Origin: an uncultured Flaviramulus sp. | GTDB taxonomy: Bacteria; Bacteroidota; Bacteroidia; Flavobacteriales; Flavobacteriaceae | Reading direction: 5' to 3' | Assembly (NCBI GenBank): GCA_947501105.1 | Contig: CANMUP010000002.1 | Span: 124,001-188,000, forward strand | DNA length: 64,000 nucleotides | Shown: positions 1 through 64,000 of the stretch, one piece after another | Layout: every line of letters begins with the position of its first letter | Numbering within the stretch: position 1 is the stretch's first letter | Notes under the pieces: model-generated | Told to the model about the DNA's origin: nothing | What the model saw: only the letters and a program-made list of their open reading frames with translations | Database searches by the model: none | Position numbers and translations under genes: made by a program

Positions 1-300
1 CCTTGGGTTAAAATTGATGGAGCAAACACTGAAACCATTATAAACCAAGTAAAAGCATGTCCTTCAGGTGCTTTAAGATTTTATATGAATGCTGAAGGGG
101 ATGAGTCGTCTGAAACCTTAGAAACAAAAGTTGAGGTTTTAGAAAATGGCCCTTTATTGGTTTACGGAACACTTAAAGTTACTCATAAAGATGGTTCGTC
201 TGAGACTAAAAATAAAACAACCGCTTTTTGTAGATGTGGCGCATCAAACAATAAACCATTTTGTGATGGCGCACATGTAAAAGAATCGTTTATAGGTTAA
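1..300 (+). CDS. (4Fe-4S)/CDGSH iron-sulfur domain protein, 5' partial
   Basis: The frame is open from base 1, so the gene begins outside the window; the first in-frame ATG (85) is internal. Near the cut end is a ferredoxin-like stretch with CPSGALRFY (single CP motif), as in YjdI-type Fe4S mono-cluster proteins. The C-terminus carries a complete CDGSH-type signature, CRCGASNNKPFCDGAH, the C-x-C-x2-S-x3-P-x-C-D-G-x-H ligand set of a 2Fe-2S cluster. Proteins of this build are small cytosolic electron-transfer or cluster-carrier proteins of unclear role. A strong hairpin follows the stop. The family assignment is firm, the physiological role is not. Confidence 0.85.
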   Translation, partial: PWVKIDGANTETIINQVKACPSGALRFYMNAEGDESSETLETKVEVLENGPLLVYGTLKVTHKDGSSETKNKTTAFCRCGASNNKPFCDGAHVKESFIG

Positions 301-324
301 TGATATTATTATTCTATAAAAGGG

Positions 325-357
325 AAAAGCGCTTCAACCATTGATTGAAGCGCTTTT
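325..357 (+). terminator. Intrinsic terminator, possibly bidirectional
   Basis: Perfect 13-bp inverted repeat (325-337 with 345-357; arms AAAAGCGCTTCAA and its complement) with a 7-base loop and a short T run. It lies 25 bp after the stop of the CDGSH gene and about 100 bp beyond the end of the convergent lipoprotein gene, so it can serve both. Confidence 0.85.
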
Positions 358-454
358 CATATATATAGGCGCAAATGCGGAAAAAACTATTTATACTTTA
401 TATACGGACTTAGTCGTAATTTAGATTAGTAAATTACAGAAAAGAAAAAAAAAG

Positions 455-1102
455 TTATTCTAAGATTACTTTCACATCTGAAAGTTTAAGATTCCAATCG
501 CCTTCTGCTTTTTTATGATCTAAGGCTATTTTTAAACCATTAAAATCTTGGTAGTTTTCAAAAGTGTTAATTAGTCCCGCTTCTGGTTTATTACCTCTTC
601 TAAACACCCATTCTTTAATAATATAATCATCTCCATAAAAAATATCGTAAGCATCTCCAGGGGTATAACCGCCCTCATTAGAATAGGTTAATGTAATCTT
701 ATTCATTTCTACATTACCAATTGGTGTTTTTACTTTTATAGGTTCAGAAATGGTAGTTCCTTCGTCCCAAACTAGCTGAAACGGAATGAGTAACCAGAAT
801 TTATCGTTTATAAATCCACGATCGGCCTTCATTGCAATACTATCCATGGAATTCCTGTTGTAACTTATGGTGTCTTTAGAAGTTGTTAATTTAACATCAT
901 TTGTTTTCGGATTCCATACCCAGTTTCTGTTTCCAGCAAAAGTAAAAGTGATTTCGGTAACTTTTTTCCAGTTTTCAAAACCATGGGCATTTGCTATTTT
1001 TTCAGCTATAGAAAGTTCTGATTCTACTATTTTTGTTTCAGCTTTTTGTTTGCAACCAATAAAAAGCAATGCTATAAAAGTGAAGTAAATGAAGTTTTTC
1101 AT
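455..1102 (-). CDS. Hypothetical outer-membrane lipoprotein
   Basis: I start this at 1102 (MKNFIYFTF...) because a lipoprotein signal peptide begins there: a short basic start, a hydrophobic run and a lipobox ending LLFIGC. The longer open frame to 1147 adds an implausible basic extension and would overlap the divergent gene. The mature part (about 195 residues) is rich in aromatic residues and beta-prone, with no catalytic motif that I recognise. It resembles conserved Bacteroidota lipoproteins of unknown function. The divergent methyltransferase begins only 34 bp away, so the two share a very short control region. Confidence 0.7.
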   Translation of the reverse strand: MKNFIYFTFIALLFIGCKQKAETKIVESELSIAEKIANAHGFENWKKVTEITFTFAGNRNWVWNPKTNDVKLTTSKDTISYNRNSMDSIAMKADRGFINDKFWLLIPFQLVWDEGTTISEPIKVKTPIGNVEMNKITLTYSNEGGYTPGDAYDIFYGDDYIIKEWVFRRGNKPEAGLINTFENYQDFNGLKIALDHKKAEGDWNLKLSDVKVILE

Positions 1103-1136
1103 AAATTTAGATTTTTTGTAAAGATATAATTTGAAG

Positions 1137-1937
1137 ATGACAACCAATAATGATTATTTTAAAACCAATAAAAGCACTTGGAACGAAAAAGTAAAAGTGC
1201 ATGCTAAAAGCGAGATGTACCATTTGGATGATTTTAAAAAAGGAAAGTCATCTTTAATGCCTTATGAGTTGGAAGCTTTAGGTGATGTAAATAGCAAATC
1301 GTTATTGCACTTACAATGTCATTTTGGTCAAGATACATTAAGCTGGAGTAGGTTAGGGGCAAAATGTACAGGAGTTGATTTAAGTGATGAAGGAATAAAA
1401 CTTGCAAAACAATTAAATGAAGAATTAAATCTAGATGCAAACTTTATGTGTTGCAATGTTTTGGATACTTCTGATTTTATAAAGGAAACTTTTGATATCG
1501 TTTTTACAAGCTACGGTGTTATAGGTTGGTTGCCCAATTTGAAACCTTGGGGAAAAATGATTGCTGAAAGGCTTAATAAAGGCGGAACTTTTTATATGGC
1601 AGAATTTCACCCAATTGTTTGGATGTTCGATTATTTAGAAGATAAACCTGTTATGAAATACGGGTATATGCAAGAGGAAGTTATATATGAAGAGTATGAA
1701 GGGACTTATGCTAATGAAAATTCAAAAATGATTAGCAAAGAATATGGTTGGAATCATGGATTGGGAGAAGTTGTTTCAGCTTTAACCGAAGCTGGTTTGC
1801 ATATTGAATATTTAAAGGAACACGACGAGAGTCCTTATGATGTGCTACCAGATTTGGTTAAAACAGATTCAGGAATGTATACTACTAAAGATAAATTATA
1901 TCCTTTGATTTTTGAATTAAAGGCAACGAAGTTGTAG
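1137..1937 (+). CDS. Class I SAM-dependent methyltransferase
   Basis: The ATG at 1137 is chosen over the in-frame TTG at 1131. Residues about 55-75 hold a motif I-like strand and loop (LLHLQCHFGQDTLSW), followed by the acidic strand end GVDLS that contacts the SAM ribose, and a motif IV region (DIVFTSYGVIGWLP). This is the Methyltransf_11/25-type Rossmann fold. The C-terminal half (MAEFHPIVWMFDY... onward) is typical of small-molecule methyltransferases of about 265 residues. The substrate cannot be told. The gene stands alone; its 3' side abuts the left end of a cargo module at about 1965. Confidence 0.8.
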   Translation: MTTNNDYFKTNKSTWNEKVKVHAKSEMYHLDDFKKGKSSLMPYELEALGDVNSKSLLHLQCHFGQDTLSWSRLGAKCTGVDLSDEGIKLAKQLNEELNLDANFMCCNVLDTSDFIKETFDIVFTSYGVIGWLPNLKPWGKMIAERLNKGGTFYMAEFHPIVWMFDYLEDKPVMKYGYMQEEVIYEEYEGTYANENSKMISKEYGWNHGLGEVVSALTEAGLHIEYLKEHDESPYDVLPDLVKTDSGMYTTKDKLYPLIFELKATKL

Positions 1938-1964
1938 AGTTAATAGAGCCTTTTGGAAAGGTTT

Positions 1965-2071
1965 GTTTAACGTGTTTGTGTATCGTTAGTTGCGTTTGTA
2001 ATAAGACAGCAAATTGGAGGAAACCCATAGTTCAGGAATTTCCGAGCAATGAATTATATACGCTGTTGGGC
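1965..2071 (-). repeat. attC-like palindromic end, left end of cargo module 1
   Basis: Read on the minus strand this begins GCCCAAC and ends GTTAAAC, matching the RYYYAAC...GTTRRRY core sites of integron attC elements. Inside, GCAATGAATTATATAC (2045-2062 region) can fold on GTGTATCGTTAGTTGC (1978-1993) with G-U pairs. The GCCCAAC core (2065-2071) lies inside the last codons of the desaturase gene and supplies its C-terminus AQQRI-stop. The same end type recurs at 24532-24664 and, degraded, at 44367. Presence of the repeat is clear from sequence; the relation to attC is inference. Confidence 0.7.
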
Positions 2072-2872
2072 TTTCGTTTTTATTTTATTCCAAATTCGTT
2101 TAGGTAGTAAAGGTTCTATAATTTGTCCCAAATATGAGCTAGGTATTTCTTCACTTACCCCAAATTTTTCTGGTTCCTTATTTGGACATTTATAAGTTCC
2201 AAAGATTACATCCATAATGGGTGAAATATTAGCGTAATTACCTGCTCTTCTATCTAAGTCGTGGTGCCAATGGTGTAGTTCAGGAGCTCCAATTAATATT
2301 TTTAATGGACCTAATGGTAGTCTTACGTTTGAATGAATATAAATTGCCCATATTCCACGAAAAGCAATTATACCAGCTATTGATTCTAGTGGGAATCCCA
2401 TTATAAATGCTGGCAAATTTATTAGCCCTATAGTATAGATTGTATCAATAGGGTGCTCTCTATGCGCTGCTAACCAATCTAAATTTTCAGCACTATGATG
2501 AACTTTATGAAACCTCCATAAGAAATCAATATTGTGCTGTAACCTATGTCCCCAATAAATAAGAAAGTCACTTAAAATCAAAACTTCTAATACTTGTAAA
2601 AAGTATGGTTGGTTTCCAATTTTTGATTGAAATGAATTTGGTATGATTGATGTTAAATAATCTCCGAAATTATTGAGCATCCATAAAACTAAACCACTCC
2701 AAACAAGGTATTGTCCAATAAAAAAGCAGAAATCTAGAACCCATTTTGATCTAAAAAACTTTTGATTTTTTTTTGCAGGGAAAACCTTTTCCACTGGGAC
2801 AAAAACTGCAATTAGAAAAATAAAACTAACTACAGTCGCTTCAATGATTTTAAATATTTCATTTTCAGCCAT
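2054..2872 (-). CDS. Sterol desaturase / fatty-acid hydroxylase family membrane protein (cargo of module 1)
   Basis: Integral-membrane di-iron oxygenase of 272 residues. The histidine clusters expected for the family are present: HRLQH (109-113), HKVHH (122-126), a further H at about 137-140 (HREH) and HHWHHD (200-205). Hydrophobic segments near residues 11-27, 47-67 and 92-108 precede them, and others follow. Family members hydroxylate or desaturate lipids; the substrate here is unknown. The stop codon and last five residues are inside the palindromic left end of the module. The start codon shares one base with the stop of the small upstream gene at 2872, so the two are co-translated. Probably acquired as a unit. 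Confidence 0.85.
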   Translation of the reverse strand: MAENEIFKIIEATVVSFIFLIAVFVPVEKVFPAKKNQKFFRSKWVLDFCFFIGQYLVWSGLVLWMLNNFGDYLTSIIPNSFQSKIGNQPYFLQVLEVLILSDFLIYWGHRLQHNIDFLWRFHKVHHSAENLDWLAAHREHPIDTIYTIGLINLPAFIMGFPLESIAGIIAFRGIWAIYIHSNVRLPLGPLKILIGAPELHHWHHDLDRRAGNYANISPIMDVIFGTYKCPNKEPEKFGVSEEIPSSYLGQIIEPLLPKRIWNKIKTKAQQRI

Positions 2873-3156
2873 TAGTTTTTTATTGAATCTAACATAGTAG
2901 AATCTATTTCAATAGCTTTAAAATCTTCCGAGTCTAAAATAATCATAGATTTTGAGCTAGAAATAATAGGTTTGGATTTTAGAATTGAGTCTAAATTAGG
3001 TATTGTGTCCGTTTGGCTGTCTTTGGTAAGACTTTTTGAGCTATTTATATTCACAATCTCTTTATTTGCAAATAATCCAGATTTGTATATGACAAAAACA
3101 ATTATTAATGTGAAAAATAATACTATAGTTATTGCTTGAATGGTCTTGTTTTTCAT
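2872..3156 (-). CDS. Small single-pass membrane protein, hypothetical (cargo of module 1)
   Basis: 94 residues. A basic N-terminus (MKNKTIQ) is followed by one hydrophobic segment (about residues 8-24) and a polar Ser/Asp/Lys-rich tail with no cysteines. I recognise no family. It overlaps the desaturase gene by one base, is transcribed first, and starts about 18 bp inside the right end of the module (GCCCAAT at 3174-3180). It may be a partner or stabiliser of the desaturase, but only its position suggests this. Confidence 0.6.
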   Translation of the reverse strand: MKNKTIQAITIVLFFTLIIVFVIYKSGLFANKEIVNINSSKSLTKDSQTDTIPNLDSILKSKPIISSSKSMIILDSEDFKAIEIDSTMLDSIKN

Positions 3157-3173
3157 GTTTTCTGTTATATGAC

Positions 3174-3240
3174 GCCCAATGTTTTAACGGAAATCCGACA
3201 TTAAACGAAAGTAGCTGAAAAATTTTACAAAATCAAGCTT
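3174..3240. repeat. Right end of cargo module 1
   Basis: On the plus strand GCCCAAT (3174-3180) and ATTAAAC (3200-3206) bracket a compact hairpin: AATGT and ACATT form the outer stem, CGGA and TCCG the inner stem around AA. The sequence beyond (CGAAAGTAGCTG... then TTTTACAAAATCAA to 3235) matches the flanks of the right ends at 25179-25215 and 45497-45532, so the conserved unit extends about 30 bp outward of the core. Confidence 0.65.
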
Positions 3241-3270
3241 GAGTATATACTTACGAATTTAAAGAAGGGC

Positions 3271-3930
3271 TTAATGATTGTCTTTCAATAATGCTTTAGG
3301 GAATTTAGCTTTAAATCTATTTAATCTTGGAACAGAAACATTTCTAATATAAGAATTATTAGGATTTAGTTTTTCGTAATCTTGATGATAATCTTCGGCT
3401 ACCCAAAATTTTTGAAACGGATAAACTTCTGCAGCAATTTTAACGCTTAGCTTTTTGGCCAAAGCTTCTTTCTTTTTAAGAATTATTTGTTTTTGCTCTT
3501 CATTCTGATAAAAAATAATAGAGCGATATTGTGGGCCTCTATCATTACCTTGTCCGTTTACTTGGGTAACATTTTGAGATGCAAAATACACATCAACTAA
3601 AGTTTCGAAACTAACAATTTTAGGATCGTAAATAATTTCTACAGCTTCGGCATGTCCTGTTCTTCCTGTATTACTTGAACTGTAAGTTGGATTTTTTGTA
3701 TGCCCTCCAGCATATCCTGAAATAGATTCTTCAACACCTTTTACGCTTTCGTAAATTGCTTCAACACACCAAAAGCAGCCGCTTGCAAAATAAGCACGAG
3801 CTTTTCCATTTTTAATTTTAACTGAAACTGGTTCTGCACTAATTACATCTTGTTGTTTTTTGTTAACCTGTGCGGTGTTTTGACAACTGAATAATAGTGC
3901 GATAAGTAATGTTGATAAAAAAGATTTCAT
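3271..3930 (-). CDS. msrA: Peptide-methionine (S)-S-oxide reductase MsrA, lipoprotein form
   Basis: Reduces methionine-S-sulfoxide in oxidised proteins. The catalytic motif GCFWCVE is at residues 51-57, followed by the family signature GYAGGHTKNPTY, TGHAEAV and the QYRSIIF region. The first 16 residues form a lipoprotein signal (LLIALLFSC), so the enzyme is probably anchored outside the cytoplasm and repairs envelope proteins. Only the MsrA domain is present; no MsrB is fused or adjacent. Length (219) fits MsrA plus signal and linker. It is a single gene; the terminator of the next gene upstream lies about 80 bp before its start. Confidence 0.93.
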   Translation of the reverse strand: MKSFLSTLLIALLFSCQNTAQVNKKQQDVISAEPVSVKIKNGKARAYFASGCFWCVEAIYESVKGVEESISGYAGGHTKNPTYSSSNTGRTGHAEAVEIIYDPKIVSFETLVDVYFASQNVTQVNGQGNDRGPQYRSIIFYQNEEQKQIILKKKEALAKKLSVKIAAEVYPFQKFWVAEDYHQDYEKLNPNNSYIRNVSVPRLNRFKAKFPKALLKDNH

Positions 3931-4006
3931 AAAATAAGAGTTTCTTTTAAAAGTCGGATTTAATTAAAAAACCTTAACATCAAGTTATAAAAAGATTATT
4001 AAATAA

Positions 4007-4032
4007 AAAAGCCTTCAATTTTGAAGGCTTTT
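4007..4032 (-). terminator. Intrinsic terminator of the coiled-coil protein gene
   Basis: Inverted repeat AAAAGCCTTCAA (4007-4018) with TTGAAGGCTTTT (4021-4032), about 24 bp past the stop at 4056 on the minus strand. A poly-A run before 4010 gives the U tract in that direction. Confidence 0.85.
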
Positions 4033-4055
4033 AAAAATATATATTTTCAAATGGA

Positions 4056-4835
4056 TTAAAGTTTAGCAAACATTTTTTCCATTTTTACTTTTTGCTCTTC
4101 AGCTAATGTAGCATCTACTAAAATACGACCACTATGCTCATCAGTAATTACTTTTTTACGTGAAGCAATTTCAACCTGAACTTGAGGTGGGATAGTAAAG
4201 AAAGATCCTCCAGATGCACCTCTTTCAATAGGTACAACTGCTAAACCATTCTTAACGTTTTTACGAATTCTATTATATGCAGCAACTAAACGCTCTTCAA
4301 TTTGAGTTTTATAATCCTCAGATTTTTTAATTAAAGCTTCTTCTTCTTTTTCAGTCTCAGCTAAAATTGCATCTAATTCACTCTTTTTGTGCTTTAAATG
4401 ATTATCACGTTCTTTTACGCGATCTTTAGTTTCAGAAATAACTTCTTTTTTCTGCTCTATTTGAACTTTAAATTCTTTAATATGCTTTTCAGCTAATTCA
4501 ATTTCTAATTCTTGAAATTCAACTTCTTTTGTAAGCGAATTAAATTCTCTGTTATTTCTAACATTCTTTTGCTGTTCGCTATACTTTTTTATTAAAGCTT
4601 TAGCTTCTTCAATAAGATTTTTCTTTGAAGTAATATCGTTATCAATTACTTCTAAGTTTGCAACAAGTTTTTCTAACCTAATGTTTAGTCCAGCAACTTC
4701 ATCTTCTAAATCACGAACTTCTAATGGAAGTTCTCCACGAACATTTTTAATTTCATCTATACGAGAATCGATGAGTTGTAAATCGTATAAAGCTCTTAAG
4801 CGCTCTTCTACAGTTACTTCTTTCTTTTTTGCCAT
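4056..4835 (-). CDS. Coiled-coil protein of the C4 zinc-ribbon (zf-RING_7) family, lacking its zinc cysteines
   Basis: 259 residues. After a short N-terminal segment, residues about 20-190 form a long charged coiled coil (heptad pattern rich in E, K and L). The C-terminal domain keeps the family framework (RIRKNVKNGLAVVPIERGASGGSFFTIPPQ ... EHSGRILVD) but the four positions where relatives have CxxC pairs are not Cys: GGSFF and DEHSGR. The protein has no cysteine at all. It sits 3 bp downstream of the Nif3-like gene in one transcription unit, an arrangement common in Bacteroidota. Function is not established; it is likely cytosolic. Confidence 0.8.
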   Translation of the reverse strand: MAKKKEVTVEERLRALYDLQLIDSRIDEIKNVRGELPLEVRDLEDEVAGLNIRLEKLVANLEVIDNDITSKKNLIEEAKALIKKYSEQQKNVRNNREFNSLTKEVEFQELEIELAEKHIKEFKVQIEQKKEVISETKDRVKERDNHLKHKKSELDAILAETEKEEEALIKKSEDYKTQIEERLVAAYNRIRKNVKNGLAVVPIERGASGGSFFTIPPQVQVEIASRKKVITDEHSGRILVDATLAEEQKVKMEKMFAKL

Positions 4836-4838
4836 ACT

Positions 4839-5933
4839 TTAAAAATACTTAACAGGATTGGTATTTGTGTTTGATAAAACGACTGCAAAATTAGTAATTT
4901 TTTTTGTAAGATATGCTACTAAAAGGTTTTTTGTGAACTGTTCGCTTTCATAATGTCCAATATCTGCTAAAAGTATGTTGTTTTCAGCTGTAAAAAAATC
5001 ATGATATTTTAAATCAGCAGATATAAATGCATCAGCACCAGATGCTTTAGCAGCTTGAATTGCAAAACTGCCCGAACCACCTAAAACCGCTACTCTTCTT
5101 ATTGATTTATCTGTTAATGCTGAATGCCTGATGCACTCAGTATTCATTTTAGTTTTTACATAATTTAAAAAGTTTAAGGCATCCATTGGGTTTTCAAATT
5201 CACCAATCATACCCATACCAATATTTTGGTTTTTATTCTCTAAAGGCGTTATTTCATAAGCAACTTCTTCATAACTATGTGTTTTAAAAAGTGTTTTAAG
5301 TATTTTGGATTCTAAATGTTTAGCATAAGTAATGGTAATTTTAGTTTCCTCCTCAGTATGTAAAACCCCTTTTTCACCAATACTTGGGTTTGAGTTTTCG
5401 TTGCCTTTGTATGTGCCTATTCCTTCGACATTAAAACTACAATCGTCATAATTACCAATATTACCAGCTCCAACATTAAATAAAGCGGTTCTTAATTGTT
5501 CTGCTTCACTTTTTGGCACGTAAGTCGTTAACTTTTTTATGGTTTTGCTTTGCGGAATTAAAATTTGTTTGTTGGTTAGCTCTAACCGATTGCAAATCAT
5601 ATCATTTACGCCTTGTAAAGCATTATCTAAAGCGGTATGTATGGCATAAATAGCAATATCATGTTTAATAGCTTTTAAAACAACACGCTCTACATAATTT
5701 TTGCCAGTAAGTTTCTTTAGACCTTTAAAAATAATTGGATGGAAACTAACAATGAGATTACATTTTTTTTCAATAGCTTCATCTACAACAGTTTCAAGAG
5801 TATCTAAAGTGACTAGAACACCAGTTAATTTTGCCTTTTTATTGCCTAGTAAAAGGCCTACATTATCAAAATCTTCGGCGTAAGCCAAAGGAGCTAGTGT
5901 TTCTAAATGATTTATGACGTCTTGAACTATCAT
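4839..5933 (-). CDS. Nif3-like dinuclear metal-centre protein (GTP cyclohydrolase I type 2 family)
   Basis: 364 residues, the long form of the Nif3/YbgI family with a middle PII-like insert (about residues 130-230). Metal-ligand regions are visible: VSFHPIIF near residue 65, AIHTALDN near residue 100 (H and D), and at the C-terminus the DIGHYESE motif (H and E). Relatives form hexameric toroids with a di-metal site; the biochemical role is uncertain. The gene is transcribed just ahead of the coiled-coil gene. The divergent lpxK starts 53 bp away. Confidence 0.88.
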   Translation of the reverse strand: MIVQDVINHLETLAPLAYAEDFDNVGLLLGNKKAKLTGVLVTLDTLETVVDEAIEKKCNLIVSFHPIIFKGLKKLTGKNYVERVVLKAIKHDIAIYAIHTALDNALQGVNDMICNRLELTNKQILIPQSKTIKKLTTYVPKSEAEQLRTALFNVGAGNIGNYDDCSFNVEGIGTYKGNENSNPSIGEKGVLHTEEETKITITYAKHLESKILKTLFKTHSYEEVAYEITPLENKNQNIGMGMIGEFENPMDALNFLNYVKTKMNTECIRHSALTDKSIRRVAVLGGSGSFAIQAAKASGADAFISADLKYHDFFTAENNILLADIGHYESEQFTKNLLVAYLTKKITNFAVVLSNTNTNPVKYF

Positions 5934-5986
5934 ATTATTTTTTGGTATTGATTTAAAACAAATATAAATATTATATTTTCGTAGCT

Positions 5987-6991
5987 GTGAAGCTAATTAG
6001 AAAAATATTATTTCCTTTTGTTCCTATATATTATTTGGTGACTTGGTTGCGAAACAAATTATATGATTTAGGAATTAAAAAATCTATTTCCTATAATTTT
6101 CCTGTAATCTGTGTTGGTAATTTAAGTGTTGGTGGTACTGGCAAAACGCCAATGATTGAATATTTAATTAGGTTGCTTAAAGATGATTTTAAAGTAGCTA
6201 CGTTAAGTAGAGGTTATAAAAGGAAATCCAAAGGATTTCAGATAGGAAATAAAAATGTTACAGTTGATGTTTTAGGTGATGAACCGTTTCAATTTTATAG
6301 CAAGTTTAAAGATGATATTCAGGTTACCGTAGATTCTAATAGAAATGAAGGAATCACAATTTTGAGAAGTTTAGAAGATTATCCCGAAGTTATTTTGCTT
6401 GATGATGCATTTCAGCATAGAAAAGTAAAGGCTGGATTTAATATTTTACTAACCACTTACAGTAACATTTATACTGAAGATTATGTGTTGCCAACGGGTA
6501 ATTTACGTGAACCTAAAAGTGGTGCGAAACGGGCTAATATTATTGTTGTTACTAAGTGTCCGAATGATTTAAGTGAATCTGATAAAGCTGCTATTTTAAA
6601 TAAATTAAAATTACAAAATCATCAGTTTGCTTTTTTTAGTTCTATTACGTATTCAAATGAAGTTTTTTCTAATGATTCTTCTAAAAACCTTCAATCTTTA
6701 CCTAACTTTACTTTGGTTACAGGAATAGCAAATGCAAAACCTTTAGTTGATTTTTTAGAAACTAAAAATTTGAATTTTAAGCATTTAAACTTTAAAGATC
6801 ATCATGATTTTTCACAGGAAGATATTTTTCAATTAGAAAAACAACAGATGATTATTACTACTGAAAAGGATTTTATGCGGTTAAGGCAATATGAATCGTT
6901 AAAGAGCAAGTTATTTTATTTGCCAATAACTTTGGTTATAGATGATTCGTTAAAGTTTAATGAATTAATTAAACAAGCTGTTAAGCGCTAG
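5987..6991 (+). CDS. lpxK: Tetraacyldisaccharide 4'-kinase LpxK
   Basis: Phosphorylates the 4' position of the lipid A precursor at the inner membrane. GTG start. A hydrophobic N-terminal anchor (about residues 5-22) precedes the Walker A loop GNLSVGGTGKTP at about 43-54, the motif ATLSRGYKRKSKG and the DDAFQHRKV motif typical of LpxK. 334 residues is normal for Bacteroidota. The 3' end overlaps the convergent histidine kinase gene by 11 bp. It indicates a Gram-negative outer membrane with lipid A. Confidence 0.95.
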   Translation: MKLIRKILFPFVPIYYLVTWLRNKLYDLGIKKSISYNFPVICVGNLSVGGTGKTPMIEYLIRLLKDDFKVATLSRGYKRKSKGFQIGNKNVTVDVLGDEPFQFYSKFKDDIQVTVDSNRNEGITILRSLEDYPEVILLDDAFQHRKVKAGFNILLTTYSNIYTEDYVLPTGNLREPKSGAKRANIIVVTKCPNDLSESDKAAILNKLKLQNHQFAFFSSITYSNEVFSNDSSKNLQSLPNFTLVTGIANAKPLVDFLETKNLNFKHLNFKDHHDFSQEDIFQLEKQQMIITTEKDFMRLRQYESLKSKLFYLPITLVIDDSLKFNELIKQAVKR

Positions 6992-9218
6992 TAGAGGAGT
7001 TCTTTTTTGCAGATAAAGCGTTGTAAAGTTTTTTCTCAAACTCTTCTTGCTTAAATGGTTTTGGAATAATATCAGTAAAACCAGCTTCTTCAAACTCATG
7101 CATTTTATCTTCAATTGTTACAGCTGTTAATGCAAAAATGGTTAACTCTTTATCAAAGCTTCTCACAATTTTAGTAGCTTCAATACCGCTAATTCCTGGC
7201 ATATGAATATCCATTAAAATAATGTTGTAATTATTGGCTTTAATCATTTCTACAGCATCCTCACCATTATCAATAATATCACATTTAAGATTCATTTTGG
7301 TAAGAATCTTTTTAGTAATCATTTGATTTATTTTATTGTCTTCAACAACTAAAATACTAACATTGTTTAAGTCTAACTCACTAGTGTCTCCACTAAAGTA
7401 GGTTGGTGTTTTTTCTTTAGCCTCTTCAATAGATGTGTACTCTAAAGGAATTTCAAAATAAAAAGTTGTGCCTTTTCCTAATTCACTTTTTAAATAAATA
7501 TCTCCTTTTAAAATTTCTATTAAACCTTTTACAATGGAAAGTCCTAAACCAGTACCACCATATTTTCTGTTAATTTGAATGGAACCTTGAGAGAAGCTCT
7601 CAAACATATTATCTTGTTTTTCTTGACTAATACCAATACCATTATCTTCTACTTCAAAGCGTAAGCTATAAGTATTATCAATTTGATCAATTTTATATAC
7701 TCTAATCCAAATATCTCCATCTTTTGTAAATTTAATCGAGTTACCAACTAAGTTTATAAGTATTTGAGAGATCTTTAGTTGATCAGCTATAAAGTTTTCA
7801 GGTAAATCTGTGTCATACTCAAAATGGATTTGAATATTATTGTCCTTTGCCGAATTATCTAGCGCCAAAACAATATTGGTTATTTTCTTTTTAAGGTTGA
7901 ATGATTCGGGTTCAATTTCAACTTTATTGGCTTCAATTTTGTTAATTTGAAGAATATCATTGATGAATGTTAAAAGATAATCACCAGAAAATTTTAGCGA
8001 TTTTAAATGCTGAACTTGTTCCGGTTTTGGATTTTCTTCCAATAGCATGTTACTTAATCCAGTAACAGCGTATAAAGGTGTTCTTAATTCGTGTGTAACT
8101 GTTGATAAAAAGTTAGCCTTAGTTTTTGATGCTAATTCTGCTTTTTCTTTAGCAATAATAAGTTCTCCATTTTTTTTATGGAGCATATTATTGGTTTTTA
8201 ACCTTATGTTATTGTTTTTATAAAGGGATAGTGTTAGTAAAGATAAAATGGTTATTAATGCAACACTTAAAATAGATATTAAAGTACTTAAATCATTTTT
8301 ATTATTTGCTTCTTGTAATTCTTCAGCTTGCTTTTTGTTTTCCTCAATTTTATCTGTCATCAAAAATTGAATCTTTTTTTCTGGTGATAAATTGGCACGT
8401 TTAACAGCTCTAAGAGAATCTGATAATTTAATATGTGCTTTTAAGTAATCATTTGAAAGCTTATAGTCTCCAATATTTTGATTAATCTCACTTAAAATTA
8501 AATATCCTTCATTTAAAATATTCGCATAATTATTTCCTTTCGCAATTTGAATACCTTCATTTGCAAATTCTAATGCTTTTTCATTATCGCCTAAAACGCT
8601 ATAAATTTTACCATGGTATACTAATCCGTTACTTTGAGTTTTTAAGTAACTATGTCTTTTTGCTAGAGCAATGGCTTGTTCGTTAAGTACTCTAGCTTTT
8701 CTGAAGTTTTTTAAACTCATATAAGTTTTTCCTTCACAAAGTAAAACTTCACTTAAGTCTTCATTTAATTCTTCTTCTTGAAATTTGGTTTTTGCAGCAG
8801 TGTATTGATCTAAAGCTTGATAATAATCTTTTTTACTAAAATAGATGTCTCCAAAAATTTTATAAGAATTACCAATATTAATATTGTCGTTTATTATGCG
8901 TTGAATTGCTATTGCGTCTGTAAGTGATTTTATAGCATTATCTTCTTCCTCAATAATAAGCTGTAATTTGCCTTTTATCGAATAGATAATACCTTCGCTT
9001 TTTTTGTTCTTTGTTTTTTCTGCAATATCTAAAGCCTCGTCCAGCTTTTTCTGAGCTTCGTAATAGTTATAATTCTCTATATCGTACTTAGCTTGAGTAA
9101 TACGATAATCGATATTGTTTTGAATAACTTCAGGGTCGTTTTCAACAGAGTTTTGAGAGCACACACTGAAGCTCAATAACATTAAAATAGCATATATGTA
9201 TATCCTTACCTGGGGCAT
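6981..9218 (-). CDS. TPR-containing hybrid sensor histidine kinase/response regulator
   Basis: 745 residues: signal peptide (about 1-21), about six tetratricopeptide repeats (about 35-270) predicted periplasmic, one membrane span (about 312-333), short coiled coil, HisKA domain with the phospho-acceptor H376 in VTHELRTP, HATPase_c with N box and G boxes (ENDGI..-type DNGIGIS; GGTGLGLSIVKGL), and a C-terminal receiver domain with the phospho-acceptor D670 (ILMDIHMPG) and conserved K in IPKPF. No output DNA-binding domain, so the signal must pass to another protein. No cognate regulator gene is adjacent. The 3' end overlaps lpxK; gap lies 29 bp upstream. Confidence 0.92.
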   Translation of the reverse strand: MPQVRIYIYAILMLLSFSVCSQNSVENDPEVIQNNIDYRITQAKYDIENYNYYEAQKKLDEALDIAEKTKNKKSEGIIYSIKGKLQLIIEEEDNAIKSLTDAIAIQRIINDNINIGNSYKIFGDIYFSKKDYYQALDQYTAAKTKFQEEELNEDLSEVLLCEGKTYMSLKNFRKARVLNEQAIALAKRHSYLKTQSNGLVYHGKIYSVLGDNEKALEFANEGIQIAKGNNYANILNEGYLILSEINQNIGDYKLSNDYLKAHIKLSDSLRAVKRANLSPEKKIQFLMTDKIEENKKQAEELQEANNKNDLSTLISILSVALITILSLLTLSLYKNNNIRLKTNNMLHKKNGELIIAKEKAELASKTKANFLSTVTHELRTPLYAVTGLSNMLLEENPKPEQVQHLKSLKFSGDYLLTFINDILQINKIEANKVEIEPESFNLKKKITNIVLALDNSAKDNNIQIHFEYDTDLPENFIADQLKISQILINLVGNSIKFTKDGDIWIRVYKIDQIDNTYSLRFEVEDNGIGISQEKQDNMFESFSQGSIQINRKYGGTGLGLSIVKGLIEILKGDIYLKSELGKGTTFYFEIPLEYTSIEEAKEKTPTYFSGDTSELDLNNVSILVVEDNKINQMITKKILTKMNLKCDIIDNGEDAVEMIKANNYNIILMDIHMPGISGIEATKIVRSFDKELTIFALTAVTIEDKMHEFEEAGFTDIIPKPFKQEEFEKKLYNALSAKKNSSTSA

Positions 9219-9247
9219 TTATTATTTAATATTCTCGACAAATATAA

Positions 9248-10264
9248 TTATTTTATCGATAAAAGTACGTTTTTTTCCGATAAATTGCATATTAATTCAA
9301 TTATTCTTTTAGAATATCCTGTTTCATTATCGTACCAACCTATTATCTTTACCATGTTTCCTATTACAGAAGTCATCTGAGAATCAAAGATACAAGAATG
9401 TGTGTTTCCAACAATATCTACTGAAACTATTGGGTCTTCAGTATATTCTAAAATGTCTTTGTATTGATTTTTTGAAGCTTCCTTAAAAGCATTATTTATG
9501 TCTTCTATAGTAACTTCTTTTTTTACATTAAACGTAATATCAGTTAAAGAACCATTAATAACGGGAACTCTAATGCCACAACCGCCAATTACATTGGCAA
9601 GCTCAGGAAAAATCTTTGTTAATGCTTTTGCGGCTCCAGTTGTGGTAGGAACTATAGATTGACTTGCGGCTCTGGCACGACGTAAATCTCTATGAGGTTG
9701 ATCGTGCAAGCTTTGGTCTGTTGTGTAAGAATGTACTGTAGTAATATAAGCTTGATTAATACCACAAAGCTTATTGATGATATCAATCATGGGGGCTGCA
9801 TTGTTTGTGGTGCAAGAGGCATTAGAGATGATGGTCTCTGTCCCATCAATAATGGTGTCATTTACTCCTAAAACAATGGTTTTAATATTATCTTCAACTG
9901 GGGGAACACTTAAAATAACACGTTTTGCTCCATTATTGATATGATATTGTAAATCAGGAGTCGTTTTGAATTTTCCTGTAGCTTCTATTATAAAATCAAT
10001 GTTAAAAGGACTCCAATCTATATTTTTAGGATGATTATTGTTTAATAGAACGATGCTTTTATCATTTAAGATAATATGATTATCATCACATGAAATTTTA
10101 CCATTAAATATTCCATGAACACTATCGTATTTAAGTAAATGACTTAAAGTTTTTGTGTCGGCTAAATCATTTATAGCAACAACTTGTATGTTTTTATACT
10201 CTTGGAGTAAGTTAAAAACACGTCTGCCAATTCTTCCAAAACCATTAATGGCAACTCTAATCAT
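9248..10264 (-). CDS. gap: Glyceraldehyde-3-phosphate dehydrogenase, type I
   Basis: Converts glyceraldehyde 3-phosphate to 1,3-bisphosphoglycerate. N-terminal NAD fold (RVAINGFGRIGRR, 3-15) and active-site SNASCTTN with the catalytic C151. 338 residues, full length. It lies 2 bp behind lipA and probably belongs to the same transcript. The sequence diverges at places from the highly conserved core, so it may be a paralogue of a main glycolytic enzyme elsewhere; that cannot be tested here. Confidence 0.93.
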   Translation of the reverse strand: MIRVAINGFGRIGRRVFNLLQEYKNIQVVAINDLADTKTLSHLLKYDSVHGIFNGKISCDDNHIILNDKSIVLLNNNHPKNIDWSPFNIDFIIEATGKFKTTPDLQYHINNGAKRVILSVPPVEDNIKTIVLGVNDTIIDGTETIISNASCTTNNAAPMIDIINKLCGINQAYITTVHSYTTDQSLHDQPHRDLRRARAASQSIVPTTTGAAKALTKIFPELANVIGGCGIRVPVINGSLTDITFNVKKEVTIEDINNAFKEASKNQYKDILEYTEDPIVSVDIVGNTHSCIFDSQMTSVIGNMVKIIGWYDNETGYSKRIIELICNLSEKNVLLSIK

Positions 10265-10266
10265 AA

Positions 10267-11145
10267 TTAAAGAATATGTTTTTGAGCTCTATAAGAAGAG
10301 CGAACTAAAGCACTACTTTCTACATGACGAAACCCTAATTCTAAGCCAATTTCTTCATATTCTTTAAATTGGTCTGGATTGATAAATTGTTTAACAGGAA
10401 GGTGTTTTTTACTAGGCTGAAGGTATTGGCCGATAGTAACTACATCAACATCATTGGTTTTTAAATCATGAAGTGTTTCTATAACCTCTTCTCTGGTTTC
10501 ACCTAAACCTAACATAATGCCAGATTTTGTTCTACGTTGTCCTTGAGATTTTAAATACTTTAAAACACCTAAACTTCTATCATACTTTGCTTGTATTCTA
10601 ACTTCGCGTGTTAAGCGTCTAACGGTTTCAATATTATGCGAAACAACTTCTGGAGCGACATCAATAATTCTATCAATATGCTGTTCAATGCCTTGAAAAT
10701 CGGGTATTAAAGTTTCTAAAGTTATTTCAGGATTCATTCTACGAACAGCTTTTACAGTTTCTGCCCACATAATACTACCCATATCCTTTAAGTCGTCTCT
10801 ATCAACACTGGTTAAAACCGCATGCTTAATTTGCATAATTTTAATTGAGCGTGCCACTTTTTCAGGCTCATCCCAATCTACAGTTTCTGGTCTTCCAGTT
10901 TTTACGCCACAAAACCCACAAGAACGTGTACAAACATTTCCTAAAATCATAAAAGTTGCAGTGCCTTCTCCCCAACATTCACCCATATTTGGGCAGCTTC
11001 CTGATGTGCAAATAGTATTTAGCTTGTATTTATCTACTAAACCTCTAAGTTCGGTATATTTTTTTCCTGTTGGAAGTTTTACGCGTAGCCATTTTGGTTT
11101 AGCTTGTCTTTCTGGTAATATATTTGAAGCTGTATCTGTATTCAT
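10267..11145 (-). CDS. lipA: Lipoyl synthase
   Basis: Radical SAM enzyme that inserts two sulfurs into octanoyl chains on lipoyl domains. Both clusters are visible: the auxiliary 4Fe-4S ligands C46, C51 and C57 in [12 protein letters not shown], and the radical-SAM CxxxCxxC with C72, C76 and C79. The C-terminal serine ligand region (VRSSYRA) is present. 292 residues is standard. It precedes gap by 2 bp. Confidence 0.96.
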
Positions 11146-11197
11146 TTAATGTCAAATTTCAAAGCACAAAGATACAAAGTATTCTTTTAAAAGTACC

Positions 11198-12442
11198 TTA
11201 TAACGTAGTGAGAAACCAAACACTAAAACCTATTAAAAAGATGATTCCTAACCTGCTTAAAATATGCATTTGTTTAGATGGTTGCCATGCTTTTGGTGTG
11301 TGTTTACTAGAGACTAAAATATAATTTGTAATAGCATAAAAGGGTGCAGTTATAAAAGATAAAATAGTTGCTATTTTTATAAGCTTACCCATTTCTGAAG
11401 CTAAAAAGAAAAAGATAGCAATAGTACCAATTGATAATAATGCAATCCAAAAGGTGTAATTAAGCTTTGAGGCTTTATTAAATAGCAATTTTGTTGTTTT
11501 TGACATGGCTCGTGGCGAAGCATCTAATGTAGTTAATGTGGTGCTAAACATGGTTGTAAAAGCTGCAATGCCAATAATAATGTAGGCCCAATCTCCTAAA
11601 CTTATGGTATACATATTTATAAGTTGTCCAGAAAAAATGCTAGCAGAGTCACTAAACGTTTCTCCACTGTTAAACATAACTAAAGCGCCTAAAAGCAAAA
11701 AGCCTATCCCTAATACAATTGTGCTTAAATAGCCTACGTTAAAATCAAATAAAGCTGACTTTGTATTATATGCTTTAGTATCCTTGTTTTTTTCAATAAC
11801 CCAAAGAGATTGCCATACCGAAATATCTAAAGGAGCAGGCATCCAACCCATAAAAGCGATTAAAAAAGCAATTTCTATGCTATTATCTGGTAATATCTGT
11901 TTAAAGGAAATAGGTTGAGTATTATCTAATAAAGCCATACTTACGGCTATAATGGTACTAATAGTTAATGTAATGATTATAATTTTCATTAACCTATCAA
12001 GTAGTTTGTATTTTCCAATAATTAATAAGGATAAGCAAATGACTAAGATGATAACTGTCCAAATTTCTATACTTGTCACAAGTTTACTTCCAATTTTAAA
12101 GGCTTCAAATTCGCCAAAAAGAGTTGAAGCTAATCCAGCAGTTACAATGGTTACTGCCGCTTGAATGGTAAACATAGTAGCTATGCTTAGCACGTAGTAA
12201 AAAACCAAAACACCTTTGCCTAATTTGTTATAACCATCTAATAAACTTTCACCAGTTGCAGTAGCATAGCGAGGACCAAATTGAAAAAACGGGTATTTAA
12301 ATATATTAACTAAAAGTAGAGCCCAAATTAGTCCTAAACCAAAATCTGCGCCTGCGCGAGTAGATTGTACCAAATGCGAAACACCAATGGCAGCACCAGC
12401 AAATAATAATCCAGGTCCAAGATTTTTGAGTTTAATAATCAA
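11198..12442 (-). CDS. NRAMP-family transporter, non-canonical metal site
   Basis: 414 residues with about 11 hydrophobic segments in NRAMP/APC-fold order. The first helix reads GPGLLFAGAAIGVSHLVQS where classical NRAMP proteins have DPGN, and the sixth reads FMGWMPAPLDISVW where they have MPH. The metal-binding Asp, Asn and His of the classical Mn/Fe transporters are therefore missing. It may carry another ion or solute. It overlaps the upstream membrane-protein gene by 11 bp and is last in a run of five minus-strand genes. Confidence 0.8.
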   Translation of the reverse strand: MIIKLKNLGPGLLFAGAAIGVSHLVQSTRAGADFGLGLIWALLLVNIFKYPFFQFGPRYATATGESLLDGYNKLGKGVLVFYYVLSIATMFTIQAAVTIVTAGLASTLFGEFEAFKIGSKLVTSIEIWTVIILVICLSLLIIGKYKLLDRLMKIIIITLTISTIIAVSMALLDNTQPISFKQILPDNSIEIAFLIAFMGWMPAPLDISVWQSLWVIEKNKDTKAYNTKSALFDFNVGYLSTIVLGIGFLLLGALVMFNSGETFSDSASIFSGQLINMYTISLGDWAYIIIGIAAFTTMFSTTLTTLDASPRAMSKTTKLLFNKASKLNYTFWIALLSIGTIAIFFFLASEMGKLIKIATILSFITAPFYAITNYILVSSKHTPKAWQPSKQMHILSRLGIIFLIGFSVWFLTTL

Positions 12443-13328
12443 AGATAGATGCTTTTTTTATTCGGTGTTTTGTTCTTATTTGGCTTGAAAAAAGATTGTC
12501 AACGTAACAGAGTTTTAAAACATTTGTAATATCTTTTTTTCCTTTTCCTCGTTGCGTAATAATTATATTATCAATTGTTACAATATTTTTTGACTCAGTC
12601 TCTGAAGTGTACATTGCAACTTTTGAGTGTCTAATTCCGTCACCTCGTTTCAGGCTTTCAATTGATTCAATTGGGTTTGAAGCAAAATTTTCTACAAAAT
12701 CCTTTTTAAAAGAAATGTGTTCAAAATCGAAATCGATTAATTCTTTTTTAAACCATTTATTGTCTTTTTCTGAAAAAGGAATCTGATTAAATGTTGTGAA
12801 CTTTTTAATTGAAACATATACAATTATTGTTGCTTCAACAAGCCAAATTAACCATAGAAAAATACCATTAAGATTAATTCTAGAAGTTCCAATAGACCAT
12901 AAACCAATTTTACTAATGTCTATAATATTTTTTAAAACTAAATCTGGTCGAAATAGAATTTCAAAGAAAAATTCTAGATTATCAAAAACCATGAACAGGC
13001 TAAAATTTTCGGACGATATTATAAATAAATAACTAACCCACTGAAAATATACACCAAATATTGATAATAGTGTAGTGATAATAATAGATTTTTTTCGATT
13101 ACGAATCTTAAAAACTACATGAAATATTCTACATGTAAATGAAATTATAAACCCATATATAACAACCAAGACTATATTGAAATATATAATTGGCAAATAA
13201 TTAATTAAAAAGCTGTAGAAATAGCTAAAAAACAGAATTGTGATTAAACTACAAAGTATTACAAGGGTGATACTTAATGGGGCTGCAATTCCAGATTCTT
13301 TGTAAAAATCAAGATTAGTTTTATTCAT
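12432..13328 (-). CDS. Hypothetical four-helix membrane protein next to an ECF sigma factor
   Basis: The start at 13328 (MNKTNLDF) is preferred; the longer frame reaches back into the sigma-factor gene. About 298 residues, with hydrophobic segments near 15-40, 45-65, 80-105 and 150-170, followed by a soluble C-terminal part (about 185-298) rich in charged residues. No family recognised. It lies 7 bp behind the sigma-factor gene, the usual position of an anti-sigma factor, but has no zinc-binding anti-sigma motif. A role in controlling the sigma factor is possible from position only. Confidence 0.6.
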   Translation of the reverse strand: MNKTNLDFYKESGIAAPLSITLVILCSLITILFFSYFYSFLINYLPIIYFNIVLVVIYGFIISFTCRIFHVVFKIRNRKKSIIITTLLSIFGVYFQWVSYLFIISSENFSLFMVFDNLEFFFEILFRPDLVLKNIIDISKIGLWSIGTSRINLNGIFLWLIWLVEATIIVYVSIKKFTTFNQIPFSEKDNKWFKKELIDFDFEHISFKKDFVENFASNPIESIESLKRGDGIRHSKVAMYTSETESKNIVTIDNIIITQRGKGKKDITNVLKLCYVDNLFSSQIRTKHRIKKASIFDY

Positions 13329-13335
13329 ATTAAAT

Positions 13336-13881
13336 TTATTTCTCTCTAATAATTTCAGCCAATAGTTTTTTAGCACGCAAAAGCTTTACTTTAACGTTAT
13401 TCATAGGTTCTTTTAGTTCTGCTGAAATTTCTTTGTAACTTAACTCTTGAAAGTACCTTAAATTAATAACTTCCTGATAATGAGGCTTTAGTTTTTTAAT
13501 GTCTCGAAGTAGTTTAGCTAAATGTTGCTCGGTGATAAGTTTGTCTTCAGGAGAAGGAGATTCGTCCAAAACTTGAAATGCGTCTCGGTCGTCTTTCGAT
13601 ATAACTTGAGAAATAGAATTTTTTTCTTTCCGCAGTAAATCAATATGAATATTTTTTGAAATGGTAATTAACCAAGTATTAAATTTGTATGCATCATTAA
13701 AAGTTTCAATTTTGTCAAAAGCTCTTGAAAATGTCTGAATAGTTATATCTTCAGCATCATTTTCATTTTGAGTTCGTTTTAATTGAAAACCATAAACGTT
13801 ATCCCAAAATACATCCAATAAATAATTAAATGCTTTTTGATCGTTTTTTTTGGCACGTTTAATTGCTTCCTCTATTTCCAA
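13336..13881 (-). CDS. ECF-type RNA polymerase sigma factor
   Basis: 181 residues. Region 2 spans about 10-85 (DAEDITIQTFSRAFDKI... NTWLITISKN) and region 4 about 120-175 (LKPHYQEVINLRYFQELSYKEISAELKEPMNNVKVKLLRAKKLL), with the helix-turn-helix of sigma-70 group 4. The first codons overlap the glycosyltransferase gene by 10 bp. Its downstream neighbour is a membrane protein rather than an obvious anti-sigma factor. Target promoters are unknown. Confidence 0.92.
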   Translation of the reverse strand: MEIEEAIKRAKKNDQKAFNYLLDVFWDNVYGFQLKRTQNENDAEDITIQTFSRAFDKIETFNDAYKFNTWLITISKNIHIDLLRKEKNSISQVISKDDRDAFQVLDESPSPEDKLITEQHLAKLLRDIKKLKPHYQEVINLRYFQELSYKEISAELKEPMNNVKVKLLRAKKLLAEIIREK

Positions 13882-14984
13882 TGGTTAGGTTTTGAAATAA
13901 GATTATTTATAAAGATAGTTAATTGTGCAATAATTAAAAATATTTCTAAAAAAGGGAAAAATATTATTAAATCTTTTTCATCTAATTTTTTAGCTGAAAA
14001 CCCAATTACTATTGTTTGAGTTATTAATCGTATTAAAAGTAAAAAAATTACAATCTGCCATTTAAATTGAACTAGGAATAACACTACAGCTAAAACCCAA
14101 AACAGAAAATTTAAAGCATAAATTAAAGTTAATAAAATTTTATGTTTCAGCTGATAAAATTTAGCTGTTGATATGTGTCGCCTTTTTTGTTTAAACCATT
14201 GCTTAAATGTTTTCTCAGGAATAGATTTAGTGAAACTGTTTTTTGAAAAACAAATTTGAATATTGCTTTTATTTGCGGTTTCATTTATAAACAAATCATC
14301 ATCGCCAGAACGAATTTTCATATGACTCATAAACCCTCGTGCGTTGAAAAACTCAGTTTTGGTATATGCCAAATTTCTACCTACTCCCATATATGGCGTG
14401 CCTACTTTAGCAAACGAAAAGTATTGAACGGCAGTAATTAAGGTTTCAAAACGAATAATTTTATTTAATAGCGAATTTTTAATTTTTGAATACGCACCGT
14501 AACCTAAAACAATAGTTTTTTTGCTGGTAAAATGTGAGCACATTTCTGTAATCCAATGTTTAGAAACGGGTTTGCAATCGGCATCAGTAAATAACAAATG
14601 ATTGTATTTAGCAACCTTTATACCAAGTGTTATGGCATATTTTTTATTACCCCAAAAGGCTTCATTATTTTCGACATCTACTATTTTTATGTTTGAATGT
14701 TGTGATGAAAATGCCTGCATAACTTCAAGTGTATCATCATGAGAAGCATCATTAATTAAAACAATTTCAAAGTTTGAATAGTTTTGAGATGTAATTGAGG
14801 GTAAAAACCGTTTTAAATTTTCACCTTCATTTTTAGCACAAATAATAACTGAAACTGGTGTCTCTTTTTGAGAATTCTTTTTATGTTTCAAAAAAGCAAA
14901 TTGTCCTAAAAAAAATAAATAATAGATAACTTGAATAAAAACTACAACAATAAATGTGTAGAAAATATAATCAAGAAAAACCAT
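13872..14984 (-). CDS. Membrane-associated family 2 glycosyltransferase
   Basis: 370 residues. One N-terminal membrane segment, then a GT-A domain: PVSVIICAKNEGENL, nucleotide-binding ND in VLINDASHDD, the DxD-type TDADCKP, a second acidic motif GDDDLFINE, and a QKRRH motif matching the QxxRW position of processive enzymes. Two or three membrane helices close the protein. Relatives build cell-surface polysaccharides or glycolipids; donor and acceptor are unknown. It overlaps the sigma factor gene and follows the small membrane-protein gene by 6 bp. Confidence 0.88.
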   Translation of the reverse strand: MVFLDYIFYTFIVVVFIQVIYYLFFLGQFAFLKHKKNSQKETPVSVIICAKNEGENLKRFLPSITSQNYSNFEIVLINDASHDDTLEVMQAFSSQHSNIKIVDVENNEAFWGNKKYAITLGIKVAKYNHLLFTDADCKPVSKHWITEMCSHFTSKKTIVLGYGAYSKIKNSLLNKIIRFETLITAVQYFSFAKVGTPYMGVGRNLAYTKTEFFNARGFMSHMKIRSGDDDLFINETANKSNIQICFSKNSFTKSIPEKTFKQWFKQKRRHISTAKFYQLKHKILLTLIYALNFLFWVLAVVLFLVQFKWQIVIFLLLIRLITQTIVIGFSAKKLDEKDLIIFFPFLEIFLIIAQLTIFINNLISKPNHWK

Positions 14985-14990
14985 AAACGA

Positions 14991-15194
14991 TTAGGAGTGT
15001 TGAGGTTCGTTACAATCTTTATATTGATCAGGTGTTTTTCCGCAAAAGCCACAAGCTTCACCATCTTTATTTAGCATAGGGTTTTGGCTTGCACAAGTAC
15101 CAGCAAATTTGCCGTCTTTTTTTGCCCAAATTTTGATAGCAATTCCGGCAATCCCTAATCCTAATAAAACTATGGTAATTAAAAGAAGTTTCAT
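14991..15194 (-). CDS. Small membrane-anchored cysteine-containing protein
   Basis: 67 residues: one N-terminal hydrophobic anchor (about 2-22), then a polar tail with four cysteines (GTCASQNP, ACGFCGKT, KDCNEP). The CGFCG pair looks like a small metal or redox site. Similar small proteins occur in Flavobacteriaceae without known role. First gene of the run leading to the glycosyltransferase and sigma factor. Confidence 0.65.
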   Translation of the reverse strand: MKLLLITIVLLGLGIAGIAIKIWAKKDGKFAGTCASQNPMLNKDGEACGFCGKTPDQYKDCNEPQHS

Positions 15195-15337
15195 GTGTGT
15201 AAATAATTTAGTGCAAAGATAATGCTTTTAGCCCTAATTTTTAAAATGTTTAATGTGTTGAATGTGACATTATTAATTTTTAGTGTCTAACCATTAATTT
15301 GTATATTAAACATCTAACCAATTAAAATTATTTAATT

Positions 15338-16024
15338 ATGAAAAAATTATTTGCGGAGTTTTTTGGAACTTTTTGGCTTGTATTTGGAGGTTGTGGTAGT
15401 GCTGTTTTTGCAGCAGGGTTCCCTGATCTTGGAATTGGATTTGTAGGCGTAGCATTGGCTTTTGGACTTACAGTTTTAACTATGGCTTACGCCGTTGGAC
15501 ATATTTCTGGCGGACATTTTAATCCAGCAGTTTCACTTGGTTTGTGGGCAGGAGGCAAGTTTGAAGCTAAGAATTTGCTAGGCTATATAGTAGCTCAATT
15601 GATTGGAGCTATTGTTGCTGCGGGTGCTTTATATTTAATATTAACTAATAAGGCAGACTTTGTTAGTATAGGCGGCTTTGCTGCTAATGGCTATGGCGAT
15701 TTATCTCCAGATGGATATTCAATGACTGCGGCATTAATTGCCGAATTTTTATTAACCGCATTTTTCTTATTAATAATTTTAGGAAGCACAAATGTAAGAG
15801 CCCCTAAGGGTTTTGCACCAATTGCAATTGGTTTGGGCTTAACTTTAATTCATTTAATAAGTATTCCTATTACAAATACATCAGTAAATCCAGCACGTTC
15901 TACAAGTCAAGCATTGTTTGCTGGTGGCGAGTTTACTAGTCAGCTTTGGTTATTTTGGGTCGCACCAATAGCTGGAGCAATAGTTGCAGGTTTTATTCAT
16001 AAAGCTTTATTTGATAAAGAATAA
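15338..16024 (+). CDS. aqpZ: Aquaporin Z-type water channel
   Basis: 228 residues, six membrane helices and two half-helices. Both NPA boxes are intact: GHFNPAVS (N62) and SVNPARS near residue 184. The residues around them (narrow-filter H and R: LIHLISIP and NPARS) fit water-selective AqpZ rather than a glycerol channel. Single gene between two minus-strand units; a long terminator follows. Confidence 0.94.
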
Positions 16025-16043
16025 CTAAGAATTATTATAACAT

Positions 16044-16082
16044 AAAAAAGCCTCACTTTATTTAATAAAGTGAGGCTTTTTT
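16044..16082. terminator. Bidirectional intrinsic terminator
   Basis: Perfect 17-bp stem (16044-16060 with 16066-16082) with A and T runs at both ends, between convergent aqpZ and the anti-sigma gene. Works in both directions. Confidence 0.92.
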
Positions 16083-16099
16083 GAATTAATACTATTAAT

Positions 16100-16888
16100 T
16101 TATTGCAAGCTAATTTGCGCTACTGAGTTTTCAACCGATGCGATACTGTTACCGCCTTTAGGCTCAATAGTAATTTTTAAAGCTAAAGCATCTTCAGTAT
16201 AAGGAAGCGATTTAAGTTGTCTGTCAGCTTCACTTAAAATACCTAGGTTTACCATTTTTCCTTGCAATTCTGCCCATATTTGGTAGCATTGCTCTTCTGG
16301 TAATTGAGGTAGCGATACGACATCAATCATTGATGTCTTTTCTTTTGGGTTTATGTAAGCAACTGTTTTTAAATCTTTAGCGCGTTCGTTCCCTTTAATA
16401 ATGTATTTTTGAGTTTCAGGGTTGTTAAGCTTTAAAAGTTGTCGCATTACATTATCAAGCATTTTGTTGTTTTGCGCAATATCACTCCGTAAATCTTCAA
16501 TTTCTTCATCAACAATTAAAGTTTCATTATGCAGTTTTTGATTCTGGTTATAAAAATGAACAGAAGTTCCTGCAAAAATTAAAGCAGCAATACTAGCGGC
16601 AACACTAAATTTATACCACTTTTTGTATTTGTATGATGTCTTTAATTTGACAACTGGTTTTTCATCAAGCTCTTCTAAAATGTTATTTAAAATGCTTTTT
16701 GGCGCTTCAACTGCATTACTTTTTGCAACAACTTCTAAGTTGTATTGTAATGTGTTGTATGTATTCTGTACTTCTGGGTATTTTGAAATATAAGTTTCAA
16801 CCATTTCTGTTTCTGCAGAAGTAGTTTCACCTAATAGATATTTTTCTAATAGGCCAGAATTTAAAAAAGTAGTTATTTTCTCATTCAT
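16100..16888 (-). CDS. Anti-sigma factor, RskA family
   Basis: 262 residues. Short cytosolic N-terminal helical domain (about 1-90; LEKYLLGETTSAETEMVETYI resembles a zinc-less anti-sigma domain), a single membrane helix at about 93-112 (FSVAASIAALIFAGTSV), a coiled coil, and a C-terminal RskA-like extracytoplasmic domain (SLPQLPEEQCYQIWAELQGKMVNLGIL... ITIEPKGGNSIAS). It follows its ECF sigma gene by 11 bp and is expected to hold that factor at the membrane. Confidence 0.88.
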   Translation of the reverse strand: MNEKITTFLNSGLLEKYLLGETTSAETEMVETYISKYPEVQNTYNTLQYNLEVVAKSNAVEAPKSILNNILEELDEKPVVKLKTSYKYKKWYKFSVAASIAALIFAGTSVHFYNQNQKLHNETLIVDEEIEDLRSDIAQNNKMLDNVMRQLLKLNNPETQKYIIKGNERAKDLKTVAYINPKEKTSMIDVVSLPQLPEEQCYQIWAELQGKMVNLGILSEADRQLKSLPYTEDALALKITIEPKGGNSIASVENSVAQISLQ

Positions 16889-16899
16889 GACGTTATTTA

Positions 16900-17430
16900 T
16901 TAAGGATTATAAATTTTTTTCAATTCTCGTAATCCAATTTTTAATCTCGATTTTATTGTTCCCAACGGAATATCTAATTCATCGCTGGCTTCTTGTTGTG
17001 TCATGCCCTCAAAAAAGAGCGCATTAATTACTATTTGATATTTTTCATCTAGCGTATTTAGATGTTTTTTAATATCTAACACATCTTGATTTAATTCTCC
17101 AGATGATACTTTATATACGGAAGAAGTCTCTATCTGGACTTCTTTTTCAGTTTTTTTCTTTAATGATCTTACTTTATCTATAGAGGTATTATAAGCAATT
17201 CTATATAACCAAGTAAATAATTTTGCTTTGCTGGAATCATATTTTTTTGAGTATCTCCAAACTTTTACAAAGGTTTCTTGTAGTACATCTTGCGCAGTGT
17301 TTTCGTCTGTAATTACTTTTTTAATAACACCGTATAAAGCATCTGCATAGTTTTCATACAATAAGGTTATAGCTTTTTTGTCGCCATTTTCTAGTAGATT
17401 TACAATGTCTTTTTCTATGGTTGAAATCAA
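16900..17430 (-). CDS. ECF sigma factor paired with an RskA-type anti-sigma factor
   Basis: 176 residues, SigK-like. Region 2 (about 22-95, with TAQDVLQETFVKVWRYSKKYD and KLFTWLYRIAYNTSID) and region 4 (about 120-172, EKYQIVINALFFEGMTQQEASDELDIPLGTIKSRLKIGL) are complete. The gene is directly followed by its anti-sigma factor. It is the second ECF factor in this window and belongs to a different subgroup from the one at 13.3-13.9 kb. Confidence 0.93.
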   Translation of the reverse strand: MISTIEKDIVNLLENGDKKAITLLYENYADALYGVIKKVITDENTAQDVLQETFVKVWRYSKKYDSSKAKLFTWLYRIAYNTSIDKVRSLKKKTEKEVQIETSSVYKVSSGELNQDVLDIKKHLNTLDEKYQIVINALFFEGMTQQEASDELDIPLGTIKSRLKIGLRELKKIYNP

Positions 17431-17499
17431 GATAAATTTGGTTTAAACAATGTGTTTATATGGTTGCTAATAATTTCAAAGTTAGAAATTTCTTTTAGA

Positions 17500-18513
17500 T
17501 TATAAGATATTTACTTCTGCTTCTATTGAAATATCAAAGAGTCTTTTTATTGTTTTCTGAATTATTTTTGAAAGATTTAAAATATCTATTCCTTTGGCAT
17601 CTCCATAGTTTACAAGTACTAAGGCTTGGTTTTTATGTACGCCATAATCACCAAAACGTTTGCCTTTAAATCCTGCTTTTTCAATAAGCCAACCCGCAGG
17701 AACTTTTATTTCATCATCAGAAATAGTATAACTTGGTATCTCTGGGAAATTTTCAATAAGTGCATTATAATGTGCTTTAGAAACTATAGGATTTTTAAAA
17801 AAACTACCACTATTACCAATCTCTTTTGGGTTTGGTAATTTGCTTTCGCGGATAGCAATAACAGCTCTTGAAACATCTTGAATGGTAGGGTTTGTAATTT
17901 GTATCTGTTCTAGTTGAGAGGCAATACTGCCATAATTAATATTTAGTTTATGAGGTTTTTTGTTAAGTTTAAAAGTAACGTTTGTAATAATATATTTTCC
18001 CTTTTTGTCTTGTTTGAAAATTGAATTTCTATAACCAAAATTACAATCTGATTTTGAAAATGATTCTATTTTATTAGTTTCTAAAGAAAGTCCTTCGCAC
18101 GAAACAAAAGTGTCTTTCAATTCTACACCATAAGCACCAATATTTTGAATGGGTGCCGTACCAACATTACCAGGTATTAGAGATAAATTTTCAACGCCTC
18201 CAAAGCTATGTTTTAAGCACCAAAGTACAAATTCATGCCAGTTTTCACCAGCGCTTGCTTTTACTATTGCAAAATGGTCATCTTCAGAAATTATACTAAT
18301 TCCTTTTAAATTAATATGAATAACTAATGCGTCTTGGTTTTTGGTAAGTAGCATATTGCTACCACCACCTATAATAAGTTTGTTAGGATATGTTTTTAGG
18401 GATAAAATTTCTTTCAATTCACTAAGACTAGAAACCGATACAAAATGTTTTGCAAGTACATCAATACCAAAAGTATTGTAAGGTTTTAAAGATATATTTT
18501 GTTTTATATCCAC
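17500..18513 (-). CDS. murB: UDP-N-acetylenolpyruvoylglucosamine reductase
   Basis: Reduces UDP-GlcNAc-enolpyruvate to UDP-MurNAc in peptidoglycan synthesis. The FAD-binding start YNTFGID, the loop IIGGGSNML, the GTAPIQNIGAYGVE motif and the catalytic serine motif GNSGSFFKNP are visible. 337 residues, the longer E. coli-like form. Its start codon overlaps the aminotransferase stop by one base. Confidence 0.95.
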   Translation of the reverse strand: MDIKQNISLKPYNTFGIDVLAKHFVSVSSLSELKEILSLKTYPNKLIIGGGSNMLLTKNQDALVIHINLKGISIISEDDHFAIVKASAGENWHEFVLWCLKHSFGGVENLSLIPGNVGTAPIQNIGAYGVELKDTFVSCEGLSLETNKIESFSKSDCNFGYRNSIFKQDKKGKYIITNVTFKLNKKPHKLNINYGSIASQLEQIQITNPTIQDVSRAVIAIRESKLPNPKEIGNSGSFFKNPIVSKAHYNALIENFPEIPSYTISDDEIKVPAGWLIEKAGFKGKRFGDYGVHKNQALVLVNYGDAKGIDILNLSKIIQKTIKRLFDISIEAEVNIL

Positions 18514-19703
18514 TAGTCTGTATAAACTTTTAAAGCTTCTTTTATAATGTTTACTGCTTTTACCAAGCTTTCTTTTTTAAGTACGTAAGCTATGCGTATT
18601 TGGTTTAAACCAACATCTGGAGTTGAGTAAAACCCACCTGCTGGAGCTACCATGACTGTTTCTCCATCTACATCAAAACGCTCTAAAAGCCATTGTGCAA
18701 AATCATCCGAATTTTTAATGGGCAATTCTACAATACAATAAAAAGCACCCTTAGGTTTTGCAACTTTAACACCATCAATCTTTTGTAATTCAGTAATTAA
18801 AATATTTCTTCTATCTACATATTCTTCAATAACATCATCAAAGTAACTTTGTGGTGTGTCTAATGCAGCTTCGCTAGCAATTTGAGCTAATGTTGGCGGA
18901 CTTAAACGGGCTTGAGCAAATTTTAATGCCGTTTGAATTAAAGACTTGTTTTTAGATACTAAACAACCAATTCTTGCACCACACATACTGTATCGTTTTG
19001 AAACAGAATCAATCATAATCGCATTATCATCTAATCCTGCCTCTTGCATAACTGAGTAATGTGTATTACCATCGTAGGCAAATTCACGATATACTTCGTC
19101 AGCAATTAAAAATAAATCGTGCTTTTTAACTATAGAAGCTAGTTTTTGAATTTCTTCTTTAGAATATAAATACCCAGTTGGATTTCCTGGATTGCATATT
19201 AAAATTGCTTTTGTTTTTGGTGTAATAAGCTTTTCAAACGCTTCAATAGGAGGTAATGCAAAATTATCTTCAATCTTTGAAATTACAGGAACAACTTTTA
19301 CACCTGAAGCTGTTGAAAAACCATTGTAATTAGCATAAAAGGGCTCTGGGATAATAATTTCATCATCTACATCCATTATACTTCCAAAGGCAAATAGCAA
19401 TGCTTCGCTTCCTCCAGTTGTTACAATAATATCATCATGATTTACATTTATATCATGCTCTTTATAGTATGCCGAAATTTTTTGCCTATAAACCTCAGAA
19501 CCTTCAGATCTTGAATACGCTAAAACATCAATATTACTGTTTTTTATAGCTTGTAATGCAATTTCTGGTGTTTTAATATCGGGTTGTCCTATATTTAAAT
19601 AATATATAGATTTTCCGTTTTTAACAGCTTGTTCTGCATAAGGAACCAATTTTCTAATTGGTGATTGAGGCATTAATTGCCCTTTTTGTGATATTGTTGG
19701 CAT
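18513..19703 (-). CDS. Fold-type I PLP-dependent aminotransferase
   Basis: 396 residues, class I/II aminotransferase of the aspartate aminotransferase superfamily. Visible are the N-terminal YLNIGQPD, the NPGNPTG loop, DEVYREF, the Schiff-base lysine in SVSKRYSMCGARIG and the substrate-carboxylate arginine in LNQIRIAYV. The exact amino acid cannot be told. Translationally coupled to murB. Confidence 0.9.
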   Translation of the reverse strand: MPTISQKGQLMPQSPIRKLVPYAEQAVKNGKSIYYLNIGQPDIKTPEIALQAIKNSNIDVLAYSRSEGSEVYRQKISAYYKEHDINVNHDDIIVTTGGSEALLFAFGSIMDVDDEIIIPEPFYANYNGFSTASGVKVVPVISKIEDNFALPPIEAFEKLITPKTKAILICNPGNPTGYLYSKEEIQKLASIVKKHDLFLIADEVYREFAYDGNTHYSVMQEAGLDDNAIMIDSVSKRYSMCGARIGCLVSKNKSLIQTALKFAQARLSPPTLAQIASEAALDTPQSYFDDVIEEYVDRRNILITELQKIDGVKVAKPKGAFYCIVELPIKNSDDFAQWLLERFDVDGETVMVAPAGGFYSTPDVGLNQIRIAYVLKKESLVKAVNIIKEALKVYTD

Positions 19704-19826
19704 TTAAAAGTATTTAAAGTACAAAGTTGAGAAAATTATCTTAAAGTTTTTTTAAAAAATGACTATAAATGTTAAAGCTATAATAAAGATTAGTAAATTG
19801 ATGAGAGAAATATTTTGCATGTATAT

Positions 19827-21164
19827 ATGAAAAAAGCTTTAGCCCTTATTTTGTTGTTTTTTTGTTTGAGTAATCTTAGCTATTCGCAAGGAAAATTTGT
19901 TGTTCAGAATAAAAAGAGATCAGATAAAATAAGGTTTAAGTTTATAAATAATTTAATTGTTATTCCTGTTGAAATTAATGGTGTAGAACTATCTTTTTTG
20001 TTAGATACTGGAGTTAGCAAGCCCATAATCTTTAATTTTTTAAATGTTTCTGACACTTTAAGAATTAGAGATACTGAAAAAATATTCTTAAGAGGTTTAG
20101 GCGAAGGCGAATCAGTTGAAGCCTTAAGATCTAAAAATAATGTATTTAAAATTGGAGATGCTATTAAGTTAAACCAAGATTTATATGCTGTATATGATAC
20201 TAACCTAAATTTTGCACCAAGATTAGGCGTTCCAGTTCATGGAATTTTAGGTTTTGATTTATTTAAAGACCTAGTTGTAGAAATAAATTATTCTCATAAA
20301 TATATAAGATTAACTGAACCTGTAAAATATCGATATAAAGATTGTAAAAAATGCGAACGATTTAATTTAGAGTTTTACAATAATAAGCCCTACATAAACA
20401 GTAAGGTTAAAATTAATGATAAACAAATTCCTGTAAAACTATTAATTGATTCTGGTGGTAGTGATGCTTTGTGGTTATTTGAAGATGATGCATTAGGAAT
20501 TGTTTCTAACAAAAAATACTTTGAAGATTTTTTAGGACACGGACTTAGTGGAAGTGTATATGGTAAACGCTCTAAAATTGACGAATTCTCTTTAAAAAGT
20601 TTTGTGCTTAAAAGGGCAAATGTTGCCTATCCAGATTCTACATCTATTTCTTATGCGAGAAAATTTAAAGGACGTAATGGAAGTTTAGCTGGTAATATTT
20701 TAAAGCGATTTAATGTTATAATGGACTATAGGAATGCTTTAGTGACATTTAAAAAGAATGGGTACTACCATGAGAAGTTTAGCTATAATAAGAGCGGCAT
20801 AGAACTAGCACATAATGGTGTTAGGTTTGTAAAAGAGAGAGAAAATTATGTTTCTAATGAAAGTAATTTGAATACAGAAACGAATCAAAATGGAACAAGA
20901 ATTGTTTTTGATGCACGCTATAAACTTTCATTAAAACCGGCATATGAGATTGTAGAGCTAAGAATAAATTCTCCAGCGTATAGAGTTGGGTTAAAAAATG
21001 GCGATGTTGTATTGTCAATTAATGGTAAACCAGCTCATCATTATACACTGCAAGAAATAATGTATATGTTTTATGATGTTGATGGGAAAAGAATAAGATT
21101 AAAAATTGATAGAAACGATGTTATTTTAAATTATACGTTTCAGTTAGAAGATTTTTTTAAATAA
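19827..21164 (+). CDS. Secreted retropepsin-like aspartyl protease with PDZ domain
   Basis: The ATG at 19827 (MKKALALIL) is preferred to the TTG at 19815 because a signal peptide starts there (cleavage near SYSQG). Two aspartyl-protease half-domains follow: FLLDTGVS (D60) and LLIDSGGSDAL at about 212, so one chain supplies both catalytic loops. Residues about 365-440 form a PDZ domain (SPAYRVGLKNGDVVLSINGK). Likely periplasmic. The substrate is unknown. A hairpin terminator follows the stop. Confidence 0.87.
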   Translation: MKKALALILLFFCLSNLSYSQGKFVVQNKKRSDKIRFKFINNLIVIPVEINGVELSFLLDTGVSKPIIFNFLNVSDTLRIRDTEKIFLRGLGEGESVEALRSKNNVFKIGDAIKLNQDLYAVYDTNLNFAPRLGVPVHGILGFDLFKDLVVEINYSHKYIRLTEPVKYRYKDCKKCERFNLEFYNNKPYINSKVKINDKQIPVKLLIDSGGSDALWLFEDDALGIVSNKKYFEDFLGHGLSGSVYGKRSKIDEFSLKSFVLKRANVAYPDSTSISYARKFKGRNGSLAGNILKRFNVIMDYRNALVTFKKNGYYHEKFSYNKSGIELAHNGVRFVKERENYVSNESNLNTETNQNGTRIVFDARYKLSLKPAYEIVELRINSPAYRVGLKNGDVVLSINGKPAHHYTLQEIMYMFYDVDGKRIRLKIDRNDVILNYTFQLEDFFK

Positions 21165-21165
21165 A

Positions 21166-21194
21166 AAGTCCAAACATTAACAATGTTTGGACTT
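21166..21194. terminator. Bidirectional terminator
   Basis: 13-bp perfect stem AAGTCCAAACATT with its complement around AAC, placed between the convergent protease and DUF1573 genes. Confidence 0.88.
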
Positions 21195-21217
21195 AACTTA
21201 TAAGTTTTTTTAAAGTA

Positions 21218-21643
21218 TTACTGTTCTATAACACTTTTCTTTTTCTTGTCTAGTACACTTTCTTTGCTAGAATCTACAACAAGGCCTTTAATTTTTAAGG
21301 CAACTGTTGGTGTTTCAGCATTAGAAATAACAGTAATAGTTTTTCTTATTGGATTCACTCTTTTAGTATCGTATTTTACTTCTATTTTACCAGTTTTGCC
21401 AGGTAAAATTGGACCTTCTGGTTTTTTAGGTATTGTACAACCACAACTAGAAGATACTTTAGAGATTATAAGAGGAGCATCACCTGTATTTGTAAATTCA
21501 AAAATACGTACGCCATTAGATCCTTTTTCAATAGTTCCATAATCAATAGTTTCTGATTTAAACTCTATTTTTGCTACTTTATCTTGAGCATTTATAGAGA
21601 AACTAATCAGTCCGATAAATAAAATTGTAATTAATTGTTTCAT
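21218..21643 (-). CDS. DUF1573 (ASPM/HYDIN-like Ig fold) exported protein
   Basis: The start at 21643 (MKQLITILF) is chosen because the signal peptide (cleavage near SINAQD) begins there. The mature part is one Ig-like DUF1573 domain with the family pattern FEFTNTGDAPLIISKVSSSCGCT and the KIEVKYDT strand. The CGC pair is typical. Short single-domain members are abundant in Bacteroidota and probably bind or stabilise envelope proteins; no specific role is known. Confidence 0.88.
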   Translation of the reverse strand: MKQLITILFIGLISFSINAQDKVAKIEFKSETIDYGTIEKGSNGVRIFEFTNTGDAPLIISKVSSSCGCTIPKKPEGPILPGKTGKIEVKYDTKRVNPIRKTITVISNAETPTVALKIKGLVVDSSKESVLDKKKKSVIEQ

Positions 21644-21847
21644 TACTTTTAATTTTAAATTCAAGTCAAACATACTTACTTTTTCCACAATCTGCAAAAA
21701 TATTAGATGTAATGCACGTATGTTAACATATTCAACTTAGTTATAAGTACGTATTACTTTTCTGCTTTTTTCTAAAAAAGGGTGAAACCATTAATATTAA
21801 CCTTAAATCAATCAATATTATAACTTTCACAGAAAAAGAAATATAAG

Positions 21848-21855
21848 TACTTTTG
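21848..21855 (+). promoter_or_regulatory. Promoter -7 element for valS
   Basis: TACTTTTG matches the Bacteroidota TAnnTTTG element 31 bp before the preferred valS ATG. I see no good TTG at -33. Confidence 0.5.
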
Positions 21856-21885
21856 CACTTCAATATTCAAAAACTATTCCAAAGT

Positions 21886-24516
21886 ATGCAAATTCCATCA
21901 AAATATGATGCAAGTCAGGTAGAAGATAAATGGTACGATTACTGGATGAAACAAAACTATTTTCATTCAGAACCAGATGAAAGAGAGCCGTATACTATAG
22001 TAATTCCGCCACCAAATGTAACAGGCGTTTTGCATATGGGACATATGTTGAATAATACGATTCAAGATGTTTTAATACGTCGTGCACGTTTACAAGGAAA
22101 AAATGCTTGTTGGGTGCCTGGTACAGATCACGCATCTATTGCTACAGAGGCTAAAGTAGTAGCCAAATTAAAAGAACAGGGTATTAATAAAAATGATTTA
22201 TCTCGTGATGAATTTTTAAAACACGCTTGGGATTGGACACACGAATATGGTGGTGTTATACTTGAACAGTTAAAAAAGCTAGGTTGTTCTTGTGATTGGG
22301 ATAGAACAAAGTTTACCATGGACGACGACATGAGTGAATCTGTTATTAAGGTTTTTATTGATTTATATGAAAAAGGCTTGATTTACAGAGGATATCGCAT
22401 GGTAAATTGGGATCCTGAGGCAAAAACCACATTGTCAGACGAAGAGGTGAATCATGTTGAACGTACTGACAAATTGTACTATGTAAAATATAAAATTGAA
22501 GGAGAAGAAGGGTTTGTAACTATTGCGACAACTCGCCCTGAGACTATTTTAGGCGATACAGCAGTTTGTATAAACCCAAATGATGAACGTTTTACAAGTT
22601 TAAAAGGTAAAAATGTAATCGTACCAATTTGTAACCGAATTATTCCAATTATAGAAGACGATTATGTTGATATTGAGTTTGGTACAGGTTGCCTAAAGGT
22701 TACACCAGCACATGATGTTAACGATAAAGAAATTGGAGATAGACACAATCTTGAAATTATAGATATACTTAATGAAGATGCTTCATTAAATAGTTATGGA
22801 TTGCACCATGAAGGGAAAGATAGAGTAGTTGCTAGAAAAGATGTGGCAAATGAATTAGAGGATATGGGAATTTTGGTTAAAACCGAAGATATAACCCATA
22901 AGGTTGGTACAAGCGAGCGTACACATGCAGTAATTGAGCCTAGATTAAGTGATCAATGGTTTTTAAAAATGGAAGAGTTAGCAAAACCAGCTTTAAAATC
23001 GGTTTTAGAAGATAGAGATATTAAGTTGTTTCCTAAAAAGTTTGAAAGTACCTATCGCCATTGGATGGAAAATGTACGCGATTGGAACATTTCACGTCAG
23101 TTATTATGGGGACAACAAATTCCTGCTTACTATTATGGAGATGGAAAGAATGATTTCGTAGTTGCTGAAACTATGGAGCAAGCTCTTGAAAAGGCTAAAG
23201 AGAAAACTAACAATGTTACGTTAACCAATAGTGACTTACGTCAAGAAACGGATGCATTAGATACTTGGTTTTCGTCTTGGTTATGGCCAATGAGTGTGTT
23301 TGATGGTATTAGAAACCCTGAAAACGAGGATATAAAATACTATTATCCAACTAACGATTTGGTTACAGGACCAGATATTTTATTCTTTTGGGTAGCTAGA
23401 ATGATTGTTGCTGGTTATGAATATAAAAATGAAAAACCTTTCGAGAATGTTTATTTAACGGGACTAGTACGTGATAAACAACGTCGAAAAATGAGTAAAT
23501 CATTAGGGAATTCTCCTGATGCTTTAAAGCTTATTGAAACTTATGGAGCCGATGGTGTTCGAGTTGGCTTATTGTTGAGTAGCGCAGCAGGAAACGATTT
23601 AATGTTTGACGAAACCTTATGTAATCAAGGGAAAGGGTTTGCCAATAAAGTATGGAATGCTTTCAGATTAATAAATGGTTGGGAAGTATCTGATATTAGT
23701 CAACCAGAATCCTCTAAAACAGCCATTGATTGGTTTGAAGCTAAATTTCAAAAGGCATTAACAGAGATTGAAGACCATTTTAGTAAATATAGATTGAGTG
23801 ATGCTTTAATGGCTATGTATAAGTTGATTTATGACGATTTTTGTGGATGGTTCTTAGAAATGATAAAACCAGCATATCAACAACCTATAGATAAGAAAAC
23901 TTACGATGCAGCAATTTCTATTTTAGAAAATAATTTAAAAATATTGCATCCGTTTATGCCATTTTTAACTGAAGAAATTTGGCAGCATATTACAGAAAGA
24001 ACTCCAGAAGAAGCATTAATTGTAGCAAAATGGCCAGAAAGTAAAACTGTAAATAATACATTGATTTCTGAGTTTGATTTTGCTTCTGAAGTAATTTCTG
24101 GCATACGTACTATTCGAAAACAGAAAAATATCGCTTTTAAAGATACTATTGGATTTTCGGTAATTAATAATGAAAACTCAAGTAAAACATTTGATGCTAT
24201 TATCGCAAAACTAGGTAACCTTGAAGTTATTGATTATGTTTCTGAGGCTGTTGATGGAGCTTTGACGTATAGAGTAAAATCTAATGAATATTTTGTGCCA
24301 ATGGCTGGAAGTATTGATGTTGAAGCTGAAGTTAAAAAGCTAACTGAAGAGTTGAATTATACAGAAGGGTTTTTAAAATCGGTACAAAAGAAGCTCTCAA
24401 ATGAGCGTTTTGTTGCAGGCGCGCCAGAGCAAGTTGTAGCAAGCGAAAAGAAAAAAGAAACTGATGCTTTAGCTAAAATAGAAACCTTAAAGGCTAGTTT
24501 GGCGAGTTTGAATTAA
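21886..24516 (+). CDS. valS: Valyl-tRNA synthetase
   Basis: The ATG at 21886 ([10 protein letters not shown]) is preferred to TTG at 21853. 876 residues. Class I signatures are present: [15 protein letters not shown] near the N-terminus (HIGH-type) and [10 protein letters not shown] (KMSKS), with the CP1 editing domain between ([14 protein letters not shown]). Anticodon-binding domain and C-terminal coiled-coil arm (about 810-876) close the protein. The left end of cargo module 2 starts about 15 bp after the stop. Confidence 0.97.
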
Positions 24517-24531
24517 TTTTTGAAGAAGTTC

Positions 24532-24664
24532 GTTTAACGTTTGGTGTATGGTTTGTTGCGTGAAAATCCGCGAGGATTTTCAGATTAAGAAACCAAGATA
24601 GCAAATTGCGCAAGAATTTCCGATTAGGAAATTCAGAAGCAATGAGCTATACACGGTGTTGTAA
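24532..24664 (-). repeat. attC-like palindromic end, left end of cargo module 2
   Basis: Read on the minus strand it runs from TTACAAC to GTTAAAC (24538-24532). Arms GTGTATGGTTTGTTGC (24544-24559) and GCAATGAGCTATACAC (24639-24654) pair with G-U tolerance. The loop holds two further perfect hairpins: GAAAATCC/GGATTTTC (24562-24581) and GAATTTCC/GGAAATTC (24614-24634). The cargo stop codon is 8 bp away. The same end type occurs at 1965-2071. Confidence 0.75.
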
Positions 24665-24671
24665 GTAGTTT

Positions 24672-25103
24672 TTATTCAGTTTTTTTAAAGGAATCTACAA
24701 TCGAGGAACCATCCTCGAAGGTTTGAGTGATTGTCAATACATTTCCTTTTTCAGAGTACTTTATTTTTTCGTCAAATTGTGTTTCTCTCCATCTCCCATC
24801 ACTATTTCCCCAGGTTATATTCTTTCCGTTAATCTTAATTTTGTAGTCAAACTTTTTTCTGTCATCTTTTCGAGTATAGGAAACATAATAAATTCCGCTC
24901 TTATTCTTAACATTTAGTATTTCATATGGTTGATGCATAATTGCTGATATTGTGTATTTGGCAATTTCAGTTTCGGTAAAGTTTTGTTTTGGTAATTTAA
25001 CTTCTTCTAATTCGGTTTTAACTTCAGCTTTTGGTTCCGTTTCTTTGTTTCCACAACTACTTAATATTATTGCGAGAATTAAAATGCTTGTGAAAATTTT
25101 CAT
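24672..25103 (-). CDS. Hypothetical lipoprotein (cargo of module 2)
   Basis: 143 residues. Lipoprotein signal with lipobox LILAIILSSCGNKE, a Glu/Lys-rich linker and a C-terminal domain of about 90 residues rich in beta strands (YTRKDDRKKFDYKIKINGKNITWGNSDGRW). No known motif. It is the only gene between two palindromic ends, on the minus strand with its 3' end facing the left end, the same layout as modules 1 and 3. Confidence 0.65.
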   Translation of the reverse strand: MKIFTSILILAIILSSCGNKETEPKAEVKTELEEVKLPKQNFTETEIAKYTISAIMHQPYEILNVKNKSGIYYVSYTRKDDRKKFDYKIKINGKNITWGNSDGRWRETQFDEKIKYSEKGNVLTITQTFEDGSSIVDSFKKTE

Positions 25104-25128
25104 TCGTCCTATTCGGTTTTTAAATTAC

Positions 25129-25215
25129 TTACAATGTCTTTCAAGTATATGAATCCGTTTTAATGATTTATATACAACGTTAAACGAAGTTAGAAGATTT
25201 TTTTTACAAAGTCAA
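25129..25215 (+). repeat. Right end of cargo module 2
   Basis: TTACAAT (25129-25135) and GTTAAAC (25179-25185) bracket the hairpin GTATATGAATC (25145-25155) with GATTTATATAC (25165-25175). The outer flank continues CGAAGTTAGAAG then TTTTTTTTACAAAGTCAA to 25215. It agrees almost base for base with 45427-45532 apart from an insertion there. The terminal TTCGTTTAACGTT is an inverted copy of the sequence at 24529-24541. Confidence 0.75.
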
Positions 25216-25237
25216 ATATGAAGAATAACTAAAAAAA

Positions 25238-25504
25238 CTATTTCCTATATAAAAAGTAATTGGTTACCAAGTTTATATATTCTTGTTTGGCTTCGTCTTC
25301 GGTGATATTTTCTGTTTGGAATAAAGCATTGGTTTTAAATGCATTAATTATGGGTTTTTTGCTTCGTGGTTTCCCATAATCGTTAGTCGCTCTTTTGTAG
25401 TAGGCATAAAGCTTTAATAATACATCAGCAGGAAAAGGTTCTGTATGTGCATTAACACGATCTACCGCGTCTTGAAATTCTATGTCTAATTCATTATTAC
25501 TCAT
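25238..25504 (-). CDS. Acyl-CoA-binding protein (ACBP family)
   Basis: The start at 25504 (MSNNELDIEF) gives 88 residues, the usual ACBP length. The four-helix signature is clear: FQDAVDRVN, LLKLYAYYKRAT, the P-x-x-x-F stretch KKPIINAFKTNALFQ and ITEDEAKQEYINLV. Family members bind long-chain acyl-CoA esters and buffer or deliver them. It overlaps the 3' end of the phosphatidylserine decarboxylase gene by 8 bp and follows cdsA, so it probably serves phospholipid synthesis. Confidence 0.92.
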   Translation of the reverse strand: MSNNELDIEFQDAVDRVNAHTEPFPADVLLKLYAYYKRATNDYGKPRSKKPIINAFKTNALFQTENITEDEAKQEYINLVTNYFLYRK

Positions 25505-26153
25505 TAACTTCTGCAATAACACTTTCGCCACCACGTACTTTTTGGTTAAGCTCTACTTTTATTTTCGTATTTAAAGGTAAAAACAAATCAACTCTCGATC
25601 CAAATTTTATAAATCCAGAATCTCCACCTTGTGAAGCTTTATCGTTTTGTTTTGCATAATTAACAATACGTTTTGCTAAGGCGCCAGCAATTTGCCTGTA
25701 AAGCACTTTTCCGTAAGTTTCGTTTTCTACAACTACAGTTGTGCGTTCGTTTTCTTCACTCGCTTTAGGATGCCATGCCACTAAATATTTGCCCGAATGA
25801 TATTTGCTAAAAATAACATTACCACTAATTGGGTAACGTGTTACATGAACATTTATTGGAGACATAAATACACTTACTTGTAGGCGTTTTTCTTTAAAAT
25901 ACTCTTTTTCAAAAACCTCCTCAATAACCACAACTTTGCCATCAACAGGAGAAAGTACTTGTTTGTTATTTAAAACGGTATGACGTTTAGGGTTTCTAAA
26001 AAACTGGAGAATTAATATTAAGAAAGCTAGTAATACAATTAAAACAAGCGTTCGTAACCAATCAATACTTATAAAACTGTCGACTAATAAAAACGATGCA
26101 ACAATAATAACAAGTGTTACGAATATAATTTTATAGCCTTCTTTATGAAACAT
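25497..26153 (-). CDS. psd: Phosphatidylserine decarboxylase proenzyme
   Basis: 218 residues, the short form of Psd/Asd. Two N-terminal hydrophobic segments (about 10-48) anchor it. HVTRYPISG holds the conserved His, and the self-cleavage Gly-Ser is in IKFGSRVDLFLP, where the Ser becomes the pyruvoyl group. Makes phosphatidylethanolamine. It overlaps cdsA upstream by 11 bp and the ACBP gene downstream by 8 bp, one compact phospholipid unit. Confidence 0.92.
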   Translation of the reverse strand: MFHKEGYKIIFVTLVIIVASFLLVDSFISIDWLRTLVLIVLLAFLILILQFFRNPKRHTVLNNKQVLSPVDGKVVVIEEVFEKEYFKEKRLQVSVFMSPINVHVTRYPISGNVIFSKYHSGKYLVAWHPKASEENERTTVVVENETYGKVLYRQIAGALAKRIVNYAKQNDKASQGGDSGFIKFGSRVDLFLPLNTKIKVELNQKVRGGESVIAEVNE

Positions 26154-26964
26154 ATTGTAAAATTCTTAAAAATAAATATATAAATGGTGCAGCAAAAATA
26201 ATACTATCTAATCGATCTAGCAATCCGCCATGCCCTGGCATAATAATACCACTATCTTTTACTTGGGCTTGCCGTTTAAATTTAGACTCAATTAAATCAC
26301 CTATAGTTCCAAAAACACTAATAATAATGCTTAAAATTAACCAATTAGTAAAGTTTAGTGTTTCTGTAAAGGTAGCAATAAAATAGCTTGCAATACATGA
26401 AAAAAATAAGCCACCTAAGAAGCCTTCAACAGTTTTTTTAGGTGAAATTTTTTCGAATAGTTTTTGCTTTCCAAAATTTTTGCCAACTAAATATGCAAAC
26501 GAATCGTTTACCCAAACTAAAATAAAAGACCCTAATAATATATTTGGATTATAAGCGTGATGAGAATTTGCAATTAAAATTAAAAACACAAAAGCACTAG
26601 AAATATAAAAGGTTGTAAGAATGAATCGCTTAGAGCTAAATAACGGAATGGTTTTTTCTGAAAACAAATCTTTTATTAAAAATAGCTCCACAAAAATGGT
26701 GATTACCATTAAAATTTGTGTGGCTTCATCTAAACCTGTATTGGTGTTTAAAACTAATTGCCAATAACCAAAAACCATATAGAGTATAACAAATAGGAAA
26801 TAGGGGATAATACTTTTTAACTGAATAAGTTTTTGGAATTCGCCAATACATATTAACCCAAAAATAAAAAACAGAATAATTAAGGCATGCTCGTTAAATA
26901 AGCTGCCTATTAATAGTAAAACGTAAATCAAGCCAGATAAGGCTCGTATTAAAGTTTCCTTCAT
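26143..26964 (-). CDS. cdsA: Phosphatidate cytidylyltransferase
   Basis: Makes CDP-diacylglycerol from phosphatidate and CTP. 273 residues with about eight membrane helices. The C-terminal signature SPKKTVEGFLGG and GDLIESKFKRQAQVKDSG...LPGHGG-type (MPGHGGLLDRLDS) carries the conserved acidic and Lys residues. It starts one base from the end of the LUD gene. Confidence 0.95.
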   Translation of the reverse strand: MKETLIRALSGLIYVLLLIGSLFNEHALIILFFIFGLICIGEFQKLIQLKSIIPYFLFVILYMVFGYWQLVLNTNTGLDEATQILMVITIFVELFLIKDLFSEKTIPLFSSKRFILTTFYISSAFVFLILIANSHHAYNPNILLGSFILVWVNDSFAYLVGKNFGKQKLFEKISPKKTVEGFLGGLFFSCIASYFIATFTETLNFTNWLILSIIISVFGTIGDLIESKFKRQAQVKDSGIIMPGHGGLLDRLDSIIFAAPFIYLFLRILQYVS

Positions 26965-27573
26965 TTATAAGTCTTCTAAAAGGAGTAGGTATAGATTTTT
27001 CGCACTACTACCATAGCTTAAAAAATCTTTGTCGTCTTCAGATTTAAAATGTTTTATGGCGGTAATGTTTGTTGGAATTTTTTGTCTGTTTTTAGATTTT
27101 ATACCTCGCAAACCTTCTCCAATGTTTTCAACAATTTGACTTGTGGTAGCAAAAACAATAAAATTTACAGGCAGTTCAGGAAGTTTCTTTTCGTATATCT
27201 GTTTTGATGAGATTAGTAAAGAACCATCATTAGCAATTAAATTCTCGCAGGTAGTTAATAAAAAAGTAGAATCACTAATTTTTGTGGTGGTTTGTAAATT
27301 AGAATTCTTAAATTTTTCTTTTAAATTATCGTCTAGCAGAAGCGTCTTTTTATCATTCCACTTGTTTTCATCAATGATATTGCCTAAGTTTTGGAAAATT
27401 TCATTCAAATCTTCACAATACAAAAACTTACCGCCATTAGCTTTAAAGTTTATGGTAAACCTTTCGTCTATTGGTAGTTTTATTTCAGGCATATACTTGC
27501 CTCTGTCATTGGATTTTAGCTCTTCCTGCGAACTGTCAGATTTTGAACCAAAAATTTTTCTAAAAAGACTCAT
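26965..27573 (-). CDS. LUD-domain protein
   Basis: 202 residues, related to the LutC/YkgG (LUD) family: after a charged N-terminus come FKANGGKFLYCEDLNE, TTCENLIANDGSLLISS and VFATTSQIVENIGEGLRGI. Full Lut proteins take part in lactate oxidation, but this is a lone short copy attached to phospholipid genes (cdsA follows directly, ftsH precedes by 117 bp). That setting recurs in Flavobacteriaceae, and its role there is not known. Confidence 0.72.
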   Translation of the reverse strand: MSLFRKIFGSKSDSSQEELKSNDRGKYMPEIKLPIDERFTINFKANGGKFLYCEDLNEIFQNLGNIIDENKWNDKKTLLLDDNLKEKFKNSNLQTTTKISDSTFLLTTCENLIANDGSLLISSKQIYEKKLPELPVNFIVFATTSQIVENIGEGLRGIKSKNRQKIPTNITAIKHFKSEDDKDFLSYGSSAKNLYLLLLEDL

Positions 27574-27620
27574 TTAGATTGTTGCTATTAACTCAATTTT
27601 CATGGGTTTTATCAAATATA

Positions 27621-27660
27621 AAAAATCTTAAATTAACCATAGGCTTAATTTAAGATTTTT
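27621..27660 (-). terminator. Terminator behind ftsH
   Basis: 16-bp perfect stem (27621-27636 with 27645-27660) with A/T tails, 30 bp past the ftsH stop. It separates ftsH from the LUD-cdsA-psd unit, which must then have its own promoter in 27574-27620. Confidence 0.87.
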
Positions 27661-27690
27661 ACTAAAAGCTTAACAAAATTTGTTATGAAT

Positions 27691-29643
27691 TTATTCTTCT
27701 TCTTCAGTAGTTTTTTCTTTTTCTACCTCTTCAGAGTTACTTTTTTCAAAAGGACGTTTACCAAATATTTTTTCAAGATTATCTTTAAAAATAACTTCTT
27801 TTTCAAGAAGAACTTCAGCAAGCTGAGTTAATTTATCTTTATTTTCTTCAAGTAATTTTAAAGCACGTTGATATTGCTCTTCAATAATTGCAGAAATTTC
27901 TTGATCAATTAATTCTGCAGTTTGCTCACTGTAAGGTTTAGAAAAACCATACTCGCTTTGACCAGAAGAATCGTAATACGTTAAATTACCAACTTTATCG
28001 CTAAGGCCATAAACTGTAACCATTGCTCTAGCTTGTTTGGTTACCTTTTCTAAATCACTTAAAGCGCCTGTAGAAATTTTGTCAAAAATCACTTTTTCAG
28101 CAGCGCGACCGCCAAGAGCAGCACACATCTCATCTAGCATTTGTTCTGGACGAACAATTAATCGCTCTTCAGGTAAATACCACGCAGCTCCTAGTGATCG
28201 TCCACGAGGAACTATAGTGACTTTTACCAATGGTGCGGCATGTTCTAACATCCAGCTAGTAACAGCATGACCAGCTTCATGAAAAGCAACTGCACGTTTT
28301 TCGCCAGGTGTTATGATTTTATTTTTCTTTTCTAAACCACCAATAATTCTATCTACAGCATCTAAAAAATCTTGTTTATCTACAGCCTTTTTCCCATTTC
28401 TAGCAGCAATTAAAGCAGCTTCGTTACATACATTTGCTATATCGGCACCAGAAAACCCTGGTGTTTGTTTTGATAAAAAATCTAAATCTAAATTTTTAGC
28501 TTTTTTTAGGGGTCTTAAATGAACTTCAAAAATTTCTTTACGTTCTCGAACATCAGGAAGATCAACAAAAATCTGTCTGTCAAAACGTCCTGCACGCATA
28601 AGTGCTTTGTCTAAAATATCTGCTCTATTGGTTGCGGCAATTACTATTACATTAGTATTGGTGCCAAAACCATCCATCTCTGTTAAAAGCTGATTTAGTG
28701 TGTTTTCACGCTCATCATTACTACCAGACATTGCATTTTTACCTCTAGCACGACCAATGGCATCAATCTCATCAATAAATATAATTGAAGGTGATTTTTC
28801 TTTGGCTTGCTTAAACAAATCACGCACACGTGATGCACCGACACCTACAAACATCTCAACAAAATCTGAACCTGATAAAGAAAAGAAAGGCACTTTAGCT
28901 TCACCTGCAACAGCTTTTGCTAGTAATGTTTTACCTGTTCCTGGAGGGCCTACAAGTAAAGCTCCTTTTGGTATTTTTCCACCTAGTGTTGTGTATTTTT
29001 CTGGAAACTTAAGAAAGTCTACAATTTCTTGAACTTCTTCTTTAGCGCCTTCTAATCCTGCAACATCTTTAAAGCTTGTTTTAACTTCAGTATTTTGATC
29101 GAATAATTTTGCTTTAGATTTTCCTATGTTGAAAATCTGTCCGCCGCCTCCGCCAGCACCGCCGCCAGACATACGACGCATGATAAATATCCAAACACCA
29201 ATTAATAAAATAAAAGGTAGAATCCCTAATAGGAAATCTCCCCAAACGTTTTCTTTAGTATCTAAACTAAGAATATCATATTTATTAATGGCTTTTAAAT
29301 CATTTTCAAAATTTTGAAGATCACCTATTTCAAATTTGTAATTAGGTAATTTAGTTGCCGATGGAATAAAAGTTTTAGGCTTCGAGTTTTTATGAATTTC
29401 TTTCTCTTGGGCTTCCTTTGTTAAGTATACTTGAGCAATACGCCTGTTTATAATTTCAACTTTTTCAACATCGTTTTCTTCAGCATATTTAAAAAATTCT
29501 GAAGGGGTTATAGTGCCACCGTCTTGATAACTACCACTGCTAAATAATTGAAACCCTAAAAATATTGCTAATACAATACCGTAAATCCAATACGGACTAA
29601 ACTTAGGTTTTTTCTCTTTTATATTTTTTTTGTCGTTTGCCAT
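27691..29643 (-). CDS. ftsH: ATP-dependent zinc metalloprotease FtsH
   Basis: 650 residues. Two membrane helices (about 17-36 and 138-155) flank a periplasmic segment, then a Gly-rich linker, AAA domain with Walker A GPPGTGKT (232-239), [11 protein letters not shown] Walker B, second region of homology [21 protein letters not shown], and the protease motif HEAGH. An acidic Glu-rich C-terminus ends it. Degrades membrane proteins and regulators at the inner membrane. Transcribed after rsfS (9 bp gap). Confidence 0.97.
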
Positions 29644-29652
29644 TTGTTTTTT

Positions 29653-30024
29653 TTAGTAACTAGTTTCTATTACTGTAGTTTTTGCATCGCCCCAAAGACT
29701 TTCAATATCATAATATTCTCGAATATGTTTTTGAAACACATGTACAACAACATTAACATAGTCTATTAATACCCATTCGGCATTATCTAAACCTTCGGTA
29801 TGCCAAGGATTATCTTTAAGTTCTTTGCTTACCTTTTTTTGTATTGAATTAACTATGGCGTTTACTTGAGTGTTTGAAGTTCCTTCACAAATTATAAAGT
29901 AGTCACAAACCGTATTTTCAATATCTCTTAAATCTAGAATACTAATCTCTTTACCTTTAACATCTTCAATGCCATTTATTATTACAGATATTAATTGGTC
30001 TGGGCTTATTTTTTCTTTCGCCAT
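29653..30024 (-). CDS. rsfS: Ribosomal silencing factor RsfS
   Basis: 123 residues. Binds uL14 on the large subunit and blocks subunit joining when nutrients are low. Family landmarks: DLRDIENTVCDYFIICEGTSNTQVNAI, the conserved PWHTEGLDNAEWVLIDYVNVVVHVF and the C-terminal YYDIESLWGDA. First gene of the rsfS-ftsH unit. Confidence 0.95.
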   Translation of the reverse strand: MAKEKISPDQLISVIINGIEDVKGKEISILDLRDIENTVCDYFIICEGTSNTQVNAIVNSIQKKVSKELKDNPWHTEGLDNAEWVLIDYVNVVVHVFQKHIREYYDIESLWGDAKTTVIETSY

Positions 30025-30043
30025 TAATTTTATTTAATTTGTG

Positions 30044-30051
30044 CAAAGTTA
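30044..30051 (-). promoter_or_regulatory. Promoter -7 element for rsfS-ftsH
   Basis: On the minus strand TAACTTTG fits TAnnTTTG about 20 bp before the rsfS start. No clear TTG at -33. Confidence 0.45.
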
Positions 30052-30117
30052 TTATTTTTTTAGTTCTTTATACTTTAAAATAATCATAAGATTTTAAAGG
30101 TTTAAAATAACTTGTAA

Positions 30118-30846
30118 ATGCGTATAATCAAACTTAATGCCATCGATTCCACAAATTCTTTTTTAAAAGAAATGATTTGTAATGAAACCGTGGCCGATTA
30201 TACTATTGTTGTTGCAGAACATCAAACTAATGGGCGTGGTCAAATGGGGACTAATTGGGACTCGGACAAAGGCAAAAACCTTATGTTTAGCTTATTTAAA
30301 GATTTAAGTATACATGTTGTTGAATTCCCTTTTTATATTAGCATGGCTATTTCTTTGGCTATTTTGAAGACTTTAAAAACATTAAATATTCCTGATTTAC
30401 ATATTAAATGGCCTAACGACATTTTGTCAGCAGACAAGAAGATTTGTGGGATTTTGATTGAAAATGTCATAAAAAACAAGCTTAACTCTACAATTATTGG
30501 TATTGGAGTTAATGTAAATCAAACAGAGTTTATTAATCTCCCAAGGGCTTCATCTTTAAAAAATATAACTGGAGTACATTATAATTTAGATGAAATTTTG
30601 CGAAGTATTATAAAAGAAACCAAAGGATATTCTAAACTTTTGCAACAAGGGAAATATGATACGGTTAAAAATGAATATGAAGCTAATTTGTTTAGAAAAA
30701 ATAAACCTTCAACTTTTAAAAATGTAGAAGGGGATTTATTTTCTGGTTTTATAATAGGCGTTACTAAATACGGTAAACTGCAAGTGCTTTTAGAAGATGA
30801 AATTGTTAAAAAATTTGATTTAAAAGAAATTACCTTAATGTACTAA
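30118..30846 (+). CDS. birA: Biotin--[acetyl-CoA-carboxylase] ligase without DNA-binding domain
   Basis: 242 residues, monofunctional type: it starts directly at the catalytic domain (IDSTNSFLKE) and lacks the helix-turn-helix of BirA repressors. The biotinyl-AMP loop is GRGQMGTNW, followed by KWPNDIL and CGILIEN. Attaches biotin to carboxylase subunits. Divergent from rsfS; its last 4 bases overlap the convergent SRPBCC gene. Confidence 0.93.
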   Translation: MRIIKLNAIDSTNSFLKEMICNETVADYTIVVAEHQTNGRGQMGTNWDSDKGKNLMFSLFKDLSIHVVEFPFYISMAISLAILKTLKTLNIPDLHIKWPNDILSADKKICGILIENVIKNKLNSTIIGIGVNVNQTEFINLPRASSLKNITGVHYNLDEILRSIIKETKGYSKLLQQGKYDTVKNEYEANLFRKNKPSTFKNVEGDLFSGFIIGVTKYGKLQVLLEDEIVKKFDLKEITLMY

Positions 30847-31238
30847 ATGGCATTTGGAATACTTGTAGCAAGAGTTTCAATAAACTTACTTATAGGGCCT
30901 TTAATCATCATAGCCATCATTGGGTTAAAGTCGCCAGTAAATTCTAATTGTACTTCACTTGAACCATTTTCGGTTTCTGTAATATTTCCAATAAGTGAAA
31001 AATCTAATTTGCCACCAGCAGCTCCAAGTATAATTTTATTAGGTGCTATGGCTTCTTTCTTTTTTAGTATTATTTCTGGCATCCCTTTTAAAGCAAAAAG
31101 AAATTTGTCGTTTTCTAAAACTTCAAACTTGCTTATGTTTTCTGGCATTAATGCTTCAAAGTTTTTTACATCAGATAAAAATTCAAATACTTCTTGAGGA
31201 GATTTACTAACACTAATTTTTGGTGATTCTAAATTCAT
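30843..31238 (-). CDS. SRPBCC-fold protein
   Basis: 131 residues, START/Bet v1-like: the N-terminal PQEVFEFLSDVKNFEALMP and the long C-terminal helix FIETLATSIPNA are typical. Binds an unknown hydrophobic ligand. Located 26 bp behind pyrE on the same strand; the neighbourhood birA-SRPBCC-pyrE-Nudix is a recurring arrangement in Flavobacteriaceae. Confidence 0.8.
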   Translation of the reverse strand: MNLESPKISVSKSPQEVFEFLSDVKNFEALMPENISKFEVLENDKFLFALKGMPEIILKKKEAIAPNKIILGAAGGKLDFSLIGNITETENGSSEVQLEFTGDFNPMMAMMIKGPISKFIETLATSIPNAI

Positions 31239-31264
31239 AATTAATTATTTTTTAATAAGATATA

Positions 31265-31909
31265 TCAATTAGCGTTCCATTCACTAGGGTTTGTATTCCA
31301 TTCAGACAAAGTTTCCAGTTCTTTTTGAGATATGTAATTGGTCTCTAAAGCCTGCTCAAGTAAACTCTCGTAATTACTTAAGGTGTGTAGATTCACATTT
31401 TCTTTTTTAAAATTTTCTGTAGCTATATCAAAACCATAAGTAAAAATAGCAACCATACCTTTTACGTTAATATTGGCTTCTTTTAAAGCTCTAACTGCAT
31501 TTAAACTACTTTTACCTGTGCTAATTAAATCTTCAACAACTACAACATTTTGCCCGCTTTCTATAAAACCTTCTATTTGATTTTTACGTCCGTGTCCTTT
31601 TGCATCTGGTCTTACATATATAAAAGGCAAGCCCATATATTCTGCAACTAGCATGCCTATACCAATAGCACCAGTTGCTACACCAGCAATAACGTCGGGT
31701 TTGCCGTACTGTTTCTCAATTTGTTTACCTAGTATTTCTCGAATATAGTTTCGAATAGGAGGAAAAGATAATATTATCCTGTTATCACAATAGATAGGCG
31801 ATTTCCATCCAGAAGCCCATGTAAAAGGGGCTTTAGGGCTTAGTTTTATAGCGTTAACTTGTAATAAAACTTCAGCGGTTTTTCTAGCGGTATTTTTGTT
31901 AAAAATCAT
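31265..31909 (-). CDS. pyrE: Orotate phosphoribosyltransferase
   Basis: The start at 31909 (MIFNKNTARK) matches the family; the longer frame to 31981 adds an unlikely leader. 214 residues. The PRPP loop is NVVVVEDLISTGKSSL and the substrate loop RPDAKGHGRKNQIEG. Converts orotate to OMP. The C-terminus has an odd near-duplication, SEWNTNPSEWNAN, encoded by two TGAATGGAA copies before the stop. A possible -7 element, TAATTTTG on the minus strand (31915-31922), is so close that the transcript may be nearly leaderless. Confidence 0.93.
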   Translation of the reverse strand: MIFNKNTARKTAEVLLQVNAIKLSPKAPFTWASGWKSPIYCDNRIILSFPPIRNYIREILGKQIEKQYGKPDVIAGVATGAIGIGMLVAEYMGLPFIYVRPDAKGHGRKNQIEGFIESGQNVVVVEDLISTGKSSLNAVRALKEANINVKGMVAIFTYGFDIATENFKKENVNLHTLSNYESLLEQALETNYISQKELETLSEWNTNPSEWNAN

Positions 31910-32040
31910 AGAAGCAAAATTACACATAAATTTATTTCTATTTAGCTGAAGTGTGATGAATAAAATTATTTTTTTTAACAATAGTTAAAATGTGTTTAAA
32001 AATGATATTTTTACCAAAACGAAATTATTAAGCAACTTAT

Positions 32041-32622
32041 ATGCACAAAATTTTTGTTAACGATAAACCTATAATTTTAACTACTAAAGTTGAAAAAGAA
32101 GAAGGTTTTAAAAATTATTTGCTTAAAACTGTAGATCTAGCTAAAGTTATTAGAACTCTTAACAGAACAAAACTTAAGGAGGCAAGGTTTATAGGAAAAA
32201 AAGAAAAAAAATTGCTTAAAAAATTGCTTAAAAAGTTACCAAATGTTATTGCTGGTGGAGGCAAAGTATATAATGATAATGGAGATGTTTTATTTATTTA
32301 CAGAAATGATAAATGGGATTTACCTAAAGGAAAAACCGAAGGAAACGAAACTATAGAAAGAACAGCTATTAGGGAAGTTACTGAAGAAACGGGTGTTGGT
32401 GGATTAAAAATTACAAAACCTTTAGAAACTACTTACCATATTTTTAAACGTAACGGGCGATATAAAATAAAAATAACCTACTGGTTTGAAATGAAAACTA
32501 GTTTTAAAGGAAAGCTTTATCCTCAAGAAAATGAAGGCATTACCAAAGTAGAATGGCTTAATAAAGAGCAAACTAAAAAAGCATTAAAGAACAGCTATGC
32601 CAATATTAAATCGTTGGTTTAG
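32041..32622 (+). CDS. Nudix hydrolase
   Basis: 193 residues. A non-Nudix N-terminal part of about 70 residues (Lys-rich, LLKKLLKKLP) precedes the Nudix fold. The Nudix box begins GKTEGNETIERTAIREV and ends TEETGV, matching G-x5-E-x7-REVxEExG. Hydrolyses a nucleoside-diphosphate-linked compound; the substrate is not evident. Divergent from pyrE. Confidence 0.9.
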   Translation: MHKIFVNDKPIILTTKVEKEEGFKNYLLKTVDLAKVIRTLNRTKLKEARFIGKKEKKLLKKLLKKLPNVIAGGGKVYNDNGDVLFIYRNDKWDLPKGKTEGNETIERTAIREVTEETGVGGLKITKPLETTYHIFKRNGRYKIKITYWFEMKTSFKGKLYPQENEGITKVEWLNKEQTKKALKNSYANIKSLV

Positions 32623-32699
32623 AATTTAGAGATTGTTTAAAACTTTATATCAGCAATAAAACGAATCTATCATTTTTTCGCAAATACAAATTCGGAAAT

Positions 32700-34436
32700 T
32701 TAATTTACAACCCTATAAATAGGATACTGTAAATGTGCTTTCTCATAATATTCACTTTGTTTATGTATCCAATCTAGCTGTGCATACCAATTACTTGTAA
32801 AAACTTTATCAGATTGTTTTTTAGTTTCTAAAGCAATTTTTAGTTTTTCATTATTATTTAATAATTCAAGTGCTTTGTCTTCCCAAACGTAAGGCGAAAA
32901 CCCTTCTTTTTGTTGTAAAATAGCATCAAAGAAATTCCAATTAAAAAATGAATCCGGTGCTTGTGGTTCTAAAGTTTCAATAATATATCTTAACGAAGGT
33001 TGATTTGTTTTTATAAGATAATCCCCTTTTCTGAACGCTAACTTTTCTGTTTTTATTGATACTGAAACATTATAGTGGGGATAATGCCCTTCATAAGCCT
33101 GCTGTCTTGTTTTGTAATTTTCAATTCTATAGCTTTCTACGTTAAATGTAGAGTCACTTTCTAATTGGCGCATTTCTACCTGATTCAATTTTAATAAATT
33201 AATTATTCGATGCCAACCCCGTGGAATAATATAAGCTGCTGGAATTTCAACTTCTACAGTCGGTTTAAAATAATTTTGATATTTAATGTCTTTAATAAAC
33301 GGTTTCTTTCTATCATATTTTAAACGGCTAAAACCAGTTATTTCACTTTTTATACTTTCACCTTCAAAACCTTTAAACCTTAAAGTTGAGGTTTTAGTGG
33401 TATCAATTTCCCAGTTTAGTGCATATGTTTTTTTAAATTGAATATTGTTATTTGCTTTTTTACGTAGAGCAGTAATTTTATCACCTTGATCTTCAGTAAT
33501 TTCAATCATGCTTTTCATTAATTCATAAGTGCCTTCAACACGTTGTTTGTAAGGCTTAAGCATGTGGGTTTCTACCATCATACCTAGGGTGTTAAACAAA
33601 GTTGTGTAACCTGTTGAGTAACGTGGATAGTCCATAAATTGAGAAAACCCTTTTTCTGGAACTTGATTAAAAACATTTACATATGGCGTAATATCCCAAT
33701 TTTTTGCAATTAGCTTTTCCTCTAATTTAGGCATCATTTCACTATGTATGTAGTTGCCTAAATCGCCATTAAGCTTATTATGCTGTGTAAATAAATGAGT
33801 TAATGTGTATTGGTAATCTGCACCATTGCTAACATGGTTGTCTATAAAAACATCGGGTTTTACTAAATGAAAAATTTCAGCAAATGTCTCAGCATTTTTG
33901 GTGTCACATTTTATAAAGTCACGGTTTAAATCGTAATTTCTGGCATTGCCTCTAAAACCATAATCTTTTGGCCCATTTTGGTTGGTTCGTGTTGTCGAGT
34001 TTCTATTTAAACTACCACCAACATTATAAATAGGAATTGTTACTATTACAGTATTTTCAGGCGCTTCTATTTTACCATTTGCTAAATCTCTAAAAAGCAT
34101 CATTGTTGCATCGATACCATCAGATTCCCCTGGATGAATACCATTATTTATTAGTAGAATACGTTTGTTTTTGCGGATTTCAGAAAAGTCAAATTGAGAT
34201 TCATTATTTAAAGTAACTATATGTAATGGATTGCCAGAATCGGTTTCACCAATATCTTGGATGTTAATTTCAGGATAAACATCTGATAATCCTGTATAAA
34301 ACTTGATGGTTTGTTGGTAGGTTGCAGTTTCAAAGCCTTCTGATTTTTCAAAATGCGTTTCAAAATCATAATATGGTTTTTCATTTGAATTGTTGCATGA
34401 CACCACTAAAATTAAAAGCACTATAAGAATTCTCAT
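32700..34436 (-). CDS. M14-family zinc carboxypeptidase, lipoprotein
   Basis: 578 residues. Lipobox LLILVVSCNN at the N-terminus. The metallocarboxypeptidase zinc motif HxxE is in INNGIHPGESDG (about 118-127), with the substrate region DYGFRGNARNYDLNRDFIK and the third zinc His in VFIDNHVSNGADY. The C-terminal half has no motif I can name. Surface or periplasmic peptidase. Single gene; the intergenic stretch upstream to 34646 is AT-rich with nothing recognisable. Confidence 0.88.
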   Translation of the reverse strand: MRILIVLLILVVSCNNSNEKPYYDFETHFEKSEGFETATYQQTIKFYTGLSDVYPEINIQDIGETDSGNPLHIVTLNNESQFDFSEIRKNKRILLINNGIHPGESDGIDATMMLFRDLANGKIEAPENTVIVTIPIYNVGGSLNRNSTTRTNQNGPKDYGFRGNARNYDLNRDFIKCDTKNAETFAEIFHLVKPDVFIDNHVSNGADYQYTLTHLFTQHNKLNGDLGNYIHSEMMPKLEEKLIAKNWDITPYVNVFNQVPEKGFSQFMDYPRYSTGYTTLFNTLGMMVETHMLKPYKQRVEGTYELMKSMIEITEDQGDKITALRKKANNNIQFKKTYALNWEIDTTKTSTLRFKGFEGESIKSEITGFSRLKYDRKKPFIKDIKYQNYFKPTVEVEIPAAYIIPRGWHRIINLLKLNQVEMRQLESDSTFNVESYRIENYKTRQQAYEGHYPHYNVSVSIKTEKLAFRKGDYLIKTNQPSLRYIIETLEPQAPDSFFNWNFFDAILQQKEGFSPYVWEDKALELLNNNEKLKIALETKKQSDKVFTSNWYAQLDWIHKQSEYYEKAHLQYPIYRVVN

Positions 34437-34646
34437 TTTAATTAAATTTTTGATTTAAATTTTTTAATGAAAAGATATTTTTTTTGAAAATACTATAAAA
34501 CTACAATATTATTATAATTATAACTTTTCAAAGCTATTTAACTTAAATAAAATGTATTAACTTACAGTAATTGTATTTTGCTATATGGGATAAATAGTAA
34601 TATGTAAATGTTTTTAATTTTATAGATCTCTCATTAAAATAGATTT

Positions 34647-35015
34647 ATGAAAATTTGTAATTTGTCTTTTGGTAAAATTGTTGTTTTGAGTAAAAATCTA
34701 GCTGAGGTTATTGTTGATGAAGGTGTTCTTATGGATGAAATTAAAGTTGCTGAATACCACGCTTTTTTGCTCAATTCTCTCGAATCTCCCTTTTCATTAT
34801 TAATAAATAAAAAACATTCCTATTGTTATACGTTTTCTGCTCAAAAAAATATAGCTAAGTTAAAACAAATTAAAGCCTTGGCTGTAGTTGCCCATACCAG
34901 TGGAGGCGTTATGTCTACAGAAACACTAATAAATGTAAATGGAAATTATAAATTGAATATTAGGGTGTTTTACAAAAGAGAGGAAGCGGTTACTTGGTTA
35001 AGTAACTTAGAGTAA
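34647..35015 (+). CDS. Conserved hypothetical protein, possibly STAS/SpoIIAA-like
   Basis: 122 residues, no signal peptide. Alternating strands and helices (SPFSLLINKK, KALAVVAHTSGGVMSTE, RVFYKREEAVTWLSNL) resemble small STAS/SpoIIAA-fold proteins of flavobacteria, including a C-terminal helix that begins after FYKREEAV. No ligand or catalytic residue can be named. Monocistronic. Confidence 0.6.
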   Translation: MKICNLSFGKIVVLSKNLAEVIVDEGVLMDEIKVAEYHAFLLNSLESPFSLLINKKHSYCYTFSAQKNIAKLKQIKALAVVAHTSGGVMSTETLINVNGNYKLNIRVFYKREEAVTWLSNLE

Positions 35016-35077
35016 ATTGATATTGATTATTTCTCAAACGTTTTAGCAATCACTTTAATAAATATAGTAATAAGCAC

Positions 35078-35107
35078 TTGTGCATCTCCATATTAACCTT
35101 AAATTTG
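35078..35107 (+). promoter_or_regulatory. Promoter of the SulP transporter gene
   Basis: TTG (35078-35080), 19-base spacer, TAAATTTG (35100-35107): an exact match in both elements and spacing to the Bacteroidota sigma-A consensus, 22 bp before the ATG. Confidence 0.75.
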
Positions 35108-35129
35108 CCGCTTCTTAAAACAAACCAAT

Positions 35130-36797
35130 ATGACTGAGTTTATTAGAAAGCGAACGGCAAATGCTAAAAATGATATTTTAAGTGGAATAACTGTAGCTTT
35201 AGCATTAGTGCCAGAAGCAGTAGCGTTTGCTTTTGTTGCTGGTGTAGATCCATTAGTTGGTTTATATGCAGCTTTTATGATTGGTATAATAACCTCTATT
35301 TTTGGAGGTCGACCAGGAATGATAAGCGGAGCAACTGGAGCTTTAGCAGTGGTTATGGTAAGCTTAGTTGCCGAAGGTAATGCTATGGGAGCCGAAGGCG
35401 AAAGCCTAGGATTATATTATTTGTTTGCTACTGTTATTTTAATGGGAGTTATACAAATGTTAGCTGGTGTTTTTAAGCTTGGTAAGTTTGTTAGACTCAT
35501 TCCTCATCCTGTAATGATGGGGTTTGTAAATGGGTTAGCTATTGTGATTTTTATATCTCAACTAGGTATGTTTCCTAGTTTAGTTCCAGAAGATGTTTAT
35601 TTTTGGGAAAGTACAGGGGTATGGTTTAGTGCATTTTTTAATGGCTTAATAACCAGTGTGGAGTTTCAAGTAATGTTTGGTTTAATTCTCATTACAATGG
35701 GAATTATGTTTGGCTTACCAAAACTTACTAAAAAATTACCTGAAGCCTTAGTCGCTATTTTAGTAGTTTCAGCTATAGTAATCTTTGGAAATTTAGATGT
35801 TGCTACCGTAGGTAGTTTTATTAGTGATGGTGGAGGTGAAGGTTTAAAAGGAGGATTGCCACAGTTTCAAACAGATATATTCAGTAAAGTACCTTTTAAC
35901 TTAGAAACTATAAAATTCATTTTTCCTTATGCTTTAATATTAGCAGCTATTGGTTTAATTGAATCCTTAATGACCTTAAATTTAGTTGACGAGTTAACCG
36001 AAACTAGAGGAAACACTAATAAAGAATGTTTAGCCCAAGGTGGAGCCAATATAATAACTGGTCTCTTTGGAGGAATGGGTGGTTGTGCCATGATTGGTCA
36101 ATCGTTAATTAATATAAAAGGGGGTGGTCGTGGCAGACTTTCTGGTATAGTTGCAGCTTTAATGTTATTAGTATTTATCCTGTTTGCTTCCGGACTTATC
36201 GAACAAGTACCTATTGCAGCTCTAGTAGGCGTAATGTTTATGGTTGTTATTGGCACGTTTGCGTGGAGTAGTTTTAGAATTTTAAATAAAATACCATTTA
36301 CAGATGTTATTGTTTTAGTGGCAGTATCTGCTTTAACAGTCATTTTCGATTTGGCAATTGCTGTAATAGCTGGTGTTATTATTAGCGCATTGGTATTTTC
36401 TTGGGAAAACGCAAAACGTATTCGAGCTCGTAAGCGTATGCGTGAAGATGGTACTAAAGTATATGAAATTTGGGGCCCATTATTCTTCGGTTCTATTATC
36501 GCATTTAATGAAAAGTTTGATATAAAAAATGATCCTGAAAATGTTGAGGTAGATTTTGTTGAATCTCGTGTGAGCGACCATTCTGCTATTGAAGCCATCT
36601 TTAACTTAGTTAATAAATATGAAGCAGAAGGAAAATCAATTAAACTAAAGCATTTAAGTGAAGATTGTAAAATATTACTTTACAAATCAAGCCCTAAATT
36701 TAGAGAAGTTATTGTTGAAGATATTGACGACCCACGTTATCACTTAGCAGAAAACCCAGAAGCATTTACAAAAGGACTTTCGGAATATAAACTTTAA
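35130..36797 (+). CDS. SulP/SLC26-family anion transporter with STAS domain
   Basis: 555 residues. The sulfate-transporter signature region is at the N-terminus (ALALVPEAVAFAFVAGVDPLVGLYAAF), with GATGALAVVM and GGMGGCAMIGQSLINIKGGGRGRLSG further on, about 12 membrane segments in all, and a C-terminal STAS domain (about 445-545, IWGPLFFGSIIAFNEKF). Substrate may be sulfate, bicarbonate or another anion. A palindromic repeat begins 5 bp after the stop. Confidence 0.92.
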   Translation: MTEFIRKRTANAKNDILSGITVALALVPEAVAFAFVAGVDPLVGLYAAFMIGIITSIFGGRPGMISGATGALAVVMVSLVAEGNAMGAEGESLGLYYLFATVILMGVIQMLAGVFKLGKFVRLIPHPVMMGFVNGLAIVIFISQLGMFPSLVPEDVYFWESTGVWFSAFFNGLITSVEFQVMFGLILITMGIMFGLPKLTKKLPEALVAILVVSAIVIFGNLDVATVGSFISDGGGEGLKGGLPQFQTDIFSKVPFNLETIKFIFPYALILAAIGLIESLMTLNLVDELTETRGNTNKECLAQGGANIITGLFGGMGGCAMIGQSLINIKGGGRGRLSGIVAALMLLVFILFASGLIEQVPIAALVGVMFMVVIGTFAWSSFRILNKIPFTDVIVLVAVSALTVIFDLAIAVIAGVIISALVFSWENAKRIRARKRMREDGTKVYEIWGPLFFGSIIAFNEKFDIKNDPENVEVDFVESRVSDHSAIEAIFNLVNKYEAEGKSIKLKHLSEDCKILLYKSSPKFREVIVEDIDDPRYHLAENPEAFTKGLSEYKL

Positions 36798-36802
36798 TAT
36801 TT

Positions 36803-36950
36803 GGGCGTTACCACAAGGGTCGGGCTTTCCATTATATCTTTTTTTTGTCATAGCGAGGAGTGAGTTACGTGGCTATCTGTTAAATTTTAGTTCTAAATAA
36901 AGTTGTTTTATCTCTTAAAAAAAAGGATGCCATTGCAATCCCTAACGCAA
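36803..36950 (+). repeat. Palindromic repeat, family 2, copy 1 (interrupted)
   Basis: Starts GGGCGTTACCACAAGGGTCG and ends AATCCCTAACGC; the ends GCGTTA..GGG and CCC.TAACGC are inverted repeats. Compared with the copy at 53603-53686 it holds about 65 extra bases in the middle, which include a GTCATAGCGAGGAG element. It begins 5 bp after the SulP stop codon. Confidence 0.8.
36848..36886 (+). repeat. REP-like GTCAT.GCGAGGAG element, copy 1
   Basis: GTCATAGCGAGGAG, GAGTTACGTGGC and TATCTGTT correspond in order to the element translated inside trpF at 55249-55308 (read there on the minus strand). Here it is intergenic and nested within a family 2 repeat. Confidence 0.65.
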
Positions 36951-37036
36951 ATCAGTCCACAATCGTCAGTCTTTAGTAAACAGGCAAAGTGTTTTCGCAA
37001 ACTTAGTAACTGCTAACTGCATACTGCCAACTTTTT

Positions 37037-37483
37037 TTACCGCATAGGTCTTTTTAATTGTTCTTTTACTCGATCAAACGATTTTTTGCTAGCACGCTCC
37101 CAACGGTAAATCTTATGCTTTTTACCCTTGTTAGCTTCTCGTTTTTTATCACTTTCACGTTTTTCTTTAAGCCAATTAAAACGTTTTTTTATAATGGTAA
37201 AACCTAATTCATCTTCACAACCAATGCTCTCAAGTGCATTTAAAGCAGCAATTGACACATTCTGAATCTTATCATTTATAGCTTCAAAAAGCACAGGGAT
37301 AGATGATGTATAGCCAGTAATGCCTAAAGCTTCAGCAGCTAGCTGTCTTGTTTTGTAGTTTCCATGTTTTAAAACATACTCTAGTTTTTCAATTTCATCA
37401 GTATGCATCCAAAAGCGTATTGTCCTTTCAGATGGCTGAACAAGATTGAGTTTAAAAAGCAAATATGTAATTTGATAAAACAT
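37037..37483 (-). CDS. HEAT-repeat protein
   Basis: 148 residues. Residues about 28-90 contain two HEAT-like repeats (KTRQLAAEALGITGYTSSIPVLFEAINDK; NVSIAALNALESIG), followed by a highly basic tail (EKRESDKKREANKGKKHKIYRWERASKKS). Probably a protein or nucleic-acid binding scaffold; no specific role. Single gene with AT-rich DNA on both sides. Confidence 0.7.
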   Translation of the reverse strand: MFYQITYLLFKLNLVQPSERTIRFWMHTDEIEKLEYVLKHGNYKTRQLAAEALGITGYTSSIPVLFEAINDKIQNVSIAALNALESIGCEDELGFTIIKKRFNWLKEKRESDKKREANKGKKHKIYRWERASKKSFDRVKEQLKRPMR

Positions 37484-37676
37484 GAATTCTTAAATAAATC
37501 ATTTACTTATTAGTATATAATTAGTAAGAATTGTTACATAAAACTCATTCAAATCGACTCTTTGAATTACTTGTAAAAAGAACTATTATCAAATAAAAGA
37601 GTAGTAAATTTTATAATAAGGTGATTTCATTTTTCAGATAAATAAAATCAATATTTAAAAATACTGATAGTTTTTA

Positions 37677-38156
37677 TTAATCTAAATTTCTAGATTGACC
37701 ATTTAGTAATTTCCATCCATCGTGACGTTTTACTAATGTGCCAGACTCAATAATTTTAAATTTAGTTATAGTGTTTAAAGTATCTACCATTTTTCCTTTT
37801 ACAATTCCCGAATAACTAGCTAAACTATCTGTAAGAGGAAATACTTTTAAAGTGTCAAACGATAATTGAATTTTGCTAATTAATTTATCATTGGCTATTA
37901 AAATATTTTTAACAGAGTCGTAAGTTAATGCTGAGTTATAATTTGGGGGTACCCAGAAAAAATCTTTGGAATTATCTAGATAGTCAAATTCTGCAGTAAG
38001 ACCTTGTTTTTTTATAGCACCGTGGTAGTCAGCAAACATGCTTTCAACTTCTTTAATAACAAGCTCTTCATTTATCGGAATTGTTTTTTGGGTAATATTT
38101 TTACACCCAATAATGTTAAATATTAGAATTAGTATATATATGTATTTAAATTTCAT
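37677..38156 (-). CDS. NTF2/SnoaL-like (DUF4440-type) lipoprotein
   Basis: 159 residues. Lipobox LIFNIIGCKN, then an NTF2-like domain: helix VIKEVESMFADYHGAIKKQGLTAEFDYL, FFWVPPNY, and the closing strands KIIESGTLVKRHDGWKLLNGQSR. A pocketed fold with unknown ligand. It overlaps the coaD stop by 4 bp. Confidence 0.75.
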   Translation of the reverse strand: MKFKYIYILILIFNIIGCKNITQKTIPINEELVIKEVESMFADYHGAIKKQGLTAEFDYLDNSKDFFWVPPNYNSALTYDSVKNILIANDKLISKIQLSFDTLKVFPLTDSLASYSGIVKGKMVDTLNTITKFKIIESGTLVKRHDGWKLLNGQSRNLD

Positions 38157-38608
38157 TTTACGCGTACACTTTTCGGAACTAACTTTGTGTAGTCACCATT
38201 ATTTCTAATTACATCTCGTACAATAGAAGAAGCGATGTACGATGTTTCTGCCGAGGTTAATAAAAATACCGTTTCAATAGGTGCTAAATCTCTATTTGTA
38301 TGTGCAATGGCTTTTTCAAACTCAAAATCTGCAGGATTACGAAGCCCACGTAAAATAAATTCTACATCAATTTTCTTGCAAAAATCAACAGTCAAGCCTT
38401 TGTATGATAAAACTTTTACTTTAGGTTCATCAGCAAAAGCATCTTCAATAAATTTCATACGTTCTTCAAGAGAAAACATATATTTTTTATCGGCATTCAC
38501 ACCAATAGCCACAATAATTTCATCAAATAAAGTAACGCCACGCTTAATAATATCGTAGTGTCCTAATGTTAATGGGTCAAATGACCCTGGAAATATGGCT
38601 CGTTTCAT
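38153..38608 (-). CDS. coaD: Phosphopantetheine adenylyltransferase
   Basis: 151 residues. Fourth step of CoA synthesis. FPGSFDPLTLGHYDI (nucleotidyltransferase HxGH motif), LRGLRNPADFEFE and the C-terminal ASSIVRDVI (ISSTxxR-type motif) are all present. Confidence 0.96.
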   Translation of the reverse strand: MKRAIFPGSFDPLTLGHYDIIKRGVTLFDEIIVAIGVNADKKYMFSLEERMKFIEDAFADEPKVKVLSYKGLTVDFCKKIDVEFILRGLRNPADFEFEKAIAHTNRDLAPIETVFLLTSAETSYIASSIVRDVIRNNGDYTKLVPKSVRVK

Positions 38609-38624
38609 TTTGATTGGTTTTTAT

Positions 38625-39230
38625 CTATTCTCTTTCTATATCATAAATTATTTCATCATCAAATAAAGCTTTAATTTCTTCAATTGAATATGTGTCTTCT
38701 TGATCGGTATAATTAACGCTTTTGTTTATCTCATCAACTTGAGATTTTTTATCTATTTCATAATCATTATAAACCACTTTGATACTATCTTGAATAACCT
38801 CTATTACTTTCATTGAAGTAAAGTGTCCTTTTGTGTTTGATTCTACAAAATAAACATCACCTATTTTTGGGTTTGCACTATAGATTGCTTCATTTTCTTT
38901 TTCTTTAGAATTTGAATAGCTAAAATATGTTATTGCAAGTACAATAATGGCTAATCCGCTAAAATGTAAAAAAGGAATACCTTTATGTTTTTCTATTTCA
39001 AATTTACGCTGTATTTGCTCTGGCAATTCTTTAAGTTTATATGTGCGCTTACAATGATTACATTCTAAGACATTTACTTTACCTAATGGGAAAAGAGGAA
39101 TCCAATAAATATATGCGTATTTGCCAAAGACACTATATGTCATAGATGTTTGATTCTCACAATTAGGGCAAGTAACGTTGTTAAGCTGTCCGTCTTTTAA
39201 TCTTGAAGAATTTGTTCCGTAAAATACCAT
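38625..39230 (-). CDS. Zinc-ribbon membrane protein, hypothetical
   Basis: 201 residues. N-terminal zinc ribbon with two pairs, CPNC (about 20-23) and CNHC (about 57-60), around YAYIYWIPLFPLGK; one membrane helix at about 90-107; then a C-terminal domain (about 118-201) with beta strands and an acidic tail. Similar zinc-ribbon/TM proteins are common in Flavobacteriaceae; no function is known. 16 bp ahead of coaD. Confidence 0.7.
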   Translation of the reverse strand: MVFYGTNSSRLKDGQLNNVTCPNCENQTSMTYSVFGKYAYIYWIPLFPLGKVNVLECNHCKRTYKLKELPEQIQRKFEIEKHKGIPFLHFSGLAIIVLAITYFSYSNSKEKENEAIYSANPKIGDVYFVESNTKGHFTSMKVIEVIQDSIKVVYNDYEIDKKSQVDEINKSVNYTDQEDTYSIEEIKALFDDEIIYDIERE

Positions 39231-39290
39231 AGGTTAATGTTAGTGTTATATCCAAATATAAGTAATAATTTTCTGAATTGTTATGAGGAA

Positions 39291-40265
39291 CTATTTCAAA
39301 GCTTCTTCAATTGCATTACCAAAAAAATCAGCTAAAGAAATATTTGCAGCTATCACTTGTTGTGGTAATATACTTTCTCTCGTTAACCCAGGTACTGTGT
39401 TAACTTCTACTAAATGCGGTTCACCATCTTTAAAAATATACTCACTTCGGCTAAACCCTGTTAGTTTTAAAATTTCGTACACTTTTTTAGCAACCATATT
39501 TACCTTTTTTTCTTGTGTTGCACTTAATCGTGCAGGTGTAATTTCTTCAGACTCACCTAAATATTTTGCTTTGTAATCAAAGAAATCGTTATTACTTATT
39601 ATTTCTGTAATTGGCAAAACTTTTGTTTCTCCATTATAAGTAATGACACCAGCGGAAACTTCTGTACCGTCTAAAAACGATTCAATAATAATTTCATCAT
39701 CTTCTTTGTAGGCAACATTTATGGCATTTTGTAAATCTTCTTTTTTATATACTTTGGTAATACCAAAACTACTACCAGCTTTATTAGCTTTAACAAAACA
39801 TGGTAAGCCTACTTTATTAATTATTGCGTCTTCATTAATAGCATCTCCAAGGTTTAAATAGAACGATTCGGCAGCCTTAATGCCATAAGGTTTTAATACG
39901 CTTAGACAATCTCGTTTATTAAATGTTAAAGTTGCTTGGTACATACCACAACTTGTATGTGGCATATTTATTAATTCAAAATAACCCTGCATAAAACCAT
40001 CTTCACCAGGCGATCCATGTATAGCATTAAACACACAGTCAAAGGTTATTTTTGTGTCGTTTACGCTAACTGAAAAATCGTTTTTATCAATTGGAAATTC
40101 ATTGCCACTTTCATTGACATAAACCCATTTTTCTTTAAAAATATGAACGCGATAGGCATTATATTTTGAATTGTCTAAGGATTCAAAAACTACATTTCCG
40201 CTTTTTAATGAGATTTCGTATTCGCTAGAATATCCTCCCATAATAATGGCAATATTTTTTTTCAT
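39291..40265 (-). CDS. ddl: D-alanine--D-alanine ligase
   Basis: 324 residues, ATP-grasp enzyme of peptidoglycan synthesis. N-terminal IMGGYSSEYEISLKSG, NAIHGSPGEDGFMQGYFE, ATP-grasp loop KANKAGSSFGITKV and EVNTVPGLTRESILPQQ, where the last E and N bind Mg. Divergent from the PASTA gene. Confidence 0.96.
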   Translation of the reverse strand: MKKNIAIIMGGYSSEYEISLKSGNVVFESLDNSKYNAYRVHIFKEKWVYVNESGNEFPIDKNDFSVSVNDTKITFDCVFNAIHGSPGEDGFMQGYFELINMPHTSCGMYQATLTFNKRDCLSVLKPYGIKAAESFYLNLGDAINEDAIINKVGLPCFVKANKAGSSFGITKVYKKEDLQNAINVAYKEDDEIIIESFLDGTEVSAGVITYNGETKVLPITEIISNNDFFDYKAKYLGESEEITPARLSATQEKKVNMVAKKVYEILKLTGFSRSEYIFKDGEPHLVEVNTVPGLTRESILPQQVIAANISLADFFGNAIEEALK

Positions 40266-40408
40266 TTATATTATTTTGTCCTTTCTTCGAAGGAGATAAT
40301 CTTTTTTAATAAAACGTTATTAGTCTAAAATCTACAATAAAACGTATGTATAATAAGTTAAGCTAAAATATCATATATATTGCAAAAGAAAAAACAGTTC
40401 TGTTTTTA

Positions 40409-40416
40409 TATATTTG
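40409..40416 (+). promoter_or_regulatory. Promoter -7 element for the PASTA gene
   Basis: TATATTTG, 21 bp before the start codon at 40438, fits TAnnTTTG. The nearest TTG (40380-40382) is 26 bases upstream, longer than ideal. Confidence 0.5.
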
Positions 40417-40437
40417 CCGTATCGAAAATTATAGTAC

Positions 40438-41004
40438 ATGAGCATTATTAAATTTCTTGTAAGCAAAACATTTTTTACTCAAATTGCTTTGGCAGTAGTT
40501 GCATTAGTTGTTTTTTGTTTTATTATGTTATCGTGGTTAAAATCATCAACTAATCATGGCGATTTTGAAACCGTACCGGACCTAACAGGAAAATCAATAA
40601 GTGTTGCAGAAATTGAATTAAAAGAGAATAATTTAGTGATGCAAATTCAAGATTCTGCAAATTTTAATCCTAATTACCCTAAGTTTTCTGTTATTGAACA
40701 AGATCCACCAGTGGGTACAAAAGTTAAAGAGGATAGAAAAATTTACATAACCTTGAACCCATCTGGGTATAGAAAAGTAAGAGTTCCTAATTTAATAGAA
40801 AGTACTTTAAGGCAGGCAAAACCAACCTTAGAAGCTTTAGATTTTAAAGTTGGTAAACTCACTTATATCGATAATATTGGTAGGGATATTGTGCTAAAAA
40901 TGGCACATAAAGGCAAAACCATACAAGCTGGAGATATGCTACCAAAAACTGAAAAAATTGACTTAGTTCTTGGTAATGGTAAAAGACCATCTAGCAAGAA
41001 TTAA
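40438..41004 (+). CDS. Membrane-anchored PASTA-domain protein
   Basis: 188 residues. One N-terminal membrane helix (about 13-33), then two PASTA domains of about 65 residues (ETVPDLTGKSISVAEIELKENNL... and RKVRVPNLIESTLRQAKPTLEALDF...) and a partial third. PASTA domains bind peptidoglycan or occur on Ser/Thr kinases; no kinase domain is here. Located between ddl and the pseudouridine synthase gene (32 bp). Confidence 0.9.
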   Translation: MSIIKFLVSKTFFTQIALAVVALVVFCFIMLSWLKSSTNHGDFETVPDLTGKSISVAEIELKENNLVMQIQDSANFNPNYPKFSVIEQDPPVGTKVKEDRKIYITLNPSGYRKVRVPNLIESTLRQAKPTLEALDFKVGKLTYIDNIGRDIVLKMAHKGKTIQAGDMLPKTEKIDLVLGNGKRPSSKN

Positions 41005-41036
41005 TAGAATACTTCAATACGCATTGATTCAATAAA

Positions 41037-42071
41037 ATGGAAGATTATACACCACAATTACCTGATGAGGATAATTTATACGAGCATTATTCTTTTACGG
41101 TAGACAAAGGGCAAACTCCTTTACGTATAGATAAATATTTAATGAATTTTGTTGAAAATGCTACGCGAAATAAAATTCAAGCTGCAGCAAAAAACGGAAG
41201 CGTTTTTGTAAATAACGAGCCTGTAAAATCTAATTATAAGGTAAAGCCTTTTGATGCTATTCGTGTGTTATTTGCACATCCGCCTTTTGAGAATTTATTA
41301 GTTGGAGAAGATATCCCTATAGACGTGATTTATGAAGATGATGAGCTTTTAGTAGTCAATAAATCAGCAGGTATGGTGGTGCATCCCGGTCATGGGAACT
41401 ATTCAGGCACTTTAATAAATGGACTCATTCACAGATTTGATAATTTGCCAAATAATTCAAGTGAGCGCCCAGGATTAGTACATAGAATTGATAAAGATAC
41501 TAGTGGACTTTTAGTGGTTGCTAAAACCGAAAAAGCGATGACACATTTGTCTTTACAGTTTGCCGAAAAAACAAGCGAACGAGAATACGTAGCTATTGTT
41601 TGGGGTAATATGGAAGAAGACGAAGGTACTATTGAGGGTAACATAGGTCGCCATCCAAAAAACCGATTACAAAATACTGTTTTTATTGATGATGAGGCAG
41701 ATAAAGGCAAGCCTGCTGTAACACATTATAAGGTTTTAGAGCGTTTAGGTTATGTAACTTTGGTGTCTTGCAAGTTAGAAACTGGTAGAACACATCAAAT
41801 CCGCGTGCATATGAAGCACATTGGGCATACTTTGTTTAATGATGCCAGATATGGCGGTGAAAAAATATTGAAAGGCACAACATTTACAAAGTACAAACAG
41901 TTTGTAGAGAATTGTTTTAAAATACTACCAAGGCAAGCTTTACATGCCAAAACATTAGGTTTTAAGCACCCTAAAACAGGAGAGTTTATGCGTTTTGACA
42001 CACCAGTTCCAGACGATATGCAACAATGTATTGAAAAGTGGAAAACCTATTCCAAACATCAAGAATTATAG
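41037..42071 (+). CDS. RluA-family 23S rRNA pseudouridine synthase (RluD-like)
   Basis: 344 residues. N-terminal S4 RNA-binding domain (about 20-80, QTPLRIDKYLMNFV), then the catalytic domain with VVNKSAGMVVHPGHG and the catalytic Asp in RPGLVHRIDKDTSGLLVVAK, and GRTHQIRVHMKHIGH. Length and S4 domain fit RluD, but the precise rRNA site is inferred. Follows the PASTA gene on the same strand. Confidence 0.93.
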   Translation: MEDYTPQLPDEDNLYEHYSFTVDKGQTPLRIDKYLMNFVENATRNKIQAAAKNGSVFVNNEPVKSNYKVKPFDAIRVLFAHPPFENLLVGEDIPIDVIYEDDELLVVNKSAGMVVHPGHGNYSGTLINGLIHRFDNLPNNSSERPGLVHRIDKDTSGLLVVAKTEKAMTHLSLQFAEKTSEREYVAIVWGNMEEDEGTIEGNIGRHPKNRLQNTVFIDDEADKGKPAVTHYKVLERLGYVTLVSCKLETGRTHQIRVHMKHIGHTLFNDARYGGEKILKGTTFTKYKQFVENCFKILPRQALHAKTLGFKHPKTGEFMRFDTPVPDDMQQCIEKWKTYSKHQEL

Positions 42072-42110
42072 TAGCCTTGTCATTCCTGTCTTTTGGCTTC
42101 AATTTTTCTT

Positions 42111-42539
42111 TTACATTCCCAAGCTTGGTAAATGCTTTACTTGATGATACGTTAAAGCAGCAGCGATACAGTTTTTTAATGCTTCTTCAGGGATTTTGTC
42201 ATTGATGTTAAAAACCATAGCACGGGTACCTTCAAAGGTAAAAGTGTCTTTATAAATCATTTTAAAGGTTGGTACTAATTTACTAGTGCATTGAAAATAC
42301 ATGGCGTATTGGTTTGGTTCGCCTTTTTTCTGATTTATTCTAATAGTACTCCCTTTTTTGGTTAAAAAGCTAGGTTCTCCCCACTTTAAGGTTTCTTCTA
42401 TAGTTGTTATTTCGGCAATATTATTAGCCGTTTCAATAATTAAATGTCTAAGATGTAATAGTTTACTTCTAACTGAATCCGGATAATTATTAAAAACCAC
42501 TTTCACTTTCGGGTTTGTATTTATTTGAAGACTCGTCAT
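42111..42539 (-). CDS. DUF1801 protein
   Basis: 142 residues, YdhG/DUF1801 fold: ETLKWGEPSFLTKKGSTIRINQ near the middle and PTFKMIYKDTFTFEGTRAMVF. Function unknown. Separated from the serine deaminase gene by 40 bp, same strand. Confidence 0.82.
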   Translation of the reverse strand: MTSLQINTNPKVKVVFNNYPDSVRSKLLHLRHLIIETANNIAEITTIEETLKWGEPSFLTKKGSTIRINQKKGEPNQYAMYFQCTSKLVPTFKMIYKDTFTFEGTRAMVFNINDKIPEEALKNCIAAALTYHQVKHLPSLGM

Positions 42540-42579
42540 TGGTTATCAATTAAATTTAGAAAAGAATAATTGTATTATT

Positions 42580-44160
42580 TTACGAAGTAGTTAGTGTGCT
42601 TTTCTGCTTCAACTTTTCCTTTATAGCACAAGCAGTTTTAGTGATAGCTAATCCACCTTTACCTGTACATTTATTACAACTGGGCATTTGTAGACTTACT
42701 GACGATACTGTTTCAATGACTTCATTTAAAGGGATAAGTGCATTATATCCAGCACAGGCCATAGTTGCTGATGATAATGCATTAACTGCGGCACTTACAT
42801 TTTTACCTAAGCATGGTGCTTCTACACGATCTGCTATTGGGTCACAAATTAATCCAATCATGTTTTGAATTGCTATTGAAGCTGCATCAATAGCTTGTTT
42901 TGCTGAACCACCAAATAATTGTACTATTCCGGCTGCAGCCATTCCTGCTGATGCACCACATTCAACTTGACAACCATGTTCCTCAGCAGAGAAACCAGGG
43001 CCTTGGGCAAAATAGACTCCAACAATTCCAGTTGCAAAATAGGCTTGAATCAACTCATCATGAGACGCGTTTATGTCGTCGGCAACAGCTCTCAAAACAC
43101 CTCCTACAACACCACATGAACCAGCAGTTGGGTTTGCAACAACAACTTCCATGGCGCTTTTAGATTCCATAATAGCAGACACATTAGCTATGATTTTATT
43201 TATAATAGAATTTTCTAGGATTTTCTTTTTCTTTTGAGCATTATCAATTAAATGTGATTGTCGAGGTAATATTCTATCTTCGTAGTAGGTGCCTTCTAAG
43301 CCAGTTTTAATACTGTTTTCTATTATAGCAACAACGCTTTTCATTTTATCAATGACTTCTTGACTTTCTAATCCACTCTGATTTTTTTCATATAGTAAGC
43401 CTAAAGCTGCAAGATCAAGATTTTCTTGTTCTGCATACTCTAAAAGAGAAGCTACAGTTGAAAAAGGTAATTCCGATTCATTTCCTGCTATAATTGGTAA
43501 TACGGGTTTTATAATAGTTAATTCATCAAAAGGTATTGTGTCTTTTAATTTATTAATGACTTCTATTGAAACTTCTTTAGAGAATTTAATATTTACTAAT
43601 CGCTTTTCGTTATTAAAAGACTCTGAAATAGACTTACTTTCTGTAAATAATAGCGAAATATCTTGTAAATGAATGTTTTTAGGAACGCCCTTTAGAAGTA
43701 ACTCATAATAACCTCCTTTAATGCTTACTTTAAAATCATCTATGTCTTGAATTTCAAAAGACCCACCACCAATCGATATTGCCGTAACTTTTATTTGCTT
43801 TCCTTGAACTCCCTCTAATGCTAATCTAAATGTGTTTGCATGATTGGTTTGGTAGCTATTTACCTCATATTGGATAGATATTCCTTTTTTATCAGCTATT
43901 TGTTCAGTATTCTTTATTTGGTCATCGGACATTTCTATTCCTAATAATCCACCTTCAATACCAATTGTGGTTCCTTGATCTCTATAATTAGGTGCCCAAG
44001 CCCCATCTTTGTCAAAATCAATAATAGCTTTTATAAGAGGTTCGTTTAAAATATCAATACATATTTTAGCTGCACGCCATGATGCGGCTGTATGAGAACT
44101 AGACGGACCTCTCATAATTGGTCCAATGACATCATTAAAAATCCCTGGTCTATTTTTCAT
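42580..44160 (-). CDS. L-serine ammonia-lyase, iron-sulfur type, single chain
   Basis: 526 residues. The N-terminal beta-type domain (IGPIMRGPSSSHTAASWRAA) and an ACT-like insert are followed by the alpha domain with VANPTAGSCGVVGGVLRA, GCQVECGASAGMAAAGIVQ and the C-terminal SCNKCTGKGG; these cysteines bind the 4Fe-4S cluster. Converts serine to pyruvate and ammonia. Longer than the about 455 residues of E. coli SdaA. The start fits the family. Monocistronic or followed by DUF1801. Confidence 0.9.
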   Translation of the reverse strand: MKNRPGIFNDVIGPIMRGPSSSHTAASWRAAKICIDILNEPLIKAIIDFDKDGAWAPNYRDQGTTIGIEGGLLGIEMSDDQIKNTEQIADKKGISIQYEVNSYQTNHANTFRLALEGVQGKQIKVTAISIGGGSFEIQDIDDFKVSIKGGYYELLLKGVPKNIHLQDISLLFTESKSISESFNNEKRLVNIKFSKEVSIEVINKLKDTIPFDELTIIKPVLPIIAGNESELPFSTVASLLEYAEQENLDLAALGLLYEKNQSGLESQEVIDKMKSVVAIIENSIKTGLEGTYYEDRILPRQSHLIDNAQKKKKILENSIINKIIANVSAIMESKSAMEVVVANPTAGSCGVVGGVLRAVADDINASHDELIQAYFATGIVGVYFAQGPGFSAEEHGCQVECGASAGMAAAGIVQLFGGSAKQAIDAASIAIQNMIGLICDPIADRVEAPCLGKNVSAAVNALSSATMACAGYNALIPLNEVIETVSSVSLQMPSCNKCTGKGGLAITKTACAIKEKLKQKSTLTTS

Positions 44161-44366
44161 AATTCTTTAAAATTCAATATAGCAGTATGGCCATTAATTA
44201 GTTTTTAAGTGTAGTGACTAATGTAAAGATAAAGTTCTGTCTTAATGGACTTTATCGCTAGTTAAACGAAGATAGTTGTTTTTTTGACAACATCATTTAT
44301 ACATAATTCCTTAATATAGAATAGGATAATCGTATTTAAATTATTGGATGCATTTTTTGAAGGTTC

Positions 44367-44390
44367 GTTTTACGTTTTGTGTATAGTATT
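44367..44390 (-). repeat. Degraded left end of cargo module 3
   Basis: GTTCGTTTTACGTTTTGTGTATAG here aligns with the outer half of the module 2 left end at 24529-24551, and the preceding TTTTTTGAAG also matches. On the minus strand the core reads GTAAAAC instead of GTTAAAC. I cannot find the inner arm or a clear cargo-side core before the cargo stop at 44426. Confidence 0.55.
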
Positions 44391-44425
44391 ATATTGATTT
44401 GCATACTCATTTCATGCTTTACTCC

Positions 44426-45238
44426 TTATTTTAACTCTAGTAATGCCCAAACCGGCTTATGATCGGAAAGGTTTTTTTTCATTTCAAGGATATTACCATC
44501 TATGGCTCTGATTTTAGCCGTATTGTACATAATGTGATCAATGACTTTTCCACTTCCATTTTCTTCTGGTTTTAGCGCATTGTGTGTATTAAGTTTTGTA
44601 CAATCAATACCTAATTCCTTCCAGCTTACATCTAGACCAATATCATTAAACATTTTATGATACTGGTTTACAGTATGAGTATTTGTTGGAATAAAATTAA
44701 AATCGCCTGCAACAACCGCAAACTCCTTGCTTTGTCTTTCTTTCAGATAATTTACAAAGGTCTGGATTTTGTTGTTTGTTTCGTCAAAATGTGCCTGACC
44801 TCTCGTCGCGAAAGGGAAATGAACCGAATAAATTACAAACTCGTAATGGTTAACCTTGATTTTTGCTCGGGTTGCTGAATGAAGGGTATCAGCCATTAAA
44901 ACCTCCTCGTAATCGTATAAAGGTAATCGGCTGGCAATGGTTTTATATTTATCCTTGTGACCAGCAGTGGAATATTTGCCTAACACGATATGATTTAGTC
45001 CCATAACCGAACCAACCTCTTTTGTCCAGTCACCGCCCGGTGCTTCTGAAAAACAAATCACATCAAAATTATAGCCTTTCAACGCCTCACCAATTTCGAT
45101 GGCCGATGCATTTTTACTAAATTCCACATTATAAGCAGCCACTTTTATTTGAATCGCATTTTCTTCCTTATTTTGGGATGATTTATTTCCACATGCGAAG
45201 GCAAGAATAGCCGCAAGTACTAAAAATAGTGTTCTCAT
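44426..45238 (-). CDS. Endonuclease/exonuclease/phosphatase-fold lipoprotein (cargo of module 3)
   Basis: The start at 45238 (MRTLFLVLAA) is preferred: AAAGGAG precedes it and a lipoprotein signal with lipobox ILAFACGN follows. 270 residues. EEP-fold markers: VAAYNVEFSKN, FSEAPG (metal Glu), YSVHFPFATRGQ, VAGDFNFIPTN (GDFN) and the C-terminal LSDHKPVW with the catalytic SDH. Hydrolyses phosphoesters (nucleic acid, sphingolipid or inositol phosphate); which one is unknown. A surface-anchored form suggests nutrient scavenging. It is the single cargo gene of module 3. Confidence 0.85.
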   Translation of the reverse strand: MRTLFLVLAAILAFACGNKSSQNKEENAIQIKVAAYNVEFSKNASAIEIGEALKGYNFDVICFSEAPGGDWTKEVGSVMGLNHIVLGKYSTAGHKDKYKTIASRLPLYDYEEVLMADTLHSATRAKIKVNHYEFVIYSVHFPFATRGQAHFDETNNKIQTFVNYLKERQSKEFAVVAGDFNFIPTNTHTVNQYHKMFNDIGLDVSWKELGIDCTKLNTHNALKPEENGSGKVIDHIMYNTAKIRAIDGNILEMKKNLSDHKPVWALLELK

Positions 45239-45424
45239 ATTTTTAATCTCCTTTAAATATCTAATTTGTAATATGGGCCTAAGCTTACATTGCGTCATTG
45301 ATGAATTAGTATCACCTTCTATTATTTCGTTTGCTCATGCCATTTTTAACGTTTGCCTATGAAAAGTACAGAATTGCTATTACTCTGTATCGTTTATTCA
45401 TGAGGTAAGCATTCTTAAATTAAC

Positions 45425-45532
45425 CACAATGTTTTTCATGTATATGAATCCGTTTTAATACTGAAACAAGTTCAGCACATGTGATTTATATACAACGTTA
45501 AACGAAGCTATCGATTTTTTCTGACAAAGTCA
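45425..45532 (+). repeat. Right end of cargo module 3
   Basis: Same organisation as 25129-25215: hairpin GTATATGAATC (45440-45450) with GATTTATATAC (45483-45493), core GTTAAAC (45497-45503), flank ending GACAAAGTCAA. The loop carries an insertion that contains its own small hairpin, CTGAA with TTCAG (45461-45475). The rest of 45239-45636 has no other recognisable feature. Confidence 0.75.
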
Positions 45533-45605
45533 ATAGTATCAATTCAATTTATCATGTCATTATAAATAATTGTTAACTTACATTTTAAAAGTCCTTTACT
45601 AATTG

Positions 45606-45613
45606 TAAATTTG
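45606..45613 (+). promoter_or_regulatory. Promoter -7 element for yaaA
   Basis: TAAATTTG, 23 bp before the yaaA start codon; no convincing TTG at the expected distance. Confidence 0.45.
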
Positions 45614-45636
45614 GTTTGTTATAAAAAATATTTTCA

Positions 45637-46395
45637 ATGAAACTCGTTTTATCACCAGCAAAGTCTTTAGATTTTGAAAGTAAAATACCAATAAGTAAAA
45701 ACACCGAAGCTTGTTTTTTGAAACAATCTGAACGTTTAAATAAATTGCTTAAAAAGAAATCGGCTAAAAGTTTATCGAAACTTATGAAGATTTCAGATAA
45801 TTTGGGACAATTAAATTATCAACGTAATCAAGATTGGGCACTCCCTTTTACGCCTAAAAATGCTAGACCTGCCGTTTATGCTTTTAGTGGCGATGTATAT
45901 AGAGGCTTAGACGCTTACAATATTCCTGAAGAAAAAATAGAAACGCTTCAAAATACAGTACGTATTATTTCTGGCTTGTATGGTATTTTAAAACCAACCG
46001 ATTTAATTCAGCCTTATCGTTTAGAAATGGGATCAAAATTTCCCGTAGGTAAAAACAAAAACCTATATGAATTTTGGCGTAAAACCATTACTAATGCGTT
46101 AAATGAAGAATTAAATGATGATGAGTTGTTTTTAAATTTAGCAAGTAACGAATACTTTAAAGCTATCGATGCTAAAGCATTAAAAGTGCCAATTATTACT
46201 GCAAGTTTTAAAGACTTTAAGAACGGTGAGTATAAAATGATTATGACGTTTGCTAAACAAGCGCGTGGTTTTATGGCACGTTATGTTATAGATACCAATG
46301 CCGAAACAATTGATGATTTAAAAGCATTTAATTACCAAGGCTATAATTTTAGTGAGCCGATGAGTACAGAAACCGAACTAGTTTTTATAAGATAA
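45637..46395 (+). CDS. yaaA: YaaA family (UPF0246) peroxide-stress protein
   Basis: 252 residues. Family landmarks: LVLSPAKSLDF at the start, PAVYAFSGDVYRGLDA, IISGLYGILKPTDLIQPYRLEMG and ARGFMARYVI near the end. In E. coli YaaA lowers free iron under peroxide stress and binds DNA. First of three plus-strand genes spaced 24 and 0 bp apart. Confidence 0.93.
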   Translation: MKLVLSPAKSLDFESKIPISKNTEACFLKQSERLNKLLKKKSAKSLSKLMKISDNLGQLNYQRNQDWALPFTPKNARPAVYAFSGDVYRGLDAYNIPEEKIETLQNTVRIISGLYGILKPTDLIQPYRLEMGSKFPVGKNKNLYEFWRKTITNALNEELNDDELFLNLASNEYFKAIDAKALKVPIITASFKDFKNGEYKMIMTFAKQARGFMARYVIDTNAETIDDLKAFNYQGYNFSEPMSTETELVFIR

Positions 46396-46419
46396 AATTA
46401 AAACACCAACTAATTTTAA

Positions 46420-47142
46420 ATGTATTATTACTTAATTATCGCACTTCAAGTTTATTGCTTATATCATCTTTACAACAACAGAAATGCATATTATTGGTGG
46501 TTTATAATTCTTTTTTTAGGTCCTATAGGTTGTGTTATCTATTTAATCACTCAAGTTTATAATAAGCGTGATGCAGAAAAAATAACAAGTGAAATAACGC
46601 ATATAATAAACCCAACCAAAAAGATAAAAGATTTAGAAAAACAACTTCAATTTTCAGAATCTTACCAAAACAGAGTTAATTTAGCAGATGCTCTTCTAGA
46701 AAATAAAGACTATAATAACGCTATTTCAAATTACCTTGAAGCTATAGAAGGAAATATGCAAAATGATTTCTATGTGATTAAGCAATTGATTGAAGCCTAT
46801 TTTAACATTGAAGATTGTGAAAGTGTTGTTTTGTATGCTGAAAAAATAAAGGAACATTCAGAATTTAAAAAATCAAGATCACAATTTTTATATGGTTTAG
46901 CATTAGAAAGACTTGGTAAGTTTGATGAAGCCGAAACAAATTTAAGATCCATCGATATTCGTTATTCATTTTATAACGAAAGATTAATATTTGCTAAATT
47001 TTTAATAAGCAGAAAAAAAGAAACTGAGGCCAAAGAAATTCTAGAAGAGATATATACAGAATCTCAACACATGACAAAGCCTAATAAAAGACTTTTTAGA
47101 GTAACAATACAAGAAGTTGAAAAACTATTGCAGGATTTATAA
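46420..47142 (+). CDS. Two-helix membrane anchor plus TPR protein
   Basis: 240 residues. Residues 1-47 form two hydrophobic segments with WWFIILFLGPIGCVIYLI, resembling the N-terminal segment of cardiolipin synthases. Residues about 75-235 hold three or four tetratricopeptide-like repeats (LADALLENKDYNNAISNYLEAI; LYGLALERLGKFDEAETNLRSI). Likely a scaffold at the inner membrane. Adjacent to the DNA glycosylase gene without a gap. Confidence 0.75.
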   Translation: MYYYLIIALQVYCLYHLYNNRNAYYWWFIILFLGPIGCVIYLITQVYNKRDAEKITSEITHIINPTKKIKDLEKQLQFSESYQNRVNLADALLENKDYNNAISNYLEAIEGNMQNDFYVIKQLIEAYFNIEDCESVVLYAEKIKEHSEFKKSRSQFLYGLALERLGKFDEAETNLRSIDIRYSFYNERLIFAKFLISRKKETEAKEILEEIYTESQHMTKPNKRLFRVTIQEVEKLLQDL

Positions 47143-47823
47143 ATGTTTTTCCATAAACATCCATATAAACCTTTTATTCAAAAAAATACTACTAAATTAA
47201 TTGTAGGTACGTTACCACCACCACGATTTTCTACAGGCGAACTTTTAGAGAAAGATGTTAATTTTTGCTACGGAAGTTATTATAATTCGCTTTGGCTGTT
47301 TATTGATAAAATTCATAATTTAAATTTACGATATGATAATTCTGAAGAAGCCATTGAGGAACGTAAGCAGTTTTTAATAAAACAGAAAATTGGAGTTTGC
47401 GATATTGTTGATAGCGCAGAGCGCGAAAAGATAGATGCTTCTGATTTAGGAATGAAAAATATTAAGCTTCGAGATGTTATTGACTATCTAAAACAATACC
47501 CAAATATTGACACTTTATTGTTTACTGGAGGAAATAGTAAAAATGGACCAGAATATTTTTTTAGAAGGCATATTAAAGATTATAATATTAAGTTAGAATT
47601 GGTAAATAATGAAGTCCCAAGAATCCACCAGTTTATCATTCCTAGCGAAGTAGGAGAATCTGTTCAACCTAATAGAACCATTAAAACCGTTTCGTTAACT
47701 TCTGGTTCTGGAGCCGCCAATATTTCAATAAGCAGAATTCCGCTTTACAAACAATTAAAGGCTAAAAACCCAAAATTTAATACTTTCGATTTTAGAGTCT
47801 TGCAGTATCGTGAGTTTTTTTAG
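47143..47823 (+). CDS. Uracil-DNA glycosylase superfamily protein
   Basis: 226 residues. LIVGTLPPPRFS resembles motif A (GxxPG-type) of small UDG families, GSYYNSLW the Mug-like region, and LTSGSGAANISISRI a C-terminal motif of the superfamily. It is not classical Ung. DNA repair is likely; base specificity is unknown. The last 4 bases overlap the convergent M1 peptidase gene. Confidence 0.75.
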   Translation: MFFHKHPYKPFIQKNTTKLIVGTLPPPRFSTGELLEKDVNFCYGSYYNSLWLFIDKIHNLNLRYDNSEEAIEERKQFLIKQKIGVCDIVDSAEREKIDASDLGMKNIKLRDVIDYLKQYPNIDTLLFTGGNSKNGPEYFFRRHIKDYNIKLELVNNEVPRIHQFIIPSEVGESVQPNRTIKTVSLTSGSGAANISISRIPLYKQLKAKNPKFNTFDFRVLQYREFF

Positions 47824-49676
47824 TTTTGGTTATAACCTAATAATGCATCAATTGTATTTGCAGTTACAGCATGATAGTTTGGTCTTGCTTTTTCATAGAT
47901 AGCCAAAGCCTCATCAGTTTTATTATTTCTTTTAAAAGCTTTATAAATGGTTGAAACATACCAGCGTCTGCCTACTTTAATTAAAAAGTCTTCAATTTTT
48001 GTATCAACATTATTTCCGTGGTAATTATGATTTATGGCTTGCTCATACCACACCATTGCTATATAAGAATTGTTTGAATTGGTTAAATTAAAAGCTTCGT
48101 CAATCATTGCTAAATGTTCCGTTTTAATATCACTAGGAAAATTTCTGACAAAATGCACCCACTCTTGAGTCGTCCAATCTTTGGTAAGTGCTTTATCTAC
48201 TGTATTTGTTTTAACAAATTGCTGAATTGTTTTTTCAACTGTTTCAAATTTGTCTGAAGATATAATAGATTGGTTACTTGGCACTCCTGCTTCATAAACC
48301 CACTCATTTGTGTTAAATGTGATGCTATGCTTTTCTAATAAATTTGCATTTAAAAAATCAATAAACTTTTCGGTGTTAATTGTAGAAAACGCATGTGTTT
48401 GAAAATAGTTTTTTAAGAAGATATCAAATTTTTCACGACCTACAGTTTCTTCTAAAGTCCTTAAAAATAAATACCCTTTATCATAAGCAATGCTATTCAT
48501 ACCATCATCTGGGTTTCTATCTTTCAAGTTAAGTTTTAACTTAGTATCGTTTGGAGCATCTTTAAAGCCTTCTAATTCTTCTTCTAAATCTTGTCTTCCA
48601 ATTTTCGCTAGCATGTTTGCTCTATCTTTTCCGTAAAGGGCTTCCATAATACGCATCTCAAAATATACAGTAAACCCTTCATTTAACCAGAAATCATTCC
48701 AAGTAGCATTGGTAACTAAATTTCCTGACCAAGAATGAGCTAATTCATGAGCAATAAGCGATGTTAAACTTTTATCGCCAGCAATTACAGTAGGAGTCGC
48801 AAAAGTTAATCGCGGATTTTCCATGCCTCCAAAAGGAAAACTAGGAGGCAATACAATCACATCAAATTGCTCCCATGCATATTTTCCGTATAATTTTTCG
48901 GCAGAAGCAACCATATTTTCCATATCCGAAAACTCATAATGTGCTTTATCTAGTATAGATTTTTCGGCATAAATACCTGTTCTGTCACTTATAGCCTTAT
49001 AATCAAAATCTCCAACAGCAAGCGCAATTAAATATGGAGAAATTGGCTGTACCATTTTAAAAGTATATGCTCCGTTAGGTATTTTAGCCTTTGGATTTTC
49101 AGCACTCATAACTGCCATTAAGTAATTAGGGATTTGAACTTTGGCGTTATAAGTAATTCTAATTTGAGGACTATCCTGAATAGGAATCCACGTTCTAGTT
49201 AAAATAGCTTGACCCTGTGTGAATAAAAAAGGATGTTTTTTATCTGCTGTTTGTTGTGGGTTTAGCCATTGTAAGGCTTCTGTTTTATGTGTTGTTTTAT
49301 AAAAAACAGTAATGCGTTTAGTGTTCTTCTTGATTTCAATTTTTAAAGGGTTTCCTAACTGTTCATCAAAATCACCTAAAGAAAAAGGGGTGTCATTGCC
49401 ATCTGCTTGAACATTTTCAATATCTAAGAATTTTGAATCAAGAATTATTTCTGATGCATCATTATTATTAATTAAATACGAAGCTTTACCATGTATAATT
49501 TCATTATCAAAGTCTACATTAATATCCAAATCTAAATGCTTAATAACAGCATCATTTGGTTGCGAAAAAGAATGTGATTCTTCTATGTAACTTGGCATAG
49601 ATTCATTTTTATTATTGTTAGAACAACTCGAAATAAAGAGTGTTAAACATACTAATAGCAACAACGTTTTTTTCAT
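47820..49676 (-). CDS. M1-family aminopeptidase, lipoprotein
   Basis: The start at 49676 (MKKTLLLL) gives a lipoprotein signal with lipobox LFISSCSNN. 618 residues. Exopeptidase motif FGGMENPRLTF, zinc site HELAHSW with the third ligand E in NDFWLNEGFTVYFE, and a catalytic Tyr region further on. C-terminal helical domain as in leukotriene A4 hydrolase-type M1 enzymes (NTNEWVYEAGVPSN). Cleaves N-terminal residues from peptides in the envelope. Confidence 0.93.
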   Translation of the reverse strand: MKKTLLLLVCLTLFISSCSNNNKNESMPSYIEESHSFSQPNDAVIKHLDLDINVDFDNEIIHGKASYLINNNDASEIILDSKFLDIENVQADGNDTPFSLGDFDEQLGNPLKIEIKKNTKRITVFYKTTHKTEALQWLNPQQTADKKHPFLFTQGQAILTRTWIPIQDSPQIRITYNAKVQIPNYLMAVMSAENPKAKIPNGAYTFKMVQPISPYLIALAVGDFDYKAISDRTGIYAEKSILDKAHYEFSDMENMVASAEKLYGKYAWEQFDVIVLPPSFPFGGMENPRLTFATPTVIAGDKSLTSLIAHELAHSWSGNLVTNATWNDFWLNEGFTVYFEMRIMEALYGKDRANMLAKIGRQDLEEELEGFKDAPNDTKLKLNLKDRNPDDGMNSIAYDKGYLFLRTLEETVGREKFDIFLKNYFQTHAFSTINTEKFIDFLNANLLEKHSITFNTNEWVYEAGVPSNQSIISSDKFETVEKTIQQFVKTNTVDKALTKDWTTQEWVHFVRNFPSDIKTEHLAMIDEAFNLTNSNNSYIAMVWYEQAINHNYHGNNVDTKIEDFLIKVGRRWYVSTIYKAFKRNNKTDEALAIYEKARPNYHAVTANTIDALLGYNQN

Positions 49677-49853
49677 AATCAATTTAAAAATAATAAGTAG
49701 GAGCGAAGTTAATCGTTTTTGTTTTAAAACCAAGAATTAAAAGGACATGGAGAAAATAAGATGTACATTTGCGCTTAATTAAAAGAGGTGGTATGTAATT
49801 TATAGATTGTCATCTCAAAAACGCTCGATTTAGAGCTTTATCAAACAATTTAT

Positions 49854-51158
49854 ATGTCATTTAACTCTTTAGGCTTATCTGAAGCCTTGCTAAAAGCTAT
49901 TAGCAAAAAAGGATATACAACCCCAAGTCCTATACAACAAAAAGCGATTCCACCAATTTTAGAAGGAAAAGATGTTTTAGCTTCTGCACAAACAGGAACA
50001 GGAAAAACAGCAGGTTTTACCTTACCGCTTTTGCATATACTCTCTGAAAACCCAAAAGCAAAGTACAGACCCATACGTGCTTTAATTTTAACACCAACAC
50101 GAGAGTTAGCTGCTCAAGTTTATGCTAATGTTAGAGAGTATAGTGAGTTTTTAAATTTGCGAAGTGCCGTTATTTTTGGAGGTGTAAATCAAAAACCACA
50201 AGTAGCAACTATTCGCCAAGGAATTGATATTTTAGTAGCTACGCCTGGGCGTTTAATAGATTTGGAAAACCAAGGATTATTATCTTTAAAACGGATTGAA
50301 ATTTTGGTTTTAGATGAAGCGGACCGTATGTTGGATATGGGTTTTTTACGAGATATAGAGCGTATTATGAGAATGATGCCAGCTAAGCGTCAAAATTTGA
50401 TGTTTTCGGCTACCTTTTCTAAAGATATTAGAAAATTAGCTCATGGTATTTTAAATCATCCTGTGCAGGTAGAAGCAACTCCAGAAAATACGACAGTAGA
50501 TGCCATAAGTCAGAAAGTATATCGTGTTGCAAAAGGGTTAAAAACGAATTTGATTATCAAGCTTATTTCTGATGATAATTGGAAGCAAGTATTGGTTTTT
50601 ACACGGACTAAACATGGCGCAAATAAGCTTTGCAAAAAAATGATTAGTTCGGGTATTACCGCAGCGGCTATTCATGGAAATAAAAGTCAAGGCGCAAGAA
50701 CCAAAGCATTGGCAGGTTTTAAAAATGGAAGTGTACGTGTTTTGGTTGCTACCGATATTGCAGCTCGTGGTTTAGATATCCCATTATTACCTCATGTCAT
50801 AAACTTTGAATTGCCTAATATTTCTGAAGATTATGTACACAGAATAGGTAGAACGGGTAGAGCTGGAGCTAGTGGAGAAGCTATATCATTAGTAAGTGCA
50901 GATGAAACAACATATTTACGAGATATTGAAAAGTTAGTTGGAATGAAGTTGCCTGTAGAAATTGTTGAAGGGTTTGAACCAGACCCAAATGCATCTACAG
51001 AGCCTATAAAACCAGGCCAAAACCGTTCTAGAAATTCTAGGAATAGGAATAATAATAATCGTAATTCTAATTCTAATCAATCTAATAGAGATCGAAATAA
51101 TTCTAATAGAAGACCAAAACGGAACAATAAAAAGAAGTTTAACGACCGAAGAAATTAG
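49854..51158 (+). CDS. rhlE: DEAD-box RNA helicase, RhlE type
   Basis: 434 residues. Q motif ([13 protein letters not shown]), [52 protein letters not shown] and [10 protein letters not shown] all present. The C-terminal about 45 residues are a low-complexity Arg/Asn-rich tail, common in RhlE proteins and likely RNA-binding. Acts in ribosome assembly or RNA turnover. Confidence 0.94.
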
Positions 51159-51163
51159 AGGTG

Positions 51164-51373
51164 ATGCGAACAATTCTAAAGAAAAAAATCATTGAAGTTT
51201 GTAATCGTAAGATTGAGCAAAAAGGAATCAATGTAGGATTATCCTTTTATGCTTTTTTTGCGAATAAAAATGATGATCCAGAATTGCTTATGGAAGCTGC
51301 AACTTGGTGGATTATGGAACATAAGTTAGATCATTTTGAAAAGGCTATAAAAATTAAAGAATTAGTAGAGTAG
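51164..51373 (+). CDS. Small conserved protein of unknown function (DUF6500-like)
   Basis: 69 residues from the ATG at 51164 (a GTG directly precedes). The pattern [30 protein letters not shown] is strongly conserved-looking; I believe it belongs to DUF6500 but cannot check. It starts 5 bp after the helicase stop, so it is co-transcribed. Confidence 0.65.
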
Positions 51374-51382
51374 ATTGTTTTT

Positions 51383-51454
51383 GTCTCCTCGAGTGCAGTC
51401 GAGGGGTTAATATTATAAATCATTTAAGAAGGTCTCGACTGCGCTCGACCAGAC
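51383..51454. repeat. Inverted repeat TCGAG.GCAGTCGAG
   Basis: TCGAGTGCAGTCGAG (about 51389-51403) pairs with CTCGACTGCGCTCGA (about 51434-51448), outer GTCT with AGAC, loop about 30 bases. GTCTCGACTGCGCTCGACC is a motif I know from flavobacterial intergenic repeats. It fills the gap before the VF530 gene and could act as a terminator in either direction. Confidence 0.7.
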
Positions 51455-51459
51455 AGCTT

Positions 51460-51684
51460 ATGGAATCTCAACCAAATAACCCATTACATGGTGTAAAATT
51501 AGAGCAAATTATAAACGATTTGGTAGCTCACTATGGTTGGGAATATATGGGTTATACCATTAAAATTAAATGCTTTACTGATAATCCATCGGTAAAATCT
51601 AGTTTGAAATTTTTAAGACGCACACCTTGGGCACGTACTAAAGTAGAGAACATGTATTTAAATATGTTGAAGAAACAAAAATAA
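51460..51684 (+). CDS. VF530-family small protein
   Basis: 74 residues. [57 protein letters not shown] matches the VF530 (DUF2132) family, small proteins annotated as double-stranded-DNA binding. Function untested here. Confidence 0.85.
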
Positions 51685-51690
51685 GTAGTT

Positions 51691-52143
51691 TTAGCTTAAT
51701 TGTCGTAAACCTTCATAAACTACAATACCAACTGCATTGGCAAGATTTAAACTTCTAACATGCTTGCTGTATAAAGGAATTTTATAAAGCTGATTTATAT
51801 GTGCTTCGATTATTGGTTTTGGTAAACCAATAGATTCCTTTCCGAAGATTAAAAACATATTGCTTTCAAAAGGAATATCCCAATGGTTTTTTGTTCCATG
51901 ACTTGATAAAAAAGCCATGTTTGCGTTTTTGTTTTTTAAGAAAAAATCTTCAGTGTTTTCATAATATGTAATTTGTAGATGCTTCCAATAATCTAACCCA
52001 GCGCGTTTTAATCGTGTATCGTTAATTTCAAACCCAAATGGTTTTACTAGATGTAAATGACAACCTGAGCCTAAAGCTAATCGGCCTATATTCCCAGTGT
52101 TATTAGGTATTTCGGGTTCTATTAAAACAATGTTTAAAAGCAT
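51691..52143 (-). CDS. trmL: tRNA (cytidine(34)-2'-O)-methyltransferase
   Basis: 150 residues, SPOUT fold. NIVLIEPEIPNNTGNIGRLALGSGCHLHLVKP at the start, FGKESIGLP and SLNLANAVGIVVYEGLRQ forming the knot. Methylates the wobble base of tRNA-Leu. Its start overlaps the DUF805 stop by one base; this puts it at the 3' end of the trp transcription unit. Confidence 0.93.
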   Translation of the reverse strand: MLLNIVLIEPEIPNNTGNIGRLALGSGCHLHLVKPFGFEINDTRLKRAGLDYWKHLQITYYENTEDFFLKNKNANMAFLSSHGTKNHWDIPFESNMFLIFGKESIGLPKPIIEAHINQLYKIPLYSKHVRSLNLANAVGIVVYEGLRQLS

Positions 52144-52559
52144 TAGTCTTCTAGTAAAGGTTTTCCAATATCATCTATTTCATCATCTTCATATAGCCTT
52201 TTTGGGTCAGGACCATATTGGTTAGAACCAGTATCTCCATCTGTACAAACTAAAATTAAATACCAAATTCTGCCAATTATGGGTATTAAATTAACAAAGA
52301 AATAGCCTCCGCTTTTTCCTGTGTCATGTAGTCGCCTAACATTTACTGCTAACCATGGAATTAGAGTTGCGACAGAAAATATAGTGAAGAATGTGAATCC
52401 CCATGTAAAGCCTAAGTATTCTTCAGTGTATTCTGCCAAAATACTAATAGAGATTACAATGATTGACCAAAACAACGCATACATCCAGTATTCTTGTCGT
52501 CTGGCTCTACCCGAAAAATTAGCATAGTTTTCAATTAATACTTTTTTAAACCATTTCAT
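52143..52559 (-). CDS. DUF805 membrane protein
   Basis: 138 residues with three or four membrane helices. The family motif GRARRQEYWMYALF and RRLHDTGKSGGYFF are clear. Function unknown. It lies 4 bp behind trpA and overlaps trmL, so both genes may be read through from the trp operon. Confidence 0.85.
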   Translation of the reverse strand: MKWFKKVLIENYANFSGRARRQEYWMYALFWSIIVISISILAEYTEEYLGFTWGFTFFTIFSVATLIPWLAVNVRRLHDTGKSGGYFFVNLIPIIGRIWYLILVCTDGDTGSNQYGPDPKRLYEDDEIDDIGKPLLED

Positions 52560-52563
52560 ACAC

Positions 52564-53328
52564 CTAATTTAATATGGTTTTTGTAAAATCATCAATAGAG
52601 TTTATACCTTTATTAGTGACATGCTTTACAAAAGCGCTACCAATAATAGCACCTTTTGCATATTGTGTAGCTTGAGTAAAGGTTTCATTATTACTAATGC
52701 CAAAACCAACTATTTGAGGATTGTTTAGGTTCATTTTTGCAATACGCTCAAAATATTGAGTTTGCTCTTCTCCAAACCCAGATTGTGCCCCAGTAGTACT
52801 TGCGCTACTAACCATATAAATAAATCCGTTTGAAATAGAATCTATATAACGTATACGATCATCACTGGTTTGCGGAGTTATTAAAAACACATTGATAAGG
52901 CCATATTTTTCAAAAATGGCTTGATATTTTTCGTGATATACATCTACTGGTAAATCAGGAATAATTAAACCATCAATACCAATCTCTTGACATTTTTCGC
53001 AAAAAGCTTCTACACCATATTGAAACATAGGATTAAAATATCCCATGATGATTAATGGAATATTAACCGATTTCCTGATATCTTTCAATTGAGTAAAAAG
53101 AACTTCTGTAGTCATACCATTTTTTAAAGCTTGTGTTGAGCTTGCTTGAATAGTAGGTCCGTCAGCTAAAGGATCGCTAAAAGGTAAACCTATTTCAATC
53201 ATATCAACATCATTCTTTTCTAAATCTTTAATGATTGAAACGGTATCGTTGATATTTGGATAACCTGCTGTAAAATATATAGAAAGAAGTTTTTTGTCTT
53301 TTTTTAATTTTTGATTTATTCTATTCAT
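52564..53328 (-). CDS. trpA: Tryptophan synthase alpha subunit
   Basis: Cleaves indole-3-glycerol phosphate to indole. I prefer the start at 53328 (MNRINQKL): the longer frame from 53340 begins within a palindromic repeat that is also present elsewhere. 254 residues. Catalytic Glu in MIEIGLPFSDPLADGP (E and D), and GFGISN and SAFV for phosphate binding. Last enzyme gene of the trp operon, 351 bp behind the trpF-trpB fusion. Confidence 0.94.
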   Translation of the reverse strand: MNRINQKLKKDKKLLSIYFTAGYPNINDTVSIIKDLEKNDVDMIEIGLPFSDPLADGPTIQASSTQALKNGMTTEVLFTQLKDIRKSVNIPLIIMGYFNPMFQYGVEAFCEKCQEIGIDGLIIPDLPVDVYHEKYQAIFEKYGLINVFLITPQTSDDRIRYIDSISNGFIYMVSSASTTGAQSGFGEEQTQYFERIAKMNLNNPQIVGFGISNNETFTQATQYAKGAIIGSAFVKHVTNKGINSIDDFTKTILN

Positions 53329-53337
53329 TTCTTCTGT

Positions 53338-53560
53338 CATTCCTGCGAAAGCAGGAATCTGTTTTTAATTATTTTTTTATTTCTGTTCATTTTGTCTTGA
53401 TACAAAACGAACCAAAAAATCAAATCAAAATTAGGAAATTGCTAAAGCATCATTCACTTTCGGAATTTTCGCGCTTGAAGCTGTGCTTCGCATCTGCATT
53501 CCTTCGTTCACTATTTCTTGAATTTTGATGATTCCGACTTTGTCGGAACTTCAAGTTTGA
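53338..53560. repeat. Intergenic repeat family 3, copy a, with CATTCCTGCG hairpin
   Basis: CATTCCTGCG...GCAGGAATC hairpin (53338-53359) is followed by the core TTTCTGTTCATTTTGTCTTG at 53380 and AAAACGAACC. The stretch then runs through GCTTGAAGCTGTGCTTCGCA to a closing hairpin TTCCGAC/GTCGGAA. Copy b (56373-56540) matches it over its length. The remainder of the 53341-53691 gap is a family 2 repeat. Confidence 0.8.
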
Positions 53561-53602
53561 TTAATATTTATTGTTCCTATTGTTAAATTTTTAATTCTGT
53601 TT

Positions 53603-53686
53603 TGCGTTAGGGATTGTAGCAGCATCCTTTTTTGATTTTTCTTCAAAAAAGATATAGCGAAAAGCCCGACCCTTGTGGTAACGCCC
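53603..53686 (-). repeat. Palindromic repeat, family 2, copy 2
   Basis: On the minus strand it runs from GGGCGTTACCACAAGGGTCG to CAATCCCTAACGCAA, 84 bp, uninterrupted. It begins 5 bp after the stop of the trpF-trpB fusion in that gene's own direction. The short palindromic middle (AAAAAAGAT/ATCAAAAAAG) may act as terminator. Confidence 0.8.
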
Positions 53687-53691
53687 ATAAT

Positions 53692-55578
53692 TTAAATTTT
53701 AAAATAATCTATATAATTCTGTAAATCTTTATCGCCACGCCCTGATAAACTCACTACAATTACATCGTCGGGGTTAAAAGTTCTTTGTTCAAAAATGGCT
53801 AGTGCATGCGAACTTTCAATAGCTGGAATAATACCTTCTAATTCACATAATTTTAAACCAGCTTTCATAGCGTCATCATCGGTAATTGCCATAAATTCTG
53901 CACGCCCCGTTTTACATAAGTGTGCATGCATGGGGCCAACTCCAGGGTAATCTAAACCAGCCGAAATAGAATAAGGCTCGGTTATTTGTCCATCATCTGT
54001 TTGCATTAATAATGTTTTACAACCATGAATGATACCTTCTTTTCCTAAAACAGAAGTGGCCGCACTTTCACCAGAATCAACTCCTAAACCTGCTGCTTCT
54101 ACCGCAATGATTCCAACATTTTCTTCATGTAAATAATGATAATATGTTCCAGCAGCGTTACTTCCACCACCAATACAAGCTACCACATAATCAGGATTTT
54201 CTCTGCCTTCCTGCTCTTTTAACTGCCATTTAATTTCTTCTGAAATAACCGATTGAAATTTGGTTACCATATCAGGATATGGATGTGGACCAATGGCTGA
54301 ACCTATAATATAGTGCGTGTTTACAGGATTATTAATCCAATCTCTAATCGCTTCGTTAGTTGCATCTTTTAAAGTACGACTACCAGATAATGCAGGTACA
54401 ACTTTAGCTCCGAGCATTTTCATTCTTGCAACGTTTGGCGCTTGACGTGCTATATCAATTTCTCCCATATAGACAATACACTCTAACCCCATTAAGGCAC
54501 AAACTGTAGCTGTAGCCACACCATGTTGCCCTGCGCCAGTTTCGGCAATAATTCTAGTTTTACCTAAACGTTTGGCCATAAGGATTTGACCAATAGTATT
54601 ATTTATTTTATGAGCACCTGTATGATTTAAATCTTCGCGTTTTAAATAAATTTTGGTGTTATATTTTTCAGAAAGACGCTTTGCAAAATAAAGAGGAGAA
54701 GGACGACCTACATAATCTTTAAGTAATTGATCGAACTCTTTTTTAAAATCGGGTTCAGCCATTACTTTTAAATAGTTTTGGCGTAACTCTTCTACGTTTG
54801 GATAAAGCATTTCTGGTATAAAAGCACCTCCAAATTCACCATAATAGCCTTTTTTGTTTACGTTGTAATTCATGATGTTATTACTCAGTTTGTTTTTAAA
54901 TTCTTTTAAATCTTCAATTTTTTTTAACCCAGGTTCTATTTCAAATTTGCTATTTACATCAATAGCATAGCAGTATTTTGAAGCCTTACTTTTTTGGAAT
55001 GCTTTTATATCATCAATTTGATTAATGCCAATTCCACCACTTAAAAAGAAAGGTTTTGTTGATGGGTAGTTATTTAAAACATTCCAATCAAATGTATATC
55101 CGTTTCCACCAGGTAACTTACCTTTTGTGTCAAATAAATAATAGTCACAAACACTTTCATAAGGCTTTAAAACATCAAAATTGAATTTGTCCTTGATAGA
55201 AAAGACTTTGATGATTTCTAGCTTGTCATTGGGATACTTTTTTTCAAAGTCGTGGCAATCTGTTTTTTTTGAAGAGATTACCACGTCGCTTAGCTCCTCG
55301 TAATGACGTTTAAGTTTCAAGCAATACTCAGGTGATTCATTTCCGTGTAATTGAACCGCTTGTAAATTGTGTTTACTAACCTTTTCGAGAACAAAGTTTA
55401 ATTCTGCATCAACAAAAACCCCAGTTTTTTTAATGACTTTTGGTAATTCAGGTATACACTCAGTATCAAAGTTTCTGATAGATTTCTCATAAAATATAAA
55501 CCCAAGATAGTCTGGTTGCAATGCTGCAACTTGATTCATGTTATCTTGATATTTCATACCACAAACTTTCAGCTTCAT
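53692..55578 (-). CDS. trpFB: Fused phosphoribosylanthranilate isomerase - tryptophan synthase beta chain
   Basis: 628 residues in one open frame. Residues 1-235 are TrpF ((beta/alpha)8: [10 protein letters not shown] with catalytic Cys, [29 protein letters not shown] with catalytic Asp, [12 protein letters not shown]). Residues 236-628 are a full TrpB of 393 residues starting [16 protein letters not shown], with PLP Lys in HKINNT and GGGSNAAG for phosphate binding. TrpF carries about 20 extra residues (91-110) coming from a palindromic DNA element. There is no linker. Out-of-frame tandem stops lie just before the TrpB Met. A separate TrpF or TrpB is not seen in the window. Confidence 0.9.
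55249..55308 (-). repeat. REP-like palindromic element translated inside trpF
   Basis: On the minus strand it begins CGTCATTACGAGGAG, continues CTAAGCGACGTGGTAATCT, a run of A, and ends CAGATTGCCACGAC; the arms GACGTGGTAATCT and AGATTGCCACGAC pair. It is the GTCATTGCGAGGAG element known from many Bacteroidota intergenic regions. It encodes about residues 91-110 ([20 protein letters not shown]). A related copy is at 36848-36886. Confidence 0.8.
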
Positions 55579-56360
55579 CCTTCTAAAGTTTTAATGAACT
55601 CTGTCGCATTAGCTCCTGGATTATCAGTTTTCATAAAATTTTCTCCTATTAAAAAGCCTTGATAGCCGTATGGTTGTAATTCTTTGATAGATTCGATATT
55701 ACTTATGCCGCTTTCTGAGACTTTTACAAAGTCATCAGGAATAAGGCCACTTAAACTTTTACTAGTTTCTAAACTAACATCAAACGTTTTTAAATTTCTA
55801 TTATTTACACCTAGCATATCTAAACTTGGCATAATAGATTTGTGCAATTCTTCTTCGTTATGAACTTCTAAAAGCACATTTAAATTTAGACTTTGGGCAA
55901 ATTCAGAATACATTTTTATTTCTTCTCTTGAAAGAATTGCGGCAATTAATAAAATGACATCAGCACCATAAGCCTTTGCTTCTAACAATTGATATTCATC
56001 TATAATAAACTCTTTTCTTAATAATGGTAAATTACAACTTGCTCTTGCTGTTAATAAATCGTCTAGTGAACCTCCAAAGTATTTACCATCTGTTAAAACA
56101 GACATGCCACATACACCTGCGTTTTCATAGCCTTTTGCTACATCTTGAACGTTAAGTGTGTTATTAATTACTGATTTTGATGGTGAACGCCTTTTGTGTT
56201 CTGCAATAATTCCTGATTTGCTGTTTCGTAAGTTATTTGCAAGCGAAACTGTTGCTCTTTCAAATAAAACGGATTGTTCTAGTTGAGAAACAGGAATTAG
56301 ACTTTTTCTAAGTTCAACTTCCTTGCGTTTATCTAATGTTATTTTGTCTAAAATGTTCAT
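55575..56360 (-). CDS. trpC: Indole-3-glycerol phosphate synthase
   Basis: 261 residues. TIM barrel with [15 protein letters not shown] (catalytic Lys and Glu region), [50 protein letters not shown] and SESGISN. Stand-alone TrpC, not fused to TrpF as in enterics. Overlaps the trpF-trpB start by 4 bp. Confidence 0.96.
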
Positions 56361-56372
56361 TTTTATAATTTA

Positions 56373-56540
56373 TTTCTGTTCATTTTGTCTTGATACAAAA
56401 CGAACCAAAAAATCAATTCAATCTGAGGAAATTCCTGCGGAACACTCGCTTTCGGAATTACGTGCTTGAAGCTACGCTTCGCATCTCCATCCCTTCGCTC
56501 ATTATTTCTGCAGATTGATGATTCCGACCGTGTCGGAAAT
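56373..56540. repeat. Intergenic repeat family 3, copy b
   Basis: TTTCTGTTCATTTTGTCTTG, AAAACGAACC, then GCTTGAAGCTACGCTTCGCA and a closing TTCCGAC/GTCGGAA-type hairpin. It lies between trpD and trpC. Nothing else is recognisable up to the trpD stop at 56647. Confidence 0.8.
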
Positions 56541-56646
56541 AGGGTCTTTCATTTTTACTATTGTTCTTGTTAATCCCAATTGTTCTTTTCTGTTTAATTT
56601 TTAATTCTACAATCACTGTTAACAGAGAACTGTGACTGAAAACTTT

Positions 56647-57639
56647 TTATTTACTTAACTCAATCAATTTATCTAAACTTGCTTTTCCTTTTCCTGAAAA
56701 CAACGATTCTTTTGCTATTTCAAATCCTTTTTGATGCGAAATTTGCTTTGTGGTTGCTATAGCTAATCCTGCATTGGCACAAACTACATTGTTTTGTGCT
56801 TCTGTCCCTTTTCCGCTAATAATATCAACAAATATGTTTGCGGCATCTTTAACTGTGTCTCCTCCAAAAATGGCGTCTTGTTTAATTTTATTGAGCCCTA
56901 AATCTTCCGGTGACAACAATTTTTCAGTATGATTGGAAACGATTTTTGCTTTTCCTGTTAATGAAATTTCATCATAGCCATCTAAGGCATAAACAATATT
57001 ATAGTTCGTTTCCGTGTTTTGATATATAAAACTATATAATCGTAAAAGTTCTAAACTAAAAACGCCTAACATTTGGTTTTTTGGAAATGAAGGGTTAACC
57101 AAAGGGCCCAACATGTTGAAAAAGGTCTTAACTCCTAATTCTCGCCTGATAGGAGCTACATTTTTCATAGCTGGGTGAAATAATGGTGCGTGTAATATGC
57201 ATATGCCAGCTTTATCTAGGCAACGTTTTAAAAAATCTTCATTGTTGGAAAATTTTACTCCTAAGTGTTCCATAACATTTGATGAACCAGAAGTTGATGA
57301 CACACCATAGTTACCATGTTTAGAAACATTAACACCAGCACCTGCTGTAATAAAGGATGATAGAGTAGAGATGTTGAACGTGTTTTTGCCATCACCACCT
57401 GTACCAACTATATCTACAGCGTTAAAATCGTTGAGGTTTATGGATACACAAAGCTCTAAAAGAGCATCCCTAAAGCCTTTTAATTCTTCTATGGTAATAC
57501 TTCGCATCATGAAAACAGATAGGAAGCATGTTATTTGACTTGGGTTATACATATCATTTGAGATATTAACTATAACCTGTTTTGCCTCCTCACTTGAGAT
57601 GGTTTCGTGATTTATAAGTCTATTTAGTATATTTTTCAT
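56647..57639 (-). CDS. trpD: Anthranilate phosphoribosyltransferase
   Basis: 330 residues. PRPP loop DIVGTGGDGKNTFNIST, KHGNYGVSSTSGSSNVMEHLG and FHPAMKNVAPIRRELGVKTFFNMLGPLVNP are complete. A single-domain TrpD not fused to TrpG. It is separated from trpG by 362 bp of repeats. Confidence 0.96.
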   Translation of the reverse strand: MKNILNRLINHETISSEEAKQVIVNISNDMYNPSQITCFLSVFMMRSITIEELKGFRDALLELCVSINLNDFNAVDIVGTGGDGKNTFNISTLSSFITAGAGVNVSKHGNYGVSSTSGSSNVMEHLGVKFSNNEDFLKRCLDKAGICILHAPLFHPAMKNVAPIRRELGVKTFFNMLGPLVNPSFPKNQMLGVFSLELLRLYSFIYQNTETNYNIVYALDGYDEISLTGKAKIVSNHTEKLLSPEDLGLNKIKQDAIFGGDTVKDAANIFVDIISGKGTEAQNNVVCANAGLAIATTKQISHQKGFEIAKESLFSGKGKASLDKLIELSK

Positions 57640-57644
57640 TTTAT

Positions 57645-57905
57645 TTATTTCTGCGAAGGCAGGAATCTTCTTTAAATTATACTTTTTTTATTTCTGTTCA
57701 TTTTGTCTTGATACACTATTTATTTTGGAATATCTAGTAGACATTCCAAAATAAATACAAAACCAAAAAATCAAGTTCAAGTCGAGGGATTTTTCAGTAA
57801 AAACTGAAAACCGATTTGAAAACTCCGCGTCGAACTGCGTTCTCCTGTTCTCGGAGCTTTTCTTCATCTATTCTACGCCTTGACAATCAATTCTGTGAAT
57901 TGAAT
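57645..57905. repeat. Intergenic repeat family 3, copy c, with a nested insertion
   Basis: Carries the TTTCTGCG..GGCAGGAATC hairpin, the TTTCTGTTCATTTTGTCTTG core (57691) and a long tail (AAGTCGAGG, CAGTAAAAACTG, CCGCGTCGAACT, GGAGCTTTTCTTCATC). It matches copy d nearly base for base except for an inverted repeat inserted at 57716-57757. The rest of the gap to trpG at 58001 is AT-rich with no clear feature. Confidence 0.8.
57717..57757. repeat. Inverted-repeat insertion inside copy c
   Basis: TATTTATTTTGGAAT (57717-57731) and its exact complement (57743-57757) around an 11-base loop. It splits the sequence GATACA/AAACGAACC that is continuous in copies a, b and d. Confidence 0.8.
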
Positions 57906-58001
57906 AAGGATTTGACTTTCTTTTATGTATGTTATTTTAATCATTTCTTGTTTTTTTCAATCGAATAAGCACTGTTTACTGCCACTGACTGAATACTGCT
58001 A

Positions 58002-58568
58002 CTAATTATTCACCCAATTTTCTAATATTTTCTTCCCATCTGGAGTCAATACTGATTCTGGATGGTATTGCACACCTCTAACATCGTATATTTTATGTCT
58101 TAAAGACATGACTTGCCCATTGACATCAAAAGAAGTGGCTTCTAAACTATCTGGTAATTCTGGATTTACAACCCACGAGTGGTAACGTCCAACTTCAATA
58201 TTTTTGTCTAAACCTTTGAAAATGTATTCGTCATTAACACTTAAAGTTACATTAGTTGCAACGCCATGATAAACATCGTCTAAATTGATTAGTGAGCCTC
58301 CAAAAACTTCGCCTATGGCTTGTTGCCCTAGACATACTCCTAGAATGCTTTTCGTAGGTGCGTATTTTTTTATAATAGCCTTTAGTAAACCTGCTTCATC
58401 TGGAATTCCAGGACCTGGCGATAATACAATTTTATTAAAAGGTTCAACGTCTTCTAAAGCTAATTTATCGTTTCTAACAACGGTTACATTGCAGTTTAAA
58501 TCTTCTAAATAATGTACAAGATTATAAGTGAAACTATCGTAATTGTCTATAACTAATACTTTCTTCAT
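58002..58568 (-). CDS. trpG: Anthranilate synthase glutamine amidotransferase
   Basis: 188 residues, class I amidotransferase. Catalytic Cys in LGVCLGQQAIGEVFGG, His and Glu in GVQYHPESVLT, DNYDSFTYNLVHYL at the start. Supplies ammonia to TrpE; could also serve PabB. A CATTCCTGCG hairpin repeat sits 6 bp upstream of its ATG. Confidence 0.95.
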   Translation of the reverse strand: MKKVLVIDNYDSFTYNLVHYLEDLNCNVTVVRNDKLALEDVEPFNKIVLSPGPGIPDEAGLLKAIIKKYAPTKSILGVCLGQQAIGEVFGGSLINLDDVYHGVATNVTLSVNDEYIFKGLDKNIEVGRYHSWVVNPELPDSLEATSFDVNGQVMSLRHKIYDVRGVQYHPESVLTPDGKKILENWVNN

Positions 58569-58573
58569 CTTTT

Positions 58574-58800
58574 TGTCATTCCTGCGTAGGCAGGAATCTA
58601 TTTTTAGTTAATCTTTTTATATTTCTGTTCATTTTGTCTTGATACAAAACGAACCAAAAAATCAAGTTCAAGTCGAGGAATTTTTCAGTAAAAACTGAAA
58701 ACCGATTTGAAAACTCCGCGTCGAACTTTAGTTCTCCTGTTCCCGGAGCTTTTCTTCATCTATTCTGCGCCTTGGCATTCAATTCTGCGAATTGATTTGG
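58574..58800. repeat. Intergenic repeat family 3, copy d
   Basis: CATTCCTGCG...GCAGGAATC hairpin (about 58574-58598), core TTTCTGTTCATTTTGTCTTG at 58622, uninterrupted GATACAAAACGAACC, and the same long tail as copy c down to GCGAATTGA. It separates trpE and trpG together with a family 2 repeat. Confidence 0.8.
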
Positions 58801-58861
58801 GGCTTTACTATTTGCTATTCTTTTTCTAATGCCAAATTTATTTTTTTATTAATTCTTAAAC

Positions 58862-58939
58862 TGCGTTAGGGATTGAGCGATTGTTGGAGCTCCTCTTTTT
58901 GAGAGCGACTCGTGAAAGCCCGACCCTTGTGGTAACGCC
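58862..58939 (-). repeat. Palindromic repeat, family 2, copy 3
   Basis: On the minus strand GGCGTTACCACAAGGGTCGG to CAATCCCTAACGCAG, 78 bp. It begins 6 bp after the trpE stop, the same position and polarity as copies 1 and 2 behind their genes. Confidence 0.8.
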
Positions 58940-58945
58940 ATAATT

Positions 58946-60352
58946 TTAAATATCTTCTGCTAATTTAATAGCTTTAGTTAATGCTCCTAATTTATTATAA
59001 ACTTCTTGTAATTCGCTTTTTTGGTCAGATTTTGAAACCAATCCTGCGCCGGCTTGCCAATTGAGTTTGTAATCTTTACTTAAAAACGTACGAATCATAA
59101 TGGCATGGTTAAAATTGCCGTCAAAATCCATAAAACCAATAGCGCCGCCATAGAAGGCACGACTTGTTTTTTCGTATTTCTCTATAAGTTGCATGGCTCT
59201 GTGTTTTGGCGCACCACTTAAAGTCCCTGCAGGAAAGGTGTCTGCTACAACTTGCATGGTTGAAGTCTTTTTATGTTTTTGTCCAGTAACTTTACTTACT
59301 AAATGAATAACGTGTGAAAAGAATTGAACTTCACGATAAGTTACCACTTTTACGTCGCTCCCATGTCTGCTTAAATCGTTTCTTGCTAAATCGACCAACA
59401 TAACATGTTCAGCATTTTCCTTATCATCATTTTTAAGCTTTTCGGCTAAAACTTCATCTTGTTGCTCGTCACCGGTTCTTTTAAATGTTCCTGCAATTGG
59501 ATGAATTTCGGCTAAACCATCATCTACAATAAGTTGTGCTTCTGGCGAGCTTCCAAATATTTTAAAATCGCCATAATCAAAATAGAATAGATAGGGCGAG
59601 GGGTTAATGCTTCTTAAAGCACGATAAATATTAAAATCGTCTCCTGTATATTCTTGAGAGAAACGTCTTGATAGTACCAATTGAAAAACATCTCCGCGTT
59701 GACAATGTTTTCTGGCTACTTCAACATGTTCTCTAAACTCATCATCAGTTAAATTAGATTTAATATCGCCTTTTGAACTGAAATTATATGAGGCAAAATT
59801 TTGAACATTAATTAATTTATCTATTTCATCAATGTTATTGGGGGTTCCATCATAACAATGTGCAAAAATATAAGCCTCGTTTTTAAAGTGATTAATCGCT
59901 ATTATGTTTTGATAAACTGCGTAATACATATCTGGAATAACTACAGAATCATCTTTTTTGCTAATTTCGACATCTTCAAAATACCTTACAGCATCATAAG
60001 CAGTATAACCAAAAATACCATTATTAATGAATTTGAAATTTTCTTCAGATTTAGCATCAAAACGTTTAGTGAAATTATGAATTTCGTTTGCAACATTGAT
60101 ATCTTTAGTGATGTCTAATGAAGTGGTACTTCCATCTGGAAACGTTTCTGAAATCACTTCGTTTTCAACCTTTATTGAAGCAATCGGGTTAAAACATATA
60201 TAAGAAAAGTTTTTATGACTTCTGTGATAATCACCACTTTCTAACAAAATACTGTTTGGGTATTTATCACGTATTTTATAATAAACAGTAACAGGAGTAA
60301 TAGTATCTGTTAATATTTTTTTGTGATGTGTGTATAAACTATATGTTTTCAT
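58946..60352 (-). CDS. trpE: Anthranilate synthase component I
   Basis: 468 residues. N-terminal LLESGDYHRSHKN is the feedback-inhibition (tryptophan-binding) LLES motif; the C-terminal chorismate-binding domain has FQLVLSRRFSQEY, IHPIAGTFKRTGDE, LVDLARNDLSRHG and PAGTLSGAPKHRAM. Together with TrpG it makes anthranilate. First enzyme gene of the operon; the terminator hairpin of the leader ends 15 bp upstream of its start. Confidence 0.96.
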   Translation of the reverse strand: MKTYSLYTHHKKILTDTITPVTVYYKIRDKYPNSILLESGDYHRSHKNFSYICFNPIASIKVENEVISETFPDGSTTSLDITKDINVANEIHNFTKRFDAKSEENFKFINNGIFGYTAYDAVRYFEDVEISKKDDSVVIPDMYYAVYQNIIAINHFKNEAYIFAHCYDGTPNNIDEIDKLINVQNFASYNFSSKGDIKSNLTDDEFREHVEVARKHCQRGDVFQLVLSRRFSQEYTGDDFNIYRALRSINPSPYLFYFDYGDFKIFGSSPEAQLIVDDGLAEIHPIAGTFKRTGDEQQDEVLAEKLKNDDKENAEHVMLVDLARNDLSRHGSDVKVVTYREVQFFSHVIHLVSKVTGQKHKKTSTMQVVADTFPAGTLSGAPKHRAMQLIEKYEKTSRAFYGGAIGFMDFDGNFNHAIMIRTFLSKDYKLNWQAGAGLVSKSDQKSELQEVYNKLGALTKAIKLAEDI

Positions 60353-60367
60353 AAGTTTGATATAAAA

Positions 60368-60397
60368 AAAAGGCTTGTCGTGAATGACAAGCCTTTT
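60368..60397 (-). terminator. trp attenuator terminator
   Basis: On the minus strand AAAAGGCTTGTC (60397-60386), loop ATTCAC, GACAAGCCTTTT (60379-60368), then a continuous U run down to 60364. Perfect 12-bp stem. It stands between the leader peptide and trpE, so it would stop transcription before the structural genes. Confidence 0.92.
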
Positions 60398-60442
60398 GGA
60401 TATTTTTAGTTTTAAATATACTAGGTTTTTACTTCACGAAGA

Positions 60443-60490
60443 TTAGTTTCGAAAGCACCACCACCAAGTATTGTTTAAAATTATGTTCAT
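60443..60490 (-). CDS. trpL: trp leader peptide
   Basis: Fifteen codons, MNIILNNTWWWCFRN-stop, with three consecutive TGG codons at 60466-60458. It starts 12 nt or so downstream of the predicted transcription start and ends 46 nt before the terminator hairpin. Three Trp codons in a 15-residue frame directly ahead of trpE are diagnostic of ribosome-mediated attenuation: stalling at the Trp codons should favour an alternative RNA fold. Confidence 0.88.
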   Translation of the reverse strand: MNIILNNTWWWCFRN

Positions 60491-60508
60491 TTTTTGTTTT
60501 TAACTGCT

Positions 60509-60539
60509 CAAATATAGAAATGAAAATATAACTAAACAA
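60509..60539 (-). promoter_or_regulatory. Promoter of the trp operon
   Basis: Minus strand: TTG (60539-60537), 20-base spacer, TATATTTG (60516-60509), an exact TAnnTTTG element with near-ideal spacing. Transcription would start at about 60502, just before trpL. Confidence 0.7.
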
Positions 60540-60615
60540 AAGTTTAGTGTATTTTTTAATTAAAAGTTTGTTAAACTGTAATATTAGCAACAAACTATTA
60601 ATTAATTTTATACTT

Positions 60616-61164
60616 ATGAAATTTAAAGTAATAATTATTGCAATACTATTAGCATTTAGTTGCGCTAAAAGAAATAAAAAAACCGAAGTTGCTATTGATA
60701 CTACTAGTAAAAAAGAAGTATTAAGTAAAAATAATATAGTAAACCTAGATTTAGAAGTTTACGATTATAAAGGTTTTGAGAAGTTTTTAAATAAAAAAGA
60801 TGGTAAAACTTACGTTATTAACTTTTGGGCAACATGGTGCGCACCTTGTATTAAGGAGTTGCCATATTTTGAAAAGTTAAATACAAAATACAATAATAAA
60901 AATGTTGAAGTTATATTGGTTAGTCTAGATTTTCCACATTTATACGAGTCTAAACTAAAACCATTTATAAAAGAGAAGCAATTAAAATCTAAAGTAATTG
61001 CCTTAGATGATGCAGATATGAATTCTTGGATTCCTAAGATAGACAAAAGTTGGTCTGGTTCTATCCCTGCAACGATTATTTATAATAAAGATGAGCGTAA
61101 GTTTTTCGAACAACCATTTACTTATGAAGAACTAGAAAGTGAAGTAAAAACATTCTTAAAATAA
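60616..61164 (+). CDS. TlpA-type thioredoxin-fold lipoprotein
   Basis: The start at 60616 (MKFKVIIIAILL) is chosen for its lipobox LLAFSCAK; the frame is open further to 60547. 182 residues. Thioredoxin-like domain with active site WATWCAPCIKE, then EVILVSLDFPH and the cis-Pro region GSIPATIIY. Thiol-disulfide reductase of the periplasm. Followed after 6 bp by another Trx-fold gene. Confidence 0.9.
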   Translation: MKFKVIIIAILLAFSCAKRNKKTEVAIDTTSKKEVLSKNNIVNLDLEVYDYKGFEKFLNKKDGKTYVINFWATWCAPCIKELPYFEKLNTKYNNKNVEVILVSLDFPHLYESKLKPFIKEKQLKSKVIALDDADMNSWIPKIDKSWSGSIPATIIYNKDERKFFEQPFTYEELESEVKTFLK

Positions 61165-61170
61165 AAGAAG

Positions 61171-61794
61171 ATGAAAACGAAAATTAAATTAATTACAACA
61201 TTAGTAATTGTTATGTGTGTAAGTGCATTTACAATTACGAATTCAAATAATAGTGACGATGGATACAAAATAGGTGATTTAGCTGAAGACTTTTCACTTA
61301 AAAACATTGATGAAAGCATGGTGTCTCTATCAGATTATAAGGATGCCAAAGGTTTTATTATCACATTTACTTGTAATACATGCCCTTATGCTGTTATGTA
61401 TGAAGATAGAATTATTGCATTAAATGAAAAGTATGCCAGTAAAGGCTATCCAGTAATTGCAATTATGCCAAATAATACAGATGCAAAACCAGGCGATAAT
61501 TTTAATGCTATGAAATCTAGAGCAAAAAGCAAAGGATTTACATTTCCGTATTTAATTGATGAAGAGCAAAGCGTATACCCAAAATTTGGTGCTACAAAAA
61601 CACCACACATATTTATTTTACAAAAAACAAGTAAAGGCAATGTTGTTAAATATATAGGAGCAATAGATGATAATTATAAGGATGCCTCATCAGTGAACAC
61701 TAAATATGTTGAAAATGCTATAGATGCTTTACTTAATGGAAAAGAAGTTAAGCAAACAGAAACGAGGGCTATTGGTTGCTCAATTAAAGCATAA
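61171..61794 (+). CDS. Exported peroxiredoxin-like (AhpC/TSA-Redoxin) protein
   Basis: 207 residues. Signal peptide (about 1-20), then a redoxin domain: LAEDFSLKNIDESMVSLSDYKDAKGFIITFTCNTCPYA with the CxxC pair CNTC, PNNTDAKPGDNF, and GATKTPHIFIL with cis-Pro. A C-terminal GCS cysteine is conserved-looking. Probably thiol peroxidase or disulfide carrier in the periplasm, paired with the TlpA-type protein. A terminator follows. Confidence 0.87.
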   Translation: MKTKIKLITTLVIVMCVSAFTITNSNNSDDGYKIGDLAEDFSLKNIDESMVSLSDYKDAKGFIITFTCNTCPYAVMYEDRIIALNEKYASKGYPVIAIMPNNTDAKPGDNFNAMKSRAKSKGFTFPYLIDEEQSVYPKFGATKTPHIFILQKTSKGNVVKYIGAIDDNYKDASSVNTKYVENAIDALLNGKEVKQTETRAIGCSIKA

Positions 61795-61829
61795 TAGCGA
61801 AGTGATTATTTTTGTGAAGATTAGAATTA

Positions 61830-61858
61830 AAAATCTGAAGTTTTATACTTCGGATTTT
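61830..61858 (+). terminator. Terminator behind the thioredoxin-fold pair
   Basis: AAAATCTGAAG pairs with CTTCGGATTTT (one G-U), loop about 7, T run after. 35 bp past the stop. Confidence 0.8.
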
Positions 61859-61885
61859 TTTAGATTATTATTTAATTAGATGTCT

Positions 61886-61893
61886 TAAATTTG
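61886..61893 (+). promoter_or_regulatory. Promoter -7 element of the rhodanese genes
   Basis: TAAATTTG, 24 bp ahead of the first rhodanese ATG; no clear TTG at -33. Confidence 0.5.
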
Positions 61894-61917
61894 TAAGCAT
61901 AAATTTAATTTTAAAAA

Positions 61918-62235
61918 ATGGAAAATTTAAGTCAAGAAGAATGGGTATCGCAATTAGAAAATGACGATAAAGCAGTTGTCATTGATGTAAGAACAGATAA
62001 TGAAGTAGCCGATGGAATTATTATTAATGCCATTCATATAGATATTTACAAGGGGCAAGAATTTGTTAATGAGATAGAAGAGCTTGACAAAGATAAAAAT
62101 TACTATGTGTATTGCAGGTCTGGTAATAGAAGCGGGCAAGCTTGTAATATTATGAATCAATTAGGGTTTGAAAATGCCTATAATCTAGAAGGGGGTATTT
62201 TAGAATGGGAAGGCGATCTTGTAGATTTAGATTAA
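61918..62235 (+). CDS. Single-domain rhodanese, cytosolic
   Basis: 105 residues. VVIDVRTDNEVADGIIINAIHIDI, then the active-site loop YCRSGNRSGQA with the catalytic Cys at about 66. No signal peptide. Sulfur transferase or thiol-redox partner. Ten bases ahead of a second, exported rhodanese. Confidence 0.93.
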   Translation: MENLSQEEWVSQLENDDKAVVIDVRTDNEVADGIIINAIHIDIYKGQEFVNEIEELDKDKNYYVYCRSGNRSGQACNIMNQLGFENAYNLEGGILEWEGDLVDLD

Positions 62236-62245
62236 AAATTATTGA

Positions 62246-62641
62246 ATGAATAAAATTTTAATAAGACTCTTAATAATAGGAACAACTCTTATTAGTTGTA
62301 ATGAAACATTAAAAGGAGAAACTAAAATAGTATCTCCTGAGGAAATGCAAACATTGCTGCAATTAGATAATGTACAACTAGTTGATGTTAGAACACCAAA
62401 AGAGTTCAAAGAAGGATATATTGATAATGCTCAAAACATCGACTTTTTTTCGTCTACATTTAATGAGGATATTAAAAAATTAAACAAAAAACAGCCAGTA
62501 TTAATATATTGTCGTTCAGGAGGAAGAAGTGCTAAATTTGCCAAAAAACTAATTGAAGCTGGTTTTGTAAAAGTTTATGATTTGGACGGCGGAATGATCA
62601 AATGGAAACATAAAGGGTTTAAAATAAAAACAACTTCTTAA
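62246..62641 (+). CDS. Single-domain rhodanese, lipoprotein
   Basis: 131 residues. Lipobox LIIGTTLISCNE, then LVDVRTPKEFKEGYIDNAQNID and active-site loop YCRSGGRSAKFA. The catalytic Cys is conserved. Periplasmic or outer-membrane-anchored counterpart of the preceding gene; the pair looks like an internal duplication with one copy exported. The 224 bp beyond it are AT-rich with no clear feature. Confidence 0.92.
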   Translation: MNKILIRLLIIGTTLISCNETLKGETKIVSPEEMQTLLQLDNVQLVDVRTPKEFKEGYIDNAQNIDFFSSTFNEDIKKLNKKQPVLIYCRSGGRSAKFAKKLIEAGFVKVYDLDGGMIKWKHKGFKIKTTS

Positions 62642-62865
62642 TTTCATACGTTTTAAAATAAGAATTTTCATTATAAAAATCTTTATAGCTTTTTGTGTAT
62701 TTCAAAGGATTTTTTTGATTCAACAATTATTTTAACTTCTTTTTAAGTACTTTACCTTTTTTATTTTTAGACATAGCTCTTTTTTTATATTTTTATTGAA
62801 AATATGCAACATAAGGGCTTTAAAGGGCTTTAAAACATTTAATAAACTACCTAAGAAAAAAAGTT

Positions 62866-63177
62866 ATGGATAACGGCTTTATAATATTGTCAATAATAGC
62901 ATTATTATTTTTAAGTATATATGGATATACATATGGCTCTATTGCTTTAGCAAAAATTAAACAAAAGAAAGCCGAGAAAAAAGAATTAATGCTTGAAGAA
63001 ATTAAGCTTGAAGAAAATAAAAGAAAGCAAGCTATAAGAGATGAAAAACTTAGAAAGCAAAATAAAAGGCGTGAAGAAATCAATCACGAACTTAAGCTTC
63101 TTGAAGAAATGAAACTTAATAATGAGAAATTGAATAAACTGCGAGTTGAAAAAATGAAGCAGAAAAAAGTGGGTTAA
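62866..63177 (+). CDS. Single-pass membrane protein with charged coiled coil, hypothetical
   Basis: 103 residues. Membrane helix at about 5-25, then a highly charged Lys/Glu-rich coiled coil to the end. No family known to me. Monocistronic with its own terminator, and convergent with the next gene. Confidence 0.6.
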   Translation: MDNGFIILSIIALLFLSIYGYTYGSIALAKIKQKKAEKKELMLEEIKLEENKRKQAIRDEKLRKQNKRREEINHELKLLEEMKLNNEKLNKLRVEKMKQKKVG

Positions 63178-63202
63178 AAATTACCCTTTGTAAATAAAAG
63201 AT

Positions 63203-63241
63203 AAAAGCTCGGTGTTTTAAATTTAAAAACACTGAGCTTTT
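63203..63241. terminator. Intrinsic terminator
   Basis: AAAAGCTCGGTGTTTT (63203-63218) with AAAACACTGAGCTTTT (63226-63241), one G-U pair, T run following. Between convergent genes. Confidence 0.88.
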
Positions 63242-63292
63242 TTTTGATTTTTTTTTTAAAAGGTTAATCAATTTAAAAAACTAAAGTTTTTG

Positions 63293-64000
63293 CTATTTTT
63301 CTTTTTTCTGAATTTTTGATGTATTGGTAAATTTATCTATAATGATTTTTGGGTCATTATATAAATACAAGTCGCTTGAACCTGCTAATGAGACTGTTAC
63401 TGTATCGGTAACTTCAACAGTAGCATCACTTGAAATGTCACAATAAAGGTTGCAATTTTTTACTGTAAAGTTTTTACCATTAAATTGAGAATTGTTATCA
63501 GTTCTCAAAAGCAAATTATCGCTATCACCTTCGATATTTGCGTTAGCACGCTGATATAAATCGGCTTTTAAAAGTGGAGAATAAATTAAAGCATCTAATT
63601 TACTATTACCATTTAAAATTATTTTGGTACTGTCGGCAGTTAAATTAAGTTTTACTTTAGCTTTATCAAGACTTTCAAAATTAAAGTAATCTGTTTCTAT
63701 TATTAATTCTGCTTTTGAGTTCCCTGTTGTTTTAAGATTAGTATTTGTTAAGTCCATTGTCGCCAACGAAAATATTTTACCGCTATCTCTGGTTTCAATA
63801 TTATTTAAAGAATCATCATAACTTACCGTTATATTCAATCTTTTTTTTGAAGTAATTCTTCTAGTCTTATTAAATGAGAGCACACTATCACGAACGCTAA
63901 AAATTATAAATTCATGAAGATTTTCATCGGCCTCAATTTCTACTGATGGTTCTTTGTTGAATATAATATCTATTTCAAAATCTTCATCAACAATTATGGT
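63293..64000 (-). CDS. GIN-domain (DUF2807) protein, 5' partial
   Basis: The frame is open from the window end down to 63293; the GTG at 63883 is internal. 235 residues are visible. Repeated short strands with alternating small and hydrophobic residues (SKAELIIETDYFNFESLDKAKVKLNLTAD; GNSKLDALIYSPLLKADLYQRANANI; SSDATVEVTDTVTVSLAGSSDLYLYNDPKI) fit the right-handed beta-helix of head-GIN domains, probably exported. The true start is outside the window. Confidence 0.8.
   Translation of the reverse strand, partial: TIIVDEDFEIDIIFNKEPSVEIEADENLHEFIIFSVRDSVLSFNKTRRITSKKRLNITVSYDDSLNNIETRDSGKIFSLATMDLTNTNLKTTGNSKAELIIETDYFNFESLDKAKVKLNLTADSTKIILNGNSKLDALIYSPLLKADLYQRANANIEGDSDNLLLRTDNNSQFNGKNFTVKNCNLYCDISSDATVEVTDTVTVSLAGSSDLYLYNDPKIIIDKFTNTSKIQKKEK

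Follow-up and report, generated by a model that had tools for sequence, protein, structure and literature searches.

How does a palindromic repeat come to be translated as part of a biosynthetic enzyme? The question is raised by a 64-kb stretch of flavobacterial DNA (the window, meaning the whole 64,000 nucleotides analysed), in which an original prediction placed such a repeat inside a TrpF domain. Our analysis gives us considerable confidence that the element is a dispersed, non-autonomous CGTC-type REP-like dimer inserted in trpF, and that the connection between helix α3 and strand β4 of this enzyme is a recurrent landing site in the Flavobacteriaceae.

A palindromic element in the reading frame of trpF

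The host gene is a fused trpF-trpB open reading frame of 628 aa on the minus strand (53692-55578), with Pfam PRAI (TrpF) and PALP (TrpB) domains. Its TrpF (phosphoribosylanthranilate isomerase) domain comprises residues 1-236 (54871-55578, minus strand; PRAI PF00697, 7.4e-28, and AlphaFold model), and the upstream gene at 55575-56360 (minus strand), which we take from its sequence to be trpC, overlaps the trpF start by 4 bases. The PRAI match falls into two stretches, the better of which begins at residue 119, where the insert ends. Within this intact ORF, GTCATTACGAGGAG lies in frame at 55294-55307 (minus strand), confirming that a palindromic repeat is translated in the TrpF domain. The repeat had been placed at 55249-55308 and residues 91-110; it is present there, but it extends further, to about 55224, and the whole element is a two-armed, CGTC-type dimer of 85 bp (55224-55308, minus strand; CGTCATTACGAGGAGCTAAGCGACGTGGTAATCTCTTCAAAAAAAACAGATTGCCACGACTTTGAAAAAAAGTATCCCAATGACA) that encodes residues 91-119 of the fusion protein. 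The left arm (CGTCATTACGAGGAGCTAAGCGACGTGGTAATCT, 55275-55308, minus strand) is the second-ranked match, at 51.8 bits, to the covariance model R1 of the arm, of which it is itself one of 24 training sequences, and the right arm (AGATTGCCACGACTTTG...CCCAATGACA, 55224-55261, minus strand) has an outer end unlike the TCGCAATGACG of other copies.

Several measures set this stretch apart. Allowing up to 2 mismatches, CGTCATTACGAGGAG has a single site in the 64-kb window and no match in 100 shuffles, and folding of the element stretch beats each of 200 shuffles both as RNA (z -4.17) and as DNA (z -3.57). The window dimer ends in ...TATCCCAATGACA, and a copy in the MetRS gene of the same genome, likewise 85 bp, ends in ...TCTCGCAATGACG; the alignment of the two spans 85 bp, with 82.6% identity over 86 columns, and the trpF copy is alignable also to other two-armed copies.

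From the YC of helix α3 to the KVFS of strand β4, the window protein has 39 residues, compared to 13 in the congeners G001 and G003; the same stretch has 20 residues in G002, whose trpF coordinates are those of Wocania ichthyoenteri Th78 (L040). Two solved TrpF structures (1dl3; 1lbm/1nsj) have about 12 residues at this connection, as counted from printed alignments, and the 55 parsed loops of 61 range from 11 to 52 residues, the six unparsed ones (L071, L077, L083, L086, L088 and L092) being short and outside the blastn tests described below. These lengths support the proposal that the segment is an insertion relative to relatives. A segment of equal length was not general among these TrpF proteins, and the similar residues of Mariniflexile maritimum (L037) and M. 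fucanivorans (L039) are encoded by the same element DNA rather than by unrelated DNA. The accompanying expectation that other TrpF proteins have only a short connection here holds for G001 and G003, but many relatives carry other palindromes at this place.

The AlphaFold model (m80a4469a64e2, 61 sequences) has a mean pLDDT of 89.0 over the TrpF domain, with values of 96-98 in 14 of its 24 ten-residue blocks. Those of the insert (91-100, 101-110 and 111-120) have values of 81, 55 and 65, and block 151-160 is as uncertain (56). The modelled helix at 83-102 extends into the insert, which is thus predicted to form a prolongation of α3 followed by a low-confidence loop.

Dispersed copies and other host proteins

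Within 2 mismatches, GTCATTGCGAGGAG occurs at 38 sites in the genome, compared to 4 for the reversed control pattern. The covariance model of the arm, with 150 of 774 candidates scored, gave 46 matches at E<=0.1 and 33 at E<1e-3, which puts at least 33 copies in this genome. The 24 aligned arms share a 5-bp stem (ATTRC/GYAAT) in which 98.3% of cells are paired and 17 cells are changed on both sides, values that were as high in none of 500 shuffles; two of the five measures, the counts of pairs changed on both sides and of further pair types, were not unusual (218 and 61 of 500 shuffles as high, respectively). The interior of this family, which we call A, has about 19 columns, and AT is invariant at the first two stem positions. 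Starts of the 24 arms, which were selected with a pattern containing GTC, are CGTC in 13, TGTC in 9 and AGTC and TATC in one each, the window having CGTC. Head-to-head dimers with both arms are found, for example, in L001, L003, L005, L018, L022, L027 and the window.

Most copies lie outside genes. Among the best 30 own-genome copies with loci, of the 46 matches, three are well inside ORFs of at least 120 aa and two more only at the upstream end of an ORF. Among 27 copies in other genomes, two lie within long ORFs, one in L183 (the TrpF gene of L042) and one in L185, two are at ORF starts (L178 and L190), and 23 have no open 100-aa ORF across the arm. In M. fucanivorans, eight equal-scoring arm copies follow one another in steps of 154 or 115 bases over about 1 kb (G077:C1:601540-602571), apparently as a tandem array.

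The proposed search of the genome for the element in other coding regions was successful: besides TrpF, it lies in MetRS (GLRHNEEQSDVVISSIEKIATTHKNESRNDALSW, in the frame used in TrpF) and, in the opposite orientation, in a protein that we take from its motifs to be GHMP-kinase-like (IDEITSSLAPRNDIS). Pfam finds MetRS domains in the former and no family in the latter. The MetRS linker stretch has 65 residues here, compared to 38 to 57 in 21 other parsed loci of 30 (8 of the 30 were unparsed, one of which, L164, was read separately), and its occupants differ, with A in this genome and C-like or B/C-like palindromes in L158 (CATTCCGCACTTGATACGGAATC) and L160 (CATTCTGAACTTGATTCAGAATC). At the GHMP-kinase-like site, where 19 of 20 loci were parsed, A is present here and in G002, a reversed B (GAGATGCTGAAACAAGCTGAACATGAC) is present in G001, and G003 has no recognised element; there is little length change among the congeners. 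In M. maritimum (L185), a palindrome dimer sits in a linker before PKAAILREKGSNSE of a protein that is presumably PurL-like.

Family A resembles the CGTC-tagged REPs in its CGTC or TGTC end, in AT as the first stem bases, in head-to-head dimers, in its mostly extragenic position and in that no dedicated transposase is known. It differs in its 5-bp stem and long interior, compared to the described stem of 8-9 bp and loop of 4-5 bases, to which two further families described below, B and C, conform by eye. The described REPs have an unpaired tag at one end, CGTC and often TGTC or CCTC. Family A is called CGTC-REP-like here, and not one of the four described families, since its stem and loop sizes fall outside the description. 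RAYT transposases were rejected as the mover: compared by eye over 14 genomes, Y1_Tnp matches do not track copy number, unlike what holds for RAYT-mobilised REPs. For example, M. fucanivorans (G077) has 53 copies and no Y1 match, G079 has no copies and 9 matches, and G003 has 7 copies and none.

Several palindrome families in one TrpF loop

Sixty named relatives were found through window TrpF peptides, one of which, DCHDFEKK, lies within the insert, so the sample leans towards relatives with similar inserts. Their loops are occupied by different palindromes. Family A (RHYEE..D.VI.S) is found in the window, L037, L038, L039, L041 and L042; family B (RHAELVSASH, CGTCATGCTGAACTTGTTTCAGCATCTCA) in L040, L045, L047, L048, L051, L054, L060, L064, L068 and L090, as well as within L041; and family C (CHSVLDTES) in L042. 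Two loops are composite: in L041 a B dimer follows the left arm of A, and L042 has A, then C, then a reversed B. The remaining loops have the short form or a sequence without family assignment; by eye, L079 has the palindrome GACAGGTTTTCAAAACCTGTC, and L080, L094 and L053 have TCGAGCGCAGTCGAGA-like palindromes.

When the 60 loci were scanned for motifs A, B and C, the loop (3,993 bp) contained 19 matches, from 16 loci, and the remaining trpC/F/B/A coding sequence (196,689 bp) contained none; a further 33 fell outside these genes. Reversed controls for motifs B, C and D gave none; the looser motif A, with 9 matches overall compared to 6 for its reversed control, is weak outside the loop, and its five in-loop matches have at most 1 mismatch each. 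Motif D had 40 matches outside the trp genes and 4 (two sites, both strands) in TrpF helix α8 of L042 and L056. There, at about 3613 and 3556 respectively, a CATTCCTGC..GCAGGAATC palindrome encodes SFLRRQES or SFLQKQES, with no length change relative to relatives, as if codons had been overwritten.

Family B is itself dispersed: matches within 3 mismatches occur in 15 of 18 genomes, with none for the reversed pattern, and its stem changes compensate by eye. At this threshold no match was found in the genomes of L048, L049 and L072, and the sole match in the L064 genome is the TrpF copy itself. The inserts of L048 and L064 would so not derive from a currently abundant family, because no other B copy was found in those genomes.

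We also compared loops to non-trp DNA with blastn, in which 20 of 55 parsed loops matched, compared to 5 of 219 control pieces of the same length. All 20 were among the 42 loops longer than 16 residues, with none among the other 13, and the best rows, to dispersed families, had 74-97% identity; two of the five matching controls are the motif D sites in α8. This first database included own-genome loci fetched for family A, so that A loops match partly by construction, and the comparison was repeated with the named trp loci and the window only. The same 20 of 55 loops matched, each to a locus not its own, compared to 4 of 219 controls. The 22 of 42 long loops that matched nothing may be decayed elements or ordinary loops. 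A less biased sample was drawn from 60 genomes, mostly one per genus with four from the window's genus, of which 43 had a match; the best 30 loci were read and 28 parsed (all but L223 and L236). Four of these 28 loops matched unrelated DNA, a lower occupancy than among the named loci, one being the window and one a 29-bp match. By eye, the loops of L216 and L225 in this sample have TCGAGCGCAGTCGAGA-like palindromes.

History of the loop and competing explanations

Loop states were placed on a tree of 63 tips built from TrpC, TrpF without the loop, TrpB and TrpA, one tip (L033) apparently being the same genome as another (L043). States were set by hand, and 26 'long' loops were left unassigned, including L053 despite its reversed B match. 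Separate pure clades number 5 for A and 10 for B. Sister species with support of 100 differ, A. pectinivorans (L048) having B and A. amylolyticus (L049) a short loop, and two further groups with support of 100 are similarly mixed, one with A. lectus (L064, B), A. miyuki (L072, short) and L058 (unassigned), the other with three Flavivirga loops (L041, A+B; L068, B; L070, 11 residues). The window and L040 are joined with a support of only 68. With 6-state labels, parsimony required 23 changes, compared to a mean of 30.6 and a minimum of 24 in 500 shuffles; a count below all shuffles shows that there is inheritance as well as turnover.

Among the copies compared, the M. fucanivorans (L039) and M. 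maritimum (L037) inserts come nearest to that of the window, identity to Mariniflexile being 87% over 85 bp. Loop DNA identity to the window (85.5% for L039, 81.2% for L037) is higher than that of the flanking trpF codons (73.8-77.3%). Identities of trpFn/trpFc to the window are 79.5/76.1 for L037 and 70.5/77.4 for L039; these do not stand out from the values seen inside the genus (73.3-82.8) and speak neither for nor against a local transfer of trpF between the window and Mariniflexile. The likeness of the loops could reflect common descent followed by many losses, transfer, or two separate arrivals of a single subtype. The insert may be shared with Mariniflexile by descent or transfer, in which case its presence would not require a fresh insertion in this species.

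Phase is uniform where junctions are not. Left junctions are L|RH in L040, L047 and L068, LK|RH in A loops, the window's included, and LKx|RH or LKx|CH in L045, L048, L051, L054, L060 and L090. These junctions differ by whole codons, yet the A and B left arms share one reading phase. We rejected the idea that stop codons force the frame: of 27 extragenic arms, 16 are open in the TrpF frame, compared to 11 to 22 for each of the five other frames, and in 11 two-armed extragenic copies (MetRS copy excluded) the TrpF frame is open in 2. Since stops do not force the phase, another cause is needed, likely selection for a polar peptide or a small number of founding events.

In the explanation that we favour, elements would arrive at random, presumably through a mobilising enzyme, insertions that break frame or fold would be lost, and connections such as α3-β4 would retain them through selection for frame and tolerance. 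The element is an insertion in trpF between α3 and β4 and gives the protein about 26 additional residues, mostly polar, which would lengthen α3 and then form a flexible loop, probably with no gain for TrpF. Alpha-to-beta connections of a TIM barrel lie on the face opposite the active site. Retention of the insert would be due to a length and frame that keep the ORF open, and to the position of the α3-β4 connection on the barrel face away from the active site. Across the Flavobacteriaceae, unrelated palindrome families would have entered this connection, been truncated, combined or been lost repeatedly.

A tentative further idea, to which we give a limited chance, is that such loops act as docking sites, families swapping through their common CGTCAT...ATGACG-like ends with the frame unbroken, so that L041, L042 and the GHMP-kinase-like site would be snapshots of the process.

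It is unlikely, in our estimate, that a single ancient insertion in a flavobacterial ancestor has since diverged and shortened, the families being divergence rather than arrivals, which is the view favoured for RPE-4/6/7 in the relevant part of PMC3767692. The inserts of the window, L037 and L039 are closer to one another than to the own-genome copies compared, the L038 insert has its nearest counterpart in L039, and the parsimony count implies some inheritance, all as such an ancestry would predict. However, the loops match different dispersed families in non-trp DNA, also when the loci fetched for the element are left aside, fully supported sister species differ between element and short form, and the left junctions differ by whole codons.

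Recruitment of the insert for a function, such as packing of TrpF on its TrpB fusion partner or hairpin-based regulation of trp mRNA, seems very improbable to us. In the coding strand the palindrome retains strong folding, and its DNA is more alike between the window and Mariniflexile than the flanking codons are; but the element is different or absent in close relatives, model confidence is low for the insert, and fusion and insert are uncoupled, since the fused proteins of G003/L043 and L049 have a short loop and L037 and L039 have the insert in an unfused protein. A naturally variable loop that resembles a repeat by chance would account for the variable loop length among relatives, but is refuted by the shuffles, the genome-wide copies and both blastn tests, given a high-scoring 85-bp copy of a genomic family with both arms, a 15-base end found in no shuffle of the window, and matches to unrelated DNA in 20 of 55 loops compared to 5 of 219 controls.

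The comparison to Rickettsia palindromic elements that was drawn at the outset proves apt. In both, a palindrome lies in frame in a protein gene with the ORF kept open, and RPE-4, -6 and -7 resemble the elements here as short dispersed ATGAC palindromes, in frame in housekeeping genes and solvent-exposed, with different groups near each other in orthologs; this likeness is one of description rather than of RPE sequence comparison. According to the pertinent passages of PMC3733652, RPE-4 and RPE-6 are CGTC-tagged REPs, and those of PMC3767692 place inserts with RPE-4, -6 or -7 in solvent-exposed protein parts. The hosts differ, being Flavobacteriaceae and not Rickettsiales, as do the host proteins, and here there are sister species without the insert, whereas the same passages of PMC3767692 report that every rickettsial ortholog has an insertion at the site in question. 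Where orthologs have different RPE groups at neighbouring positions, hotspots and one diverged insertion are considered there, the authors leaning to the latter and keeping hotspots open. The flavobacterial TrpF loop favours hotspots. A similar case in PMC3733652, as far as its recB passage goes, is that of Xanthomonas (X. campestris and X. oryzae), where different REPs occupy about the same site of one gene; there it concerns two species, here at least three families, one loop and several genera.

Intragenic CGTC and GTAG REPs are established in the parts of PMC3733652 concerned with them, which name coding palindromes in Rickettsia and others, such as Opitutus terrae and Thauera, and list Bacteroidetes among the phyla with CGTC repeats; its main text, as distinct from its additional files, does not contain 'flavobacteri'. 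The REP survey table of PMC12306157 lists two Flavobacterium genomes, and the accessible portion of that paper has no occurrence of 'intragenic' or 'within coding'. Among open-licence full texts we found no report of coding REPs in flavobacteria. Selfish or passive DNA would here offer a route to new peptide segments in biosynthetic and essential enzymes. Flavobacteria provide dozens of sequenced species with an occupied, differently occupied or empty loop in a simple, assayable enzyme, so that the question of hotspots versus one insert becomes directly testable.

Repeats also lie close to the junction of trpF and trpB. Fusion of the two (ORF >600 aa) is found in 9 of the 60 named loci (L043, L045, L047, L048, L049, L057, L064, L073 and L075) and, besides the window, in G001, G003, G016, G019 and G036. 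In the unfused relatives L040, L041, L042, L046, L051, L058 and L072, the spacer between trpF and trpB is a palindrome pair that also encodes the last TrpF residues (e.g. ..LSFRT), and the linker of the fused protein of G001 (L034) is apparently one leftover arm (ATTCCTGCCTTCGCAGGAATGACA, read IPAFAGMT). The element as the cause of the trpF-trpB fusion in the window was rejected, as none was seen at the fusion junction. Elsewhere in the window, the spacer between trpC and the next gene has a further repeat-like stretch at 56440-56550 (CCTGCGGAACACTCGCTTTCGG...).
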